NCBI RefSeq assembly: GCF_019375475.1
Contig: NZ_JAHXGQ010000004.1
Location: 124,001-188,000 of the forward strand
Origin: Saccharothrix obliqua
GTDB lineage: Bacteria; Actinomycetota; Actinomycetes; Mycobacteriales; Pseudonocardiaceae
Direction of reading: 5' to 3'
Length of the DNA: 64,000 nucleotides
Shown here: positions 1 through 64,000 of the stretch, one piece after another
Layout: every line of letters starts with the position of its first letter
Numbering within the stretch: the stretch's first letter is position 1
Made by a program: the position numbers and the translations under genes
The notes under the pieces: generated by a model
Told to the model about the DNA's origin: nothing
The model's input: only the letters and a program-made list of their open reading frames with translations
The model's database searches: none

Positions 1-87
1 CACCTCGGCGAGCAGCCGGTAGACGTCCTGCGGCGCGGCGTGCACGGTGATCGAGTGCTCGACCTCGCGGACGGGGTTCCCGGTCAT
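1..87 (-). CDS. Polyketide aromatase/cyclase, N-terminal fragment
   Basis: Only the first 29 codons are inside the window; the gene continues beyond base 1. The visible start, MTGNPVREVEHSITVHAAPQ, is typical of START/Bet v1-fold aromatase/cyclases (TcmN/ActVII type), which fold and aromatise the poly-beta-keto chain made by a type II PKS. The ATG is preceded by a good GAAGGAG ribosome site. It is the last visible gene of the aromatic PKS operon, directly after the ketoreductase, the usual place for this enzyme. Whether it is a mono-domain or di-domain enzyme cannot be seen. Confidence 0.8.
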   Translation of the reverse strand, partial: MTGNPVREVEHSITVHAAPQDVYRLLAEV

Positions 88-115
88 GCGGGGCTCCTTC
101 GGGGGGTCGGTGGGA

Positions 116-898
116 TCAGAAGTTGCCCAGGCCGCCGCAGACGTTGAGCGCCTGCGAGGTGATCGAGGCGGCGACGTCCGAGGCCAGGTAGCCGACCAGG
201 CCCGCCACCTCCTCCGGCGTGGAGTACCGGCCGAGCGGGATCTTGGCGTTGAACTTCTCCAGGATCGCGTCCTCGGAGGTGTTGTAGGCCGCCGCGTAGC
301 CCTGCCGGACCCGCTGCGCCATCGGGGTCTCGACGTAGCCGGGGCACACCGCGTTCACGGTGATGCCGGTCGGCGCGAGTTCGTTGCCCAGCGCCTTGGT
401 GAAGCCCACGACGCCGTGCTTGGACGCCGAGTACGGCGCGCCCAGCACCACGCCCTGCTTGCCCGCGGTGGACGCGATGTTGATGATCCGGCCGCGGTCC
501 TTCTTGCGCATCCCACCGGTGTTCAGCACCTCGCGGGTGACCAGGAAGACGCTCGTGAGGTTGGTGGCGATGACGTCCAGCCACAGGTCGTCCTCGATGT
601 CGGCGGTCACGCCGCCGCCGCTGCGCCCGGCGTTGTTCACCAGCACGTCGATCGTGCCGAACCGGTCCACCGCGGCCTGGACGACGTTGGCGATGTCCGC
701 CTTCTCCCGCACGTCACCCGTGGTGCCGTCCACGTCCAGGCCCTCGTCCTGGAGGTCCTTGACGGTCCGCACCAGCGCTTCCTCCCCCCGGGCGCACAGG
801 AAGACGCGGTGCCCCTGGCGGGCGAGCTGCCGGGCCGAAGCCAGGCCGATACCACTGGTCGCGCCGGTGACCAGCGCAACCCTGCCCTCGTCGGTCAT
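116..898 (-). CDS. Type II PKS ketoreductase (ActIII-like SDR)
   Basis: A 260-aa NADPH-dependent short-chain dehydrogenase, nearly the length of ActIII (261 aa). It reduces a specific keto group, C-9 in ActIII, of the ACP-bound polyketide. Visible motifs are the Rossmann glycine motif TGATSGIG (residues 11-18), NNAG (88-91), the catalytic Tyr and Lys in YSASK, and the ActIII-like C-terminal QALNVCGGLGNF. The start at MTDEG is chosen because homologues begin there and GAGGGG lies just upstream; a longer frame extends into the ACP gene and is artefactual. The PGG loop of ActIII (P94-G95-G96) reads SGG here (S93). It lies in the operon after the ACP gene. Confidence 0.95.
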   Translation of the reverse strand: MTDEGRVALVTGATSGIGLASARQLARQGHRVFLCARGEEALVRTVKDLQDEGLDVDGTTGDVREKADIANVVQAAVDRFGTIDVLVNNAGRSGGGVTADIEDDLWLDVIATNLTSVFLVTREVLNTGGMRKKDRGRIINIASTAGKQGVVLGAPYSASKHGVVGFTKALGNELAPTGITVNAVCPGYVETPMAQRVRQGYAAAYNTSEDAILEKFNAKIPLGRYSTPEEVAGLVGYLASDVAASITSQALNVCGGLGNF

Positions 899-917
899 GT
901 CTAATCCCCTCGTCGGC

Positions 918-1187
918 TCAGACCGCCTGCGCGGCGGCGAGGTGTGCGTTGACCAGGTCCACCAGCGCGGTGGGGGTGCGGGCGGCGGCGAGCGCGTCCT
1001 CGTCCAGGCTGATGCCGTACTCGCGCTCGATCCGGCCACCGGTCTCCAGCAGCGCCAGCGACTCGTAGCCCAGTTCCTCGAAATCGGTCTCGGCGATGTC
1101 GCCGTCCAGGTCGACGCCCTCGTCGGCGCCCGCGGCCTCGCGCAGGATGCGCGTGAGGTCCTCGATGGTGAACTTGTCGACCGCCAT
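918..1187 (-). CDS. Type II PKS acyl carrier protein
   Basis: An 89-aa acyl carrier protein that holds the growing polyketide on a phosphopantetheine arm. The attachment serine is in ELGYESLALLE (about residue 42), the usual D/E-LGY-D/E-SLALLE signature of type II PKS ACPs. The ribosome site AAAGGA precedes the ATG. It sits between CLF and ketoreductase, completing the minimal PKS trio KS-alpha, CLF, ACP. Confidence 0.97.
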   Translation of the reverse strand: MAVDKFTIEDLTRILREAAGADEGVDLDGDIAETDFEELGYESLALLETGGRIEREYGISLDEDALAAARTPTALVDLVNAHLAAAQAV

Positions 1188-1208
1188 GGCCAGGTCCTTT
1201 CGTGTGGG

Positions 1209-2420
1209 TCAGCGCGGCGCGCGCACGACCATCGCCGAGTTGAAGCCGCCCTGGCCGCGCGCCACCACCAGCGCGGACCGCACGTCCGCGCGGCGCGGCG
1301 CGCCGGTCACCAGGTCCAGCTCGTAGCGTTCGGACAGGGTGGTGTGGACCGTCGGCGGCAGCACGCCGTCGCGGATCGCGAGCAGCGCCGCCGCCAGGTC
1401 CAGGGGCGCCGCGCCCGAGTACAGCCGGCCGGTGCCGGTCTTGGGCGCGGTCACCGGCACGCCGCGCGGGCCGAACACCTTGGTGATCGCCTCCGCCTCG
1501 GCGCGGTCCAGCTCGGGCACGGCCGCCGCGTCGGCGAACACCACGTCGATCTCGTCGGGCACCGCGCCCGCGTCGGCCAGCGCGTGGTCGATCGCCTTCT
1601 GCAACGTGGGCGCGCGGTCCCGGCCCGGCGCGGGGTCCACCGTGGACGCGTGGCCCGCGACCACGCCGTAGACCCTGGCGCCACGCGCACGGGCGTGCTC
1701 GGCGTTCTCCAGCACCAGCAGCGCGCCGCCCTCGCCCGGGACGTGCCCGGCGGCGCGGTCGTCGAACGGCAGGTAGGCGCGTGCCGGGTCGTCCCGCTCG
1801 CTCAACCGGCCGCTGGTCAGCTGCGCCACCCAGCCCCACGGGCAGATCGACGCGTCCACCGCGCCCGCCAGCACCATCGAGGTGCCCTTGCGGATCTGGC
1901 GGCGTGCCTGGGCCAACGCGTCCAGGCCGCCGGCCTGGTCGGTCACCACCACGCTGCTCGGGCCGCGCAGCCCGTTGCGGATGGAGATCTGGCCGCTGTT
2001 GACCGCGTAGAACCAGGCGAACGACTGGTAGGCGCTGACGTACTGCCCGCCCTTGCTCCACAACGCGCGCAGCTCGTTCTGGCCGAACTCGAAACCGCCC
2101 GAGTGGCTGGCCGTGATGACGCCGACGTCGTACTCCGGCAGGTCGGCGGGCACCACGCCCGCGTCGGCGAACGCCCAGTCGGCGGCCACCAGCGCGATCC
2201 GCGTCATCCGGTCGGTCTGCGGCAGCAGCCTGCTCGGCAGCACCTCCTCCGCGGCGAAGTCGCGGATCTCGCCCGCCAGCCGCGCCGGGTAGTTCGACGG
2301 GTCGAACCGGGTGACCCGGCCCAGCCCGCTCACGCCCGCCAGCGTGTTGGCCCAGTAGGCGTCCAGGCCCAGCCCGGTCGGCGCGGCGATGCCGAGCCCG
2401 GTGACGACGACCTCGGTCAT
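1209..2420 (-). CDS. Ketosynthase chain-length factor (KS-beta/CLF)
   Basis: A 403-aa KS-beta subunit that dimerises with KS-alpha and sets polyketide chain length. The active-site cysteine is replaced by glutamine (Q162 in VVVTDQAGG), the hallmark of CLFs, which supply the decarboxylating function. The ATG overlaps the KS-alpha stop as ATGA (2417-2420), implying translational coupling and 1:1 synthesis. Positions that set chain length in actinorhodin CLF (109, 112, 116) align by eye with F110, G113 and L117; smaller residues there are associated with longer chains, so a product longer than an octaketide is possible but unproven. Confidence 0.97.
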
Positions 2421-3685
2421 CGCGCGCTCCGATCGGGGTTCGCCAGCACGACCGCGCTCTGGAAACCGCCGAACCCGCTGCCCACGGACAGCACCGCGTC
2501 GGTCTTCCAGTCCCGCGCCACCAGGGGCACGTAGTCCAGGTCGCACTCGGGGTCCGGGTTGTGCAGGTTCGCCGTCGGCGGCACCACGTCGTGCTGCATC
2601 GCCAGCACGGACGCGGCGACCTCGATGGAGCCGATCGCGCCCAGCGAGTGGCCGACCATGGACTTGATGGAGCTGACCGGCGTCCGGTAGGCGTGCTCGC
2701 CCAGGCTGCGCTTGAACGCGGCCGTCTCGTGCCGGTCGTTCTGCTTGGTGCCCGAGCCGTGCGCGTTGATGTAGTCGATGTCCTCGGGGTTGAGCCGGGC
2801 CTCGGCCAGCGCCACCCGGATCGCCTCGGCCATCTCCTTGCCGTCCGGCCGCAGCCCCGTCATGTGGAACGCGTTGGAGCGCGTCGCGTAACCCGCGACC
2901 TCGGCGTAGACCTTCGCGCCGCGCTGCCGGGCGCTCTCCAGCTCCTCCAGCACGAACACCGCCGCGCCCTCGCCCATCACGAACCCGTTGCGGGACGCGT
3001 CGAACGGGCGGGAGGCGTGCTCCGGGTCGTCGTTGCGCGGCGTGGTCGCCTTGATCGCGTCGAAGCAGGCCACGGTGATCGGCGAGATCGGCGCGTCGGT
3101 GGCGCCCGCGACCATCACGTCCGCGGAACCCTCCCGGATCACGTCGGCCGCGTAGCCGATCGCGTCCAGGCCGGAGGTGCAGCCGGTGGAGACCACCGTG
3201 CTCGGGCCCTCCGCGCCCGACGCCCACGCGACCTCCGTCGCGAAGGAGCTGGGCACCATGTAGTTGTAGAGGTGCGGCACGGCGTAGTTGTGGTCGACCA
3301 GCTCCAGCCGGCCGCCGTCGCTGACCGTCCGGTACTCCTGGTCCAGGCCCATCGTCGCGCCGACCGCGCTGCCGATCGTCACGCCGATGCGGCTCGGGTC
3401 GAGCGCTTCGAACTCCAGGCCGCTGTCCGCGATCGCCTCCCGCGCGGTGACCACCGCGAACTGGGCGGCGCGGTCCATCCGGCGGATCTCCTGCGGGCTC
3501 AGGCCGTGCAGCTCCGCGTCGAAGTCCACCTCCGCCGCCACCTGGGAGCGGAACGGCGACGGGTCGAAGAACGAGATCCGACGGGTCGCGGTGCGCCCGG
3601 CGGTCAGCAGGTCCCAGAAGTTCTTGACGCCGGGGCTGCCGGGCGCGGTCACGCCCACCCCGGTGATCACCACACGGCGGGTCAC
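2417..3685 (-). CDS. Ketosynthase alpha subunit, type II PKS
   Basis: A 422-aa KS-alpha that performs the decarboxylative condensations of malonyl-ACP. The nucleophile is C169 in [12 protein letters not shown], the standard position; the two catalytic histidines are in NAHGSGT and in SMVGHSLGA. The GTG start (VTRRVVITG) is chosen because family members start at this point and because it overlaps the preceding cyclase stop as GTGA (3682-3685). The longer ATG frame reads back through the cyclase gene. It is coupled to CLF at its 3' end. Confidence 0.97.
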
Positions 3686-4008
3686 GTTGTGCTCCAGTGG
3701 TAGAAGCGGCTCGCCATCGCGTCGGCGGGCGAGCGCCACGTCTTGGGGTCGTAGGCCTCGATGAACGGCTTGAGGTCGGCGCTGATCTGCACGAACCGCG
3801 GATCGGTCTTGGCCTCCTCGATCAGCTCGCCGCCGTTCTCGCCGTCGAAGTCCTGGAGGTGGAAGTACAGGCCGCGGTACTGGAAGAGCTGCCGGCGGCG
3901 GGTGCCCATGCGGTGGGGCATCTCGGTCTGGTCGAACTCGCGGAAGAGGGCGGCGACGTCGCCTGCCGACTCCGGCTGCATCCGAGCCACGATCAGGGTG
4001 CTGTGCAT
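3682..4008 (-). CDS. TcmI-family polyketide cyclase
   Basis: A 108-aa protein of the small ferredoxin-fold cyclase family (TcmI, WhiE-ORFVII), which closes later rings of aromatic polyketides. The characteristic text is visible: an early RM.PES, then [24 protein letters not shown], and a C-terminal ASRFYHW. GGAGAG precedes the ATG. It lies directly upstream of KS-alpha and overlaps it by four bases, an arrangement common in spore-pigment and pentangular-type clusters. Which ring it closes cannot be told from sequence. Confidence 0.93.
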
Positions 4009-4023
4009 CTTCTCTCCGTCAGG

Positions 4024-5472
4024 TCAGCCGACCGGCCCGAACCAGCGGTTCAGGGCCATCGGCAGGTCGTGGTGGCTTCCGGGCGCGGCCCAGGCCACGT
4101 GGCCGTCGGGCCGGACCAGCACCGCGGTGACGCCCGCGGGCGTGTCGCGCGCGGTGGCGGTGACGATGTCGATCCGGTCCACCCAGGGCTCCGCCCGGCG
4201 GCGCAGGACCTCGTTGTCCCCCAGGTCGAGCAGGACGCCGCGGCCGGAGCGCAGCAGCTCGGTGGTGCTGGTGCGCCGGCCGCCGCGGTCCAGTTCCAGG
4301 TGCGGCACCCGCAGGCCGAGCAGCGGGTTCGACCCGCCGCCGACGTCGTAGCGGATGTCCAGCCCGCTCACGCGGGCCGCGAGGTGGCGTTCCACCTCCG
4401 GGTAGCGCAGCAGCTCGCCCAGCACGTCCCGCAGCGGCGTGACCTCCGGGCCGCCGAGGATGAACAGGCTCTGCGCCTTCGTGTTGGCCAGCAGCGCGCG
4501 GCCGACCGCGTGCCGCTCCTCGTGGTAGGTGTCCAGGAGGGAGAGCGGTGCGGTGCCGCGCAGCACGGCGGCGAGCTTCCAGCCCAGGTTCACCGAGTCC
4601 TGGATGCCGGTGTTCATGCCCTGGCCGCCCGCCGGGAGGTGCACGTGGGCCGCGTCGCCCGCGAGCAGCACCCGACCGCGCCGGTACTCGGTGACCTGGC
4701 GGGCGGCGTCGCCGAACGCGCTCACCCACACCGGTTCGGCGTGTGAGATGTCGGTGTCGGTGAGCCGCTTCCAGATGTCCGCGACCTCCGCGAACTCGGG
4801 CGGCCCCGACCGGCGGCGGGGCGGGGCGCCCCGTTCGCCGACGATGACCCGGTGCGTGCCGTCGGGCAGCCGGGCGGCCATCACCATGCCGCCGGGCACC
4901 TGCTGGCCGATCATCCGGGGTTCGATGTCGACGCCCCGCACGTCGGCCAGGAACAGCTCCGTGGTGGCCTCCGTGCCGGGGAAGTCGAAGCCCGCGAGCT
5001 TGCGCACCGCGCTGCGCCCGCCGTCGCAGCCGACCAGGTAGCGGGTGCGCAGCGTCCGGTTGGTGCCGCGCACGGTCACGTCCACGCCGTCCGCGTCCTC
5101 GGTGAACCCGATGAACTCGACACCGCGCCGGATGTCCGCGCCGAGGCCGCGCGCCCAGCTCTCCAGCACCTCCTCGGTGGCGGACTGGGGCACGGTCTTG
5201 GCCGACTCGCGGGCCGCGCCCAGCACGCCCAGGTTCAGCGGGATGCCGCCGAAGTGCCCGAACGTCCCGGTGCTCAGCTCGCCGAACCGGGGCAGCAGGC
5301 CCCGCTGGTCGAAGACCTCCGCGGTGCGGATGGTGAAGCCGATGCCGCGCGACTCGCCGGTGCGGGCGGGCAGCTTGTCCAGCACGATCACGTCGACGCC
5401 CGCCAGGCGCAGTTCCCCGGCCAGCATGAGACCGGCCGGGCCGGCGCCGACGACGACTACCGAAGCGTCCAT
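4024..5472 (-). CDS. FAD-dependent aromatic polyketide hydroxylase
   Basis: A 482-aa class A flavoprotein monooxygenase of the PgaE/RdmE/WhiE-ORFVIII type. The FAD-binding GAGPAG is at residues 9-14, the DG motif in YLVGCDGGRSAVR, and the GD motif in RVLLAGDAAHVHLPAGGQG; a thioredoxin-like C-terminal part is typical of the family. It hydroxylates the polyketide aromatic core with NAD(P)H and O2, often setting up quinone formation. GGGGAG precedes the ATG. It is 15 bases upstream of the cyclase gene, in the same operon. Confidence 0.93.
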   Translation of the reverse strand: MDASVVVVGAGPAGLMLAGELRLAGVDVIVLDKLPARTGESRGIGFTIRTAEVFDQRGLLPRFGELSTGTFGHFGGIPLNLGVLGAARESAKTVPQSATEEVLESWARGLGADIRRGVEFIGFTEDADGVDVTVRGTNRTLRTRYLVGCDGGRSAVRKLAGFDFPGTEATTELFLADVRGVDIEPRMIGQQVPGGMVMAARLPDGTHRVIVGERGAPPRRRSGPPEFAEVADIWKRLTDTDISHAEPVWVSAFGDAARQVTEYRRGRVLLAGDAAHVHLPAGGQGMNTGIQDSVNLGWKLAAVLRGTAPLSLLDTYHEERHAVGRALLANTKAQSLFILGGPEVTPLRDVLGELLRYPEVERHLAARVSGLDIRYDVGGGSNPLLGLRVPHLELDRGGRRTSTTELLRSGRGVLLDLGDNEVLRRRAEPWVDRIDIVTATARDTPAGVTAVLVRPDGHVAWAAPGSHHDLPMALNRWFGPVG

Positions 5473-5506
5473 TCGTCTCTCCCCAGGAAGTTCGTGGAAC
5501 CGCTGA

Positions 5507-7243
5507 TCAGTCGGCGATCCGGCAGACCACCGCGCCGGACGCGACGGCCGCGCCGACGGTGGCGGCCAGGTCGCGCACGCGACCGGCCCGGTGGGCGACC
5601 AGGGGTTGCTCCATCTTCATGGCCTCCACCACGATCACCAGGTCGCCCGCCTCGACCTGCTGCCCCTCCTCGACGGCGACCTTGACCGTCGTGCCCTGCA
5701 TCGGCGACACCAGCGCGTCGCCGGTGGGAGCGGCCTTGCGGGCGGCGGCGGCCCGCGATTTGCGCACCGCCGTCGCGACACCGCCACGTGGTGCGACGGC
5801 CACCGCGGGCAGCGAGATCTCCAGCCGCCGCCGGTCGATCTCCACCACCACGGTCTCCCGCGGCGCGGCGGCGGCGGGCTCCGCGGGCGCGGTGTGCGGC
5901 GGCACGCGGTTGTCGAAGCCGGTCTCGATCCATCGCGTGTGGACGGTGAAGTCCTCCGCGAACGCCGGGTCCTCCACCACCGCGCGGTGGAACGGGATCG
6001 TGGTCGGCACACCGTCCACCCGGAACTCGGCCAGCGCGCGGGCCGCCCGCCGCAACGCCTGCTCGCGGGTCGCGCCGGTGACGATCAGCTTGGCCAGCAA
6101 CGAGTCCCACGCGGGTCCGACGACCGAACCGGCCTCCACGCCGGAGTCCAGCCGGACGCCCGGACCGGACGGCGGGTCGAACACGACGACCGCGCCGGGC
6201 GCGGGCAGGAAGTTGCGGCCGGGGTCCTCGCTGTTGACCCGGAACTCCAGCGAGTGCCCGCGCGGTGTCGGGTCCGGGTAGTCCAGGCGCTCGCCACGCG
6301 CGATCCGGAACATCTCGCGCACCAGGTCGATGCCGGTGACCTCCTCGGTCACCGGGTGCTCCACCTGGAGCCGGGTGTTGACCTCCAGGAAGGAGATCGT
6401 GCCGTCCACGGCCACCAGGAACTCGCAGGTGCCCGCGCCGGTGTACCCGGCGTGCTTCAGGATCGCCTTGGACGCCCGGTACAGCTCGGCGTTCTGCTCG
6501 GCGGACAGGAACGGCGCGGGCGCCTCCTCCACCAGCTTCTGGTGCCGCCGCTGGAGCGAGCAGTCCCGGGTGGACACCACGACCACGTTGCCGTGCCGGT
6601 CGGCCAGGCACTGGGTCTCGACGTGCCGTGGCCGGTCCAGGTACCGCTCGACGAAGCACTCGCCCCGCCCGAACGCGGCGGTCGCCTCGCGCACCGCGGA
6701 CTCGTACAGCTCGGCGATCTCCTCGCGGGTCCGGGCCACCTTCAGCCCGCGCCCGCCGCCGCCGAACGCCGCCTTGATCGCGATCGGCAGGCCGTGCTCG
6801 TCCGCGAACGCCACGGCCTCCGCCGCGCCCGACACCGGCTCCGACGTGCCCGCCACCAGCGGCGCGCCCACCTCGCGGGCGATCCGCCTGGCCTCGACCT
6901 TGTCGCCCAGCGCGCGGATCGCCGCCGGCGACGGCCCGATCCACGTCAGGCCCGCGTCCAGCACGGCCTGCGCGAAATCGGCGTTCTCGGACAGGAACCC
7001 GTAGCCGGGGTGCACGGCGTCCGCGCCGGAGGCACGCGCCGCGGCCAGCACGCGGTCGACGTCCAGGTAACTGGTGGCCGGTGTGTCACCGCCCAGCGCG
7101 AACGCCTCGTCGGCGAGCCGCACGTGCGGCGCGTCCCGGTCCGGTTCCGCGTACACCGCGACGCTCGCGATGCCCTCGTCCCGGCACGCCCGGACCACGC
7201 GCACCGCGATTTCGCCACGATTGGCGACCAGCACTTTTCGCAC
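5507..7243 (-). CDS. Acetyl/propionyl-CoA carboxylase alpha chain (BC-BCCP)
   Basis: Fused biotin carboxylase and biotin carboxyl carrier, 578 aa from the GTG chosen here. It carboxylates biotin with ATP and bicarbonate to feed malonyl-CoA synthesis, here probably for the aromatic PKS. Visible: N-terminal [17 protein letters not shown]-grasp glycine loop [27 protein letters not shown], and near the C-terminus the biotin lysine in VEAMKMEQP. Homologues begin at the RKVLVANRG segment, and GGGGG lies seven bases before this GTG; an in-frame ATG at 7276 with a weak ribosome site would add 11 residues. The carboxyltransferase subunit is not in the window. JadJ-type genes occur in other type II PKS clusters. 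Confidence 0.93.
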
Positions 7244-7308
7244 GGCAGAACCCCCATCTGTCGCCCGAGCGGACATTCCCGGAAAAGGGCGGCCGACACC
7301 GACCGGAC

Positions 7309-7329
7309 GACCGCGCGGTGCGCGCGGTC
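7309..7329. terminator. Perfect 9-bp hairpin between regulator and carboxylase
   Basis: GACCGCGCG, a GTG loop, then CGCGCGGTC form a perfect 9-3-9 inverted repeat in the 118-base gap between the MarR-like gene and the carboxylase gene. There is no T tract. It could attenuate read-through from the regulator genes into the biosynthetic genes, or be an operator; the sequence does not decide. Confidence 0.45.
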
Positions 7330-7361
7330 CCGGTGAGCCGCCGGCGGGAAACCGCCCGGGA

Positions 7362-7793
7362 TCAGGACTCGCCGGCCCGCATGTTCTCCGCGATCCGGCG
7401 CAGCACGTCGTTCGCGAGCAGGAACTCCTCCTGCGTGATACCGCGCAGCTGCTTGTCGGCGTGCGCGTTGACCAGGACCTCGGCGCTTTCGTGCGCGGAC
7501 ACGCCCGCGTCGGTCTGGGTGATCACGTCACCGTCGAGTTCGGCCCAGCCGCGGTGCGCGAAGTCCTCCACCACCGGGCGGTAGGACTCCTCGCGGTCGG
7601 CCACCAGGAACGGCCGGAACGCCTCGTCGATCTCCGACACCGTGCGGACGCCGATGCTGATCGCGTGCAGCACCTGCCACTGGCGCCGGTTCAGCCCCAC
7701 GTCGCGCAGCGCCTTCGTGGTGGCCGCGTCGAACGCCTGGTGGAGCAGCACCAGCCAATAGCCGATGCGCTTGGTGGTGTTCTGCTGAAGCAT
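7362..7793 (-). CDS. MarR-like winged-helix regulator
   Basis: A 143-aa protein resembling MarR-family regulators: an N-terminal helix, then [26 protein letters not shown] as likely helix-turn-helix entry, and the [11 protein letters not shown] segment as the beta wing before C-terminal dimerisation helices. Similar small proteins occur in aromatic polyketide clusters. GGGGG precedes the ATG. It follows the SnoaL-like gene by 22 bases and likely shares its promoter, so it could autoregulate the cluster. Similarity is moderate; a non-DNA-binding relative is possible. Confidence 0.65.
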
Positions 7794-7815
7794 CGTATCC
7801 CCCAGTAGAGACGTG

Positions 7816-8310
7816 TCAGCGCGTGTGACCCTTGTCGTACGGGATCACCCAGAACGTCGTGAGCTTGATCGCGGAGAACAGCCAGCGGCCGTCCACCCTG
7901 GTGTACTCGTCGTCGAACTTGCCCGCCACGAGGTAGCTCTCGCGGTCGAACACGACCTTCTCCTCGAAGTAGCAGACCCCGGTCGCGCGGTCGCCCAGGA
8001 CCTCCACGTCGTGGCCGTGCACGAACTGCTTCACCAGCACACCCGAGGCGACCGGGTTGTCGGCGTCGATCCGCGCCGGCAGGCCGGCGAAGTAGTCGGC
8101 GATCGCCGCCCGGCCCTCCGCCTGCCCCACCGCGCCGTAGTCCAGGCTCGCGTCCTCGGCGAACAGCTCGCCGACCCGGTCCCACGCGTTGTCGTTGATC
8201 AGCCGGGGCAGCCCGTGACGCAGGGCGTTCAGCTCGCGCACGTTCTCCAACTCCCGCACGCGCTCGGCGAGCAGTTTCACCTGCGTGGCGAGATCCGGCT
8301 CATCGGACAT
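7816..8310 (-). CDS. SnoaL-like/NTF2-fold polyketide tailoring protein
   Basis: A 164-aa protein of the SnoaL-like (nuclear transport factor 2 fold) group, which includes cyclases, dehydratases and isomerases acting on polyketides and steroids. Family-like parts are ALRHGLPRLINDNAWDRVGELF, the ASLDYGAVG core, and the C-terminal DEYTRVDGRWLFSAIKL strand. Its exact reaction cannot be assigned. It is the first gene of the aromatic PKS transcription unit; two perfect inverted repeats lie just upstream of its start. Confidence 0.75.
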   Translation of the reverse strand: MSDEPDLATQVKLLAERVRELENVRELNALRHGLPRLINDNAWDRVGELFAEDASLDYGAVGQAEGRAAIADYFAGLPARIDADNPVASGVLVKQFVHGHDVEVLGDRATGVCYFEEKVVFDRESYLVAGKFDDEYTRVDGRWLFSAIKLTTFWVIPYDKGHTR

Positions 8311-8327
8311 GGCGAACCCTTCATCCA

Positions 8328-8346
8328 GTTCCGCGGCACGCGGAAC
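8328..8346. promoter_or_regulatory. Inverted repeat before type II PKS operon
   Basis: GTTCCGCG-GCA-CGCGGAAC is a perfect 8-3-8 inverted repeat ending 18 bases upstream of the first operon gene's start. The size and place suit a dimeric repressor (MarR type) or an RNA hairpin in the 5' leader. The binding protein is unknown. Confidence 0.5.
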
Positions 8347-8373
8347 AAACGCGGGCGATCTAATGGATTGCGG

Positions 8374-8391
8374 AAGACGGACAGCCGTCTT
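8374..8391. promoter_or_regulatory. Second inverted repeat in PKS operon promoter
   Basis: AAGACGG-ACAG-CCGTCTT is a perfect 7-4-7 inverted repeat about 64 bases upstream of the start codon at 8310, in an AT-richer stretch that probably holds the promoter. It differs in sequence from the nearer repeat, so it may bind a different regulator. Confidence 0.45.
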
Positions 8392-8529
8392 GTTTCCTGT
8401 GTGACCGATGTTGGCACGGTCGCTTCGCAGGCGACAAGGGCTGCGGCGGGAACCTACGGGTGACCCGCAAGCCCGTAGTGCACAAGGGCAACCGGGGCTG
8501 TGGCGCGGGACACGCTCCCGGAATGAGCA

Positions 8530-8580
8530 CGCCCGCCCGCACGTCGGACCGCGTATTGCGATCCGGCGTGCGGGCGGGCG
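8530..8580 (-). terminator. Long hairpin terminator after LuxR-type gene
   Basis: Fourteen perfectly paired bases (8530-8543 with 8567-8580), continued by a G-U pair, four more pairs, a mismatch and three pairs around a five-base loop. It begins 23 bases after the LuxR-type stop codon. It lacks a T tract, as is common in actinomycete terminators. It separates that gene from the PKS operon promoter. Confidence 0.7.
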
Positions 8581-8602
8581 GCTTTCGTCTGGGTCCGAAG
8601 TT

Positions 8603-9883
8603 TCAGGCGCAGTCGGTGAGCGCCGTGCGCAGTTCCTCCCGGCCGGTGATGCCGAGCTTGTCGTAGGCGCTGGAAAGGTGGAACTCCACGGTCCGCAGCG
8701 CCAGGAACAGTTTCGCGGCGATCTCCTTGTTGGAGTAGCCGGCGATGGCCAGGCGGGCGATCCGCGCCTGCTGCCGGGTCAGCGCCCGGCGGCGGGGCGG
8801 CGCGACGCCGAGCAGCGCGCGTTCCGCGAGCGCCGCCCGACCCGGGTTGCCGACCCGGCCCGCGAGCGCCCGCGCCCGGCCCAGGTGCTGGCGCGCGCCC
8901 GCGACGTCACCACGCGCGGCGAGCCGGACACCCAGCTCGTAGCAGACCTTCCCCAGTTCCGGCCACGCCTGCGCCAGCTCCAGCAGCTGCCCCGACTCCT
9001 CCAGCAGCTCCACCTCCTGGCCGTCGCCGTCGACCACGGCGACCGCCGCCAGCGCCCGGCCGACCGTCCGCGACTCGCCCCACGCGACGGCGGCCGCGTA
9101 CTCCTGCCGCGCGAGCGCCGACGCGAGACCGCGGCGGCCCGCGGAGAACGCGCACAGCGCCGCCTCGCTGCGCCACGGCATGACCGCCGGGTTCACCACG
9201 CCGCGCGACACCAGCTCCCGGCCGCACGCCAGGTAGTCGGCCACCGCGTCGCCGAACCGGCCCACGGCCATCGACACCGCCCCACGCGCGGACAGCAGCA
9301 CCGGGCGGCACGCGACGCCGGACGCCAGCACGCCGTCCAGGTCGTGGGCGGCGGCCAGCGCACGCGCGCCGTCCACGTCACCGCACTCCGCGCACAGCTC
9401 GACCGCCCACGCGACCGCCACCATCCTGGTCACCTGGCCGGTGTCGGACTCGACCAGCGAGCCCAGCAGCTCACGTGCCCGGTCCACGTCACCGCACAGC
9501 CGCGCCACCCGCGCACGCAGCAACGTCACGACACCGGGCACACCGGCGACGCCCGGCCGGTCCGCGAGCAGCAGGCTGTGCTCGTCGGCCGGCACCAGCT
9601 CACCGCCGTAGACCAGCGTGGACAACGCGCGGCCCACGCACATCTCGCTCGCCCGGCACACCTCGTCCGCCAGCGCCTCCTCGGCACTGCGGATCGCACC
9701 CACCCAGTCCTGCCCCGACACCAGCAGGCACAGCGCCCGCTCGGCGGCGCAACGCACGGTGAGGCGGTCCGGTCCGGGTGAGGCCGTGTCCGGGTGCCTG
9801 TCCCGCCCCAGTGGCAGGAACACCTCGAACGGCGGGACCCCGCCGATGTTCGTCAGCGGTACCCGCAACCCCGGATGCACCAT
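8603..9883 (-). CDS. LuxR-family (LAL-like) transcriptional regulator
   Basis: A 426-aa regulator with a C-terminal LuxR/NarL helix-turn-helix (LTRQQARIARLAIAGYSNKEIAAKLFLALRTVEFHLSS in segments, about residues 360-415) and a long alanine-rich helical-repeat region before it. It looks like the C-terminal half of a LAL regulator: the Walker ATPase domain of full LALs (about 900 aa) is absent. The start at MVHPGLRV is preferred because GGGGGAG precedes it; an upstream in-frame ATG at 9955 has no good ribosome site. Location beside the type II PKS operon suggests pathway-specific control. Confidence 0.85.
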   Translation of the reverse strand: MVHPGLRVPLTNIGGVPPFEVFLPLGRDRHPDTASPGPDRLTVRCAAERALCLLVSGQDWVGAIRSAEEALADEVCRASEMCVGRALSTLVYGGELVPADEHSLLLADRPGVAGVPGVVTLLRARVARLCGDVDRARELLGSLVESDTGQVTRMVAVAWAVELCAECGDVDGARALAAAHDLDGVLASGVACRPVLLSARGAVSMAVGRFGDAVADYLACGRELVSRGVVNPAVMPWRSEAALCAFSAGRRGLASALARQEYAAAVAWGESRTVGRALAAVAVVDGDGQEVELLEESGQLLELAQAWPELGKVCYELGVRLAARGDVAGARQHLGRARALAGRVGNPGRAALAERALLGVAPPRRRALTRQQARIARLAIAGYSNKEIAAKLFLALRTVEFHLSSAYDKLGITGREELRTALTDCA

Positions 9884-10063
9884 TCCGCTCCCCCTTTGCC
9901 GGTCCGGTCGGCCGCCGGGTCCCGGGTGTAGCGGCCACTCACCCGGTGCGGTCACCCACAGTCGGCCCCCTATTGCTCACCGTAGATTGATCCAACATCA
10001 AGTTCCACCGCGTAGCCGACGGCTACCAGGGGCTGGAAACCTTGCCCGGACAGGGTTCCGGCG

Positions 10064-10125
10064 GGTGTGAAACCGGTCTCACACCAGGGGGCGCACCGGT
10101 TGAGACGCGGGGCCGTCGCCCCTGG
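10064..10125. terminator. Paired hairpins downstream of glycosidase gene
   Basis: Two hairpin-capable inverted repeats: GGTGTGA (10064-10070) with TCACACC (10079-10085), and CCAGGGG...CG (10084-10093, one bulged G) with CGCCCCTGG (10117-10125). They lie just after the glycosidase stop codon on the minus strand and probably terminate it. The rest of the gap up to 9884 shows no gene; it holds the promoter of the LuxR-type gene. Confidence 0.5.
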
Positions 10126-10134
10126 TCACGGCGA

Positions 10135-11424
10135 TCACGGGCAGGGCTTGCGCAGCACCGCCCCGGACGTGCCGCCGAGCGACACCGAAGTCACCGCGGC
10201 ACCCGCCTCGTCCACGAAGGTCCCGCCGAGCGGCACCCGCACCGGCGCCGCGCCGGTCGGGTTGGCGTTGACCAGCGCCACGCCGCAGGCGAAGTCGCGG
10301 CGGAACAGGTTCGTCCCGATCGCGCGGTACGTCTCCGGCGCGGAACCCAGCCGCCAGGCGTACATGGCGCTACGCGCGGTGGGGTCGCCGTACCCGTCCG
10401 TGACGCCCATCTCCGCGATCGCGCTCCGCGTGCCGACCACCATGTAGTAGCTCGCCATCGCGTACCGCATCTGCTGCTCGTCGCCGGAGGTGAAGTGCGG
10501 CTGCACCCAGGTGATCTTGCCGCGCGCCTCGCCGGAGGAGATCTCCGCGACCTGCTTGCTCCAGCCCCGGTCGTACTCGGGCAGCATGTTGTTCCGGTCG
10601 AACACCAGCCACCACTCGTCGAAACCGCCGTCGAGGTGTTCGGTGTAGGCGTTCCACACGTCGCCGTGCAGGCGGGCGTTGGACAGGTTCCCGATCGTGG
10701 TGAGACCGGCGTCGGCGAACCGGCCCTTGATGTTGGCCAACATCGACTTGTAGGCGTTCTGGAACTCCGCGTCCGTCGGGTACTTCACCGGGCAGACGCC
10801 CGGGTGGTACGCGTCGCACGGGAACAACGCGTTGTCCATGAAGACGCCGTCGAAGCCGGTCGCCTTCGCCTCGGTGACCACATTGGTCGCCCACGCGTCC
10901 TGGTACGCGCGGTTGCCCACGTCCATCTGCCAGTGCCCGGCGTACCCGCTGTACTCGAAGCGGTTGCCGTTCGGTCCGGTGAGGAACCACTCCGGGTGGT
11001 CCCGGTTCGCCACGCAGTACCCGATGCCCGCCGGCAGGAACCGGTCGTCCACACCGGCGCGGCAGGCGTAGCTGCGGGTGGAGGAGAGGTCTTTGTAGAC
11101 GAACACCTGGACCGCGGGGTTGCTCGCCTTGAGCTTGCGGAGCAGGTCGCCCTCCCAGGCGTTCAGCACGACGTACTCGTGCCGCTTCGCCTCGACCGCC
11201 GCCATGACGTCGCTCACCGGCGTGCTGTTCAGGTGCAACCAGAACGACTTCGCGGCGCCCGTGCTCGGGTACGCCTTCTCGCCACCAGCGGTCACGGCGT
11301 CACGTTCTACCGCGCCGACCGCCGGAACCGGCGCCGCCACGCCCACCACGAAGACGATCGTCATCAGCGCGACCCGGAACCCGCGGTCGCGCACCACCGG
11401 ACGACTGGATCGGAAAACGGACAT
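10135..11424 (-). CDS. Secreted putative glycoside hydrolase, GHL15-like
   Basis: A 429-aa protein with an N-terminal signal peptide (basic start, hydrophobic VALMTIVFVVGVAAPVPAVG, cleavage near residue 37). The body resembles the hypothetical glycosyl hydrolase group GHL15 (PF14885): a TIM-barrel-like sequence with FWLHLNSTP, VFVYKDLSSTR, WQMDVGNRAYQ, GFDGVFMDNA and GGFDEWWLVFD, where the Asp and Glu residues in MDNA and DEWW are plausible active-site acids. The start is at MSVFRSS because GAGG precedes it and the signal peptide follows directly. The substrate is unknown. It is monocistronic, with hairpins downstream. Confidence 0.75.
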   Translation of the reverse strand: MSVFRSSRPVVRDRGFRVALMTIVFVVGVAAPVPAVGAVERDAVTAGGEKAYPSTGAAKSFWLHLNSTPVSDVMAAVEAKRHEYVVLNAWEGDLLRKLKASNPAVQVFVYKDLSSTRSYACRAGVDDRFLPAGIGYCVANRDHPEWFLTGPNGNRFEYSGYAGHWQMDVGNRAYQDAWATNVVTEAKATGFDGVFMDNALFPCDAYHPGVCPVKYPTDAEFQNAYKSMLANIKGRFADAGLTTIGNLSNARLHGDVWNAYTEHLDGGFDEWWLVFDRNNMLPEYDRGWSKQVAEISSGEARGKITWVQPHFTSGDEQQMRYAMASYYMVVGTRSAIAEMGVTDGYGDPTARSAMYAWRLGSAPETYRAIGTNLFRRDFACGVALVNANPTGAAPVRVPLGGTFVDEAGAAVTSVSLGGTSGAVLRKPCP

Positions 11425-11941
11425 AGCGCACCTCACGGAGAACCGGCCCACAATTCCCAATCGCGCGACCGCCGCCGGGACCCGCCCGAAACCGTCTTCC
11501 GCCCGCACGGAACACACCGCCGCACGACCTCGCACGTGCGGCGCGAATTGATCTCGTGCCCACCACTCCGGTGGTTCCGCGCACGCGACCGGAGTCGATC
11601 TCGTGCCCGCGGCCCGAACCACCCCTGTGCCCGCAACGCGGATCAAACGCACGCGGCCCGAACCACTGCCGTGCCCGCGGCCCGAACAGTTCGGGGCACA
11701 CGGGAATTCGGGTCCACCCGCGCGCGATCACCCCACGCACGACCACACCGGCCATCGACGAATTCCGCAGCAGGACCCACAACCAGGCGGTGCTGATCCA
11801 CATTGGATCTACCGGTCGCGTTCCACCTACAGCATTACCCGCCGACACCTCATCCACAAAACTTTTCACATGTCAACCACATCCGCGTAAATCACATCGC
11901 GATCACCGGACGGGAAATCGGCGCAGCCGCGGGACTCCGGT
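11425..11941. other. Intergenic region with short repeats, no gene seen
   Basis: I find no credible coding sequence. The half near 11424 should hold the glycosidase promoter. The middle has imperfect direct repeats: GATCTCGTGCCC twice (around 11550 and 11600) and GCGGCCCGAAC three times between 11610 and 11687. The last copy runs into a palindrome, CCCGAAC-A-GTTCGGG (11681-11695), which could be an operator or hairpin. Confidence 0.6.
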
Positions 11942-11976
11942 GGCGCGGGCTGTTCCACGCTCGAACAGCCCGCGCC
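11942..11976 (-). terminator. Terminator of the yeh-like operon
   Basis: A perfect 14-bp inverted repeat, 11942-11955 (GGCGCGGGCTGTTC) with 11963-11976, around a seven-base loop, 28 bases past the stop of the SWIM gene. It is the clearest hairpin terminator in the window and marks the end of the five-gene operon that begins at 24718. Confidence 0.8.
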
Positions 11977-12003
11977 CCTCGGCGGTCCACAGCGGACACC
12001 GGG

Positions 12004-13902
12004 TCAGGACGGGGTCACCGCGTCCAGCCACCACCGCCGCGACACCGCGCGGGTGAACTCGCGAACGTGCAAGCCGGCTCGCAGCCACGCGGTCGGGAAC
12101 GCGTCACCCGCGTCCCGGACCACCCGCCCGAACGCGTCCCGCTCCCGGTCGCGGCACGCCAGCGCCAGATCGGACAGCAGTTCGGCGGTGGTGCTCAAGC
12201 CGTTGCGGGACAACGCGTTCACTTCACGCGAGGTGGAGGCGACCGCCGCTACCGCCCGTCCACCGAGGGTCACCCGGTGCAACACGTTCTCCAGCGGGCG
12301 CAACGGCGGCGGCACCCGGTCGGCCGGCGCGGGACGTGGTGGCAGCTCCCCCGCCCGGCCGTCGACGTTCGCCCGTTGCAGCCGGTCCAGCCCGAGGTCG
12401 ACGTGGCCGTGCAGGCCCGCGGGCAGCGCGAGATCACCCGCGACGGCGAGCGCCGACGCCACACCCGGTCGGTCGGGCCGCAGCCGGGCCACGAACCGCA
12501 GCACCACGCCGCCCGCACCGGCGAGGACCCGCAGGTTCTCCCGGACCCGGTCGTGGTCGCCGACCAGGTCCAGCGCACCGGTGGCGGTCTCGACGCGCAA
12601 CGCGCCGTCCGCGACACCGAGCACGGTCCCGGTGCAGAACAGCAGATCCGCGCCCGCCGGCCGGTGCGTCTCGGGCCGCGCGCCCGCGTCGAACGCCCGC
12701 GCCACCTGGTCGGCGAGCGGCACGTCCCAGAGGGCACGCAGCGGTGCCTCGTCCCACGCCACGCCGGCCGCCCGCACGGCACGCACCGCGCGGCCCGCGC
12801 CGAGCCGCCGGTCCGCCGACGCCGTGCCGCCGGACAGCAGCAACCCCACCCGGCCCAGTTCCCGTTGGGCAAGCCCGGATTCACCGATCGCCACCGGCCC
12901 GCTCGCCGCCGCGCCGACCCGCTCGGGTCCACCCGGCATGATCGCGGGCACCGTCCACAGCACACCGGACTCGTCGGCGAGGTGCGTCACCACACCGCTG
13001 TAGCCGGAGGTCGTGACCACGGCTTCGGTGCACACGCCGAACAAGCGCAGCGAACCGATCGGCCGGTACTCGCGGCGCGCCGTGCCCCGCAACTCGCTGG
13101 TCGCGGACGGGACCACGCGCAGGTCGTGGCACAGCAGCAGGAGGTCGACCAGTTCGGCGGTGAGCACCTCGCGGTCGAACGACGAGTCCCCGGCGCGTGC
13201 CGCGGCCAACGCCGCCGCGATCCGCAACCCACCCGCCGCCGCCCGGTGCAACCCGGCGACCCGCGCCGTGTGCACCGCCCGCAACAACTCGGCCCGCACC
13301 ACCGCGCCGCTGCCCTGCGCACCGGACCGCAGCACCGCGCCGCACGCCTCCCACAACGCTGCGGCAGCGGCCCGTTCAGCCGTGCCGACCGCCGTGGGCG
13401 TCTCCTGTTCCAACGCCTCGGCGCCGGCCCGACCGGCCGCTGTGGACGCTCCCCGCGCCGACGCTTCGGCGGCGGCCCGCCCGTCCGGGCCGACTCCCGC
13501 GGGAGCCTCCCGCCCAGCCGGGCCGACCGCCGTGGAAGCCTCGCCCTCCAGGCCCCCGACTGTGCCCGAAGGGTCCGCCGGGTCTGCACTTTCGGGCACC
13601 CCCGCGGACCCGTCCGCCGGGTCGACCACGGTCGCGGCGGCGACCGCCAGGCCCCGGTGCAGGCACCGGGGTGCGAGCAGGCAGCTGCACACCAGGTCGT
13701 CGGCGGCGGTGAGGACGCCGGAGCGGAGGGTCCAGGTGATCGTGGTGTCGGCGTCCAGCTCGGCGCGGGCCGAGTCGGCGTCGCCGACCACCTCCCAGGC
13801 GGCCGGTTTGCCGAGCGCGCCGTCCACGCGTTTGCGCAGCCGCGGCGGGAGCGCGTCGAGCACGTCGGCCACCACGGCGGGCGCGACCGGGGGCGGGGTC
13901 AT
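12004..13902 (-). CDS. SWIM zinc-finger protein (YehQ-like)
   Basis: A 632-aa protein with a SWIM zinc-finger motif CxC-x5-CxH near the N-terminus (VCSCLLAPRCLHRGLA, about residues 71-83). SWIM fingers bind DNA or protein. The finger is followed by an Ala/Gly/Pro-rich linker (about 90-160), then a largely helical region of unknown function. E. coli YehQ, last gene of the yehI-L-M-P-Q locus, is the counterpart I recall. The ATG overlaps the stop of the DUF5682-VWA gene as ATGA (13899-13902). No enzyme motif is visible. It is probably the DNA- or partner-binding member of the MoxR-VWA system. Confidence 0.8.
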   Translation of the reverse strand: MTPPPVAPAVVADVLDALPPRLRKRVDGALGKPAAWEVVGDADSARAELDADTTITWTLRSGVLTAADDLVCSCLLAPRCLHRGLAVAAATVVDPADGSAGVPESADPADPSGTVGGLEGEASTAVGPAGREAPAGVGPDGRAAAEASARGASTAAGRAGAEALEQETPTAVGTAERAAAAALWEACGAVLRSGAQGSGAVVRAELLRAVHTARVAGLHRAAAGGLRIAAALAAARAGDSSFDREVLTAELVDLLLLCHDLRVVPSATSELRGTARREYRPIGSLRLFGVCTEAVVTTSGYSGVVTHLADESGVLWTVPAIMPGGPERVGAAASGPVAIGESGLAQRELGRVGLLLSGGTASADRRLGAGRAVRAVRAAGVAWDEAPLRALWDVPLADQVARAFDAGARPETHRPAGADLLFCTGTVLGVADGALRVETATGALDLVGDHDRVRENLRVLAGAGGVVLRFVARLRPDRPGVASALAVAGDLALPAGLHGHVDLGLDRLQRANVDGRAGELPPRPAPADRVPPPLRPLENVLHRVTLGGRAVAAVASTSREVNALSRNGLSTTAELLSDLALACRDRERDAFGRVVRDAGDAFPTAWLRAGLHVREFTRAVSRRWWLDAVTPS

Positions 13903-16900
13903 CCGCGCACCTTCTCCCCGACCCAGCGCGCCAGCTCCAGCGGGCTCAGCGCCGCCACCGGCATCCCGGCGGCGACCAGCGCGCCCGCCACGGACGTCGA
14001 GTAGCGGGCCTTGCCACGGTCGTCCAGGCTGGCGCAGCCCAGCACCGTGACGCCGGAGTCGACCAGCTCCCGCACCTGCCCGACCAGCGAGGCCACCGGG
14101 CCCCCCTCCTCGAAGTCGCTGACCACCACCACCATCGTCCGCTCCGGCACGGTCACCAGGGATCGCGCGTGCCGCAACGCACCCGCGATGTGCGTGCCGC
14201 CGCCGACGCGGACCTCCAGCAGCAGCGCCAGCGGGTCGGACACGCGTTCGGACAGGTCGACCACCTCCGTGGAGAACGCGAGGAAGTTGGTCGACAGCGA
14301 CGGCACACCCGCGAACACGGCGGCGGTCAGGGCCGACCAGACCGTGGACGCCTCCATCGAGCCCGACACGTCGACCACCAGGACCAGCCGCCAGTTCGTC
14401 GCCCGCCGGCCGCGGGTGCGGAAGACCGGGCGCTCCGGCACCACGAGCACGCGGCCGTCCGGACCACGACGGGCGGTGGCCATGTTGGCGCGGAGGGTGC
14501 GCGGCAGGTCGAGCCGCCCACCGGGCCGCCGGGTCGGTGTCGGGAGCTGGATGCCCGCGAGCGCGGGCCGGACCTGGTTGGCGAGCTGCGCGGTGAGTTC
14601 CCGCACCAGCCGTTCCACCAGGGGGCGCAGGCGGGCCAACGCGTGCTCCGACAACCCGCCCGCCAACGACAGCACGTTGCGCAGCAGCTCGACGGACGGC
14701 CGGACGGAGTCGGCGTCGATCTCCAGCGCCGCCTCGAGTCGACCACCCTCGGCAGCCGCCGCGAGCACTTCCTCGCGAACCCGCTCGCCGAACAACGAGC
14801 GGAGTTCTTCGGACCACTCGCGCACATCGGGGAACGGCGAGGAGAGATCCGCGCCCAGCCCACCCGCGACCGCGCCTTCACCACGGTCATGCCCGTACAA
14901 CTCGTCCAACGCCGCCGCATACCGCGCCGCGCCCGCCGGCCGCTCACCCCGGGCCCCCAACACCAACCGCCACCGGACGGCGGCGGCCAACGTCCGACCG
15001 CTACTGGGATCGGCGGCCCTGACATCCGCCGCCAACCCGGCGGCAACCGGACCGGCGGGCCCGCCATCGGCCGCCCACCCCGCGGCAACCGGACCGGCAG
15101 GCCCACCATCGGCCGCCCACCCCGCGGCAACCGGACCGGCAGGCCCGGCATCCGCTCCCCGCCCGGCGGCCACCGGACCGGCAGCGCCGGCATCCGCCGA
15201 CAGCCCGGCGGACCCGCCCACCGCATCCGCCGGGAATGCCGGCGGCCCGCCGTTCGAGTGCGGGTCGCCCGTCGCGGGGTGGTCCGCCAGGGTGGCGGGG
15301 CGGGGTAGGTGGTGGGCCGTCAGGGTGGAGTGGGCGGTGTGCTCCGCTGCCAACCACACCGCGAGCAGTTCCGGGTCGAAGGCGCCCGCCACGTCCAAGC
15401 GGTCGCCCGTGCGTTCCTCCACCACCGCCAGCACGCGTGCCCGAGCCGCCGGGCCGATCGACGTGAAAGCACCCCGCAGCGCGGGCAGGCGTTCGAGGAA
15501 CGCCTGGTCCCCCAGCGCTTCGACCCGCTCCAGCAACGGGTCGAGCGCCTCCGTCGTCTCCAGCAGCGGGGTCGCCGCCGCCAGCACACCGGTCAACCCC
15601 TGGCGCAGCGTGCGCCTGCGGTCCGGCGTCGTGGCCGTGTCGACCCACGACGCGACGCGCCCACCCAGTTCCGCCGGTGTCGTCAGCCCGAGCAGGACCT
15701 GCGCGGCCCCGGCCGCGCCCGCGATCAACGGCACGCCCTCGTCCGCCAAGCGCCGCAACGTGGCCGCCAAGCGGATGCCGCTGCCGTGCGCGTCGTGCCG
15801 CTGCCCCAGCTCCACGAGCGCGTGGGCGTCCGCCGGGTCCTCCGAACCGGCCAGCCCCGCCAACTGCGCCACGGCCGACGTCTCCCACTCCCGCGCCAGC
15901 AACGGGTGGGTGTCGAGGACGTCCGGCGGCGTGCCCGGGACGTGGCCCGAGCGCAGGCGGTCCAGCAGGTCGAGGCCCGACAGCAGGTCGCGCAACGTCC
16001 CGGAGGACGGCAGCACGGTCGCCGCGTCGGTCAGCACCTCCCGCACCAGGTCCGGCAGACCGCAGGACGCCGCCGTCGCCAGGTCGCCCAGGACGTCCTC
16101 GGCGGTCGGGCCACCCGCCCGCTCGCGGTCCGCGCGCCGCGCCCGCAGCTTGCCGTGCGCGGCCAGCGGCAGGGTCGCGCCCCACAACCCCGCCACCGGC
16201 AGGGTCGCCGCCGTGGTCGGGGTCCAGGAAGCGGTCCACCGGGTGGTCAACGCGTCGCCACCGCCCACGCCCGTGGTCCCGGTCGGCTCGCCGTAGGACA
16301 CGCCGAGCACCCGCAACCGGTGCAGGGTCGTCTCACGACGGGCGTCCAGGTCGGACCGCAACGGGTCCAGGCGCAGCGACACCGGCTCGCGGGAACCCGG
16401 ACCGGGCAGGCGGAGTTCGGCGAGCAACGCCTCCACGGCCGGGGCCAGGCCCGACCGCGGCGTACCGGGCGCGAGGACGCCGGTCCGCGTGCCGACCAGC
16501 ACGTCACCCGCCGCCCGCGCCACCACGCGACCGCGGCCGAGCGGTTCGGCATGGGTGAGGACGGACTGCACCGCTTCGACCACCTCGCCCCGACCGGGCG
16601 CGGGCAGGCCGCGCAGCCGGGCCAGGTCGACCGCCAGGCGAAGCGCCTCGCGCGCCTCACCCGGCCCGGCCGGGTGGCCCAGTTCGCGGATGCGGGCGCA
16701 GATCCGGACGATCACCGACGCCGCGGCTCCCTCGACGGCGGCCGGATCGCCCGCCGCCTCCAGGACCGCCTGCTGCCACTCGGGGTCGCGGATGCCCGCC
16801 GGGTAGCCCGAGCGCTCGTCGAGCAACGCGAACCCGTACGGGACAAGGGAAGTCACCACGTCCCGACCGGGCACGTCGTCCGACGCGACCGGCCCGCCCA

Positions 16901-17957
16901 ACAACGCCGCCGCGTGGAACGACCCGACCACGGCCGCCGTCCGCCGCCCTCCCGCACCCGCCACCACGCGCCGCATCCACTCCTCGCGACGCAGGTCGTA
17001 CGGGTCGACACCGGAACCACCCGCCGCGTCCTGGCGCATCGCCCAGCCGACCAGGAGGGCGGCGCGGCGCACCGCCTCCGGCGACTGGCCGGGCGCGACC
17101 GCCTCCACCAGGCGGTCCCACAGGTCGTCGCCGTCGCGGCCGGTGGTGGACCGGCACAACGCGTCGGTCAACGGCGACGTGCCACCCGCCACCGCCCGGT
17201 AACCCCGGTCGGGTGCCGCCAGCGGGAGGTCGCACGGGAGCACCTCGACGCCGTTCCGGTGAGCCCAGCGGATCGCCGCCAGCTCCGGCGAGAAGTCGGC
17301 GAACGGGTAGAACGCCAACCCGCCCCCGTCCCGCCCGGCACCCGACAACGCCACCGGGGCGACCAGCTCCGGGTCCGCGAGGTGCGGCAGCCACTCCCCC
17401 AGCTCCGCCGGCAGCTCGATCAACAACACCTCGGGATCGGCCGCCGCCAACAACTCCGGCATCACGGCGGCCAGGGCGGGCGAGTGGTGGCGCACCCCGA
17501 TGAGGAACGGTGCGCGGTGCGCCGCCAGCCGCTCGGCCGCGGCGAAGTCCTCCTCGGCGTCGGAGCGCCCGGACGGAGCCGGACCGCCGGAGCGGTCCGA
17601 ACCTTCGGACGAACCCGCCGAGCCGGCGGGGACGTCGGAATTGGACAGAGCGGAGCGGCCGGCCGAGACCGGGAGCCGGGGCCGGTCGGGCTGCCCGCCG
17701 GCCGAAGCGCCGAGGGATTCGGCGAACCCGGCGGGATCGGCAACGCCGACCGGACCGGCGACACCGGCGGCACCGGCGAGATCAGCCACACCGGCCGGAC
17801 CGGTGGCGCCCGCCGGAGCGGTGGCACCGGAGGGTTTCGCCGTGCCGGGGCCGCCGGTCTCCGAACCGCCGGCCTCACCAGCCGGCGGCGCGGTGGGGTG
17901 GGCGCCCGCCGGCGCGAGGGGTGCGCCGGCGGGTCGGAGGTGGGTCGGGTCAGGCAT
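13899..17957 (-). CDS. DUF5682-VWA fusion protein (YehM + YehP-like)
   Basis: A 1352-aa protein. Residues 1-150 are low-complexity (Gly/Ala/Pro, collagen-like GPAG and GPVG triplets). A DUF5682-type region starts at APFLIGVRHHSPALAAVMPELL (about 149). The C-terminal 200 residues form a von Willebrand A domain: the MIDAS motif is complete in LVVDVSGSMEAS, with GGGTHIAGAL and VVSDFEEGGP further on. VWA domains bind ligands through a metal and typically work with MoxR ATPases; such an ATPase is encoded directly upstream, with an 8-base overlap. In E. coli these two modules are separate genes (yehM, yehP). A tandem repeat lies in the linker before the VWA part. Confidence 0.82.
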   Translation of the reverse strand: MPDPTHLRPAGAPLAPAGAHPTAPPAGEAGGSETGGPGTAKPSGATAPAGATGPAGVADLAGAAGVAGPVGVADPAGFAESLGASAGGQPDRPRLPVSAGRSALSNSDVPAGSAGSSEGSDRSGGPAPSGRSDAEEDFAAAERLAAHRAPFLIGVRHHSPALAAVMPELLAAADPEVLLIELPAELGEWLPHLADPELVAPVALSGAGRDGGGLAFYPFADFSPELAAIRWAHRNGVEVLPCDLPLAAPDRGYRAVAGGTSPLTDALCRSTTGRDGDDLWDRLVEAVAPGQSPEAVRRAALLVGWAMRQDAAGGSGVDPYDLRREEWMRRVVAGAGGRRTAAVVGSFHAAALLGGPVASDDVPGRDVVTSLVPYGFALLDERSGYPAGIRDPEWQQAVLEAAGDPAAVEGAAASVIVRICARIRELGHPAGPGEAREALRLAVDLARLRGLPAPGRGEVVEAVQSVLTHAEPLGRGRVVARAAGDVLVGTRTGVLAPGTPRSGLAPAVEALLAELRLPGPGSREPVSLRLDPLRSDLDARRETTLHRLRVLGVSYGEPTGTTGVGGGDALTTRWTASWTPTTAATLPVAGLWGATLPLAAHGKLRARRADRERAGGPTAEDVLGDLATAASCGLPDLVREVLTDAATVLPSSGTLRDLLSGLDLLDRLRSGHVPGTPPDVLDTHPLLAREWETSAVAQLAGLAGSEDPADAHALVELGQRHDAHGSGIRLAATLRRLADEGVPLIAGAAGAAQVLLGLTTPAELGGRVASWVDTATTPDRRRTLRQGLTGVLAAATPLLETTEALDPLLERVEALGDQAFLERLPALRGAFTSIGPAARARVLAVVEERTGDRLDVAGAFDPELLAVWLAAEHTAHSTLTAHHLPRPATLADHPATGDPHSNGGPPAFPADAVGGSAGLSADAGAAGPVAAGRGADAGPAGPVAAGWAADGGPAGPVAAGWAADGGPAGPVAAGLAADVRAADPSSGRTLAAAVRWRLVLGARGERPAGAARYAAALDELYGHDRGEGAVAGGLGADLSSPFPDVREWSEELRSLFGERVREEVLAAAAEGGRLEAALEIDADSVRPSVELLRNVLSLAGGLSEHALARLRPLVERLVRELTAQLANQVRPALAGIQLPTPTRRPGGRLDLPRTLRANMATARRGPDGRVLVVPERPVFRTRGRRATNWRLVLVVDVSGSMEASTVWSALTAAVFAGVPSLSTNFLAFSTEVVDLSERVSDPLALLLEVRVGGGTHIAGALRHARSLVTVPERTMVVVVSDFEEGGPVASLVGQVRELVDSGVTVLGCASLDDRGKARYSTSVAGALVAAGMPVAALSPLELARWVGEKVRG
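15032..15199. repeat. Four tandem 42-bp coding repeats
   Basis: Four adjacent copies of a 42-bp unit inside the DUF5682-VWA gene encode a 14-residue repeat close to AADGGPAGPVAAGW. The two central copies are nearly identical at DNA level and the outer two have diverged. In-frame length means copy changes would alter linker length without breaking the gene. Confidence 0.85.
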
Positions 17958-19089
17958 CGAGGACGTCCCGGAGTTCCCACAGCCTGCGCCAGGTGCGCGC
18001 GCCCGACTCGGCCCGCCTGCGCACCGCGCCGTCCCAGTAGCCGAGCAGGCGGGCGGCGTCGGAGGGGTCGTCCTTGCGGACCACGCCGAGCAGGTGGCCG
18101 GGCAGCAGGGACAACGGGTCGCGGTCGCCGGGGAAGTACGCGTCGGCCAAGCCCAGCGAGGTGGCCACCGACACCGCCTCGGCCGTGCTCATGACCGTGG
18201 ACGGCCGCTCCACCGACCACCCCTCCTCGGACACGCCGTTGCGCAGGTCGCGGAACGCCGTGACCAGCACCTCCAGCACCACGTCGTCCACCGCGAACGG
18301 CGCGCGCACGCGATCCAGCGCGGCGGTGGCCTGGCGACGCACGAGGGCCGTCTCCGCGGCCAGGTCGCCGATGGGGCCCACCGCCTCGAAGTTGAAGCGC
18401 CGCTTGAGCGCCGCCGACATCTCCGACACACCCCGGTCGCGGAGGTTCGCCGTCGCGATCACGGTGAAACCGGGCGCGGCGTGCACCGTCGAGCCCTCCG
18501 TGCCGGACAGCTCCGGCACGGCGATCCGGCGGTCGGACAGGATGGACACCAACGCGTCCTGCACCTCGGGCAGGCAGCGGGTGACCTCCTCCACCCGCAC
18601 CACGCCGCCTCGGCGCATCGCGGTCAGCACCGGCGACGGCACGAGGGCGCGGGGACTCGGCCCCTCGGCCAGCAGCAACGCGTAGTTCCAGCCGTAACGC
18701 AGCTGGTCCTCCGTTGTGCCCGCGGTGCCCTGCACGACCAGCTGGCTGCTGCCGCACACCGCGGCGGCCAGCAGTTCGGAGAGCATGGACTTCGCCGTGC
18801 CGGGCTCGCCGACCAGCAGCAGGCCCCGCTCGCCCGCGAGCGTCACCACGGCCCGCTCCACCAGGGCCCGCTCCCCGACGAACTTCGGGCTGATCACCAT
18901 CCGCGCGGGCAGCCCGGCCACGGGTTCCGGCAACGCCAACGCGTCGCCGGAACCGGTGACGAACGTGACGACGGCACGCGGCGTCAGCCGCCAGCCGGGT
19001 GGGCGGGGACCGTCGTCGTGGGCGGCCAGGAAGGCCAGCTCCGCGGCGTGCGCGTCCTCGGCCGGGTCGATCTGCCGTGCGGCGGTCAC
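17950..19089 (-). CDS. MoxR-family AAA+ ATPase (YehL-like)
   Basis: A 379-aa AAA+ ATPase. Walker A is GEPGTAKS (about residues 95-102); the Walker B region is VVRVEEVTRCLPEVQDAL, followed by sensor-1-like TVIATANLRDRG and a lid with ALKRRFNF. MoxR ATPases act with VWA proteins to remodel or load cofactors onto target complexes. The GTG start overlaps the upstream stop as GTGA (19086-19089); the longer ATG frame reads back into the neighbouring gene. The DUF5682-VWA gene follows at once, the standard MoxR-VWA pairing. Confidence 0.9.
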   Translation of the reverse strand: MTAARQIDPAEDAHAAELAFLAAHDDGPRPPGWRLTPRAVVTFVTGSGDALALPEPVAGLPARMVISPKFVGERALVERAVVTLAGERGLLLVGEPGTAKSMLSELLAAAVCGSSQLVVQGTAGTTEDQLRYGWNYALLLAEGPSPRALVPSPVLTAMRRGGVVRVEEVTRCLPEVQDALVSILSDRRIAVPELSGTEGSTVHAAPGFTVIATANLRDRGVSEMSAALKRRFNFEAVGPIGDLAAETALVRRQATAALDRVRAPFAVDDVVLEVLVTAFRDLRNGVSEEGWSVERPSTVMSTAEAVSVATSLGLADAYFPGDRDPLSLLPGHLLGVVRKDDPSDAARLLGYWDGAVRRRAESGARTWRRLWELRDVLDA

Positions 19090-22000
19090 CTGCGTCCTCC
19101 GGTCCTGAGTTCCTCGTATGCGGGCGCGTCGCCGTCGAGCACCCGCTGCCACGCACGGGCGAACAGGGCGGCGACGGGTTCGCGGGGCGCGATCACGCCG
19201 GCGGGGTGATCGGTGAAGCCGAACATCGGCGCCTTCCAGCTCTCCAGCGGCACGTGTGGCGCGGACAGGGCCAGCCAGCCGCCCGGCAGGAACAGCGAAC
19301 GGCCCGCGCGGGCGCGCTTCGCGGTCAACACCAGGTCCGTCTCCGCCAACGCGGCACGCGCCTTGCGGAGCCGAGCCGGCTTCCAGCCGGTCCACCGGGC
19401 CACGTTCGCGTCCGTCGGGTCGGGCAGCGCCAGCAGCTGGAGGTACAGCACCGCCGCGTCCTCCACCAGACCGCACCGCTCGGCGACCTCCGCCACCAGC
19501 GCCTGGTCCGGCACCTGGTGGTACGCCTCCGGGTCACCGGTCGGCGGCACGGCGCAGGCCGCCGCGACGCCCTCGTCGGCGAGCAGCTCCAACGCCCGCC
19601 GCACCTCGCTCGCCCCGGTCAGCTCCAGCAACGCGTCGAACAACGCCCGGTCCGCCGGCCCGACCAGGCCGGGTCGGACCACCAGGCGGCAGTAGTGCGA
19701 GGTGGACCCGATCACGTGCAGCCAACCCCGGTCGATCGCCGCGTCCTCGGCGGGCAGCTCGAACGGCACCAGGGCGGCCAGGTCGGTGCGGTCCACCCAG
19801 TTGCCGAGGTCGACGGCGAAACCGGGTTCGGCGACCCGCAGGCGGGCCAGCGCGAGGGCTTCCGCCAGGCCCGGCCGCAGCGGCGAGCCCGCCGGGAGAC
19901 GGTTGGCCAGCCACAGCAGGGTGTCCGGCACGGCCCGGAGCACCGACTCCCGGAAGCCGCCCTGGTTGCCGTGGACCATCGCGCCCTGCACGATCCGGGT
20001 GTCCGAGCCCTCGGCCAACCACCTGGTGCCGCCGGCGTTGAGCACACCGGTCACCCGGTCACCCGGACCGGACAGCGGCAGCAGCTTCGCCGCGTCCACC
20101 AGCACGTCGTCCGGCACGGGCCGCCGCCGGCCGTGCTCGGCCACCCACACCTCGGCGACCGCGGCGACGTCCGGGCCGGTGGTCCACAGGTCCGCCGGGT
20201 CGGCGGGCACGGCGGCGGCCAGCAGCGACCGGCGGTACTCGTCGGTGAGCGGGCGCAGCCGCTCCTTGCCCGCCTTGGCACCGGCCGCGGACAGGCCGAG
20301 CAGGCGGCGTTCGTCGGTGGTCAGGTAGGTCGCGTCCCAGCGGTCCACGCCCGCCATGCCGGCCAGCAGCACGGTCGCCTCGGCCGTGCCGAGCCCGGTC
20401 GCCGCCGACAGCTCGCCCACCGGCTCCGGCCGCCACGGCACGGGTCCGCGTTCGGCGAGCGCGGTCAGGAACCGCTCGATCCGCTCCTTCCCGAACGGCC
20501 GCTCCAGCACCTGCCCCCGCTCCAGGGTCCAGCCGCGCGGCAGCGCGAACTCGCCGGGCGTGCGGGTGAACTGCACGCCGCCGTACCAGGTCGGCCGGTT
20601 GCCACGACGGTGCTCGGTCAACGGCGCGATGAACCCGTCGCCGACCGGGACGAGCCGGTTCAGCGGGTTCGCACCGCCCTTCGGCACGGTCACCTCGACG
20701 GCACGCCACTGCCCGGGGTGCTCGGCCAGACCGCTGTCCGCGATGGACCGCAACACCACGACCGCCGCCGTGCGCAGGTTCTCCGGCGTCAGCGGGGACG
20801 CCGCGCGGTAGGCGATCGAGGCCAGGTCGGGCAGCACGGCCCACCAGTCGGAGTGGTCGGTGGACGGCAGCTCGCGCCCCGCCGGCTCCGCGACCGCCGC
20901 GCCCAGCGCGGCCAGCAGCTCGGGCAGCGCGGTGCGCCTGCCCTCGCGGGAACCCCGGCCGCCGCTGAACCAGGTGAGCGCCCGGTCGACGTCGGTCTCG
21001 CTGATCGCGGGCCCCCGGGGGGCGAACACCGACGTGTTCACCCGCCGGGCGCGTTCGGCGATCTCCGCGTACTCGCGGAACGACCGCCGCAGCCGCGCGG
21101 CGCACCGCACCACGTCCACCACCCCCGCGAGCAGCGCCGGGTGGGTCAGGCCGGGCAACGCGTCGGCCACGGCGCGGGCCAGGCCGTCCCGCTCACCGCG
21201 GGCCAGCGCGGTCAGCCGCGCCGACCGGGGCTCCCGGTCGTCCTCGTCCGGCACCGCGGCGAGCATCGCCGCCACCGCTTCCCCGGTCACCCCGCGCAAC
21301 GCGGCCGACCCGGCTTCGTCACGGGGCCGGAGCAGGTGCCACCACGCGGGCGGCGGCACGAACCGGGTGCCGGCGGCGTACTCCTGGACGTACGCGCCGA
21401 CCGACAGCTCCGCCAGCGCGAGGCCGTTCTCGTCCAGCAACGCGGCCGAGTCGTCGTCGGCGTCGAGCACCAGGCGGGTGCCCGGCAGGTCGAGCAGGCC
21501 GGTCGGGCGGCGGTTGCCGCTCGGCAGGCGGACGCGGCGGCCGTCGACGCCCTCGCCCAGCCAGGAGCCGTCGGCCTCCTTCCGCACCCGCCAGCCGTGC
21601 AGGCCGCCCGCCGCGCCGAGCGGGCTGTGCTCGGTGCCCGGGGCGGTCGGCCGCAGGTCGCACCGCCCGTGGTCGAGCCGCGTGCCGTCGACGGCGAACT
21701 CCTCCAGGAACCGGGGCACGCTCGGTCGGCCGGTGTCGCCGGTGGCCGGGTCGACCTCGCTCCAGCGGTACCGGCTCTCCTGGTAGGCGTAGGTCCAGTA
21801 GGACGTGCCGTCGCTGTAGGCCCGACGGGGTTCGTCGACCTGCGTGTCACCGGGGTGCAGCGCGCGCTGCCCGCCGAACCGCGCGCCGTTCGGCAACGCG
21901 ATCGACGGCTGCGGCTTGTCGCGCCGGTAGTAGGCGCTGGAGCCGCTGCCCGGGTCGAAGACGTGGTCGGGCGCGTCGGACCAGTAGCCGTGCTCGCCGT

Positions 22001-23873
22001 CGTTGCCGTGCCACCGGACCAGCAGCCGCCCGTCGACCCACGCCGTGCTCGGGCGGAACGCCCACGTGTTGCGGGTGCCCGCCGGGATGCGGAGCAGGTG
22101 CTCGGCCAGGATGCCGTCCGGACCGACCACCACCAGGGCGTCACCGCGCCGCAGCACCAGGGCCGGCCAGCCCTCGCCGCACAGCTCGATGTCCTCGTCG
22201 GCGCCCGGCATGGCCGACAGCCGCTCGACCGCCTCGTCCAGGGCGGGCCAGCCCAGCTCGTCCACCAGGCCGGCGCGCAGCGTCGCGTGCAGCACGGCGG
22301 CCACGTCGGTGGCGCCCAGCGCCTCGGCGGCCTCGGGTACGTCCACGAACGCCTCGGGCAGGCGCAGCACGGCGAACCGGTCCAGGTGCCGCACGAGTTC
22401 GGGCAGCGCGGTGACGGAGCGGCCCGCGCGGCGGGTCACCCAGTCGCGCAGGGCGGTCCGCAGGCCGGGCACCACCAGCACGTCGCTGAGCGATTCCACC
22501 GAGACCGACCGCTCACCCCGCGACGCACCGCGCAGGAACTCCACGACGCCGTGGCCGAGCGGTTCGCCGAACAGCCCGGAGCCGGCGAGCGCGGCCAGGT
22601 CGCGGCGACCCTCCCCCTCGTCGGCCAGCCAGCCGGACACGTGCAGCGAGATGTCCCGCTCGGCGGCCAGCAGCGGCACGCCGTGCGCCACCAGCAGGTC
22701 GAGCAGGTCCAGCTCGTCCTGCCGCCAGCCGCGCAGCGCGCGCACCTCGTGGCCGTCGGCGACCAGCCGCGGCGCCATCGCCTCGACCAGTTCCAACAAC
22801 ACCCGCGACCGGCCGACCGTGCGCCACGTGCCGTTGCGCACGGCGATGACCTTCGACAGCCACTCGGCCGCGTGGGCGGCGCCGCCCGGCTCGACCAGCT
22901 CGCGGGACGCGCCGCTCGCGGTCAGGATCTCGAACCAGGTGTCGAGCACGGACGTCGAGTCGGGCACGAAGGACAGCAGCACGGCACGCACCTCGGCGTC
23001 GCGCCCGGCCAGCGCCACCAGCGAATCCCGGTAGGACCGCCAGAACGCCGCGCCCGCCCGGCTCACCGAAGCGCTCTCCAGCACGGCCCGCAGCACGCGC
23101 TCGTCCTCGGCCTTCACGTCGCGCTTCGCGGCCTTCGCCAGCCGCCGCAGGTCCTCCGGCATCCCCGTGTACGGGGGCAGGCCGCCACGGGTGCGCTCCA
23201 CGCACAACGTCACGAACAACTCGTAGGCCGCATCGGGGTCGTGCTTGCGCGCCAAGCCCTTCGAGTGCGCCGACAACGCCTTGGCGGTCAGCGCGCCCGC
23301 GAACGCGAACTCCAGGAACACCTCCCGGGTGCGCTCCGGGTCCACCGCCAGGTCGTGCACCTCCTCCGCCTCGCGGGCCTTGCCGAACATGCTCGCCGCG
23401 AACGTGTGGTTGCCGTGCTCCAGGAAGATCCGGCCGGCCTCCTCGTAGAACGTCGGCAGGAAGTGCGGCGCGGACCGGCCCAGCATCGCGGCCAGCGCGG
23501 TGAACCCGTCCTTGGCCGCGCCCGCGCGCGACTTGGCGGTGCGCGCCAGCCGCTCCACGTCCTTCACCAGGTTCAACGCGTGGTGCGCGTTCGCCGGGTC
23601 GTGCACCAGCGCCCACGCCGGGAAGCCCAGCGCGACCCGCTTGCCGACGCCGACGCCGGGCGTGCGCGCCGGTGCGGCGAAGCCCAGGTACTCGGCGGTG
23701 AGGTCCTCGGCGCGGCCGAGCACCTCGGGCACCAGCCGCACCACCACGCGGTCGGCGAGACCGGGGTGGGTGTAGTGGCGGGCCGTGATGGTGTCGCGGT
23801 CGTCGCCGACCGAATCCGTGCCGGGCAGGACCGCGCCCGCCGCGATCATCGCCTTCTCGTCGCGCTCGCTCAC
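19086..23873 (-). CDS. Large uncharacterised protein of yeh-like operon
   Basis: A 1595-aa cytoplasmic protein without signal peptide or membrane segments. I recognise no enzyme motif. The first 500 residues are helical and repeat-like (for example FYEEAGRIFLEHGNHTFAAS); around 590-760 aromatic, Gly-rich strands (RWHGNDGEHGYWSDAPDHVFD, WTYAYQESRYRW) suggest a beta-propeller-like section; the rest is again helical. Its place, fully coupled between the DUF4132-like gene and the MoxR gene by GTGA overlaps at both ends, suggests it is a scaffold or client of the MoxR-VWA system, standing where much of E. coli YehI/MolR would be. The GTG start at 23873 is chosen for the overlap. Confidence 0.75.
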   Translation of the reverse strand: MSERDEKAMIAAGAVLPGTDSVGDDRDTITARHYTHPGLADRVVVRLVPEVLGRAEDLTAEYLGFAAPARTPGVGVGKRVALGFPAWALVHDPANAHHALNLVKDVERLARTAKSRAGAAKDGFTALAAMLGRSAPHFLPTFYEEAGRIFLEHGNHTFAASMFGKAREAEEVHDLAVDPERTREVFLEFAFAGALTAKALSAHSKGLARKHDPDAAYELFVTLCVERTRGGLPPYTGMPEDLRRLAKAAKRDVKAEDERVLRAVLESASVSRAGAAFWRSYRDSLVALAGRDAEVRAVLLSFVPDSTSVLDTWFEILTASGASRELVEPGGAAHAAEWLSKVIAVRNGTWRTVGRSRVLLELVEAMAPRLVADGHEVRALRGWRQDELDLLDLLVAHGVPLLAAERDISLHVSGWLADEGEGRRDLAALAGSGLFGEPLGHGVVEFLRGASRGERSVSVESLSDVLVVPGLRTALRDWVTRRAGRSVTALPELVRHLDRFAVLRLPEAFVDVPEAAEALGATDVAAVLHATLRAGLVDELGWPALDEAVERLSAMPGADEDIELCGEGWPALVLRRGDALVVVGPDGILAEHLLRIPAGTRNTWAFRPSTAWVDGRLLVRWHGNDGEHGYWSDAPDHVFDPGSGSSAYYRRDKPQPSIALPNGARFGGQRALHPGDTQVDEPRRAYSDGTSYWTYAYQESRYRWSEVDPATGDTGRPSVPRFLEEFAVDGTRLDHGRCDLRPTAPGTEHSPLGAAGGLHGWRVRKEADGSWLGEGVDGRRVRLPSGNRRPTGLLDLPGTRLVLDADDDSAALLDENGLALAELSVGAYVQEYAAGTRFVPPPAWWHLLRPRDEAGSAALRGVTGEAVAAMLAAVPDEDDREPRSARLTALARGERDGLARAVADALPGLTHPALLAGVVDVVRCAARLRRSFREYAEIAERARRVNTSVFAPRGPAISETDVDRALTWFSGGRGSREGRRTALPELLAALGAAVAEPAGRELPSTDHSDWWAVLPDLASIAYRAASPLTPENLRTAAVVVLRSIADSGLAEHPGQWRAVEVTVPKGGANPLNRLVPVGDGFIAPLTEHRRGNRPTWYGGVQFTRTPGEFALPRGWTLERGQVLERPFGKERIERFLTALAERGPVPWRPEPVGELSAATGLGTAEATVLLAGMAGVDRWDATYLTTDERRLLGLSAAGAKAGKERLRPLTDEYRRSLLAAAVPADPADLWTTGPDVAAVAEVWVAEHGRRRPVPDDVLVDAAKLLPLSGPGDRVTGVLNAGGTRWLAEGSDTRIVQGAMVHGNQGGFRESVLRAVPDTLLWLANRLPAGSPLRPGLAEALALARLRVAEPGFAVDLGNWVDRTDLAALVPFELPAEDAAIDRGWLHVIGSTSHYCRLVVRPGLVGPADRALFDALLELTGASEVRRALELLADEGVAAACAVPPTGDPEAYHQVPDQALVAEVAERCGLVEDAAVLYLQLLALPDPTDANVARWTGWKPARLRKARAALAETDLVLTAKRARAGRSLFLPGGWLALSAPHVPLESWKAPMFGFTDHPAGVIAPREPVAALFARAWQRVLDGDAPAYEELRTGGRR

Positions 23874-24718
23874 CGGGCCACCGCTTCCTCTACGACGCGC
23901 CCGGCGTGGATCGCCGAGGCCATGCGCATCCCCTCCGACCACGCGACCGGTCCGACGTCGGACAGGGGCACCGCGGTCCCGTCATCCAGCGACCAGCGCA
24001 GCTCGCCGGTCCACGTCTCGCCCTCGGGGTAGTCCGAGCCGAGCCAGAAGCGGGCCTCCACGACCCGCCCGCCCTCGAACGCGGCGTACACCGCGTCGCC
24101 GCCGCGCACCGGGTAGCCGAGCGAGCGGCACCGGCCCAGCGCGTGGTTGAGCTGTTCGAACTTCCCGCCCGCGTAGGTGTCCACAGAGGTCTTGCCCGCC
24201 GCGTGGGGCGTGCGCGGGAACGTCTGCCGGAACAGCTGCTGCACCCGCTGCTCGACGCCCAGCTCCGCGCCGAACTCGCGCAGCTCCGCCAGGTCCTCCA
24301 GCAGCACGGGGTGCGGGATCGACACCGCTTCCGGCCGCAGCCGGACCGTGTCGCCGTCCAATGTGACCACACCGAGCCCGCGCTCCGGGTCGGCGTCGCG
24401 CAGGAAGCCGACCTCGCCGTCGGCCACCACCACGAGGTCGCGCAGGGCCGACGCCCACGCCTCGTCCGGCCACACCTCGACCAGCAGCGCGGTCGGCACC
24501 GGCAGCGAGCGCACCATCCAACCGTCCACGGCGGACAGGCACTCGGCCGCGTGCCGGTCCAGCCACTCCGCGAGCTGCCGGAGCTGCACGACACCCGGAT
24601 CGTCCTTGATGGACGCCGGCACCGCCGACAGCACCTTGCCCTTGGCGTTCCGGGCTTCCAGGCGTCCGTCGTCACGCAACCGCACCTGGTAACCGGACGC
24701 GGCGTCCAGCCAGCTCAC
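23870..24718 (-). CDS. DUF4132-like protein (MolR/YehI C-terminal-like)
   Basis: A 282-aa protein that begins SWLDAASGYQVRLRDDGRLEARNAKG and contains VQQLFRQTFPRTPHA and LGYPVRGGDAVYAAFEGGRV, which I associate with DUF4132, the C-terminal module of MolR/YehI. GGAGGG lies a few bases before the GTG start. It is the first gene of the five-gene operon; its stop overlaps the next GTG (23870-23873). In E. coli the module is part of one long protein, here it appears as a separate gene. The molecular function is unknown in the literature I know. Confidence 0.7.
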   Translation of the reverse strand: MSWLDAASGYQVRLRDDGRLEARNAKGKVLSAVPASIKDDPGVVQLRQLAEWLDRHAAECLSAVDGWMVRSLPVPTALLVEVWPDEAWASALRDLVVVADGEVGFLRDADPERGLGVVTLDGDTVRLRPEAVSIPHPVLLEDLAELREFGAELGVEQRVQQLFRQTFPRTPHAAGKTSVDTYAGGKFEQLNHALGRCRSLGYPVRGGDAVYAAFEGGRVVEARFWLGSDYPEGETWTGELRWSLDDGTAVPLSDVGPVAWSEGMRMASAIHAGRVVEEAVAR

Positions 24719-24819
24719 GTTCCCTCCCGCGGGGGGTCGATCTCGGATTCGATGGGGCGGAGGCTAGCGACGCCCACCGACAAAAGACGCGTACCAGCCG
24801 TTTCGCAACGCTGCCGTGA

Positions 24820-26853
24820 TCACCCGCGGGTCTCGCGGTACCGCGCCAGCAACCCCGCCACGTGTTCGCGCAGCGACTCCCGGTCGACCGCCGACCCGTC
24901 CCCGAGCCCGTCGACCATCGCGCGCAGCACGCCGAACTCCGCCTCGCACGCGTCCGAGCCGTTCTCCCACAGGGCGGTGACGAGGGCGAGCTGCGCGCTG
25001 ACCGATTCCACGTCGTCGTGGCCGAGCAGCCGCCGCCGCAGCCGGACCACCTCGCGGTAGTGCTCGCCGACGCGGCCCTCCCCCGCCTCGGCACGCGCCT
25101 GCGCCACGTCGTGCAGGCACGCGATGGTCAGCGGGTCCTGCTCGCCCAGCCACGCGCGGCAGCTCTCGGCGAGCGCCGCGAGCCCGTCGAGCACCGCGCG
25201 CGCCGGCCGGTGCTCCCACTCCAGCGACAGCCGCTCGCGGCGGATCGCGACCACCTCGGGGTGCCACCGGTCGAGGTGGCGGGTGCGCACGCGCACCGCG
25301 GCGTCGAACTGGTCGGCGGCCCGCGCGTACGACCCGGTGGCGCGGGCGAGCCGACCGAGCCGGCAGGTCAGCTTGCTGGCCATCAGCTCCCACGCGTACC
25401 GGGGGCGCAGCTCCGCCGAACGCTGCTCCACCTGCGCGACCACGTACTCGCACTGCGGCGCCAGCACCGCCCACCGGGCCCGGTCCGGCGCGGCGAAGCC
25501 CAGCTCCGTGGTCGCGCCGTCCAGCACCGCCAGGCACAGCGCGAGGTAGGTGGCGACGTGGTCGACCACGTCCTGCTGGTGGCGGTTGGCCTCGCGGATC
25601 ACCGGGTGCAGCCACAGGCACTCGGGGGCGCGTGGTTCGGCGCGCTCCAGGAGGCCGAGGTCGAGCAGGCCGCGGAGGGTGGCCTCGACGTCCTCCGCCG
25701 TGATGCCCTCGAACAACGCCGTTCCGGTGAGGACCCGTGCGTCGAGCAGCAGGGAGGACACCGCGCCGGGACCGAAGCACGCCAGCAGGCGGAGCAGCTG
25801 CCGCGCCCAGCGCAGCCCGCGGTCGGTGAGCAGGTCGAGCGACAGCTCCCAGGTGCGGTTGAGCAGCCGCCGCTCGTCGGGCTCGCCACCCAGCCGGTGC
25901 AGGGCGTCGATCTCGGGGAACCGCTCCCGGAACATGTCCCCGTACTCGGCGTAGTCGCGTGGCCGGACCAGGCCGGGCACGTCCAGCCCGTCCCTGACCG
26001 CGGTCACGTAGCGGCCCGCGAGGTGCAGCGCGAGCGGCATGTGGCCGAGGCGCGCGGCCAGCTCGCCCGCCTCCGCCGCGGCGGCGGAGTCGGCGTTGAG
26101 CAGCCGGATCGACGCGTCGGGCGCGAGCGGCCGGACGTCGTGGTGCTCCGCGGCGGTCCCCCAGGCGTGGGCGGATCGCTCCCGGGTGGTGACCAGGACG
26201 ACGCCACGCGTGCCGGTGACCGGGCGCACCCAGCCGGTGCCGTCGCTCGGCGACCCGCCGTTGGCGAGCAGGCGCACGTCGTCGGCGTTGTCGACGATGA
26301 GCAGCCACGGTCCGGGCGCCTTCCGCAGCGCCTGGTGGAGCAGGTCGGGCGCGGACCGGCCGCCCGACCACGCCGACACCACGTCGGGCAGGTCGGCTCC
26401 CGCCGCGAGGGCCACCTCGCGCAGGCCGGCGACCAGCCCCGGGCCGGTGGCCGCGTCCACCCACCACACCGGGAAGTCCGGTGCGCGCCGCCGCAGGCGC
26501 CGGGCGAGGGCGAGCGCGATCGCGGTCTTCCCGAGGCCACCCGCCCCCGATAAGACGATCAACGCGCCGTCCGCCCGGTCCACCGCGGCCGTGAGCCCCG
26601 CCAGCAGGGCGTCCCGGCCGTGCAGCTCGCCGGCGAGCCTGCCAACCGGTGGTTCGACCGACACCAGGCCGGGTTGCGGCTCGCACCTCGGCACGCCGAG
26701 CGAGACGGGGCCGTTCACGTTGTTCGCCTGGAACACCGTTCCCGCGTGGCCCGACGCGGAGTTCACCACCGGGTGGCCGCCGGCCCGGCCCGGGTCTTCC
26801 ACTACCACCCGATGCCCTCCCGCGGGCGTCGAAGCAATGAGGTAACCGACCAT
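24820..26853 (-). CDS. STAND NTPase: NB-ARC with TPR-like tail
   Basis: A 677-aa signal-transduction ATPase. A short N-terminal stretch (TVFQANNVNGPVSLG, about 39-53) resembles the motif placed before NB-ARC domains in many actinobacterial proteins. NB-ARC follows: P-loop GAGGLGKTA (103-111), Walker-B-like LLIVDNADD, and a GxP-type motif in LGHMPLALHLAG. From about 420 there are TPR-like helices. Such proteins act as switches in regulation or defence. AAGGA precedes the ATG. Leu101, two residues before the P-loop, is encoded by TTA (26551-26553), the codon read by bldA tRNA, so translation may be tied to development. Confidence 0.88.
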   Translation of the reverse strand: MVGYLIASTPAGGHRVVVEDPGRAGGHPVVNSASGHAGTVFQANNVNGPVSLGVPRCEPQPGLVSVEPPVGRLAGELHGRDALLAGLTAAVDRADGALIVLSGAGGLGKTAIALALARRLRRRAPDFPVWWVDAATGPGLVAGLREVALAAGADLPDVVSAWSGGRSAPDLLHQALRKAPGPWLLIVDNADDVRLLANGGSPSDGTGWVRPVTGTRGVVLVTTRERSAHAWGTAAEHHDVRPLAPDASIRLLNADSAAAAEAGELAARLGHMPLALHLAGRYVTAVRDGLDVPGLVRPRDYAEYGDMFRERFPEIDALHRLGGEPDERRLLNRTWELSLDLLTDRGLRWARQLLRLLACFGPGAVSSLLLDARVLTGTALFEGITAEDVEATLRGLLDLGLLERAEPRAPECLWLHPVIREANRHQQDVVDHVATYLALCLAVLDGATTELGFAAPDRARWAVLAPQCEYVVAQVEQRSAELRPRYAWELMASKLTCRLGRLARATGSYARAADQFDAAVRVRTRHLDRWHPEVVAIRRERLSLEWEHRPARAVLDGLAALAESCRAWLGEQDPLTIACLHDVAQARAEAGEGRVGEHYREVVRLRRRLLGHDDVESVSAQLALVTALWENGSDACEAEFGVLRAMVDGLGDGSAVDRESLREHVAGLLARYRETRG

Positions 26854-27294
26854 GAATTCCTTGAAGCGGGCGTATCCTAAGCCCCTCGCCGGGTGGCTCG
26901 GTTAACGCGGTAAATGGGCATAGGGCGGTTGTGCCCGCACTGTTGCGGACGACGTGCACGCCGGAATGCGGTGGTCCGTGCCGCCCGACCTGAGGCGGAC
27001 ACCGCTCGGCGGTGATACGGGGCTCACTCCGCTGACCACCCCAGAACCACACAAAAGTGTGAACTTGCCGTGCCGGAGAGGTATCGACGGGATCACGAAA
27101 AGGTACTTCGGCATCCGAGAAGGGTGCATATCGAGCTGTGTTCGACACCGTGCCCGGTCGGACGGCTCGGGATTCCCGCCCGCCCCGAAACGCATGTGCA
27201 GCCGCACGGGCGGATGCACGACCGCCACCCTCCGCCGGTGATCTGCGAAAGCCAATTCCGAGGAATTTGATGCGGGATCGCCCGGTGCCGGCGC
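26854..27294. other. Intergenic region, promoter of STAND gene
   Basis: I see no gene. It lies between the end of the NRPS-PKS operon and the STAND start. It is less GC-rich than its surroundings near 27040-27130 and contains a small hairpin CACAC-AAAA-GTGTG (27048-27061). Short reading frames here have atypical composition. The promoter of the STAND gene should lie here; I cannot place -35/-10 boxes. Confidence 0.55.
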
Positions 27295-29379
27295 CTACCC
27301 GCGCAGCCGCCGGGCCAGGTCCCGGACCGTCGGGTGCGCGAACAGGTCCGCCATGGTCAACGCCGGGTCGATCTCGCGGACCACGCGCAACGCCTTCATC
27401 GAGTCGCCCCCGAGCGCGAAGAAGTCCGCGTCCCGGCCGATCTCGGCGACACCCAGGTGGTCCCGCCACACGGCCGCGATGTGCTCCTCCACCTCGTCCG
27501 CCGGCGACTCGCCGCCCGCGGACCACACCGGGGCGGGCAGGGCGCGCCGGTCGACCTTGCCGTTCGGGCTCAGTGGCAGGCGGTCCACGGGCACCACCAC
27601 CGCGGGCACCAGGTAGCGCGGCAGCACGGCCGCCAGCTCGGCACGCACCCCCGCCGGGTCGAACGCACCCACCGCGTACCCGACCAGCCGCCGGTCGCCG
27701 GTCGGGTCGGTGGCCGCCGCGACCACCACGTCCGGGGTGCCGAGCACCCGCCGCAACGCCGCCTCCACCTCGCCCAGCTCGACCCGCAACCCGTTGACCT
27801 TCACCTGGAAGTCCAAGCGCCCCAGCAGTTCGAGCCGACCGTCCGGCCGGTACCGGACCAGGTCGCCGGTCCGGTACAGCCGCTCCCGCACCGGTCCCCA
27901 CGACCACGTCACGAACTTCTCGGCGGTCAGCTCCGGCTGTCCGAGGTAGCCGCGCGCGAGCCCGACGCCCGCCAGGTGCAGCTCGCCGGGCACGCCGACC
28001 GGCACCGGCCGCATCCGCTCGTCGAGCACGTACACGCGCTGGTTCGCCATCGGCCGCCCGTACGGGATGGACGTCCACGCCGGGTCGACGCGCTCCACCT
28101 CGTACAGCGTGGTGTGGATGGACGACTCGGTGGCCCCGCCCATCACGACCACCCGCGCGCCGGGCGCGTGCCGGCGCAACCGGTCCGGCAGCGACACGGC
28201 CACCCAGTCGCCACCGAGCAGCACCAGCCGCACCGCGGGCAGCGGCCCGGCCAGGCGTTCCAGCACGAGTTCCAGCAGTGCGGGCGCGGAGTTCCACACG
28301 GTGATCGACCGGTCGACCAGCTCACGCGCCCACGTCGCCGGGTCCGCGTCGGTCAGCACCAGCGTCCCGCCCGCGATGGTCATGCCCAGCAGCTCGTACA
28401 CGGACATGTCGAAACTCGGCGACGACAGGCCCAGCACGCGGTCACCGGGACCGACCGCGTAGCGGGTGTTGAGGTCCACCAGGTTGTTCAGCACGCCCCG
28501 GTGCCGCAGGGCGATGCCCTTGGGCGCGCCGGTCGAACCGGACGTGAAGATCACGTAGCACAGGTCGTCCGGCCCGGCGCCGCCGTCGAGGTCGGTGTCC
28601 GGACCGGGCAACGGGTCGCGGTCCAGCAGCACGGTCGGCGTGCCGGGCAGGTCGACGGCCAAGTCGGTGCGGGTCACCAGCACCGCCAGGTCCGCGCCGC
28701 GCCCCATCCCGGCCAGCCGGGCGGGCGGGTAGCCCGGGTCGAGCGGCACGTACGCGCCGCCCGCCTTCAGCACGCCGAGCACCGCCACCAGCAGGTCCGG
28801 CGACCGGTCCAGGCCCAGTCCGACCCGCACGTCCGGACCGACGCCGAGGCCGCGCAACCGGCGCGCGAGGCGGTTGGCGGCCCGGTTCACCTCGTCGTAG
28901 GTCCACGCCCGGTCGCCCCGGACCACGGCGGCGGCGTCCGGCTGGGCGGCGGCACGCGCCTCGAAGCGGTGGTGGACGCAGCCCTCCGGCACGGGTGCCG
29001 CGGTGTCGTTCCACGCCACCAGCAGCAGCCGCTGCTCGGCGGGCGTGGGCAGCGCGCCGTCCGGGTCGTCCAGCAGCACGCCCAGGTGGCCGAGCAGGCG
29101 GCGGATCGTGCCCTCGTCGAACAGGTCCGCGTCGTAGCGGGCGGTCAGGTCGTCGCCGACCACGACCGTCAACTCGCGCCGCGCGCCGTCGTCGGCGGTG
29201 AGCAGCACGCACTCCTCGTACGTCACCTCGGTCCGGCCGGTGTAGCGGCGCAGGAGTTCCGCGAACGCCTCCGCGAAGCGGGTCACCGGGTGGCCGCCGG
29301 GTCGGGGCACGCGGACCACGGCCGTGCGGCGCACCGGGCGGGGCACGCGGGCCCGGTCGGTCGGCAGCAGCGTGCTCAC
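27295..29379 (-). CDS. NRPS adenylation-PCP didomain, Ser/Cys-like code
   Basis: A 694-aa A-T protein. After about 80 residues resembling the tail of a condensation domain comes a full A domain: YVIFTSGSTGAPKG, FDMSVYE, VVMGGATESSIHT, YRTGDLVRY and the lysine in LSPNGKVDRR. The PCP serine is in FFALGGDSMKAL near the C-terminus. The binding-pocket code read by eye is D-M-Y-N-L-G-M-I-H-K, sharing six of ten positions with the classical cysteine code DLYNLSLIWK, so a small Ser/Cys-like amino acid is likely. It is last in the operon, coupled by GTGA overlap (29376-29379) to the SHMT-like gene, which could make its substrate, for example alpha-methylserine. Confidence 0.9.
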   Translation of the reverse strand: MSTLLPTDRARVPRPVRRTAVVRVPRPGGHPVTRFAEAFAELLRRYTGRTEVTYEECVLLTADDGARRELTVVVGDDLTARYDADLFDEGTIRRLLGHLGVLLDDPDGALPTPAEQRLLLVAWNDTAAPVPEGCVHHRFEARAAAQPDAAAVVRGDRAWTYDEVNRAANRLARRLRGLGVGPDVRVGLGLDRSPDLLVAVLGVLKAGGAYVPLDPGYPPARLAGMGRGADLAVLVTRTDLAVDLPGTPTVLLDRDPLPGPDTDLDGGAGPDDLCYVIFTSGSTGAPKGIALRHRGVLNNLVDLNTRYAVGPGDRVLGLSSPSFDMSVYELLGMTIAGGTLVLTDADPATWARELVDRSITVWNSAPALLELVLERLAGPLPAVRLVLLGGDWVAVSLPDRLRRHAPGARVVVMGGATESSIHTTLYEVERVDPAWTSIPYGRPMANQRVYVLDERMRPVPVGVPGELHLAGVGLARGYLGQPELTAEKFVTWSWGPVRERLYRTGDLVRYRPDGRLELLGRLDFQVKVNGLRVELGEVEAALRRVLGTPDVVVAAATDPTGDRRLVGYAVGAFDPAGVRAELAAVLPRYLVPAVVVPVDRLPLSPNGKVDRRALPAPVWSAGGESPADEVEEHIAAVWRDHLGVAEIGRDADFFALGGDSMKALRVVREIDPALTMADLFAHPTVRDLARRLRG

Positions 29380-30668
29380 ACGCCCACCTCCAGCGGGTAG
29401 AACGGCAGCGGGAACTCCGCGCACAACGCGGCGACCTCGGCCCGGACGCGGGCGCGCACCTCGCCGTCGAAGCGGTCGCGGGCGACCGCGGCGAGCACCA
29501 CGTGCACCAGTTCCGCGCACCGCGCCATCTCCGCCGGACCCATGCCGCGTCGCGCCACGACGTTCGTGCCCAGCCGCAGGCCGCTCGCCACCAGCGGCGG
29601 CCGGGTGTCGCCGGGCACGCGGTTGCGGTTGGCCAGGATGCCGCAGCCCTCCAGCGCCCGTTCCGCGACGACACCGGTCACGCCGTGCGGGCGGAGGTCG
29701 AGCAGCACCAGGTGGTTGTCGGTGCCGCCGGTGAGCACCCGGTGGCCGCGCTCGACGAGCCCGGCGGCCAGCGCGCGTGCGTCGGCGGCCACGCGGCGTG
29801 CCCAGGACCGGAAGTCGGGCCGCAGCGCGAGGTCGAGGGCACGTGCCTTGGCGGCGATCGCGCCCGGGTTGGGCGTGCCCTGGGTGCGCGGGAACACGCT
29901 GCGCTGCATCAGCTCCGCCAGCGTGCCCGTGCCGCCCGGTCCGGGGCGGTCGTGCTCGACGCCGCTCATGATCAGGCCGCCGCGCGGACCGCCGAGCTGC
30001 TTGTAGGTGCTGGTCGTGGTCACGTGGGCGATGTCGATCGGGCTGGGGTGCTCGCCCGCCGCGACCAGCCCGGCGACGTGCGAGATGTCGGCCACCAGGT
30101 ACGCGCCGACCGAGTCCGCGATCGCCCGGAACCGCCGGTAGTCCAACGCACGCGGGTACGAACTCGCGCCCGCTACGACCACGGCGGGTCGGTGCGCGCG
30201 CGCCAGTTCCGCGACCTGGTCGTAGTCGATCAGCCCGCCCGCCAGTCCGTAGTGGACGGCGCGGAAGTGCCGCCCGGTGACGGACGCGGGCGCGCCGTGC
30301 GTGAGGTGCCCGCCCGCGTCCAGGTCCATGCCGAGCAGCACACCGCCCGGTGGCAGCAGGCCGACCAGCACGGCCAGGTTCGCCGAGGAGCACGAGTGCG
30401 GCTGCGCGTTGGCGTACCGCGCGCCGAACACCGCCTTGGCGCGGGCCACGGCCAAGCGCTCCACCACGTCGAACCGCGCCGCGCCGGGGTGGTACCGCGC
30501 GCCGGGGTAGCCCTCGGCGGTCACGTTGTTCAGCACCGCGCCCGCCGCCGCCAGCACCGACGGGTCGGCGAGGCTCGCGTGCGCCACCAGCGCGAGGGTG
30601 TCGTGCTGCGCGCGCACCTCGGCCGCCAGCGCGCCCGCCAGCTCCGGGTCTTCGTCCACGAGGTTCAC
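29376..30668 (-). CDS. Serine hydroxymethyltransferase-like PLP enzyme
   Basis: A 430-aa fold-type I PLP enzyme of the GlyA family: GHLTHGAPA, ADISHVAGL (PLP aspartate) and the Schiff-base lysine in TTTSTYKQLGGPRGG. In housekeeping SHMTs the lysine is preceded by histidine (THK; H228 in E. coli); here it is tyrosine, suggesting a specialised substrate. Family members move one-carbon units from tetrahydrofolate onto glycine or, in alpha-methylserine types such as FmoH of JBIR-34 biosynthesis, onto D-alanine. The position inside the NRPS operon, overlapping TE upstream (30665-30668) and A-T downstream, argues for precursor supply. The GTG start follows from the overlap. Confidence 0.9.
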   Translation of the reverse strand: MNLVDEDPELAGALAAEVRAQHDTLALVAHASLADPSVLAAAGAVLNNVTAEGYPGARYHPGAARFDVVERLAVARAKAVFGARYANAQPHSCSSANLAVLVGLLPPGGVLLGMDLDAGGHLTHGAPASVTGRHFRAVHYGLAGGLIDYDQVAELARAHRPAVVVAGASSYPRALDYRRFRAIADSVGAYLVADISHVAGLVAAGEHPSPIDIAHVTTTSTYKQLGGPRGGLIMSGVEHDRPGPGGTGTLAELMQRSVFPRTQGTPNPGAIAAKARALDLALRPDFRSWARRVAADARALAAGLVERGHRVLTGGTDNHLVLLDLRPHGVTGVVAERALEGCGILANRNRVPGDTRPPLVASGLRLGTNVVARRGMGPAEMARCAELVHVVLAAVARDRFDGEVRARVRAEVAALCAEFPLPFYPLEVGV

Positions 30669-31351
30669 AGCAGGTCCTCGACCGTCTTCCACAGCAGCGG
30701 GAACGCCTCGGTGAAGTACATGTGCCCGCCGGGCAGCTCCAGCAGCGCGAACCGCTCCGACGTGTGGTCGGCCCACTCCCGACTGGCCGCGGCGCTCACC
30801 ATCACGTCGTCCGCGCCGCGCAGGGCCGTGATCGGCGTCGGCAGCGGGCGCGTGGTCGGCCGGTAGTCCTCCAGCAGCACCATGTCCGCCCGCAGCACGG
30901 GCAGCAGCAGCTCCCGCAGGTCCGGGTCGCGCAACGCCTCGTGGTCGTACCCGATCATGTCCCGCACGCCCGCGGCCAGCTGGTCGTCGTCCAGCCCGGA
31001 CACCGGCATCCGCCCGACCACGCGGGGCGGCGCGAGCGCGCCGCTGACCACCAGGTGACGGGGTGGCGCGCCCCGCGCCACCAGCACGTGCGCCGTCTCG
31101 TAGGCGAGGACCGCGCCGAAGCTGTGGCCGAACAACGCGAACGGCTCACCCCCCGCCGCCGCCAGCACCCGTGCCGCGGTGCCCTCGGCGGCACGCGTCA
31201 TCGTCGGGTAGAAGTCCTCCACGAACAGCTCTTCCCGGCCGGGCAGCTGGACGGGCGTGATGCGGACGGCCCCCGAGCCGTGGTCCCGCCACGGCCGGTA
31301 GACGCTCGCTCCCGCGCCCGCGTGGGGCAGGCACATGATCCTCGTCGGCAT
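30665..31351 (-). CDS. Type II thioesterase
   Basis: A 228-aa alpha/beta hydrolase: CLPHAGAGASVYRPW at the start, nucleophile elbow GHSFGA (Ser near 75), an acidic residue in ALRGADDVMV, and the catalytic His in LPGGHMYFTE. Type II thioesterases clear wrongly primed carriers; since no assembly-line protein here ends in a TE domain, it might also release the product. It lies three bases after the free C-domain gene and overlaps the SHMT-like gene. Confidence 0.93.
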   Translation of the reverse strand: MPTRIMCLPHAGAGASVYRPWRDHGSGAVRITPVQLPGREELFVEDFYPTMTRAAEGTAARVLAAAGGEPFALFGHSFGAVLAYETAHVLVARGAPPRHLVVSGALAPPRVVGRMPVSGLDDDQLAAGVRDMIGYDHEALRDPDLRELLLPVLRADMVLLEDYRPTTRPLPTPITALRGADDVMVSAAASREWADHTSERFALLELPGGHMYFTEAFPLLWKTVEDLL

Positions 31352-31354
31352 CGC

Positions 31355-32581
31355 TCATCCCTCCGGTCGGGTGGTCAGGTCGGCGAGCGCCCGGTGGAAC
31401 GCGCCGGCCAGCTCGTCCAGCCGCGTCGCCCAGAACGACCGCGAGACGGCCTGCGCCCGACCCGGCCACGCCTCGCCCTCGTCACGCAGCTCCAGCAGCA
31501 GCTCGTGCTGGAGGCCGCGTTGCGGCGCGGGCACCGACCGCAGCACCGCCGGTCCCGCCGGGTGCCGGGCCCGGGTCCAGCTCTGGAACGCGAAGGACGC
31601 CTGGTGCACCGGCATCCGCCTGCCACGCGCGGGCCGGGCCGCGGCCACGATCCGGTCGAACGGCAACGCGGCGTGCCCGAGCGCGGCGACGACCGCGTCC
31701 CACACCGCGGCCACCACGTCCGGCCGCGCCGGGTCGCGGAACCGGATGGGCAGCGTGTTCAGCGCGCAGCACACCTCGTCCTCCGCACCCCGCTCGCGCA
31801 CCGACACCGCGGTGCCCACGCAGAAGTCCGTGACGCCACCGACTTCGGCCAACGCCCGCCCGTACGCGGCGAACACGACCGCGAACGGCGAGCACGCCAA
31901 TCGCCGCGCCGTGGCACGCACGCGGGCCACGGTGTCGGGCGCGCAATCCACGGGCACCGACACCAGCACGTCGTCGGCCAGTTCCCGCAACCCGAGTTCG
32001 ACACCGCCGTCCGGCAGGTCGCCCGCGCCCGCGAGCGCGTCCCGCCAGTAGGCGGCCAGTTCCGCCTCCTCCGCCGGCGACGGGCCGCTGACCGGCGACC
32101 GGCCGCGCACCGGCAGCACCGGGTCCGCACCGGCCAGCGCCGCGCCGTACGCGGTGGCGAGGTCGGCGGTGAACACCTCCTCGGACAACCCGTCGAACAC
32201 GCCGTGGTGCACGGCGAGGTGGAGGTCCGCGCCGTGCCGGTCCGGCACCAGGGCAGCCCGGAACACCTCGCCCTCCGCCAGGTCGAACGGCCGCGCGGCC
32301 AGCCCGGCCGCCGCCTCGTCCGGCCCGGTGCCCGGCGGCAGCACGCGCACCGGGTCGGCGGGCGCCGGGCGGACCGACCTCACCAGCTCGCCGCCCACGA
32401 CGGCGAACGCCGTGCGCAACGCCTCGTGCCGGGCCAGCACGGCGGCCACCGCGGCACGCAGCTCCGGCTCCCGCACCGGTCCGTCCACCCGAACCCGGCC
32501 GAACGCGACGGCGGCGAGCGCGCCGGGCCGGATCCGCTCGGCCAACCAGAACCGCCGCTCGGCGGGCGACGCGGGTGTCAC
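31355..32581 (-). CDS. Free-standing NRPS condensation domain
   Basis: A 408-aa condensation domain with nothing attached. The start (AERRFWLAERIRPGALA) matches the C1 motif, the catalytic HHxxxDG motif is intact in LAVHHGVFDGLS (second His), and ALPFDRIV and the tail fit C6-C7. It forms an amide bond, or ester, between two carrier-bound partners in trans. GTG start, four bases after the SDR stop. With the A-T protein encoded three genes later it may form the last elongation or release step. Confidence 0.9.
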   Translation of the reverse strand: MTPASPAERRFWLAERIRPGALAAVAFGRVRVDGPVREPELRAAVAAVLARHEALRTAFAVVGGELVRSVRPAPADPVRVLPPGTGPDEAAAGLAARPFDLAEGEVFRAALVPDRHGADLHLAVHHGVFDGLSEEVFTADLATAYGAALAGADPVLPVRGRSPVSGPSPAEEAELAAYWRDALAGAGDLPDGGVELGLRELADDVLVSVPVDCAPDTVARVRATARRLACSPFAVVFAAYGRALAEVGGVTDFCVGTAVSVRERGAEDEVCCALNTLPIRFRDPARPDVVAAVWDAVVAALGHAALPFDRIVAAARPARGRRMPVHQASFAFQSWTRARHPAGPAVLRSVPAPQRGLQHELLLELRDEGEAWPGRAQAVSRSFWATRLDELAGAFHRALADLTTRPEG

Positions 32582-32585
32582 GGCG

Positions 32586-33416
32586 TCACCTCACCGTGTA
32601 CCCGGCGTCGACGGTGAGCACCGCGCCCGTGACGTGCCGGGCCTCGTCGGAGGCCAGCCACACCGCGGCTGCGGCCACGTCGGTCGGCTCGACCAGCGCG
32701 TTCATCGGCTGGTTCGCCAGGAACGCCGCCTCGTGCTCGGCCACCGGCACGTCGAGGCTGCGGGCGATCTCGGACAGCATCCGCCCCTCCACCGCCGGGT
32801 CGTCGCGGATGTTGCCCGGGCACACCGCGTTGACCCGCACCCGCAGCGGCGCGAGGTCCAGCGCGGTCGCCTTGGTGAGGCCGACCAGCCCGTGCTTCGC
32901 CGCCACGTACCCGGCGAAGTGCCGGTAGCCCACCAGGCCGGCCGTGGACGCGATGTTGACCACGCTGCCCGACCGGCGGTCCACCATGGCCGGGGTGAAC
33001 GCGGTGGTCACCCGCCACGCGCCGCTGAGGTCGACGTCGAGCATCAGCAGCCACTCGTCCTCGGTGATCTCGTGCGCGGGTTTCCCGGACGGCGCGGCGA
33101 TGCCCGCGTTGTTCACCACCGCGTCGACCACGCCGAACCGGTCGAGGGCGGTGTCCGCGAGCCGCCGCAGCGCGGCGAGGTCACGCACGTCGGCGACCGC
33201 CGCCACCACCTCGCCGCCGTGCTCGCGGCACAGGTCGGCGGTGTGCTCCAACTGGCTCTCCGTGCCCAGCGGGTACGGCACGCCCGGCACGTCCGCCGCC
33301 ACGTCCACCAGCACCACGTCCGCGCCCTCGGCCGCGAACGCCACCGCGCACGCGCGCCCGACGCCACGCGCCGCGCCGGTCACCACGGCCACCTTGCCCC
33401 GCAGCCGATCCGTCAC
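32586..33416 (-). CDS. Mycofactocin-type short-chain dehydrogenase
   Basis: A 276-aa SDR: TGAARGVGRA (Rossmann), NNAG, Ser in NIASTAG and the YVAAK catalytic pair. After the second beta strand it has an insertion with VPGVPYPLGTESQLEHTADL, a mark of mycofactocin-coupled SDRs (TIGR03971-like), which hold NAD(H) so tightly that a redox peptide cofactor must recycle it. It probably oxidises an alcohol on the NRPS-PKS intermediate or product. No mycofactocin genes are in the window; they would be elsewhere in the genome. The GTG start overlaps the MFS stop (33413-33416). Confidence 0.88.
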   Translation of the reverse strand: MTDRLRGKVAVVTGAARGVGRACAVAFAAEGADVVLVDVAADVPGVPYPLGTESQLEHTADLCREHGGEVVAAVADVRDLAALRRLADTALDRFGVVDAVVNNAGIAAPSGKPAHEITEDEWLLMLDVDLSGAWRVTTAFTPAMVDRRSGSVVNIASTAGLVGYRHFAGYVAAKHGLVGLTKATALDLAPLRVRVNAVCPGNIRDDPAVEGRMLSEIARSLDVPVAEHEAAFLANQPMNALVEPTDVAAAAVWLASDEARHVTGAVLTVDAGYTVR

Positions 33417-34621
33417 AACCGCGCCCCCTCGTCCAGTTCCCGCAGCGACTTGAGCCGCAGCGCCACCACCACCAGCGCCAGGTAGACCACGGCGAACCCG
33501 AGCAGCGAGTACCGCAGCCCGACCAGTTCCACCGACCACCCGGCGGACAGCACGCCCAGCGGCACCGACGCGAACGCCACCGCGCCGGTCAACCCGAACA
33601 CCCGCCCCTGGAGCCCTTCCGGCACCCGTTCCTGCATGACCGTCGCGAGCAGCGGGTTCAGCGGCCCGCCGGCGAGGCCCACCAGGAACGTCAACGCCGC
33701 CATCGCGGGCACGCCCGGCAGGTAGACCATCAGCACCCGCAGCAGGGCGACCGCGGCGAAGCAGCCGATGAACGTCGCGTACCGGTTCCTCAGCACGTTG
33801 CGGCTCGCGGGCGCGTACGCCAACGTGCCGATGACCGCGCCGACCCCACCGGCCGCGAGCAGCCAGCCCAGTGCCCGCACGTCACCCGCGACCTCCGTGG
33901 CGTACACCGGCAGCAGCACCGGCGCGAACGCGTCGTCCACGAAGTTCGTCACCACGAGCACCGCCAGGATCGCGCCGATCACCGGTGTCGCGGCGACGAA
34001 CGCGAAACCGTCCCGGAGCTGCCGCGCGAACCCGGCACGCGGCGTGGCCGGGCGTTCGGTGGCGGGCACGCCGAGGAAGGTCAGCAGGGACGCCAGCAGG
34101 AAGCTGCCCGCGTCCAGGTACAGGGTCGGCGCGGGCCCGGTCACCGCGACCAGCGCGGCGGCCAGCGGCGGGCCGAGCACCAGCGCCAGCCGCTGCGCCG
34201 AGTGGTGCACCGTGTTCGCGGTCTCCCGGCGCACACCGGCGGCCTCGGCGAGCGGCGCGAGCTGGCTCAACCGGGCCGTGCCGGCGGGCGTCGCGGCCAG
34301 CGAGCGGCCGAACAGCAACGCCAGCAGCACCGGCATCGGCAACCCGACCGTGCCGTGCAGCAGCGGCACCAGCACCATGCACACCCCGGCCGCGAGGTCG
34401 GACAGCACGCCCACGCGCCGCCCGCCGAACCGGTCGACCAGGACGCCGCCGGCCGCGCCCGCGAACACCAGCGGCAGCGTGTTGGCGAACCCGGCCAGGC
34501 CGGTCTGGAGCGAACTCCCGGTCTCCTGCAAGACGTACAGCGGCACGGCGACGACCGTGACGGCGTTGCCGAACCACGACAGGTAGTTGGCGGTCAGCAG
34601 GACGATCAGCGGACGCCTCAC
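33413..34621 (-). CDS. MFS exporter
   Basis: A 402-aa membrane protein with about 12 hydrophobic segments, starting VRRPLIVLLTANYLSWFGNAVTVVAVPLYVL and including the loop VLVDRFGGRRVGVLSD typical of major facilitator transporters (MFS_3/enterobactin-exporter-like). It probably exports the hybrid peptide or gives self-resistance. GTG start overlapping the C-T-E stop (34618-34621); stop overlapping the SDR start. The longer frame reads back into the NRPS gene and is not used. Confidence 0.92.
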   Translation of the reverse strand: MRRPLIVLLTANYLSWFGNAVTVVAVPLYVLQETGSSLQTGLAGFANTLPLVFAGAAGGVLVDRFGGRRVGVLSDLAAGVCMVLVPLLHGTVGLPMPVLLALLFGRSLAATPAGTARLSQLAPLAEAAGVRRETANTVHHSAQRLALVLGPPLAAALVAVTGPAPTLYLDAGSFLLASLLTFLGVPATERPATPRAGFARQLRDGFAFVAATPVIGAILAVLVVTNFVDDAFAPVLLPVYATEVAGDVRALGWLLAAGGVGAVIGTLAYAPASRNVLRNRYATFIGCFAAVALLRVLMVYLPGVPAMAALTFLVGLAGGPLNPLLATVMQERVPEGLQGRVFGLTGAVAFASVPLGVLSAGWSVELVGLRYSLLGFAVVYLALVVVALRLKSLRELDEGARL

Positions 34622-37539
34622 CCGGCCGCCCGCCGGGCCCGGCTCAGCTCGGCGGACAACTCGTCCATCCGCGCGTCGGACAACGCCGTCTCGCCGGGCG
34701 CCGCGTCGACGGCCGAGACCACCGCGGTGAACGCCTCCGCCGCGCGGTCCGCCACCTCCCGCACCAGGTCCGCCCGCACCGCGCGGGGGCTGTACCGCCA
34801 GCGGAACACCACGCGGTCCGGCGCCACCGCCACCACCACGTCCACGTCGGCGGTGCGCGTGAACGCGTCGTTGCCGGTCGGCCCGATCTCCCGCACCCGG
34901 CGGAACGGTCCCGGGTCCGCGCCGAGCGCGCCCACGTAGTTGACGCTCACCGCCGGGTGCACCGGCGGCAGTTCCCCGGCGGCACGCAGGAGCCCGTAGC
35001 CCTTGCCGCCGTCCGGCACGGCCCGCAGCGCGGCGGCGACCACCGCCGGGTCGTCGGACGGCACGTGCAGCGGGTAGGAGCAGGCGTGGTAACCGACCGA
35101 GCGGGCGCCGTCCCAGTACGGCAGCGCCGCCACCGGCTCCCGCCCCAGCGCGACCACGGTCAGCACCACGTCCTCCGTCAACGGCCGCAACGCCCGCGCC
35201 ACCGCCGTGAGCGCTTCCGCCTGGTACGTGCCTGGTGTGGTGAGCGGTGCGGTCGACTCGACCTCCACCACGTCGCCCTGGAGCGTCGGTTCGCCGGTCG
35301 ACCACGCGACCGGGCGCACCGCCTGCTGCCGCGTGCGCCAGTAGTCCGCCTGGGGCGCGGCCGACACCGCGCGCAGCGCGGCGGCGTGGGCGAGCGGGTC
35401 GACGGGTTCGGCGGGCAGCGGCTCCCCGGCGTACGCGCGGGCCAGGTCGTCCACCACGACGTCCCACGACAGCCCGTCGATCACCAGGTGGGCGGCGGTC
35501 AGCACGACCCGGTCGCCGGCGAGCGCGGCGGCGAACAGCGGTCCCGAGGCGATGTCGAACCCGGCCCGCTGCCGGTGCGCGACCTCGTCCGGCCCGTCAC
35601 CGGTCACCAGCCAGCCCCAGCGGTCGCCCCGGTGCGCGGTCCACCGGCCGTCGTGCCGGAACGTGGTGGTGAGACCGGGGTGCGCGGCGACGACCGCCGC
35701 GACGGCGTCCCGCAGGCGGTCCGCGTCCACGGGTCCGCCGGGGTCGAGGACCAGGGTGTGCGCCCACCGCTCGACCGCGGGCATCCCGGCGGTCAGCAAC
35801 AGCTCCTGCTCCGGACCGGCGGGCGCGCTGTCCGGCGTGCTCCGGGGCGCGGCGCCGGTCCGGTCGGCCCGCGGCAGCGCGGCCAGGCCGGCGAGCGTCG
35901 GGTGGGTGAACACGTCCCGCACGGTCGCGGTGAAACCCGCCGCGCGCAGCCGGTTGGTCAGCTTCACGGCCAGCACCGACGTGCCGCCGACGTCGAAGAA
36001 CGTGTCGTCCGGCGCCGCGTCGGGCAGGTCGAGCGCTTCGCACCACGCCTGCCGCGCCCGTGCCAGCCGGTCCTCGTCGGGGGCTTCGGCGGTGCGGGCG
36101 GACAACACGGACGGCGCGCTCGCCACCGGCACGGCGCGCGGGCGCAGGGGTGTGCCCGGCTCGCGCGTGAACACGTCCACCAGGGTCAGCAGCCGACGCG
36201 CCAGCCGGTCCACCGTGGCCGGGCGGAACAACGCGGTGCGGTACTCGAACCGGCCGTACATCAGGTCGCCCGCCCGCCACCAGCCGACCGTGAGGTCCAT
36301 CGGCGACACGCCGTCCCGCACGCCGTTGGCGTACACCTCCGCGCCGGGCACGTGGAAGATCGTGTCGTCGAAGTCCAGCACCAGGTGCATGGTCTGCAAC
36401 AACGGGTACCGGGTGGCCGAGCGGTCCGGCGACACCGCCGACACGATCTCCGCGAACGGCACCTCGCGGTGCTCGGCGACCGCGGCCGACGCCGCGGTGG
36501 TGGCCCGCAGCACGTCGTCCGGCGTCGGGTCCGCGGGCAGCCGCACCCGGACCGGCACGTTCGTCAGCAGGAACCCGATCAAGTCCCGGCTCTCCGGCCG
36601 CGACCGGGTCACGCTGGGCAGCCCGACCACGATGTCCCGCTCGCCGGTCTCCTCGAACAACAACGCCACGTACACCGCGAGCAGCGACGTGGCGAGCGTG
36701 GTGCGGCGGTCGCGGGTGTGCTGCCGGAACGCCGCGCCGACCCGCTCGTCCAGCACGAACCGGTGGTGCGCCCCGGCGTGGTCGGCGGTGTCCGGCGAAC
36801 CGTCGTACGGCAGCGGCAGGGTGGTCGGCGCGCCCGCGAGGTGGTCCCGCCAGAACTCGCGGTGCCGGTGGTCGGCCGCGAACAGCTCACGCTGCCAGTG
36901 CGCGAAATCGCCGAACTGCACCGGCAGCTCCGGCACGTCCGGCACGCGGTCCTCCAGCGCGGCCCGGTAGTGCTCCAACAGCTCCCGGTTCAGCCGCACG
37001 TAGGACCACTGGTCGGTCACCGAGTGGTGCATCGTCTCGCACACCTGGTGCTCGTCGTCCGCCAGCCGCACGATCCCCAAGCGCAGCAACGGTCCCGTGG
37101 TCAGGTCGAACGGCGTGTCCACCTGCTCGGCGACGAACTCGGCGAGCCGCTGCTCGGCGTCCGGCACGCCCCGCAGGTCCAGCCGACGCACCGGCACCGG
37201 CGCGTCGGGGCGCACGACCAACTCCGGCCGGCCGTCGTCCACGACGACGACGCTGCGCAGCAGCTCGTGCCGCCGCACCACGGCGTGCGCGGCGTCGATC
37301 AGGGCGGCCTCGTCGAACGCGCCCCGGAACCGCAGGCCGAAGCTCAGCGTGTAGGTGGTGCTGCCGGGGTCGAGCTGGTCCAGCAGCCACAGCCGCTCCT
37401 GGTCCAGGCCGAGCGGGAACCGGTCACGCGGACCGGGCCTGCGCCGCAGCGGCGGACCGGCCTTCGCGGCGGCGAGCTTCCCGGCCAGCGCGGCGCGTTG
37501 CTCGGGCGTGAGGCGGGCCAGGCGGTCGTCGACGCTCAC
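34618..37539 (-). CDS. NRPS C-T-E protein lacking an A domain
   Basis: A 973-aa protein. The C domain (about 40-460) has VCETMHHSVTDQWS, HHxxxD followed by Gln instead of Gly. The T domain (about 510-590) has FFDVGGTSVLAV. A C-terminal epimerization-type domain (about 600-960) has AAHLVIDGLSW, RSVGYHACSYPLHV and VSVNYVGAL, matching E-domain motifs though the first His of HHxxxDG is Ala. There is no adenylation domain, so its carrier must be loaded in trans. It probably adds one residue and inverts it to the D form. GTG start overlaps the monooxygenase stop (37536-37539). Confidence 0.88.
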   Translation of the reverse strand: MSVDDRLARLTPEQRAALAGKLAAAKAGPPLRRRPGPRDRFPLGLDQERLWLLDQLDPGSTTYTLSFGLRFRGAFDEAALIDAAHAVVRRHELLRSVVVVDDGRPELVVRPDAPVPVRRLDLRGVPDAEQRLAEFVAEQVDTPFDLTTGPLLRLGIVRLADDEHQVCETMHHSVTDQWSYVRLNRELLEHYRAALEDRVPDVPELPVQFGDFAHWQRELFAADHRHREFWRDHLAGAPTTLPLPYDGSPDTADHAGAHHRFVLDERVGAAFRQHTRDRRTTLATSLLAVYVALLFEETGERDIVVGLPSVTRSRPESRDLIGFLLTNVPVRVRLPADPTPDDVLRATTAASAAVAEHREVPFAEIVSAVSPDRSATRYPLLQTMHLVLDFDDTIFHVPGAEVYANGVRDGVSPMDLTVGWWRAGDLMYGRFEYRTALFRPATVDRLARRLLTLVDVFTREPGTPLRPRAVPVASAPSVLSARTAEAPDEDRLARARQAWCEALDLPDAAPDDTFFDVGGTSVLAVKLTNRLRAAGFTATVRDVFTHPTLAGLAALPRADRTGAAPRSTPDSAPAGPEQELLLTAGMPAVERWAHTLVLDPGGPVDADRLRDAVAAVVAAHPGLTTTFRHDGRWTAHRGDRWGWLVTGDGPDEVAHRQRAGFDIASGPLFAAALAGDRVVLTAAHLVIDGLSWDVVVDDLARAYAGEPLPAEPVDPLAHAAALRAVSAAPQADYWRTRQQAVRPVAWSTGEPTLQGDVVEVESTAPLTTPGTYQAEALTAVARALRPLTEDVVLTVVALGREPVAALPYWDGARSVGYHACSYPLHVPSDDPAVVAAALRAVPDGGKGYGLLRAAGELPPVHPAVSVNYVGALGADPGPFRRVREIGPTGNDAFTRTADVDVVVAVAPDRVVFRWRYSPRAVRADLVREVADRAAEAFTAVVSAVDAAPGETALSDARMDELSAELSRARRAAG

Positions 37540-38627
37540 GCCGCACCCCCGACCAGCGCGGTGAGCGCGGGCAGGCCGGCCAGCACCTCGTCGGCGGGCA
37601 GTCCGAAGTCCACCAGGCACCCCACTTCGTCCACGTCGGCGGCGGCGAGCCCGGCGAGCACCGACCGCGCCTTGTCCGGTCCACCCAGCAGCGACAGCGG
37701 TCCGCGCAGGTAGCTGCGGAACGCCTCCTCCAGCAGCACCTCGTCGGCCGCGCCGCCGGTCTGCCGCCGGAACGCCGCCAGGTAGCGGTGCATCGCGGGC
37801 CGCAGCCGGTCCTCCAGGTCGGGCCGGTCGCTGACGTGCGCGTGCACCATCACCACCACGTCGCCGCGACCCGCGTGCCCGCCCTCCCGCCACGCCGCCC
37901 GGTACCGGGCGACGTTGTCCCGCAACGCGGGCAGCGTCTGGCCGAGCAGCGCGGTCATCACGCCCGTGCCCAGCCTGCCCGCCTCGGCGAACGTCGCCGG
38001 GTTGCCCGCCGCCGTCAGCCACACCGGCAGCTCGGGTTGCACCGGGCGGGGGCTCAGCCGCACCTCCGCCACGCCGCCCGCGGTCGTCGGCAGGCGCGAC
38101 ACCTCGCCACGCCACAGCGACCGCACCCGCTCGACGGTCTCCGACGTGACCACGCGCCGCCGCTCGAAGTCCTCCCGCGCCAGCACGAAGTCGTCCCGGT
38201 GCCAGCCGCTCGCGAACGACACGCCGACCCGACCGCCGGACAGGTTGTCCACCAGCGCCCAGTCCTCGGCGATCCGCACCGGGTGGTGCAACGGCGCGGC
38301 GACGCTGCCCGCGTGCACCCGCAGCCGCCGGGTGCGTGCCGCCACCGCGGCCGCCAGCACCGCCGGGTTCGGCGAGAAACCGCCGAAGTCGACGAAGTGC
38401 CGCTCCGGCAGCCACACCGCGTGCAGCCCGGCGCGGTCGGCGTGCTCGGCGGCACGCAGCACCAGGTCGTAGTAGCGGTCGGCGGGCATGCTGTCCGCGC
38501 TGGCGAAGAAGTACAGGCTCAGCCGGGCGGGCGGCGGGCCCGCGGTGGCCTTCGCCCGCAGCTCCGCGCGCAGGCGAGCCCGCTCGTCCGGTGACATGGC
38601 CCGCAACCGGTCCGCCGGTGTGGTCAT
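37536..38627 (-). CDS. MupA/Atu3671-type luciferase-like monooxygenase
   Basis: A 363-aa FMN-dependent monooxygenase of the natural-product luciferase-like family: LSLYFFASADS, AVWLPERHFVDFGG, LRVHAGSVAAPLHHPVRIAEDWALVDNLSGGRVGVSFASGW. In other clusters this is often a domain inside NRPS/PKS proteins and is thought to oxygenate carrier-bound intermediates. Here it is a separate gene, but its first 35 residues (LRAMSPDERARLRAELRAK) look like the linker found in multidomain megasynthases, hinting at descent from a fused form or docking to a neighbour. Overlaps with the PKS (ATGA) and C-T-E (GTGA) genes place it between these steps. Confidence 0.88.
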   Translation of the reverse strand: MTTPADRLRAMSPDERARLRAELRAKATAGPPPARLSLYFFASADSMPADRYYDLVLRAAEHADRAGLHAVWLPERHFVDFGGFSPNPAVLAAAVAARTRRLRVHAGSVAAPLHHPVRIAEDWALVDNLSGGRVGVSFASGWHRDDFVLAREDFERRRVVTSETVERVRSLWRGEVSRLPTTAGGVAEVRLSPRPVQPELPVWLTAAGNPATFAEAGRLGTGVMTALLGQTLPALRDNVARYRAAWREGGHAGRGDVVVMVHAHVSDRPDLEDRLRPAMHRYLAAFRRQTGGAADEVLLEEAFRSYLRGPLSLLGGPDKARSVLAGLAAADVDEVGCLVDFGLPADEVLAGLPALTALVGGAA

Positions 38628-41512
38628 CGCCGCGCCTCCTCCTCGGCTTCGAGTTCGTCCAGCAGCCGCAGCAGTTCCGCGTCGTCGCGACGTGTCGAGA
38701 CGTCCCGCACGCGGTCCACGAAGTCGGCGAGCGTCGAGCACTCGTACAGGTCGTGCAGCCGGACGTCGAGCAGCAGTTCCTCGTTCACCACCGCGACCAG
38801 CTGGGCCGCCTGCAACGACGTGCCGCCGAGTGCGAAGAAGTCGTCCTCCAGCCGCAGCGGCGGACCGCCGAACGCGTTCTGCCACACGGTGATCACGCGG
38901 GCCGCGAGGTCGTCCGGCGTCACCGGCGGGGCCGCCGGTCCGGCTTCGGCGGTGGTGTCGTCGTCACCGAGCCAGTGCCGCCGCGTCGAGAACGGGTAGG
39001 TGGGCAGCGGGACGTGCCGCGCGGGTCCGGTCACCGGCGTCAGGTCGACACCCGCCGTCCAGGCGCGGGCCACCGCCGTCGTGAAGCCGCGCGGTTCCTC
39101 GTCACCGGTCGCGCCGCGCCCGCCGAACAGGTCCAGCACCAACGCGTCGACACCCGACCGCCGCAACGCCTGCCGCGCCAGCTTGGTGACCGCGCCGTCC
39201 CGGTCCACGCCGACCACCAGGCCCGGCGGCAGCGCGCGCACGCAGTCGGCGAACCGCACCGTCGCCCGCACCTGCCCGCCCCAGTACGCCGGGTCCGTCG
39301 CCTGCCCGGCGGTGAGCGCGACGCCGGTCACGTTCGACAGCACCGCCCGCCGCGGCTCGGCCAACCGCACCCCGCGCAGGAAACCGGTGAACTCCTCCGC
39401 CGCGGCGGCCATGTCGGCGGAGTGGAACGCGTGCGCGGTGGGCAACCGCCTGGCCTGCACGCCACGGGACCGGCAACGCTCCTCGAACTCCGCGACGGCG
39501 TCCGGTCGCCCGCCCAGGACGGTGTTGTCGGGCGCGTTCAGCACGCAGACGTCCAGCTCACCCGCCAGTTCGCGGGCGTCCTGCTCGCCCAGCCGCACGG
39601 CGACCATCACACCGGCGGGCGCGGCGCCCATCAACGCGCCCCGCCGCACCACCGCCCGTGCCGCGTCGGCGAAGTCGAACACCCCGGCGTGCGCGGCGGC
39701 CACGAGTTCGCCGACGCTGTGCCCGAGCAGCACGTCCGCCACCAGGCCCCGCTCCGCGAGGACGCGCAACGCCGCCCACTGCACCGCGAACAGCAGCGGT
39801 TGGACGACCTCGGTGCGGCCGAGGCGCGGGTCGTCCGGCGCCCAGTCGGCGAAGTCGTGCAGCACCGGGCCGGCCGCGTCGCGCACCGCGTCGGCGGCTT
39901 CGGCGAACACCGCGCGGAACGGCCCGTGACGCAGCATCCCCGCGCCCGCGACCCGCCCGCCCTGGCCGGGCAGCACCACGGCGACCGGGGGTTCCGCCAC
40001 CGCCCGCCGCACCCCGTCCGGCCGAGCGAGCGCGGCACGCAACGCGTCCCGGTCCCGCGCCACACCGGCCCACCGCCACCCGAGCTGCCGCCGACCGCGC
40101 CACAGCGCCGAAGCCACGTCCGGCAACGGCGACCGGTCCTCCGCGAGGAACGCGGCGAGGCGGTGCGCCTGCTCGCGCACGGCTTCCTCGGTCGCGGCGG
40201 ACAACACCACCACGGCCTCGCCTTCCCCCGACTCCTCCACCGAGCCGGGACCTTCGGACGCCGCCCCCGGTTCGTCCGCGGACAAGGCAGCCGGCGCGGG
40301 CTCGGCAGGCACGGCGGACAACACGACGTGGGCGTTCGTCCCGCCGAGCCCGAACGAGCTGACCGCCGCGCGGCGCGGCAGGGTGTCCGGCCACGGCAGC
40401 ACCTCGCGCGGCACGTGCAAGCCCGCGCCGGGCTCCACGTCCGGCCCGTCGCCGTCCTGGCGCGGTGTCGGGGGCAGCACCCCGTGGTGCAGCGCCAGCA
40501 CCGCCTTCACCAACCCGACGACGCCCGCGGCGGTGTCGGTGTGGCCCACGTTGGCCTTCACCGAGCCCAGCGCGCTGCCCCGGTACACCTCGGCCAGCGC
40601 GGACAGCTCGACCTGGTCGCCGAGCGCGGTGCCGGTGCCGTGCGCCTCCACGAACCCGACGTCCGACCCGGACAGCCCGGCCACCTCCAACGCCTCCCGC
40701 AGCACGGCCGCCTGCCCGCGCGGACTCGGCGCGACCAGGTTCATCCGGTCCGCGCCGTCGTTGTTCACCGCCGTGCCGACGATGTGGGCGAGCACCGGCT
40801 CCACCCCGACGTCCTCGGCACGCCGCAGCACCACGACCCCCGCCCCGCTCGCGGGCACGGTGCCCGTGCTCCCGGTGGTGAAGGGCCGGCAGAACCCGTC
40901 CGCCGACGTGATGCCCCCTTCGACCGGCGTGTACCGCCCGCTCAGCGGTAGCTGCACCGTGACACCGCCCGCGATCGCCACGTCGCACTCGTAGGTCGCC
41001 AACGCCCGCACGGCCTGGTGCACCGCCACCAACGACGACGAGCACGCGGTCTGCACCGTCATGCTCGGCCCGGTGAACCCCAGCCGGTAGGACAGCGCGG
41101 TCGCCAGGAAGTCGCGGTCGTTGCCCAGCCGGACCTGCTGCGAACCCAGCGCACGCACCACGTCCCCCGCGGGCAGCACGTTGCGGTGCAGGTAGGTGTC
41201 CGGGCCGCAGCCCGCGAACACGCCCACCGCGTCCGACGACCGCGTGGTGTCCAACCCGGCCCGCTCCAACGCCTCCCACACCAGTTCGGCGAGCACCCGG
41301 TGCTGCGGGTCGGTGGCGGCGGCGTGCGCGGGTGGCAGCCCGAACAGGTCGGCGTCGAACTCCCGCACCCGGTCGAGCTGCCCCGCGCGCGGCAGGCCGT
41401 CGTCACCCACGCCGGGCAACGACACCCGACCCGCCACCAGGTTCGCCCAGAACTCCTCCGGTGATCCGGCGCCGGGCACCCGGATCGCCAACCCCACCAC
41501 CGCGATGTTCAC
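38624..41512 (-). CDS. Type I PKS module KS-AT-ACP, malonyl-specific
   Basis: A 962-aa monomodular PKS. KS (1-410): active Cys in VQTACSSSLVA, histidines in VEAHGTGTALGD and KANVGHTDTAAG. AT (about 500-790): nucleophile in LLGHSVGELVAA, specificity motif HAFH in PTAHAFHSAD, which signals malonyl-CoA. ACP: FFALGGTSLQAAQL, a sequence nearer to NRPS-style carriers. No KR, DH or ER, so the added ketide stays a beta-keto unit unless the SDR acts. It follows the Gly-activating NRPS, so it would extend a glycyl thioester by two carbons. GTG start overlapping that gene (41509-41512). Confidence 0.95.
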   Translation of the reverse strand: MNIAVVGLAIRVPGAGSPEEFWANLVAGRVSLPGVGDDGLPRAGQLDRVREFDADLFGLPPAHAAATDPQHRVLAELVWEALERAGLDTTRSSDAVGVFAGCGPDTYLHRNVLPAGDVVRALGSQQVRLGNDRDFLATALSYRLGFTGPSMTVQTACSSSLVAVHQAVRALATYECDVAIAGGVTVQLPLSGRYTPVEGGITSADGFCRPFTTGSTGTVPASGAGVVVLRRAEDVGVEPVLAHIVGTAVNNDGADRMNLVAPSPRGQAAVLREALEVAGLSGSDVGFVEAHGTGTALGDQVELSALAEVYRGSALGSVKANVGHTDTAAGVVGLVKAVLALHHGVLPPTPRQDGDGPDVEPGAGLHVPREVLPWPDTLPRRAAVSSFGLGGTNAHVVLSAVPAEPAPAALSADEPGAASEGPGSVEESGEGEAVVVLSAATEEAVREQAHRLAAFLAEDRSPLPDVASALWRGRRQLGWRWAGVARDRDALRAALARPDGVRRAVAEPPVAVVLPGQGGRVAGAGMLRHGPFRAVFAEAADAVRDAAGPVLHDFADWAPDDPRLGRTEVVQPLLFAVQWAALRVLAERGLVADVLLGHSVGELVAAAHAGVFDFADAARAVVRRGALMGAAPAGVMVAVRLGEQDARELAGELDVCVLNAPDNTVLGGRPDAVAEFEERCRSRGVQARRLPTAHAFHSADMAAAAEEFTGFLRGVRLAEPRRAVLSNVTGVALTAGQATDPAYWGGQVRATVRFADCVRALPPGLVVGVDRDGAVTKLARQALRRSGVDALVLDLFGGRGATGDEEPRGFTTAVARAWTAGVDLTPVTGPARHVPLPTYPFSTRRHWLGDDDTTAEAGPAAPPVTPDDLAARVITVWQNAFGGPPLRLEDDFFALGGTSLQAAQLVAVVNEELLLDVRLHDLYECSTLADFVDRVRDVSTRRDDAELLRLLDELEAEEEARR

Positions 41513-44412
41513 GCCCGCTCCCCTCGTCGTGCCCACCCCGCGACCGCCCGCGCCCGTCGCGCGCCCCGGCCCGCGGCCGGTTCCGGCGCGTCGCCCCGCT
41601 CCAGGCTCCCGGCCAGCGCCCGCGCCGTGACGTGCCGGAACAGGTCGGCCACCCGCACCCGCGGGTACCGCTCCCGCAACGCGGCCACCACCTGGAGCAG
41701 TTGCACCGAGCTGCCACCGAGTTCGAAGAAGGAGCTGTCCACGTCGGACACCTCCCGGCCGAGCACCCGCGCCCACAAGCCCGTCACGACGGCCAATGCC
41801 GCGCCGTCCGGCGCACGTGGGGGCGCCAGGTCGGCCGCCCACGCCGCCGCCCGCGCCCGGTCGAGCTTCCCGTGCGCCGTGCGCGGCAGTTCCGCCACCG
41901 CGTGGAACGCGACGGGCACCATGGTCGGCGGCAGGAACCGGCGGGCGTGCTCGGCGAGCCCGTCCACCCGGTCCGCCACCACGTAGGCGACCAGCGCGGT
42001 CCGGTCGAACGCGGGCACCACCACCGCGCCGCCCACGGCCGGGTGCCGCGTCAGCACGGCCTCCACCTCGCCGGGCTCCACCCGCTGCCCCAGCACCTTG
42101 AGCTGCGCGTCGGCCCGGTCCACGAACCGCAGCCCGTGCTCCGGGTCCACCAGCACCTCGTCACCGGTGTCGTAGCCGAACGACCCGTCGGGCAGCGCGT
42201 GGAACCGCGTGGCGGTCAGCCCGGGTCGCCGCCAGTAACCCGCGGCCACGCCCGCGCCGGACAGCAGCAGCCGCCCCGGCACACCCACCGGTCGCGGTCG
42301 CGAGCGCGAATCCACGACGTGCCAACGCTCTCCGGCCAACGGGTGTCCGATGTGGACAGGTCCACCACCGACCCGCCAGACCGTGGACCACACGGTCGTC
42401 TCGGTCGGCCCGTAGCAGTTCCACACCGGTCCCGGCACCAGGCCCGCCAGCCGCGCCGCCAGGTCGTCCGGCAGCGGTTCCCCGCCGACCAGCAGGACAC
42501 CGAGGCCCCCGAGGAAGTCCCGGCCCGCCGGGTCGGCCGCCAACACCCGCGCCACGGTCGGCGTGCACTGGTACAACGCACCCGGCGCGGACCACCCGGC
42601 CACCCGCTGGTGGTCGGTCAGCAACACGGTCCGCCCACGTGCCAACGGCCACAGCAGTTCCAGCACGCTGATGTCGAACGACAGGGCGGTGGCCGCGACC
42701 ACGTGCTCCGGGAGATCCGGCACCACCAGGTCGAACGCGGCGAGCAGGGCGGCGACGTTGCCGTGCCGCACCACGACACCCTTGGGCAGCCCGGTCGACC
42801 CGGACGTGTAGACCACGTACGCGGCCATGCCGCCGGTGACGACGGGCAGCTCCGCCGGCACGGGTTCGGGTCGCACCGGCACCACCGGCACACCGTCCAC
42901 ACCGTCCACACCGGAACCGACGACGACCGCCAACGCCGCGTCGGACGCCATGTGCCGCAAGCGCTCCGGCGGGTTGTCCGGCGGCAGCGGCACGTACGCC
43001 GCGCCCGCCCGCAACACCCCGAGCACCGCGACCACGAGGTCCACCGCGCGCGGTAACGCCACCCCGACCCGGTCGCCCGGCCGCACGCCCGCCGCCACCA
43101 GCGCCCGCGCCAGCACGTCGGCCGCCGCCGACAACTCGCCGTAGGTCAACGCCGAGGCGCCGTCCCGCACGGCGATCACGTCGGGTGCGCCACCCAGCTC
43201 CGTGACCGGCCGCGTCGGCGGCAGCGGCGGCCCGGCGGCGAGGCGGTCGAGCACCACGCGGTCCGGTCCGAGCACGTCCACATCACCGGCTGCGGCGCGG
43301 GCCACGGCGTCGGCGAACCGGCGCGCCACCGGCCCGGCCACCAGGTCGGCCCGGTACTCCACCACCAGCTCCGGTCCCGGGGCCAGCGTGACGGACAGGT
43401 CGTACTCGGCGTCCCGGGGCGGTGGACCGGGCACGACCTCCCAGCGGACACCGCCCACCTCGACCGCCGCCGCCGGACCGACCTCGGTGCACAGCACGCG
43501 GGTCAACGCACGCCGCACGCCGTCCGCCGACGCCAGGTCCAGGATCTCCTCCAGCGGGAGCGCGGCGTGCTCCACCGCGTCCAGCACGCCGTCCAACGCC
43601 TGGTCCAACACCGTCGCCGGGTCCGCCACCCGCAGCCGCACCGGCACCGTGTTCTGGAAGCACGCCACGGTCTCGCCGTCCCGCGGGCCGCGCCCGTCCA
43701 CGGCGACCGCCACCAGCACGTCGTCCGCGTCGGCGTAGCGGCCGAGGACGATCCCCAGCGCCGCGACCACCTGCATGAACGGCGAAGCACCCGTCTCCAG
43801 GGCCGTGGCGCGCAGGTGTTCCCCCGGCAACGGCACCCGCACCGAACCCCGGGTCGGGTCGCCACCGGGACCGGTGTGCGGCACGGCCGTGTCGTGCTCC
43901 GGCAGGTCGGCCAGCGCCGCCGCCCAGTGCGCCCGCGCCCGCGCGAGGTCCGGTGGCGGACCGCCGGCGTGGACCACCGGTGACTCCCCGGCGTACGCGG
44001 AAGCCAGGTGCCGCAACAGGATCGCCGTGGAGGGCGCGTCGAACACCGCGTGGTGCACGGACACCACGAGGTCCGTCCGCTCCGGACCGACGAACGCCGC
44101 GACCGAGCACAGCGGGCCCGCGCCGTGCGTGAACGGGCGGCGCGGCACGTCCGCCACGTGGTGCGGCCCGACGCGGCGGACCTCCACCGGCACGTCGTCC
44201 ACCGGGTGCGCCCGCGCCTCCAGCCCGACGCCCACGTGCAGCGAGGTGCGCAACGCCGGGTGCGCCGCCAGCACCGCGCGCACCGCGTCCGCCACCCGGT
44301 CCGGGTCCAGCGCGCCGTGTGCCACCACGTGCTTGACCAGCGTGCGGGTGTCACCGCCGTCGCGCTGGTCGAGCAGGTAGAACCGGGTCTGCGCGGCGGA
44401 AGCGGGCGTCAC
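41509..44412 (-). CDS. NRPS module C-A-T, glycine-like code
   Basis: A 967-aa C-A-T module. C domain (1-390): VSVHHAVFDAPS, HHxxxD with Ala for Gly. A domain (about 400-850): YVVYTSGSTGLPKG, FDISVLELL, NCYGPTETTVWS, YDTGDE. The pocket code read by eye is D-I-L-Q-L-G-C-V-W-K, one or two positions from published glycine codes (DILQLGLIWK/VWK). T domain: FFELGGSSVQLL (Ser near 905). It probably adds glycine to the threonyl chain before ketide extension. GTG start overlaps the preceding NRPS stop (44409-44412). Confidence 0.95.
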   Translation of the reverse strand: MTPASAAQTRFYLLDQRDGGDTRTLVKHVVAHGALDPDRVADAVRAVLAAHPALRTSLHVGVGLEARAHPVDDVPVEVRRVGPHHVADVPRRPFTHGAGPLCSVAAFVGPERTDLVVSVHHAVFDAPSTAILLRHLASAYAGESPVVHAGGPPPDLARARAHWAAALADLPEHDTAVPHTGPGGDPTRGSVRVPLPGEHLRATALETGASPFMQVVAALGIVLGRYADADDVLVAVAVDGRGPRDGETVACFQNTVPVRLRVADPATVLDQALDGVLDAVEHAALPLEEILDLASADGVRRALTRVLCTEVGPAAAVEVGGVRWEVVPGPPPRDAEYDLSVTLAPGPELVVEYRADLVAGPVARRFADAVARAAAGDVDVLGPDRVVLDRLAAGPPLPPTRPVTELGGAPDVIAVRDGASALTYGELSAAADVLARALVAAGVRPGDRVGVALPRAVDLVVAVLGVLRAGAAYVPLPPDNPPERLRHMASDAALAVVVGSGVDGVDGVPVVPVRPEPVPAELPVVTGGMAAYVVYTSGSTGLPKGVVVRHGNVAALLAAFDLVVPDLPEHVVAATALSFDISVLELLWPLARGRTVLLTDHQRVAGWSAPGALYQCTPTVARVLAADPAGRDFLGGLGVLLVGGEPLPDDLAARLAGLVPGPVWNCYGPTETTVWSTVWRVGGGPVHIGHPLAGERWHVVDSRSRPRPVGVPGRLLLSGAGVAAGYWRRPGLTATRFHALPDGSFGYDTGDEVLVDPEHGLRFVDRADAQLKVLGQRVEPGEVEAVLTRHPAVGGAVVVPAFDRTALVAYVVADRVDGLAEHARRFLPPTMVPVAFHAVAELPRTAHGKLDRARAAAWAADLAPPRAPDGAALAVVTGLWARVLGREVSDVDSSFFELGGSSVQLLQVVAALRERYPRVRVADLFRHVTARALAGSLERGDAPEPAAGRGARRARAVAGWARRGERA

Positions 44413-47288
44413 GACGCGCTCCCCCGCAACACGCGGGCCAGCCGGCGCACGGTCGAGTGCCGGAAGATGTCGCGCAACCGCACGGTCGCGAACCCGGACT
44501 CGCGGAGCGCCGCGTTCAGCCGCACCGCGAGCAGCGAGTTGCCGCCGAGTTCGAAGAAGTTGTCGTCCGGACCGACCGGCACGCCCATCAGCCGCTCCCA
44601 GATGGCCCGCACGCGGGCCTCCACGCCGTCCTCCGGGACCGGTGCGGCGGTCTCCGCGACCACCGGGCCGGGCGCGGGCAGGCGGGCGACGTCCAGCTTC
44701 CCGTTGGCGGTCAACGGCAACGCGCCCACCTCGGTGACGGTCGCGGGCACCAGGTGGGCGGGCAGCCGCTCCACCAGGCGTGCCCGCAGGTCCGGCGCGG
44801 GCGCCGAGGTCACCGCGTATGCGTCCAGCCGCACGGCCGCCGAGTCGGCGGACCGCCGGACCACGACCGCCGCCGCCGTCACGCGCGGGTCGGCCAGCAA
44901 CGCGAACCGGATCTCGCCCGGCTCGATCCGGTGCCCGCGGACCTTCACCTGGTCGTCCAGGCGGCCCAGGTGCAGCAGCCGGCCGTCGTCCAGGTAGCGG
45001 CCCCGGTCGCCGCTGCGGTACCGGCCGCCCGCGAACCGCTCGGCGGTCAGCTCCGGCCGGTGCAGGTACCCGAGCGCGACCCCGAGCCCCCCGACGTGGA
45101 TCTCACCCGCCACGCCCGGCGGCACGAGCCGGCCGCGCGGGTCGCGCACGTGCAGTTCCCAGCCGGGCAGCGGGCGGCCGACCGGCGCGGGACCGGCCAG
45201 CGCGTCGGCCCGCGTCACGTCGTGCCACGTGCAGTGCACGGTCGTCTCGGTGATGCCGTACATGTTGACCACCCGGCACCGCCGTCGCGGGTAGGCGTCC
45301 AGCCACGGCAGCACCAGCCGGGCGTCCAGCGCCTCGCCGCCGAACACCAGCAACCGCACCGAGAGGTCGTCACCGGGGTCGAGCTGGGCGAACGCCGACG
45401 GCGTCTGGTTGAGCACGGTCACCCGCTCCCGGGCGAGCAGCGCGTGGAACTCGTCGGGGTCGCGTGCCGTCCAGTGCGGCACCACGACCAGCCGCCCGCC
45501 GGTCAGCAGGCAGCCCCACACCTCCCACACCGAGAAGTCGAAGGCGAAGGAGTGGAACAGCGTCCACACGTCGTCCGGGCCGAGCCCGAAGCCGTCGGCG
45601 GCGGCCAGCAGCGCGGCGACGTTGCGGTGCGGCACCACGACGCCCTTCGGCCGCCCGGTGGAACCGGACGTGTAGATCACGTAGGCGGCGTCGCCGGCGG
45701 CCGGTCGGGACAGCTCCGCCGAGCCGCGCGCGGACGGCGGCACCGAGGTCGCGTCCGGCACGTCGCCGACCACCACGCGCAGACCGCTGTCGGCGGTCAC
45801 GAACGCCGTGCGCTCCGCCGGGTAGTCGGGGTCCAGCGGCACGTACGCCGCGCCCGCCTTGAGGACCGCGAGCAACGCGACCACCAGGTCCGGTCCGCGC
45901 TCCAGCCGGACGCCGACCCGCGTGCCCGGTTCGACACCGGCGTCGACCAGGGCGCGGGCCAGACCCGTGGACCGGTCGTCCAGCTCGGCGTAGGTGAGGG
46001 ACGTGTCGCCGGCCGTCACCGCCACCCGGTCCGGCCCGGCGGCCACGCGTGCGGCGAACAGCTCGGTGATCGTGGTGTCGGGCGCGTCCCGGTGCGCGCC
46101 GCGCCCGGACGCCAGCACGGCGTCCATGTCCGCGCGCGCCATGGTGGGCACGGCGTGCGTCGGCGTGCCGGGGTCGTCGGCGAACGCCGCCAGCACGACG
46201 TCGAGGCAGCGCAGGAACCGCTCGGCGGCGGGTCGCCCGACCACCGAGGTCTGGAACCGCAGCAGGGCGTGCGCGCCGCCGTCCGGTTCCTCGCCCAGGT
46301 AGAGGGTGAGCGGGAACTGCGCCGCGCCCAGGTCCACGTCCGTGCGCCCGGTGCGCGGCACCACCACGCAGCGCGGCGCGTGGTCGGTGACGGCGGACAG
46401 CGGGATGTCGGCCGTGCGGTACGCGGCCAGGCAGCGGTCGTGCGCGGCACGCAGGAAGTCGCCGAGGGACTGGTCCTCGTCCACCGCGACCGGCACGGCC
46501 ACGGTCGCGCCGAAGTAGCCGATGGTGTCGGCGTGCCGCGCCGACCGGCGGGACACGTTGGTGCCCAGGACCGGGTTCGCGGCGCCGGTCCAGCGGGCCA
46601 GCACCAGGGCCGCCGCGCCGAGCACCGCCGAGTGCGGCGTGACGCCCAGCGCGGCGGCGGACCGCCGCACCCCGCGCCACGTCGGCGCGGGCACGCGCAG
46701 GTCGGCCCGGTCGCCGGGACCGCCGGGCACGCCCTGGCCCCAGTCCAGCGGCAAGTCCAGGTCGGCGGCACGCAGCCGCTCCCGCACCGCCGCCACCCGG
46801 TCCGGGTCCGGCGGCGCCAGGCGCTCGGTCCACCGCCGGTAGGTCTCCGCGGGCTCCGGCCGCTCACCCGCCAGCAGCCACCGCGCCATCAGCTCGGTGG
46901 ACCGCTCGTCGGTGACCAGGTGGTGCGCCACCAGCACGAGGTCGGCCGCGCCGTCCGGGTAACGCAGCAGCACGGCGCGCAGCAGCGGGCCGCGGTGCGG
47001 CGCGAACGGGCGCGCGCACTCCTGGCGGATCGCCGAGCGGTCCGGCGCGTCCCGCACGTGCAGCACCGGTGGGCGGGCCGGTGCCCAGCAGCCGTCCGCC
47101 GTGACGCGTGCGGCGAGCAGCGGGTGGGCCGCCGCCAGCGCCGCGAGGCGGCGCGCCGGCTCGGCCGGGTCCAGGTCCGGCGGCACGGCGTGCACGGACG
47201 CCGAGTGGTAGGCGGTGACGTGGTCGGCGGTCTGGTCGGCGACGTACAGCTCCGCCTGGTTGGGCGCGAGCGGCCAGTGACCCGACAT
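44409..47288 (-). CDS. NRPS module C-A-T, threonine-like code
   Basis: A 959-aa C-A-T module. C domain: LVAHHLVTDERS (HHxxxD then Glu). A domain: [43 protein letters not shown]. The pocket code by eye is D-F-W-N-V-G-M-V-H-K, one conservative change from the classical threonine code DFWNIGMVHK. T domain: FFELGGNSLLAVRL. The ATG at MSGHWPLAP has GGGGGAG just upstream; an earlier frame overlaps the PCP gene. Having a C domain, it accepts an acyl or aminoacyl starter, presumably from the free PCP encoded 37 bases upstream. Confidence 0.95.
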   Translation of the reverse strand: MSGHWPLAPNQAELYVADQTADHVTAYHSASVHAVPPDLDPAEPARRLAALAAAHPLLAARVTADGCWAPARPPVLHVRDAPDRSAIRQECARPFAPHRGPLLRAVLLRYPDGAADLVLVAHHLVTDERSTELMARWLLAGERPEPAETYRRWTERLAPPDPDRVAAVRERLRAADLDLPLDWGQGVPGGPGDRADLRVPAPTWRGVRRSAAALGVTPHSAVLGAAALVLARWTGAANPVLGTNVSRRSARHADTIGYFGATVAVPVAVDEDQSLGDFLRAAHDRCLAAYRTADIPLSAVTDHAPRCVVVPRTGRTDVDLGAAQFPLTLYLGEEPDGGAHALLRFQTSVVGRPAAERFLRCLDVVLAAFADDPGTPTHAVPTMARADMDAVLASGRGAHRDAPDTTITELFAARVAAGPDRVAVTAGDTSLTYAELDDRSTGLARALVDAGVEPGTRVGVRLERGPDLVVALLAVLKAGAAYVPLDPDYPAERTAFVTADSGLRVVVGDVPDATSVPPSARGSAELSRPAAGDAAYVIYTSGSTGRPKGVVVPHRNVAALLAAADGFGLGPDDVWTLFHSFAFDFSVWEVWGCLLTGGRLVVVPHWTARDPDEFHALLARERVTVLNQTPSAFAQLDPGDDLSVRLLVFGGEALDARLVLPWLDAYPRRRCRVVNMYGITETTVHCTWHDVTRADALAGPAPVGRPLPGWELHVRDPRGRLVPPGVAGEIHVGGLGVALGYLHRPELTAERFAGGRYRSGDRGRYLDDGRLLHLGRLDDQVKVRGHRIEPGEIRFALLADPRVTAAAVVVRRSADSAAVRLDAYAVTSAPAPDLRARLVERLPAHLVPATVTEVGALPLTANGKLDVARLPAPGPVVAETAAPVPEDGVEARVRAIWERLMGVPVGPDDNFFELGGNSLLAVRLNAALRESGFATVRLRDIFRHSTVRRLARVLRGSAS

Positions 47289-47325
47289 GGCTCTCCCCCG
47301 GGGTTGTGCGATCGGTGGGCCGCGC

Positions 47326-47559
47326 TCAGCCGCGCGGGGCGGTGCGTGCCACCAGGGCGCGCAACGCGTCCAGCCCGTCGGCCTCCAGCACGTCGAGGTA
47401 GTCCAGGTCGCGCCCGGTCGTCTCGAACACGCGGGTGGCCAGCAGCACGGCTTTGAACGAATCACCGCCGGAGTTGATGAAACCGGCCGCCGGATCGGCG
47501 TCCGGACCCAGCACCTCACGCCACAGCGCGCGCAGCTGGTCGTCCTGTTCGAGTGCCAT
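47326..47559 (-). CDS. Free-standing peptidyl carrier protein
   Basis: A 77-aa carrier protein starting MALEQDDQLRALWREVLG, with the phosphopantetheine serine in FINSGGDSFKAVLL. It is the first gene of the long minus-strand operon and lies opposite the divergent free adenylation gene. The pair looks like a starter-loading unit: the A enzyme activates an acid and loads it onto this PCP for the C domain of the Thr module. Confidence 0.9.
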   Translation of the reverse strand: MALEQDDQLRALWREVLGPDADPAAGFINSGGDSFKAVLLATRVFETTGRDLDYLDVLEADGLDALRALVARTAPRG

Positions 47560-47839
47560 TGTCCCGTCCCCCGGCGTCCGGACCGGACCGCCCGGAAACC
47601 ACTCCGCGCAATTCACCGCGCGGCAGTCCCCGAACTGCCCATCGGCGTAATTCCCCAGTCGTTCGGACCGTACCACAACATTTCCACCCCGCCAGGACCA
47701 AAATCCCGCCAAGATCGAAACCGGCCGGTTCAGTGGCGACCGTGAGCACCGAGCCCACTTTTCGGGCATTTTGTGGTTCACTGGGAAAAGCCCGGACAAT
47801 GGGCAGTTCCGCACACGGCCAACGTGGGGGTTCGCGCCG
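47560..47839. promoter_or_regulatory. Divergent promoter region of NRPS-PKS cluster
   Basis: The 280-base gap between the PCP start (minus) and the free A-domain start (plus) should hold promoters for both arms of the cluster. It is visibly less GC-rich than the genes (for example around 47675-47705 and 47755-47790). A perfect 12-bp palindrome, AACCGGCCGGTT (47719-47730), lies near its middle and is a candidate operator. Confidence 0.65.
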
Positions 47840-49345
47840 ATGAGCGAGGCGTCGCCGTTCGATCTGTTCACCGCCGCCGCCACCCGGTTCCACGACCGCA
47901 CCGCGCTGGAGGCGGGTGGCCACGTGCTCGACTACGCGACCCTCGCGGAGGCGGTGGAGCGCGTCGCCGGGCGGGTGGCGGAGACCTCCGGCGGCGTGCC
48001 CGCGCGGCTCGGCGTGCTCGCGCCGCGCGGTGTCGTCGCGTTCACCGGGTGGCTCGCGGCGCTGCGGCTGGGCGCGACCGCCGTGCCGCTGAACCCGGCG
48101 TTCCCACCGGCGCGCAACGAGCGGTTCGCCGCGGCGGCGGGCGTCGACTTCGTGCTCGCCGACGAGGCCGCGACCACGCAGCACGCCGCGCTCGGCGGCG
48201 GTCTCGCGTTGTCCGCGCGGGAGGCGCTGACCGGCCGGGTGCGGCCCGCGCCGCGCCGCACCGCCGACGACCCCGTGGTGTACGTGGTGTCCACGTCGGG
48301 CTCCACCGGGCGGCCGAAGGGCGTGCCGATCCGGTGGGGCAACCTGCGGCCGTGGCTCGCGCACAACGGGCCGCGTCGCGGTATCCGCGCAGGTGACCGG
48401 GTGTCCCAGAACTTCGACCTGACCTTCGACCCGTCCGTGGCCGACATGCTGCTGACGTGGACGGCGGGCGCGACGCTGGTCGTGCCGGACCACCGCGAGG
48501 CGCTCAAACCGGTCGAGTACGTGGCCGGGCGCGGCATCACGCACTGGTACTCGGTGCCGTCGATGATCGCCGTCGCCGACCGCCTGGAGGGCCTGCCGGC
48601 GGGCTCGATGCCGACCCTGCGGCGCAGCGTGTTCGGCGGCGACCGGCTGACGCCGAAGCTCGCCGCGCTGTGGCGCCGGGCCGCGCCGAACAGCCGCGTG
48701 GAGAACTCGTACGGCCCGAGCGAGGTGACCATCTCGACGTGCGCGCACGAGGTCACCGGCGACGAGACCGGGGCCACCGTGCCGATCGGCGCGCCGTACC
48801 CGCACACCGAGCACCTGGTGCTGGGCGAGGACGGCAGGCGGGCCGCCGAGGGCGAGCTGTGCCTGCGCGGGCCGCAGCGGTTCGGCGGCTACCTGGACCC
48901 GGCGGACAACGCGGGTCGATTCGTCTCGTGGGACGGGGAAATGGCCCGGGTATTCACCGGGGGCGGGCCGCCGACCGACCGGCATTGGTATCGGACCGGT
49001 GACCGGGTGGCGGTGCGGGATGGCGAACTCGTGTTCCTGGGCAGGCTGGACAACCAGGTGAAAGTGCGTGGTTACCGCATCGAGCCGGGCGAAATCGAAG
49101 CGGTGTTGTGCACTCACCCGGATGTACGAGAGGCGTTGGTGGTGCCGATCACCGAAGGCGACCGCACCGATCTGCTGGCGACTTACACCGGTAATCCCGT
49201 GCCGGCAAGTCACCTGATCGCGCTAATCCACGCCAGCCTTCCCCCGTACATGCTCCCGCACCGGTTCGAACACCGCGCGCACCTGCCGTTGAGCGCGAAC
49301 GGGAAAATCATCCGAACGGCCCCGGAACCCGATCGCGCGCGGTGA
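47840..49345 (+). CDS. Free-standing adenylation enzyme (starter activation)
   Basis: A 501-aa amino-acid/acid-activating enzyme: [59 protein letters not shown], and lysine in LSANGKII. No carrier is fused. The pocket code by eye is D-P-A-Y-V-G-S-I-S-K, which I cannot match to a known substrate. The start at MSEASPF has GTGGGGG upstream; an earlier in-frame ATG lies in the promoter region. Divergent from the PCP gene, it probably loads that PCP; it might also serve the A-less C-T-E protein. Confidence 0.88.
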
Positions 49346-49417
49346 CACCGGGCCGGATACCCGCGCGGCCGGGGCCGGCCACCCGAATGGCGGCGGGCCG
49401 TCTCAACGGTGTCACCG
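49340..49417. terminator. Bidirectional terminator between convergent genes
   Basis: CGGTGACACCG (49340-49350), overlapping the stop of the A-domain gene, pairs perfectly with CGGTGTCACCG (49407-49417). The 56-base loop itself contains GGCCGGGGCCGGCC. It lies between two convergent genes and could stop transcription in both directions. Confidence 0.55.
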
Positions 49418-49459
49418 CCGGCGGAGCCGGTCGGCGACGCGGCGCCACCGGGCGCGGCG

Positions 49460-52219
49460 TCACCCCGCCGAGCCGGGAGCTTCGGCCGCCGAGTCCAAGG
49501 CGTCCAGGCGGCGGCGCACCTCGGCGGCCTCCTCGTCCCGCTGGTGGGCCCGGTACCGGGTTTCCGCCTCCCGCCACGTGGCGCGAGCCTGGTCGGTGCG
49601 GCCCAGCGCGAGCAGCGACGCCGCGAGCCGGTCCATCGTGCTGACCGCCTGGGAGTCGTTCTCCAGCTCCCGGTAGAGCGCGACGGCGGCCGAGTAGTGG
49701 TCCACCGCGCTCTCGTGATCACCGGTCTCGTGGGCGATGAACCCGAGGCTGTCCAACGTGTCCGCCTCGCCGTCGCGGTCGCCGTGGGTTCGTTGCAGGG
49801 CAAGCGCTTCGAGGCAGTGCCGCCGGGCGTGGTCGTGGCGGCCGACGCGTGCGGCGCACCAGCCGACGGCGTTGAGCGCGTCCGCCACCCACGCCGGGTT
49901 GCCGATCGTCCGGTGGATCTCCAGGCAGCTCTCGGCGTGCGCCAGGGCGCGCCCGTCGTCGCCGCGCTGGAGCCACGACCACGTCAACGCGTGGTGCGTG
50001 TGCGCGAGGTCGGCACGCGCGTTCGTCCGCTCGGCCAGCTCCAGCGCCAGGTACAGGTGGCGCATCGCCTCCTCGGGCCGCCCGACGTCGGCGTTGGCGC
50101 GGCCCGCGCTGCGGTGCGCGAGCAAGCGCGCGGCGGGGTCGTCGAGGCGTTCGGCGGCGGCCAGCGCGTGTTCCCACACCGCGAACTGGTCGGTCCGGTT
50201 GCCCCGGCGGAAGTGGTAGTTGTTCAACGTCCACGCGAACCGCCACACGTCCCGGTCGAGCCCGAGCGCGACAGCGGCCTCCACGATCGCGAGCAGGACC
50301 GCGTGCTCGGCGTCGAACCAGGCCAGCGCCTCCGCGTCGTCGGCGGGCGGTCGCACCCGGACGCCGGGCAGCGGCGGGTCCAGCTCGATCGGCGTCACGT
50401 ACGGGTGCAGCAGCAGGTTCCCGGCGTGGCCGGTGCGCAGGTAGAAGTCGATCAGGCGGCGCAGGGCGGCGTCCCGGTCGTGGTCGGCGGCCCGGTCCGC
50501 GGCGAACCGGCGGATCAGGTCGTGCATCCGGTACCGGCCGGCGGCGTCGCGCGTCACCAGCGACGCCTGCTCCAGCTCGCGCAGCAGCGCCCGGACGCGG
50601 GGCTGCGGCAACCCGGCGAGCGCCGCCGCGGCGGGCAGCCCGAGGTCCGGTCCGGGCGCCGCGCCGAGCAACGCGAAGAGTTCGGCCTGCTCGGCGGTCA
50701 ACGCCCGGTGCGACCACGAGAACACCGCGGGCAGGCTGGCCGCCGGGTCGCCGTCGGCCAGCGCGTCCAGGCCGAACTCACGCAGGTCGGCGACCACGTC
50801 GGCGATCGGCGTGCCGGCGGCGACCTGGCCGGCGACGATGCTCAGCGCCAGCGGGTACCCGCCGCACAACGCCACCAGCTCGGCCACCGCCGCGGGCTCG
50901 GCGGCCACCCGGTCCGCGCCGAGGCGGTCGGCGAGCAGGGCGCGGGCCTCCTCGTCGGCCAACGCGTCCAGCGGCAGGTGCCGGGCCGAGTGGCCGGTGA
51001 TCAGACCGGTCAACCGGTTGCGGCTGGTCACCAGGACGGTGCCGGCCGACGTGCCCGGCAGGAGGTCCGCGACCTGCGCGGTGTCGGCGGCGTTGTCCAG
51101 CACGACCAGGATCCGCTTGTCCGCCACCATGCTGCGGAACAACGCGGCTCGCGCGTGTGGTTCGACCGGGATCCGGTCCGGTTCCGCGCCGAGGGCGTCG
51201 AGGAAGCCGCGCAGCACCGCGCCGGGGCTGATCGGCGTGCCGTCCGGGCTGAACCCGCGCAGGTCCACGAAGAGCTGGCCGTCCGGGAAGCGGTGCGCGT
51301 TGCGGTGCGCCCAGTGCAGTGCCAGCCACGTCTTGCCGATGCCGCCCGAGCCCGCGATGGCGGAGATCACCACCGTGCCGCCCGCGCCGTCGAGCGCGGC
51401 GTCCAGCCGGTCCAGCTCGGCGTGCCTGCCGACGAACGGGGCCGGCGCGGCGGGTAGCTGGCGGGGCGTCACGCCGGTCCGGGCGGGCGCGCCGGTCAGC
51501 GACGGGTCGCCGTTGAGGATGCGCCCGTGCAGGTCGCGCAGCACGTGACCGGGGTCGGTGCCGAGTTCGGCGACCAGGCGGGTGTGCAACCGCCGGTAGT
51601 GCTCCAACGCGTCGGCCGCGCGTCCGCCGCGGTAGAGCGCCAGCATGTACTGGGCGGCGACCCGTTCGTCCAGCGGGTGCCGCGCGGCCCGCGTGGACAG
51701 CTCCGCCACCAGCTCCTCGCCCCGGCCGAGCCGCAGCAGCACCTCGGTCAGGTCGCACTCGACGGCGAGCCGCTCCTGCCGCAGCCGGTCGCGTTCGAGC
51801 GCGGCCCAGTCGCCGTCCAGCCCGGCCAGCGGTTCACCGCGCCACAGCCCGAGCGCTTCGCCGAGCAGGGTCGCGGCACGCTGGTCGTCGGCGGTCCTGG
51901 CCTGCGCGCACAGCCGCCGGAACCGGTGCAGGTCCACGTCGTCCTCGCCGGCGACCAGCGCGTAGCCGCCCGCCCGGCGATCCAGCCGCAGGTCCAGCCG
52001 CCGCAGCCGGGACACGTAGCTGGACAACGTCTCGCGGGCGCGGTGCGGCGGGTGCGCGCCCCAGACCCGTTCGGTGAGGCGGTCCACCGTCACCGCCCGG
52101 TCGAGGTCCACGGCGAGCGCGGCGAGCACGCACCGCTGCTTCGCGGGCCCGAGGTCCACCCACCGCGCGCCGTCCCGTGCCGACACCTCGCCCAGCAGGG
52201 CGATCCGAACCCCCAACAC
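49460..52219 (-). CDS. SARP/AfsR-family regulator with NB-ARC and TPR
   Basis: A 919-aa regulator of AfsR type. An N-terminal winged-helix DNA-binding domain (about 5-95, ERVWGAHPPHRARETLSSYVSRLRR in part), bacterial transcriptional activation domain (100-245, LALYRGGRAADALEHYRRLH), NB-ARC ATPase with P-loop GSGGIGKTW (about 300), and C-terminal TPR repeats (about 650-900). SARPs activate antibiotic clusters, often through direct heptamer repeats. It lies between the NRPS-PKS and lasso clusters and could control either. GTG start with GGGAG upstream. Confidence 0.93.
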   Translation of the reverse strand: MLGVRIALLGEVSARDGARWVDLGPAKQRCVLAALAVDLDRAVTVDRLTERVWGAHPPHRARETLSSYVSRLRRLDLRLDRRAGGYALVAGEDDVDLHRFRRLCAQARTADDQRAATLLGEALGLWRGEPLAGLDGDWAALERDRLRQERLAVECDLTEVLLRLGRGEELVAELSTRAARHPLDERVAAQYMLALYRGGRAADALEHYRRLHTRLVAELGTDPGHVLRDLHGRILNGDPSLTGAPARTGVTPRQLPAAPAPFVGRHAELDRLDAALDGAGGTVVISAIAGSGGIGKTWLALHWAHRNAHRFPDGQLFVDLRGFSPDGTPISPGAVLRGFLDALGAEPDRIPVEPHARAALFRSMVADKRILVVLDNAADTAQVADLLPGTSAGTVLVTSRNRLTGLITGHSARHLPLDALADEEARALLADRLGADRVAAEPAAVAELVALCGGYPLALSIVAGQVAAGTPIADVVADLREFGLDALADGDPAASLPAVFSWSHRALTAEQAELFALLGAAPGPDLGLPAAAALAGLPQPRVRALLRELEQASLVTRDAAGRYRMHDLIRRFAADRAADHDRDAALRRLIDFYLRTGHAGNLLLHPYVTPIELDPPLPGVRVRPPADDAEALAWFDAEHAVLLAIVEAAVALGLDRDVWRFAWTLNNYHFRRGNRTDQFAVWEHALAAAERLDDPAARLLAHRSAGRANADVGRPEEAMRHLYLALELAERTNARADLAHTHHALTWSWLQRGDDGRALAHAESCLEIHRTIGNPAWVADALNAVGWCAARVGRHDHARRHCLEALALQRTHGDRDGEADTLDSLGFIAHETGDHESAVDHYSAAVALYRELENDSQAVSTMDRLAASLLALGRTDQARATWREAETRYRAHQRDEEAAEVRRRLDALDSAAEAPGSAG

Positions 52220-52271
52220 CGGCTCCCATCACGTCCACCTGTCCGGGGCGGCATTCTCCGGCACGCGCGTC

Positions 52272-52877
52272 TCAGGGTGTCAGCCCGTCCACCGAACGAC
52301 CCGGCGGCAGGCGGGTGAGGAGGCCGTCCACGGCGGAGGTCACCAGCAGGCGGAAGTACCGCTCGGCGCCCATGCCGGGCGGCACGCCGGCCATCTCGCC
52401 GCTCACCCGCACCTCCTCGCCGGCGACCAGCCCGAGGGCGATCGCCGCGACCGCGCCGGCGAGCACGGCGGCGGCGTCGGGCGGGTAGCCTCGCCGACCC
52501 AGCGCGGCGACCTCCGCGGCGAGCAGGCGCCCGCCGCTCGGGCCGCGCGGGAACGCGCGCAGGAGGTAGGCGGCGACACCGCGGTGGGCGAGGGCGAACT
52601 CACGCAGCCGACCCGCGAACCGCAGCAGGTGCTCCGCCACCGGCTCGCCGGGCACGTCCACCGGCTCCAGGTCGGCCAGGATCGACTCGCCGACCAGGGT
52701 CTCCAACGCGTCGCGGCTCGGCACGCGCCGGTACACGGCGGTCGTGCTGACGCCCAGCTCGTGCGCGACGGCCTGCACGGACAGGTCGGCCAATCCGATC
52801 CGCCTGCCCGCCTCGACGATCGAACCCGGTGACACCAGTGCGGTGCGGCCACCGGTCTTGACCCGGTTGGGAGGCAT
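52272..52877 (-). CDS. TetR-family repressor
   Basis: A 201-aa TetR-type regulator. The N-terminal helix-turn-helix is at about 28-50 (LSVQAVAHELGVSTTAVYRR), followed by an all-helical ligand/dimer domain with a Gly/Ala-rich helix. Start at MPPNRV with GGAGG five bases upstream. An imperfect operator-like palindrome lies 18 bases before the start, suggesting autorepression. Its inducer and other targets are unknown; the neighbouring SARP gene ends... upstream of it in the same direction, so its other targets are not obvious from position. Confidence 0.88.
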   Translation of the reverse strand: MPPNRVKTGGRTALVSPGSIVEAGRRIGLADLSVQAVAHELGVSTTAVYRRVPSRDALETLVGESILADLEPVDVPGEPVAEHLLRFAGRLREFALAHRGVAAYLLRAFPRGPSGGRLLAAEVAALGRRGYPPDAAAVLAGAVAAIALGLVAGEEVRVSGEMAGVPPGMGAERYFRLLVTSAVDGLLTRLPPGRSVDGLTP

Positions 52878-52894
52878 CGACACCTCCGGAATCC

Positions 52895-52913
52895 AAGTTA
52901 GGGCACCTATCTT
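52895..52913. promoter_or_regulatory. Candidate TetR operator
   Basis: AAGTTAGG-GCA-CCTATCTT, an 8-3-8 inverted repeat with one mismatch, in a distinctly AT-rich island immediately upstream of the TetR gene. Size and position fit an operator for a TetR dimer controlling its own gene. Confidence 0.6.
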
Positions 52914-53041
52914 AGAACACCTCGCCACCGCGGGCACTTCCTGGCACGCCGCGCTGGGGACCAGCCCGCCGACCCGGCAACGGCTCGCCCGGCCGGGCTC
53001 ACGGCGCAACTCCTCGACCGCGGTCGCACCCGACGCGTCGG

Positions 53042-54016
53042 TCACCCCGTCGGCAGCAGCTCCCGCCCCCGCTCGCGCCACCACGCGTCGAACGCCGGGC
53101 TGCACCCCTGACGTGCCGCGTAGCTCGCCAGCACGTGCGCGTGGATCTCCTCGATGTGCGCCGCCACCACGGTGTCCGGCCGGTAGAACAGCCGGAGTTC
53201 CTGCCACATCGGCATGCCCTCGATGGCACGCACCACGATGCCGCCCGGCCGGTCCACGCTGGTCGCCAACGCGGGCGCGATCGCGAACTTCGCCTGCACC
53301 AGCGCCAACGTCGTGGACAGGCACTGCGTGCTGTGCGGTTGGCGCACCGTCAACCCGTGCTCCCGGCACACCTGGGTCAGGTAGGTCCACCACCGCGTCG
53401 TGCCGGGCGGCTCGTCGACCCACGGGTGCTCGAAGACGTCGGCCAACCGCACCGCGCCGGGCCCCGCCAACGGGTGGTCGTGCGCCATCGCCACGAACAC
53501 CGGCTCCGCCTCGTGCACCAGCACGTCGGCCACACCGGGCGGCGTGCTCAGGCCGGGCAGCGGCGGCCGGTACACCAGGGCCAGGTCCAGTTCCCCGATC
53601 GCCACCTTCTCGACGCTGATCCGCTCGTCGGTGTCCTCCTGGAGGTTCACGCCCGCGCACCACGGCTGCTCCCGCAGCCAACTGCTCACGGCGACGTGCA
53701 GGAAACCGCAGTAACCGCCGACCCGCAACGGGTCCGACGGGTCACCGCGGCGGGACCACCGGCCGACCCGCTCGGCGATGGCCGTCATGCTGCTCAGCAC
53801 GACCCGCGCCTCACCCAGCACCTCCGCGCCCAGCGGTGTCGGCAGGCAGCCGTGCTCGGCGCGGATGAACAACGCTCCGCCCACGCTGTGCTCGATCCGC
53901 TTCAGCAGCCCGGACAACGCGGGCTGGGTCATGCCGAGCCGGCGTGCGGCGCGGGTCAGGCTGCCGGTGTCGTCGATCGCGGCCAGCGCGCGCAGGTGGC
54001 GTACTTCCAGCTCCAC
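53042..54016 (-). CDS. LysR-family transcriptional regulator
   Basis: A 324-aa LysR-type regulator: N-terminal winged HTH (LEVRHLRALAAIDDTGSLTRAARRLGMTQPALSGLLKRIE in segments, 1-60) and a two-lobed ligand-binding part (about 90-300). GGAGG lies four bases before the GTG start. The nearest upstream genes are a protease and other minus-strand genes, so there is no divergent partner in the usual LysR style; targets are unknown. Confidence 0.9.
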   Translation of the reverse strand: MELEVRHLRALAAIDDTGSLTRAARRLGMTQPALSGLLKRIEHSVGGALFIRAEHGCLPTPLGAEVLGEARVVLSSMTAIAERVGRWSRRGDPSDPLRVGGYCGFLHVAVSSWLREQPWCAGVNLQEDTDERISVEKVAIGELDLALVYRPPLPGLSTPPGVADVLVHEAEPVFVAMAHDHPLAGPGAVRLADVFEHPWVDEPPGTTRWWTYLTQVCREHGLTVRQPHSTQCLSTTLALVQAKFAIAPALATSVDRPGGIVVRAIEGMPMWQELRLFYRPDTVVAAHIEEIHAHVLASYAARQGCSPAFDAWWRERGRELLPTG

Positions 54017-54095
54017 GGGACCTCCGCATCCCCGCGCGAGGCGATTCGCCCGCTCCCGGGGTGGTCTCGCGACCGTACCGCCGTCCGGCGCGCGC

Positions 54096-54133
54096 GGGAA
54101 AGGGGTCCGCCGCCCGCGCGGACCCCTCTTCCC
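54096..54133 (-). terminator. Terminator after secreted protease gene
   Basis: AGGGGTCCGC (54101-54110) pairs perfectly with GCGGACCCCT (54118-54127) around a seven-base loop; the stem continues with GGGAA/TTCCC across one bulged base. It starts about ten bases after the protease stop (minus strand), a likely factor-independent terminator. Confidence 0.7.
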
Positions 54134-54143
54134 GCACCCGGCA

Positions 54144-55583
54144 CTACGGCTTGGTGGTCTCCAGGGTGAACCGGCCGGAACCGCTGTAGGAGCGCACCAG
54201 CCACCGGTACCGGCCGGCGGTCCCGTTGTAGGACACCGTTTCCGTCGCGTCGGGACCGGTGCCCGAGGCGACGGTCCGCCACGACGTGCCGCTCTGCTTT
54301 TGCAGGTACAGGTCGAAGTCCGCGCCCGCCGGCCCCCGGAGGCAGCCCTTGTGCGCACCCGCGCCGGCGTCGAAGTAACCGGCCGCCGGCTGCACGGTGC
54401 TGCCACCGGAGGTGACGTCACCGGTCGCGGCCGTGCCGCAGGCGGGCGGGTTGCCCGGACCGCCGTCCGACGTCAGCAGCGAGACGCCGTACCGGGTCAG
54501 GATCTCCGGCACCGGCTGGAAGTACGTGGTCGCCGCGCCGCCCTTGCAGTCACCGGAACCACCCGAGGTGACGCCCTGCGCCTGGCCGTCGGAGATCGCC
54601 GAGCCGCCGGAGTCGCCCGGTTCCGCGCACGCCGACGTCTCGATCGCCTCGTAGACCTTGCCGATCTCCGGGCCGTAGTCGACCGTGGCGTCGCGGGACC
54701 GGATCGTCCCGCAGTGCCAACCGGTCGTGCCGCCGGAGCGGCAGATCGACGCGCCGACGGGTGCTTCCCGCGCCCCCTTCACCGCCACCCGGCCGCCGTT
54801 GTAGTCGTTGACCGCGCCGACCGGGTTCTCCGCCGCGTTGGTCCGCACGAACGCCATGTCGTCGGTCGGGAAGCTGGAGCCCTCGAACCGGCCGCCCGGC
54901 TGCGTCGTCGTCTCGCCCACCTCGCCGCAGTGACCGGCGGTGATGAAACCGCCCTGCACGGAGAAGCCGACCGAGCAGCCGTACTTGCTGGTCCAGTACC
55001 GGTTCCCGCCGACGACGTCGATCAGCGGCCGGGGCCGTTCCGGGCTCTCCGCGTAACTGATCGCGGCCGGGTCGGCGCCGGACGCGGCCACCCACCGCCG
55101 CGCGCGGTCCGCCGCGCCGGGCGCGTGCTTGACCACCACGGTGTCGGCCGCGAGATCCGTCCGCCAGCCCGGCACCGCCGCGGGCGCGCTCGCCGCCGCC
55201 CGGTCGAGCAGGCGCTTCGCGGTGGCCAGCACGGCCTCGCCGCGCGCCACGACCCGGGGCTCCGCTCCCCCGGCCCGCACCAGCCGCGCGTCCCGCGCGT
55301 CGGTCACGGCCACCACCAGCGCGCCACGCCCGGCGTCGAACCAACTGCCGCCGAACCGCGAGCCGAGGGCCGCACGCAGCCCCCGGTCGGTTTCCGCCGC
55401 GGCGCGTTCGGCGGCGAGCCGGGCGACCGGGTCGGCGACGCCGAGGTCACGCCGCAACGCGGCGAGCACCGGCTGCTCGGCGACGGGCGGATCGGCGAGC
55501 GCCGGCGGCACGGCCGCCGCGAAGCCGCCGACGGTCGCCATCACCACCATCGCGACGACCGGCGGCACACGAAGTCTGGACAT
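54144..55583 (-). CDS. Secreted chymotrypsin-like (S1) protease with C-terminal domain
   Basis: A 479-aa preproprotease. Signal peptide MSRLRVPPVVAMVVMATVGG..., then a propeptide of about 160 residues as in alpha-lytic/streptogrisin proteases. The catalytic domain starts near IDVVGGNRYW with the triad in ITAGHCG (His), DDMAFVRT (Asp) and EPGDSGGS (Ser); cysteine pairs flank His and Ser. After a Gly/Ser linker, a C-terminal domain (FDLYLQKQSGTSWRTVASG..) resembles pre-peptidase C-terminal (PPC) beta domains. GAGGAG precedes the ATG. It degrades extracellular protein; specificity is not predictable here. Confidence 0.92.
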   Translation of the reverse strand: MSRLRVPPVVAMVVMATVGGFAAAVPPALADPPVAEQPVLAALRRDLGVADPVARLAAERAAAETDRGLRAALGSRFGGSWFDAGRGALVVAVTDARDARLVRAGGAEPRVVARGEAVLATAKRLLDRAAASAPAAVPGWRTDLAADTVVVKHAPGAADRARRWVAASGADPAAISYAESPERPRPLIDVVGGNRYWTSKYGCSVGFSVQGGFITAGHCGEVGETTTQPGGRFEGSSFPTDDMAFVRTNAAENPVGAVNDYNGGRVAVKGAREAPVGASICRSGGTTGWHCGTIRSRDATVDYGPEIGKVYEAIETSACAEPGDSGGSAISDGQAQGVTSGGSGDCKGGAATTYFQPVPEILTRYGVSLLTSDGGPGNPPACGTAATGDVTSGGSTVQPAAGYFDAGAGAHKGCLRGPAGADFDLYLQKQSGTSWRTVASGTGPDATETVSYNGTAGRYRWLVRSYSGSGRFTLETTKP

Positions 55584-55751
55584 GCTGGATCTCCTCGCGG
55601 TGCAGGGACCGCCGAAGGCCGCGCGGCAGGGAGCGCGGCGGAGGCGGGCTGTCGACGGCCGCACCCCGGCGGTCACCCGAACGTAGTCAGCGCCCGATCA
55701 CGCCGGGGAGATCACAGATCGCCATAGCACCGGGACCAGCGCACCCGGACC

Positions 55752-56888
55752 TCACCCCACCGCGGGCAGCGCGGCACGCACGGCCGCCACGTAGTCGGCG
55801 GGACCGGCGGCGGCGCGGGTGAGGACCACGGCTCGGCCGTCGTCGTCGAAACCCACCACGGCGCCGGGACCGGGATCGGGGCCGAGGTCGAAGCCCGTAC
55901 CCTCGCCGAGCGCCGCCGCGAAGTCCGACCACGTCTCGTTCGGGTAGCCGCGCATCAGGTTGAACTGCCGGGTGTGCCGCGCCGACGACCGCGGCGGCGT
56001 GAAGATGAAGAGCTTGCGGCACGCGTCGAGGTCGCGCACCACCCCGAACTCGAAGCGCAGCTCCGGCCACGCGCCGGGCGACGCGAGCACGCACCGCGCC
56101 TCCGCGACCAGCTCCCGGAACCGGTCGCGCCAGGAGTCGTCCGTCGCGTAGTCCCGGTCCACCCCGTGCGGCGGGAGGTAGTCACGCGGGTTGCCCAGGC
56201 CGTGCCCGCGCCCGAGGCCCGCCGCGATGGCGGGCGCGAAATACTCCTCGAACGTCATGACGCGCTCGGCCACGCGGTCGAACACGGACTCCATGAGGAC
56301 GTCGCCCGGCTCACGCCGCCGGCAGCCGAACCCCCGGCCCTCGTTGCCGAACCCCCGGATCCACAGCACGGCCGGACGGGGATCGGGCGTCGGCGGCGCG
56401 GTGATCCGCGCGGCACGCCGGGCGGCGGAGAAGCACAGGTACGACAGGAACACCGCCGGCAGGATCGGGCGCAGTCCCGCGTCCAGCGGTTGGCCGGACA
56501 ACACCAGCGCGACCGGCGCGACAACCGACACGACCACGGCGGTCACGCCCAGCACGCGGAACGGGGTCCGCGGGCGCCGCCGCGCACCCGACCGCACCCG
56601 TCGCGGCGGGAGCAGCCACACGCCCAGCGCCGTGCCGCCCACCGCCGACACCACGCCGAGCGGTGCCGCCACCAGCGGGGACAAACCCAGCAGCAGCCCC
56701 ACCGCCATCAACCCGACCGGCAGCAGCAGACCGAGGAGCACCAGCACGCCGGCCACCACCGGCCCGGTGTAGCCCTTGGCCTTCGCCCGCCGCCACATCC
56801 GCATGAACACCGCGCAGACGACGAGCACCGCGAAGCCGCCCACCGCGAAGAACGCCACCAGCACCAGGACGACCAGCACGACCGTCAT
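55752..56888 (-). CDS. Membrane protein with TIR-like/effector-like cytoplasmic domain
   Basis: A 378-aa protein with about six hydrophobic segments in the first 170 residues (start MTVVLVVLVLVAFFAVGG). The soluble C-terminal part reads VLWIRGFGNEG...EEYFAPAIAAGLGRGHGLGNPRDYLPPHGVDRDYATDDSWRDRFRELVAEARCVL in segments. This pattern (aG-P/N-G-N-P, LPP-G, Y-tDd-W, then a hydrophobic strand) recalls a family of bacterial membrane proteins whose soluble domain has been likened to TIR-type folds. I remember the pattern but not a named family with certainty. No function is assigned; signalling or conflict roles are possible. Confidence 0.6.
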   Translation of the reverse strand: MTVVLVVLVLVAFFAVGGFAVLVVCAVFMRMWRRAKAKGYTGPVVAGVLVLLGLLLPVGLMAVGLLLGLSPLVAAPLGVVSAVGGTALGVWLLPPRRVRSGARRRPRTPFRVLGVTAVVVSVVAPVALVLSGQPLDAGLRPILPAVFLSYLCFSAARRAARITAPPTPDPRPAVLWIRGFGNEGRGFGCRRREPGDVLMESVFDRVAERVMTFEEYFAPAIAAGLGRGHGLGNPRDYLPPHGVDRDYATDDSWRDRFRELVAEARCVLASPGAWPELRFEFGVVRDLDACRKLFIFTPPRSSARHTRQFNLMRGYPNETWSDFAAALGEGTGFDLGPDPGPGAVVGFDDDGRAVVLTRAAAGPADYVAAVRAALPAVG

Positions 56889-56936
56889 GCGCGGACGTTA
56901 CGGCAACACCCCGCCGTGCGAACCGCATGACCGCGG

Positions 56937-57353
56937 TCAGCGCGGTTCCAGCACGAAGATCGGGATGTCCCGCGTCACGGCCGCCTCGAACACGGCGAAC
57001 ACCGGCAACTCCACGCGGAACCGCGCGGCGTACCGCTCCCACTCCTCGCCCCGCGCCGGCCGGGCCCGCACCGGGTGCGCCACCACCCCGATCTCGACCG
57101 CGACCTCCGGGTCGGCGAGCAGGTTGTGGTACCACCCCGGGTACTCCGGCCGACCGCCGTTGCCCGCCGCGACCAGCCAGCGGTTGTCGTCACGCAGGCA
57201 CGTCAGCGGGGTGACGTAGGACCGGCCCGTCTTCGCTCCCCGGTGGTGCAGCAGGCCCAGCACGCGCCCGGCACGCGGGTCGCCGATCGCTCCGCCGCGG
57301 GCGCGGAACTCCGCGATGATCGCGCGGTCGTGCGCACGCCGCTCGTCGTCCAT
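56937..57353 (-). CDS. Deazaflavin (F420)-dependent nitroreductase-like protein
   Basis: A 138-aa split-barrel protein of the DDN family: VLGLLHHRGAKTGRSYVTPLTCLRDDNRWLVAAGNGG and GWYHNLLADPEV are family landmarks. Members use reduced F420 to reduce quinones, nitro compounds or other substrates. ATG at 57353 sits nine bases from GGAGG; a GTG six bases earlier is an alternative start. The physiological substrate is unknown. Confidence 0.85.
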   Translation of the reverse strand: MDDERRAHDRAIIAEFRARGGAIGDPRAGRVLGLLHHRGAKTGRSYVTPLTCLRDDNRWLVAAGNGGRPEYPGWYHNLLADPEVAVEIGVVAHPVRARPARGEEWERYAARFRVELPVFAVFEAAVTRDIPIFVLEPR

Positions 57354-57401
57354 CTCCACCGTCCTCCGGTCCGACTCCCGGGCGTGATCTTGGCACGGCG
57401 C

Positions 57402-58022
57402 TCACCCCCGCAACACGTACTCGGCCCGAACGTCCACTTCCCGTGCCAGCGCGAGGAACTCGCCCTCCTCGACCGGCCCGTCCGGGCTGGAGCGCAGCAG
57501 GCGCTCCGTGTACTGCCCGTACCTCGTCTCGTACACCCAGACGCGGCAGTCCGGCGGCGTCCGGTCGACGCACGCGACGGACGCCCGGTCGCCACCCCGA
57601 CCCCACCCGGCCACCGCCTCGCCCCGACTCGGCCTCGCCAGCACGTGGGCCAGTTCGGCACGCGCGGGGCTGACGTGCTTGAGCACGGTGTGCACCAGGC
57701 GGTCCGGCCCGTCCGCCCAGCCCGCCACCACGCCCGGCCGCGGCCTGCCCCGCTCGTCCAGCGGCGGCAGCAGGCCCACCAGTGTCCACCGCGGACCGAC
57801 GTCGAGCAGCAGCTCCGCCGCGGGCACGTCCGGGCGCTCGCGCACGTGGGTCACCGACCGGTACACCCCGATCGCGTTCGCGCCGAGGTAGGCCAGGACG
57901 AGCGCGACCACGAAGACCGCGCGGGCGAAGCGACCGGGCGTCAGGATGGGCCCGCACCGTTCGACCGCGCCCCGGCACGACACACGCCACGTCGAGCAGA
58001 ACCCATGATCGCCCCCGCGCAC
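57402..58022 (-). CDS. Hypothetical membrane-anchored protein
   Basis: A 206-aa protein that I do not recognise. One hydrophobic segment (AVFVVALVLAYLGANAIGVY, about 35-54) follows a basic N-terminus; the remainder is hydrophilic and has two cysteines (VACVDRTPPDC) that could pair outside the membrane. It probably anchors a small extracellular domain. The GTG start is uncertain and a later start just before the hydrophobic segment is possible. It is followed by the deazaflavin-type gene in the same direction. Confidence 0.55.
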   Translation of the reverse strand: MRGGDHGFCSTWRVSCRGAVERCGPILTPGRFARAVFVVALVLAYLGANAIGVYRSVTHVRERPDVPAAELLLDVGPRWTLVGLLPPLDERGRPRPGVVAGWADGPDRLVHTVLKHVSPARAELAHVLARPSRGEAVAGWGRGGDRASVACVDRTPPDCRVWVYETRYGQYTERLLRSSPDGPVEEGEFLALAREVDVRAEYVLRG

Positions 58023-58132
58023 CGCCGGCGCCGCGGCCGGCCCCCCGCCGCGGCGACCACCGACGCTACCGAGACCGGCCGACCGGGTTCCAGCCGCCGA
58101 TCAGCCGCGTACCCCGGCGCGGGTGCGCGCCC

Positions 58133-58720
58133 TCACGCCCAGCGGCCGAACCGCACGGCCTGCTCGAACGGCCGGCGCGGGCGTCGCCGCGGCGACGCCG
58201 TCGGCGACAGCTCCTCCTCGGCGGAGTACCCGATCGCCACCGCGCCGATCGGCTCGTGGTCCGCGGGCACCCCGAACTCCGCGCGGAGGGCGTCGAAGTC
58301 CTCCTTGCCGATGCCGAAGTACACCGCGCCGAGCCCCTCGTCCACGGCGGTCTGGAGGACCAGCAGCACCGCCATGCCGGTGTCGACGTACCAGAACGGG
58401 ACCGGCCAGTGGTCCTCGCTGCGGTCGGTCCACCCCTTGTCCGGTTCGGCGTACCGGTCGAGGTAGGCGTTCTTCACCGCGAACGCGACGACCACCACCG
58501 GCGCGGTGCGGACCGTGTCGACCGCCCACAGCCGCACGATCTCGTGGAACCGCGTCACCTCCGCGCCGCGCAGCACCAGGAACACCTGCCCCTGCGAGAA
58601 ACCGGCGGACGGGCCGCGCAGCGCGTTGCGCATGATCCGCCGCAGGCTCTCGTCCGGGACGGGCCGGTCGGTGAACGCGCGGACCATGCGACGCCGGCGC
58701 ACGACTTCCTGGAATTCCAC
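58133..58720 (-). CDS. Nitroreductase-family flavoprotein
   Basis: A 195-aa FMN-dependent oxidoreductase of the nitroreductase superfamily: VEFQEVVRRRRMVRAFTDRPVP at the start (FMN phosphate arginines), LRGPSAGFSQGQVFLVL, and AVDEGLGAVYFGI in the dimer core. GTG start at 58720 with GGGGGG upstream; the longer ATG frame has no family similarity before this point. Members reduce nitro, quinone or peptide-derived substrates with NAD(P)H or F420H2. It lies next to the lasso region but points away from it, so a link is not indicated. Confidence 0.88.
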   Translation of the reverse strand: MEFQEVVRRRRMVRAFTDRPVPDESLRRIMRNALRGPSAGFSQGQVFLVLRGAEVTRFHEIVRLWAVDTVRTAPVVVVAFAVKNAYLDRYAEPDKGWTDRSEDHWPVPFWYVDTGMAVLLVLQTAVDEGLGAVYFGIGKEDFDALRAEFGVPADHEPIGAVAIGYSAEEELSPTASPRRRPRRPFEQAVRFGRWA

Positions 58721-59563
58721 CGCACCCCCCGGGTGCTCGCTGGGCCGGTCCCGATCGTAGCGGCGGCGGTGGGTGGCGGCCCCGGGGTGCTTCGGGGTCC
58801 TGGCCCGACGCGGTCGCGGACCGCGAGCCGTCGTCCGCGGGCGCCGCGGTGCCGCCGAAGCCCGGCCATCGCCGCGGTCGCCGGGTCGCACCGGGACCGA
58901 CCACGACGAGAGCGCTCCCGCGCCGAACCCGCACTCGGACGGTGGTCACCCGGCGGCGTGACCCGAATGCGCTGGACACCCACCGGGCCGCCCGCGAAAA
59001 CCAGCACGCGCCGGAGAATTATCCGAAAGAACTACACGTCCGCTCGCCGCACCCGACCGGGCATTGCCGCCGGCTCGCGCGTGTGCGAATTGTACGGAAT
59101 TGTCCCCGCACAAATACGGTCCACCGCCGGTCGGAGCGGCCGGCGCGGGCCGTGCCACTTGCCGCGCACCACGACGTCGCGCACGACCGCGCACGGCCAA
59201 TCGGATCGCGATGGGAGGCAATTCCAGCATAGACCGGACCGAACGAGTGCATCCCGACCGCGCTCCACCGTCACCTCACGTGTCGATCACAGAGCACTGA
59301 TTCACCCGCCGACCACCCCTGATAGGGGGACGCCACGACACCGATAGTGACCAGGTCAAATGCTCCTACCTCGACCCTTTCCGTGTTGCCTGGAATTACC
59401 ATTTATGCGCCCACGCAGTTGTCGTCGCCCGATGGGAGCAATTTCCCGAAAAATCCTGGACCACCCACCGCCGCTCGGTACCGTAGGCGCTGCACGAGAT
59501 CGTGCAGACCTGTGCACAGGGAGAGTTCCGGATTGGGAACGACTCGGGGGAAGGGGGTGCGCA
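58721..59563. other. Long intergenic region upstream of lasso operon
   Basis: No credible gene is visible over 843 bases between the nitroreductase (minus) and the lasso precursor (plus). It should hold divergent promoters. Composition drops in GC around 59085-59130 and 59385-59460. Two GAATTGT heptamers (59087-59093 and 59097-59103) repeat in direct orientation at a 10-base period, a spacing reminiscent of SARP-type sites. Two palindromes lie close to the precursor. Confidence 0.6.
59490..59520. promoter_or_regulatory. Twin palindromes before the lasso precursor
   Basis: CTGCACGA-GA-TCGTGCAG (59490-59507) is a perfect 8-2-8 palindrome; one base later CCTGTGCACAGG (59509-59520) is a perfect 12-bp palindrome. 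Both contain TGCAC/GTGCA. They end 43 bases before the precursor ATG and are good candidates for an operator pair controlling the lasso operon, or for a leader hairpin. Confidence 0.6.
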
Positions 59564-59680
59564 ATGTACTCGAAGCCGACTCTGCTGAAGCTCGGTTCGT
59601 TCGAGCGGCTGACCATGCACAGCCGTCCGGTCAAGAAGGACCGCGACGGCCGTCGCCGGCCGCGGCGGATCCTGTTCTGA
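59564..59680 (+). CDS. Lasso peptide precursor
   Basis: A 38-aa precursor. The leader carries the RRE-recognition motif YxxPxL (YSKPTL, residues 2-7) and LGSFERLT (10-17), the standard actinobacterial leader form, with Thr17 at the expected penultimate position. The core would then be HSRPVKKDRDGRRRPRRILF (19-38): a macrolactam from His1 to Asp8, followed by a tail with arginine clusters. A GGGGGAAGGGGG ribosome site precedes the ATG. Cyclase, RRE protein, leader peptidase and transporter genes follow in the same direction. Nine Arg/Lys in 20 residues and an N-terminal His are unusual; most lasso cores start with Gly or another small residue. Confidence 0.88.
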   Translation: MYSKPTLLKLGSFERLTMHSRPVKKDRDGRRRPRRILF

Positions 59681-59692
59681 TCGCCGCTGAGC

Positions 59693-59734
59693 GTGGTGGT
59701 GCGGGGCTCGGCGGAGTGAACCCCGCACCACCAC
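59693..59734 (+). terminator. 14-bp hairpin between precursor and cyclase genes
   Basis: GTGGTGGTGCGGGG (59693-59706) pairs perfectly with 59721-59734 around a 14-base loop, followed by CTCGATTTT. It begins 12 bases after the precursor stop. As a partial terminator or RNA stabiliser it would give far more precursor than enzyme transcript, the usual need in RiPP operons. Confidence 0.75.
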
Positions 59735-59790
59735 CTCGATTTTCGCGAATTACCGGTCGAACCGGGTCGAACGAGAAGGGGGGCGTTCCC

Positions 59791-61614
59791 ATGAATCAAG
59801 CCGGTCCGGCCGACGAATGGCTGGTCGTGCTGCCCGACCACCCCGACGCCGCGGCGGTGGTGTCCGCGCTCGGGCCCGTGCCGAGGCGCGTGGACCACCC
59901 GTCCGGCAGGCCGTGGCTGCTCGGCCGGTGGGACCCGGTGGACCTCCGGGTCGGCGTCGACGGCGACACCGCGATCGCCACGCTCGGGTTCTCGTCCGCC
60001 GCGCCCGAGGCACTGGCCGCGACCGCCCGGCGCACCACGGACGTCGCCGCGCTCGACGGCTTCTCGCCCGCCGGCTGCCACCACCTGCTGGCCAGCGTCG
60101 GCGGCACCACGCGTGTCCAGGGCACCCTGTCCGGGTTGCGCCGCGTCGTGCACGCGGACGTGCGGGGCGTGCCGGTGGCCGCCACCCGGGCCGACGTGCT
60201 CGCGAACCTCCTCGACAGCTCGCTCGACCGGCGGCGGCTGGCGTTGAAGGTACTGCTGTCGGAAGTACCGCTGCACGTCATGAACGCCCCGCTCTGGCAC
60301 GGCGTGCACGCCGTGGACGAGGACGCCTGCCTGGTGCTGCCACCCGGCGGCCGGGCACGGGTCCGGCGGCGCTGGGAGCCGCCGCCGGACGACCTGACGC
60401 TGGCCGAGGCCGCGGGTTCCGTGCGCGTGGCCCTGGCCGACGCCGTGCGGACCCGGCTCGACTCGGGCCTCGCGGTGACCGCCGACCTGTCCGGCGGCCT
60501 GGACTCCACCACGCTGTGCTTCCTCGCCTCGCGCGGCGGCCGGCCGCTGACCGCAGTGACCAGGCTGGCCGTGGACCTCGGTGACGACGACCCGCTGTGG
60601 GCGGACCTGGCGGCCGAGCACCTGCCGAACCTGACCCGCATCACCGTGCCGCGCGACCGCATCCCCAGCCACTACAGCGACGTCCTCGCCCCGTTCCCGC
60701 CGACCGAGGAGCCGTTCCCCGGCGTGGAGGACCGCCCGATGTACCGGTCGCTGGCGGCACGCGTCGGCGCGACCGGCTCGCAGGTCCACCTGACCGGCGA
60801 CGGCGGCGACGAGACGCTGATGGGCGGTGCGTCCGGCGTGTTCGAGCTGCTGCGCACCCGACCGCTGACCGCGTGGCGGCACCTGCGTGCCTACCGGGCG
60901 CTGGAACACGTGCGGTGGCGCGACATCGCGCACTTCGCGTTGGAGCGGCGGCGCCCGTACCCGCGTTGGCTGGCCGACCGCGCACGCGCCCTCATCGCCT
61001 CCCCGCTGGAGAGCGAGAGCGCGACGAACCTCGTGCAGATGCCGCCCTGGGCCACCCCGGAAGCCGTGGACCTCGCCCGCGACCTCCTGCTGGAGGAGGC
61101 CGCGACGGCTCGGCAGCACGGCCACAACTGGACCGCGCACCACACCGTCTGGGGCATCCGGCTGTGCGCGAGCCTGGTGCGCGCGACCGTGCCGCTCTAC
61201 GCCGCCGAGGGCATCCGCGTGACGTCGCCGTACCTGGACGACGCCGTGATCACCGCGTGCATGGCGACCCGCACCGACGAGCGCCGGACACCGTGGAAGT
61301 ACAAACCGCTGCTGGTGGAGGCGATGCGGGGCATCGTGCCGGAGCGCTGCCTGGCGCGGACCACCAAGGCCGAGGGCTCCAACGTCGAGCACGAGGGCCT
61401 GCGCGACAACGTCGACCGGTTGGCCGCGATGTGCGACGACGCGCGGTTGTCGCGCCTCGGCCTGATCGACGCGGACGCGCTGCGGGACACCTGCACCAGC
61501 TTCCGCATCCGCGAGTACACGCCGTACGCGATCTCGATCACGATGAGCAGCGAGCGGTGGTTGCGCGACCTGGAGCAGCCGGTCGCCGTGGCGGACGCGG
61601 AGGTCGCGTCATGA
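59791..61614 (+). CDS. Lasso peptide macrolactam synthetase (asparagine-synthase-like)
   Basis: A 607-aa homologue of asparagine synthetase B, the lasso cyclase (C protein). The ATP-binding loop SGGLDSTTL is at about 235; LTGDGGDETLMGG follows at about 332, both needed for adenylating the Asp/Glu side chain. The N-terminal half keeps the glutaminase fold but lacks an N-terminal catalytic Cys, as normal for these cyclases. It joins the core N-terminus to the acidic side chain and threads the tail. GAGAAGGGGGG precedes the ATG; the longer upstream frame reads through the precursor region and is rejected. Coupled to the RRE gene by ATGA (61611-61614). Confidence 0.95.
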   Translation: MNQAGPADEWLVVLPDHPDAAAVVSALGPVPRRVDHPSGRPWLLGRWDPVDLRVGVDGDTAIATLGFSSAAPEALAATARRTTDVAALDGFSPAGCHHLLASVGGTTRVQGTLSGLRRVVHADVRGVPVAATRADVLANLLDSSLDRRRLALKVLLSEVPLHVMNAPLWHGVHAVDEDACLVLPPGGRARVRRRWEPPPDDLTLAEAAGSVRVALADAVRTRLDSGLAVTADLSGGLDSTTLCFLASRGGRPLTAVTRLAVDLGDDDPLWADLAAEHLPNLTRITVPRDRIPSHYSDVLAPFPPTEEPFPGVEDRPMYRSLAARVGATGSQVHLTGDGGDETLMGGASGVFELLRTRPLTAWRHLRAYRALEHVRWRDIAHFALERRRPYPRWLADRARALIASPLESESATNLVQMPPWATPEAVDLARDLLLEEAATARQHGHNWTAHHTVWGIRLCASLVRATVPLYAAEGIRVTSPYLDDAVITACMATRTDERRTPWKYKPLLVEAMRGIVPERCLARTTKAEGSNVEHEGLRDNVDRLAAMCDDARLSRLGLIDADALRDTCTSFRIREYTPYAISITMSSERWLRDLEQPVAVADAEVAS

Positions 61615-61883
61615 CGCTGCGGTTGCGCGCGGAGGTGTCGCTGGCCGAGGCCGAGGACGGCGGCGGCGTGCTGCTCGACGAGCGGTCCGGGGAGTATTGG
61701 CAGCTCAACCCGAGCGGGCTGACCACGTTGAAGCTGCGGCTCGCGGGTGCGGACGAGGCGACCATCGCGGAGACCCTGCTCGCGGGCGCCCAGGACGGGA
61801 CGGGCGACGTGGCGCAGGCCGTCGCGGACATCCGGGAGCTGGTGGCGCAACTGGCGGACGCCGGTCTGGTGGTGGGCGGGTGA
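61611..61883 (+). CDS. Lasso RRE protein (B1, PqqD-like)
   Basis: A 90-aa PqqD-like recognition element: an N-terminal beta strand pair, then GGGVLLDERSGEYWQLNPSG and a C-terminal helix bundle (LVAQLADAGLVV). It binds the YxxPxL leader and delivers the precursor to the peptidase and cyclase. Its ATG overlaps the cyclase stop, and its stop overlaps the GTG of the peptidase gene (61880-61883), so the three are made together. It is separate from the peptidase, as usual in Actinobacteria (split B1/B2). Confidence 0.95.
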   Translation: MTLRLRAEVSLAEAEDGGGVLLDERSGEYWQLNPSGLTTLKLRLAGADEATIAETLLAGAQDGTGDVAQAVADIRELVAQLADAGLVVGG

Positions 61884-62320
61884 GTTCACCGGAGACCCTG
61901 TTCGAGGCGACCCGCCCGCCGTGGCGCACGCGGGTCGCGGTGCGTGCGGCCGTGGGTGTCGCGCTGCTCCTGTCCCACCTGCCGCCGCGCCGCATCCGGC
62001 GCGTCCTCCAGCTGGCGCGCCGCGGCGCCGCGCCGGCGACGTTCAACCAGGCGCGGGCCGCGCGGTCGGCCGTGATCGCGGTCAGCCTCACCTGCGCCGG
62101 CAAGGGGTGCCTGCCCCGCTCCATCGCCACCGCGCTGGTCTGCCGCACCCGCGGCGTGTGGCCGACGTGGCGGGTCGGGGCGCGCACCGCGCCGTTCAGC
62201 GCGCACGCCTGGGTCGAGGCCGAGGGACGTGCCGTTGACGAGGGCGAGCAGGTGCTCGCCTTCCGCCCGTTGATGACCGTCGAACCCCCCGACCGCCAGG
62301 AGAGAGAACCCGAATGTTGA
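61880..62320 (+). CDS. Lasso leader peptidase (B2, transglutaminase-like)
   Basis: A 146-aa cysteine protease of the lasso B2 type. The catalytic triad is visible: Cys77 in AGKGCLPRSIA, His109 in FSAHAWVE and Asp120 in RAVDEGE. It cleaves the leader after the Thr-x pair so that the cyclase can use the freed N-terminus. GTG start from the overlap with the RRE gene. It overlaps the transporter gene by seven bases. The length is normal for the family. Confidence 0.94.
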   Translation: MSSPETLFEATRPPWRTRVAVRAAVGVALLLSHLPPRRIRRVLQLARRGAAPATFNQARAARSAVIAVSLTCAGKGCLPRSIATALVCRTRGVWPTWRVGARTAPFSAHAWVEAEGRAVDEGEQVLAFRPLMTVEPPDRQEREPEC

Positions 62321-64000
62321 ACGGCATCCGTCCTTCCCGCGCCGCCGAACGGGACGAGGAGGACGACGGGCCGGAGGAAGACGATGCCCGCCGCGTCGAC
62401 TGGCGCGACCTGATCCGCGTGACCCGCGGTCACCGGCCCATGATCGCCGGTGCGATGGCGCTGTCCCTCCTGGGCGGCCTGATGGGGCTGGCGCAGCCGC
62501 TGCTGGCCACCCGCACCATCGAGGACTTCGCCAACCACCGCCCGTACGTGCTGGCGCTCGTGCTGCTGGGCGCGGTGTTCGTGGCGGAGGCGGTGATCAC
62601 GGCGCTGGGCCACTACCTGCTGGAGCGCACCGGCGAGCGGATCGTGCTGGGCCTGCGGCAGCGCATCGTGGACCGGCTGCTGCGCTGGCCGCTGCGCCGG
62701 TACCAGCAGCACCGCCTGGGCGACCTGCTGACCCGCACCACCAGCGACACCACGCTGCTGCGCGACTCGCTGGCCTACGACCTGGTGGAGGCCGGCGTCG
62801 GCGTGTTCGTCGTGATCGGCGGCGTCGCCATGATGATCTGGCTGGACGCGATGATGTTCCTGATCGTCGCGGTGATCGTGGGCGCCATCGGCGGCCTGAC
62901 CACGTTGCTGCTGGCGGGCATCCGGCGTTCCGTGGAGGACGCGCAGGACAGCCTGGGCGCCATGAGTTCGGAGCTGGAGCGGGCGTTGTCGGCGATCCGC
63001 ACGGTCCGCGTGATGCGTGCCGAGGACCGCGAGCGGGACCGGATCGGCCAGCTGGCCGTGCAGTCCTACGACAACAGCATCCAGGCCGTCAAGCGCAACG
63101 CGGTGATCAACCCGGCGATGACCCTCGCCACGCACGGCGCGATGATCACCGTGCTGGTGGTCGGCGGGTTGCGCGTGGCCAGCGGTGCGGCGTCGCTGGC
63201 CGACCTGGTCGGCTTCCTGCTGTACGTCACCTACATCGCGTCGCCGCTGGCGAACATGTTCGACGTCTTCGCCACGCTCCAGCGCGGGCTCGCGGCGCTC
63301 CAGCGGGTGAACGACGTGGCGGAGGTGCCGACCGAGGACGAGGTGTCCCCGCAGCCGGTGCGGACCCAGCCGCACGCGCCGGAGCCGGTCCCGGACGCGC
63401 CCGCCATCGAGTTCCGGGAGGTCGGGTTCGCCTACGAGCCGGACCGGCCGGTGCTGCGGGACGTCTCGTTCACCGTGCCGCGCCTGACCCACGTGGCGTT
63501 GGTGGGGCCGTCCGGCGCGGGCAAGTCCACGGTGTTCTCGTTGATCGCCCGGTTCTTCGAGCCGCAGTCCGGGCACATCCTGCTCGGCGGGCGGGACGTG
63601 CTCGACCTGACCGTGCGCGAGTGCCGGGAGGCGATCAGCCTGGTCGAGCAGAGCGCGCCGGTCATGCACGGCACGTTGCGCGAGAACGTGGTGTACGCCA
63701 AGCCGGACGCCAGTGACGCCGAGATCGAGCGCGCGGTGGCGTTGGCCAGCCTGGAGAGCCTGGTGGACCGGCTGCCGGAGGGCCTGGACACCCTGGTCGG
63801 CGAGCACGGCAGCACCCTGTCCGGTGGTGAGCAGCAGCGGGTGGCGATCGCGCGAGCCCTCCTGCCCCGGCCGCAGTTGCTGCTGCTGGACGAGCCGACG
63901 TCGCACCTGGACGCGGCGAACGAGGCGGTGCTGGCGCGGACCATCGAGGACATCAGCACGGAGTGCACGCTGCTGGTGATCGCCCACCGGCCGTCCACGA
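62314..64000 (+). CDS. ABC exporter of the lasso locus (partial)
   Basis: The first 562 codons of an ABC exporter with fused membrane and ATPase domains; the 3' end is beyond the window. An acidic N-terminus precedes about six membrane helices (residues 40-320). In the nucleotide-binding domain: Walker A GPSGAGKST, signature LSGGEQQ, Walker B LLLLDEPTSHLD and the H-loop in VIAHRPST. It is the D component of lasso clusters, exporting the mature peptide and giving self-protection. The ATG lies within the last codons of the peptidase gene, giving coupling. Further tailoring genes may follow outside the window. Confidence 0.94.
   Translation, partial: MLNGIRPSRAAERDEEDDGPEEDDARRVDWRDLIRVTRGHRPMIAGAMALSLLGGLMGLAQPLLATRTIEDFANHRPYVLALVLLGAVFVAEAVITALGHYLLERTGERIVLGLRQRIVDRLLRWPLRRYQQHRLGDLLTRTTSDTTLLRDSLAYDLVEAGVGVFVVIGGVAMMIWLDAMMFLIVAVIVGAIGGLTTLLLAGIRRSVEDAQDSLGAMSSELERALSAIRTVRVMRAEDRERDRIGQLAVQSYDNSIQAVKRNAVINPAMTLATHGAMITVLVVGGLRVASGAASLADLVGFLLYVTYIASPLANMFDVFATLQRGLAALQRVNDVAEVPTEDEVSPQPVRTQPHAPEPVPDAPAIEFREVGFAYEPDRPVLRDVSFTVPRLTHVALVGPSGAGKSTVFSLIARFFEPQSGHILLGGRDVLDLTVRECREAISLVEQSAPVMHGTLRENVVYAKPDASDAEIERAVALASLESLVDRLPEGLDTLVGEHGSTLSGGEQQRVAIARALLPRPQLLLLDEPTSHLDAANEAVLARTIEDISTECTLLVIAHRPST

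Follow-up and report, generated by a model that had tools for sequence, protein, structure and literature searches.

A conserved family of predicted class II lasso peptides with an N-terminal histidine and a strongly basic core

A 38-codon gene in the window, the stretch of 64,000 nucleotides of Saccharothrix obliqua DNA that was analysed, encodes a member of the HSRP peptides, which are a real, conserved and uncharacterised lasso family with ordinary biosynthesis and with an unusual first residue and charge. The sequence makes it very probable that the locus directs class II lasso biosynthesis with the assigned core HSRPVKKDRDGRRRPRRILF. As far as our searches reach, such a product, if made, would define a lasso family in which the N-terminal histidine is obligate and which is among the most basic. 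It would then put two things to the test: the extent to which lasso cyclases take a first residue that is bulky and charged, and the idea that high charge on a lasso scaffold leads more generally to ribosome activity like that of lariocidin. For such a test, five natural variants exist in the HSRP family in addition to the core of the window.

Translation of positions 59564-59680 (+) gave 38 codons and a stop, with the product MYSKPTLLKLGSFERLTMHSRPVKKDRDGRRRPRRILF. The leader contains the YxxPxL motif and Thr17 at its penultimate position, and scored 21.9 bits against the NCBIfam model NF033521 (lasso_leader_L3; cut-off 19); the precursor scored 20.8 against Pfam DUF5972, just under the cut-off of 22.6. 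The translation and the score over the NF033521 cut-off confirmed the original prediction of a 38-codon lasso precursor with these two leader features. The predicted cut, after precursor residue 18, separates MYSKPTLLKLGSFERLTM from HSRPVKKDRDGRRRPRRILF. The proposed core has 20 residues with the ring segment HSRPVKKD, and its seven Arg and two Lys residues, also part of the original prediction, were borne out by translation. The charge of the predicted product is about +7, and the monoisotopic mass calculated for the core minus water is 2526.474, which corresponds to calculated ions at 843.165 (3+), 632.626 (4+) and 506.302 (5+). Purine-rich stretches (e.g. AAGGAGG, AAGGAG) were also present 5' of the precursor in seven related loci. 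The features of the locus are listed in Table 1.

Table 1. Features of the predicted lasso locus (window coordinates)
Feature	Position	Strand	Basis or remark
Purine-rich stretch, probable ribosome-binding site	59546..59557	+	Direct sequence reading
Lasso leader peptide MYSKPTLLKLGSFERLTM	59564..59617	+	NF033521 above curated cut-off
Lasso core HSRPVKKDRDGRRRPRRILF with a ring predicted to be closed by an isopeptide bond between His1 and Asp8	59618..59677	+	His1 and Asp8 conservation
GC-rich hairpin in the precursor-cyclase spacer, outer arms of 14 nt	59693..59734	+	May act as an attenuator or stabilise the mRNA
Lasso cyclase (C), Asn-synthase type, SGGLDST motif	59791..61614	+	PF00733, E 1.3e-36
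B1, PqqD-like leader-recognition protein (RRE)	61611..61883	+	NF033530 73.4 (cut-off 70); PF05402
B2, transglutaminase-like leader peptidase	61880..62320	+	NF033537 115.2 (cut-off 33); PF13471
D, ABC exporter, 598 aa	62314..64000, ends at 64110	+	PF00664, PF00005

Several features expected of a class II lasso system were found together: a cyclase, an RRE and a leader peptidase beside the precursor, a YxxPxL leader with a penultimate Thr, an acidic residue within core positions 7-9 (Asp8 in all six distinct cores) and the absence of cysteine from the core sequences, which leaves no disulphide. Against this identity, the cyclase scored 233.7 bits with the nearest and top-scoring NCBIfam model, the albusnodin/ikarugamycin-type cyclase family NF033561, below its cut-off of 300. 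The C, B1, B2 and D genes follow the precursor as a series of overlapping reading frames, and alignment of B2 showed conservation of the Cys of CLPRS and the His of HAWVE. Homologues of D with 66-79% identity adjoin all seven related clusters. In the window's own genome D overruns the window end by 110 bases, so the enzyme set is complete in the genome and not within the window; the earlier claim of a complete set directly behind the precursor stood for the presence of C, B1, B2 and D, with the end of D lying outside the window.

Analysis of the 110-nt spacer between precursor and cyclase revealed a folding z of -3.4, with none of 200 dinucleotide shuffles as low. Strong hairpins were found 3' of the precursor in all eight loci, mostly unlike in sequence, and those of two loci (G376 and G369) lay only weakly below mononucleotide shuffles (25/300 and 14/300 as low, respectively). 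Their common placement in related loci suggests that the balance between precursor and enzyme levels is under conserved control.

The core and the predicted ring were then considered in a gapless alignment of the six distinct precursors. Cores in eight genomes follow the pattern HSRPxxKDxxxRRRPRxxL[LF], and the positions invariant in the six distinct cores are H1, S2, R3, P4, K7, D8, R12, R13, R14, P15, R16 and L19. In the leader, Y2, P5, G11, F13, L16 and T17 are invariant in the six distinct homologues, and the residue preceding the predicted cut is M, K or Q. All six distinct homologues keep precursor residues His19 and Asp26, which are core His1 and Asp8, whereas position 10 is Ala in four of the six distinct cores and Asp in those of the window and G376. 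This contrast between an invariant His1 and Asp8 and a variable Asp10 supports the predicted cut and the eight-residue ring, in line with the start at His and closure at Asp8 proposed earlier, and supports His1 and Asp8 as the putative ring partners. The second Asp at position 10 in two cores is what would favour processing of another kind, with the cut at a different site or the ring closed through Asp10; replacement of that Asp by Ala in the other four cores, the invariance of Asp8 and His1, and a core start that fits a Thr at the penultimate leader position make this very improbable. Position 17 is His in five of the six distinct cores and Arg in the core of the window. The pN/pS ratio, pooled over pairs of eight short sequences that include two pairs with identical protein, was 0.38 for the leader and 0.36 for the core, which indicates that selection keeps the peptide.

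We also examined the distribution of the cluster. When the cyclase was used to scan named genome contigs, an approach that detects close relatives only, one match emerged, Amycolatopsis azurea DSM 43854 (72% identical), the precursor of which is MYSKPTLLKLGSFERLTKHSRPAKKDKAGRRRPRHVLL. Among 390 genomes searched within the bacterial family, a cyclase match at E <= 1e-60 was present in 100. Of these 100, eight, the window's genome included, had a cyclase of 63-100% identity together with an upstream HSRP precursor; the eight belong to five genera, and A. azurea appears to be one of the seven carriers besides the genome of the window. Within the window's genus the cluster was present in one of 25 genomes. 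No relatives outside the bacterial family were found in samples drawn evenly from the order (2/397 positive, both within the family) and from the class (1/394 positive, the window's own genome), family members being included in both samples.

The precursor (A), C, B1, B2 and D were present in all eight loci (B1 by tblastn), with D preceding A in G368 and G369. The same five genes in seven other genomes, together with purifying selection on leader and core, argue that the precursor locus did not arise by chance. A comparison of 14 entries, in which the window's locus was counted twice, showed that among gene groups common to at least three loci only C, D and B2 cross genera. No flanking genes called with a simple script were common to different genera, except for a 44% response-regulator match between the locus of the window and that of A. 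azurea, and no tailoring enzyme common to the whole HSRP family was found among the genes compared. The unit is dispensable and gets lost, as judged from two further genomes of the genus of G368: in G371 (L176) a deletion took out nearly the whole unit and left gene ends alone, and G370 (L177) retained B1, B2 and the end of C and lost the rest. Two neighbouring genes were noted at single parts of the family. A polyamine-synthase-like gene (PF01861; L074 10348-12468, with equivalents in L075 and L076) immediately precedes the HSRP precursor, in the same orientation, in the three genomes of a single genus, G355 among them, and in no other genus. In A. azurea a cytochrome P450 gene is found some 3.5 kb 5' of the precursor.

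The locus had been proposed as a possible new structural class, a view that was not supported: what the gene content predicts is a class II lasso peptide of the ordinary kind, no tailoring enzyme runs through the family, and homologues, themselves uncharacterised, occur in four other genera. A literature search with core and leader fragments returned no paper; subscription papers and supplementary prediction tables lay outside that search, and the peptide may be listed there. The searchable literature text contained nothing on a lasso peptide with His1 and no account of a lasso peptide from A. azurea, a strain named there just in reference to other compounds.

Based on established lasso biochemistry and gene content, with the cut and ring positions taken from conservation, we propose that B1 would bind the YxxPxL leader and that B2 would cleave the precursor after residue 18. 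C would activate the side chain of Asp8 and join it to the amino group of His1, and the Arg-rich tail is predicted to be threaded and trapped within the eight-residue ring. The product would be an unmodified class II lasso peptide exported by D, which is probably the sole local self-protection. By analogy, the product is probably an antibiotic against neighbouring bacteria, the simplest reading for a conserved, exported peptide with a charge of about +7; the exporter in eight of eight loci and the high charge are consistent with this role, for which the cationic lasso antibiotics lariocidin and triculamin are precedents.

What such an antibiotic might act on was considered by comparison with known lasso peptides. 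According to two reports (PMC11451635, PMC13192320), ribosome action has been shown by experiment for lariocidin and inferred for triculamin. Both share with the window's core an eight-residue ring closed at Asp8 and a strongly cationic character. They differ in length (17-18 residues versus 20) and in their common start SKKSKPGDG, which is absent here, with Ser1 in place of His1; the SKKSKPGD-type ring with Pro6-Gly7-Asp8 was likewise not found in the core of the window, and the residues Pro6, Gly7 and Phe11 of lariocidin (PMC11451635) are all missing from it. The lariocidin cluster also encodes an ABC exporter, through two exporter genes as opposed to one here. Lassomycin (GLRRLFADQLVGRRNI) resembles the core in being Arg-rich with Asp8 and a hydrophobic C-terminal residue; it is unlike the core in having 16 residues, Gly1 and four Arg, and is described as methylated at its C-terminus. 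Albusnodin is described as acetylated. Pfam searches of 32 flanking genes at five loci, with five of the 32 genes giving no match, recognised no acetyltransferase (a GNAT enzyme would be expected in a cluster of the lariocidin/triculamin family), no methyltransferase of the kind expected for a lassomycin cluster and no resistance gene, and a clostripain-type peptidase, a further point of difference from lariocidin and triculamin, was absent among the flanking genes tested. Comparison with shuffled sequences revealed no significant similarity after three tests: 8251 of 20000 shuffles of the window's core scored as well against lariocidin (13232 for the family consensus), 6104 against lassomycin (5365) and 901 against lariatin A (2428). 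The motif RRRPR also opens the proline-rich peptide PR-39 (PMC8065624); this is a five-letter coincidence that we kept as a lead only.

Two potential self-resistance determinants were tried and rejected. An ABC-F gene of ribosome-protection-like type (NF000355) lies near the cluster in G368 and G369, which are of one genus (383.8 and 389.5 bits; cut-off 380). However, homologues with 66-100% identity were present in all 12 genomes searched, four of which (G366, G367, G370, G371) have no intact HSRP cluster; the flanks of G368 and G369 are syntenic on both sides; and in G371, where the cluster between them is deleted, some 2.4 kb separates the ABC-F gene from the far flank. Because it occurs without an intact cluster, sits in syntenic flanks and is kept by G371 after the deletion, we rejected it as evidence for self-resistance or a ribosomal target and regard it as a chromosomal bystander. 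An altered ClpC was also rejected, as its first 145 residues are identical in seven producers and eight cluster-free genomes. This comparison covered 15 of 16 genomes; the window's own was left out because a contig of that draft breaks off near where the gene begins (C19:1), which points to an assembly gap, and the identity argues only against self-resistance through a changed target.

Our favoured guess, which is tentative and drawn by analogy, is an anionic intracellular target, RNA or the ribosome, since the precedents of comparable charge and ring, lariocidin and triculamin, act on the ribosome. Against it, the core resembles lariocidin and lassomycin no better than shuffles do and lacks the lariocidin residues named above, and no dedicated resistance gene supports any particular target. 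A signal, metal-binding or other non-antibiotic peptide, with His1 and His17 as possible metal ligands, would fit the invariance of His1, the presence of His17 in every core but that of the window and the absence of a recognised resistance gene among the flanking genes tested; we consider it rather doubtful, given the Arg at position 17 of the window's own core and a patchy presence with losses between close relatives, which is more in keeping with an accessory weapon than with a core signal. The charge and the Leu-Leu or Leu-Phe end, which gives a mildly amphipathic tail, could point to a membrane-acting cationic peptide, but hydrophobic residues are few and single Arg, Pro and ring residues are conserved, a pattern that suggests a specific partner over bulk charge, and a membrane role is unlikely. 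A lassomycin-like peptide directed at ClpC1 and acting on the ClpC unfoldase is distinctly unlikely: the two cores share Arg richness, Asp8, a hydrophobic end and four of 16 positions, but the shuffle result, the uniform ClpC N-terminus and the lack of a methyltransferase among the flanking genes searched, unlike what C-terminally methylated lassomycin would call for, all weigh against it.

Within the favoured RNA or ribosome reading, a more detailed proposal is speculative and carries considerable doubt. Here HSRP would be a second, independently evolved ribosome- or RNA-binding lasso antibiotic, with a His1 ring (Arg3, Lys6, Lys7) and an RRRPR tail, that would enter cells by charge, bind rRNA or the exit tunnel and be countered in the producer by export alone; the window's strain would be armed with a small set of Arg-rich lasso peptides, and related cyclases would make three of these.

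The rarity of the core features was assessed in cores called by a simple pattern. Among the matches listed, 110 loci selected by leader score, eight of them without a core, gave 91 distinct cores; none of these 91 started with His, one had a net charge of +6 or more, and two had +5 or more. The earlier statement that such a first residue and such basicity are rare was thus supported within this sample. A broader collection, which is enriched for relatives of the window, comprised 146 loci, 11 of them with no core call, and 113 distinct cores; it contained six His1 cores, all of the HSRP family, and 13 of 113 cores with a charge of +5 or more.

A tree was built from 32 cyclases chosen as the best matches to that of the window, so that its sampling is not neutral. 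The eight HSRP cyclases formed one clade (support 100/100), with two paralogues from the window's contig next to it (91/87) and three further cyclases of Arg-rich precursors joining next (85/77); with the cyclase of G223 included, the precursor of which was not found, support was 100/99. The Arg-rich precursors of G080, G144 and G098 fell in the other half of the tree, which shows that high Arg content is not confined to the clade containing HSRP. Other Arg-rich precursors of the bacterial family (GSRGRQRDSRRRQKN, GLLGRRRDSRNRLRPQA, RGGARPPRDSRWTRRRRRGE) resemble that of the window in having cyclases 45-47% identical to its cyclase and Arg-rich cores with Asp8 or Asp9, and differ in their cores and first residues.

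The window's genome encodes three further Arg-rich lasso precursors. Two, RGGARPPRDSRWTRRRRRGE and AVRPGYRRDGRYIRARRHHTD, lie on the window's contig within 56 kb, in clusters with the cores RGGARPP... and AVRPGYR..., and GRGPWGRDYRRRRTH lies elsewhere in the genome. The AVRPGYRRDGRYIRARRHHTD cluster (L079 8590-11010; G000:C33 about 208.6-211.0 kb) contains a cyclase and B1; tblastn over 19 kb detected neither B2 nor an exporter, and the cluster may borrow B2 from another one. A methyltransferase gene is located about 3 kb from it. The RGGARPPRDSRWTRRRRRGE cluster (L008 6342-8941; G000:C33 about 236.3-238.9 kb) has an Asp9 core with its own cyclase and B2, and ABC transporter genes lie 1.5-5 kb or so away. 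The basic precursor with the core GRGPWGRDYRRRRTH maps to G000:C44:275881 (L141). These further Arg-rich precursors, in the genome and in the bacterial family, indicate that strong basicity recurs among the lasso precursors here. Very basic lasso cores also occur in the bacterial family at L053, L069, L070, L148 and L151, examples being RRGRWGRDRRWRRRWW and the Cys-containing CGKCGWGRDRFCRRGHRHWFW group.
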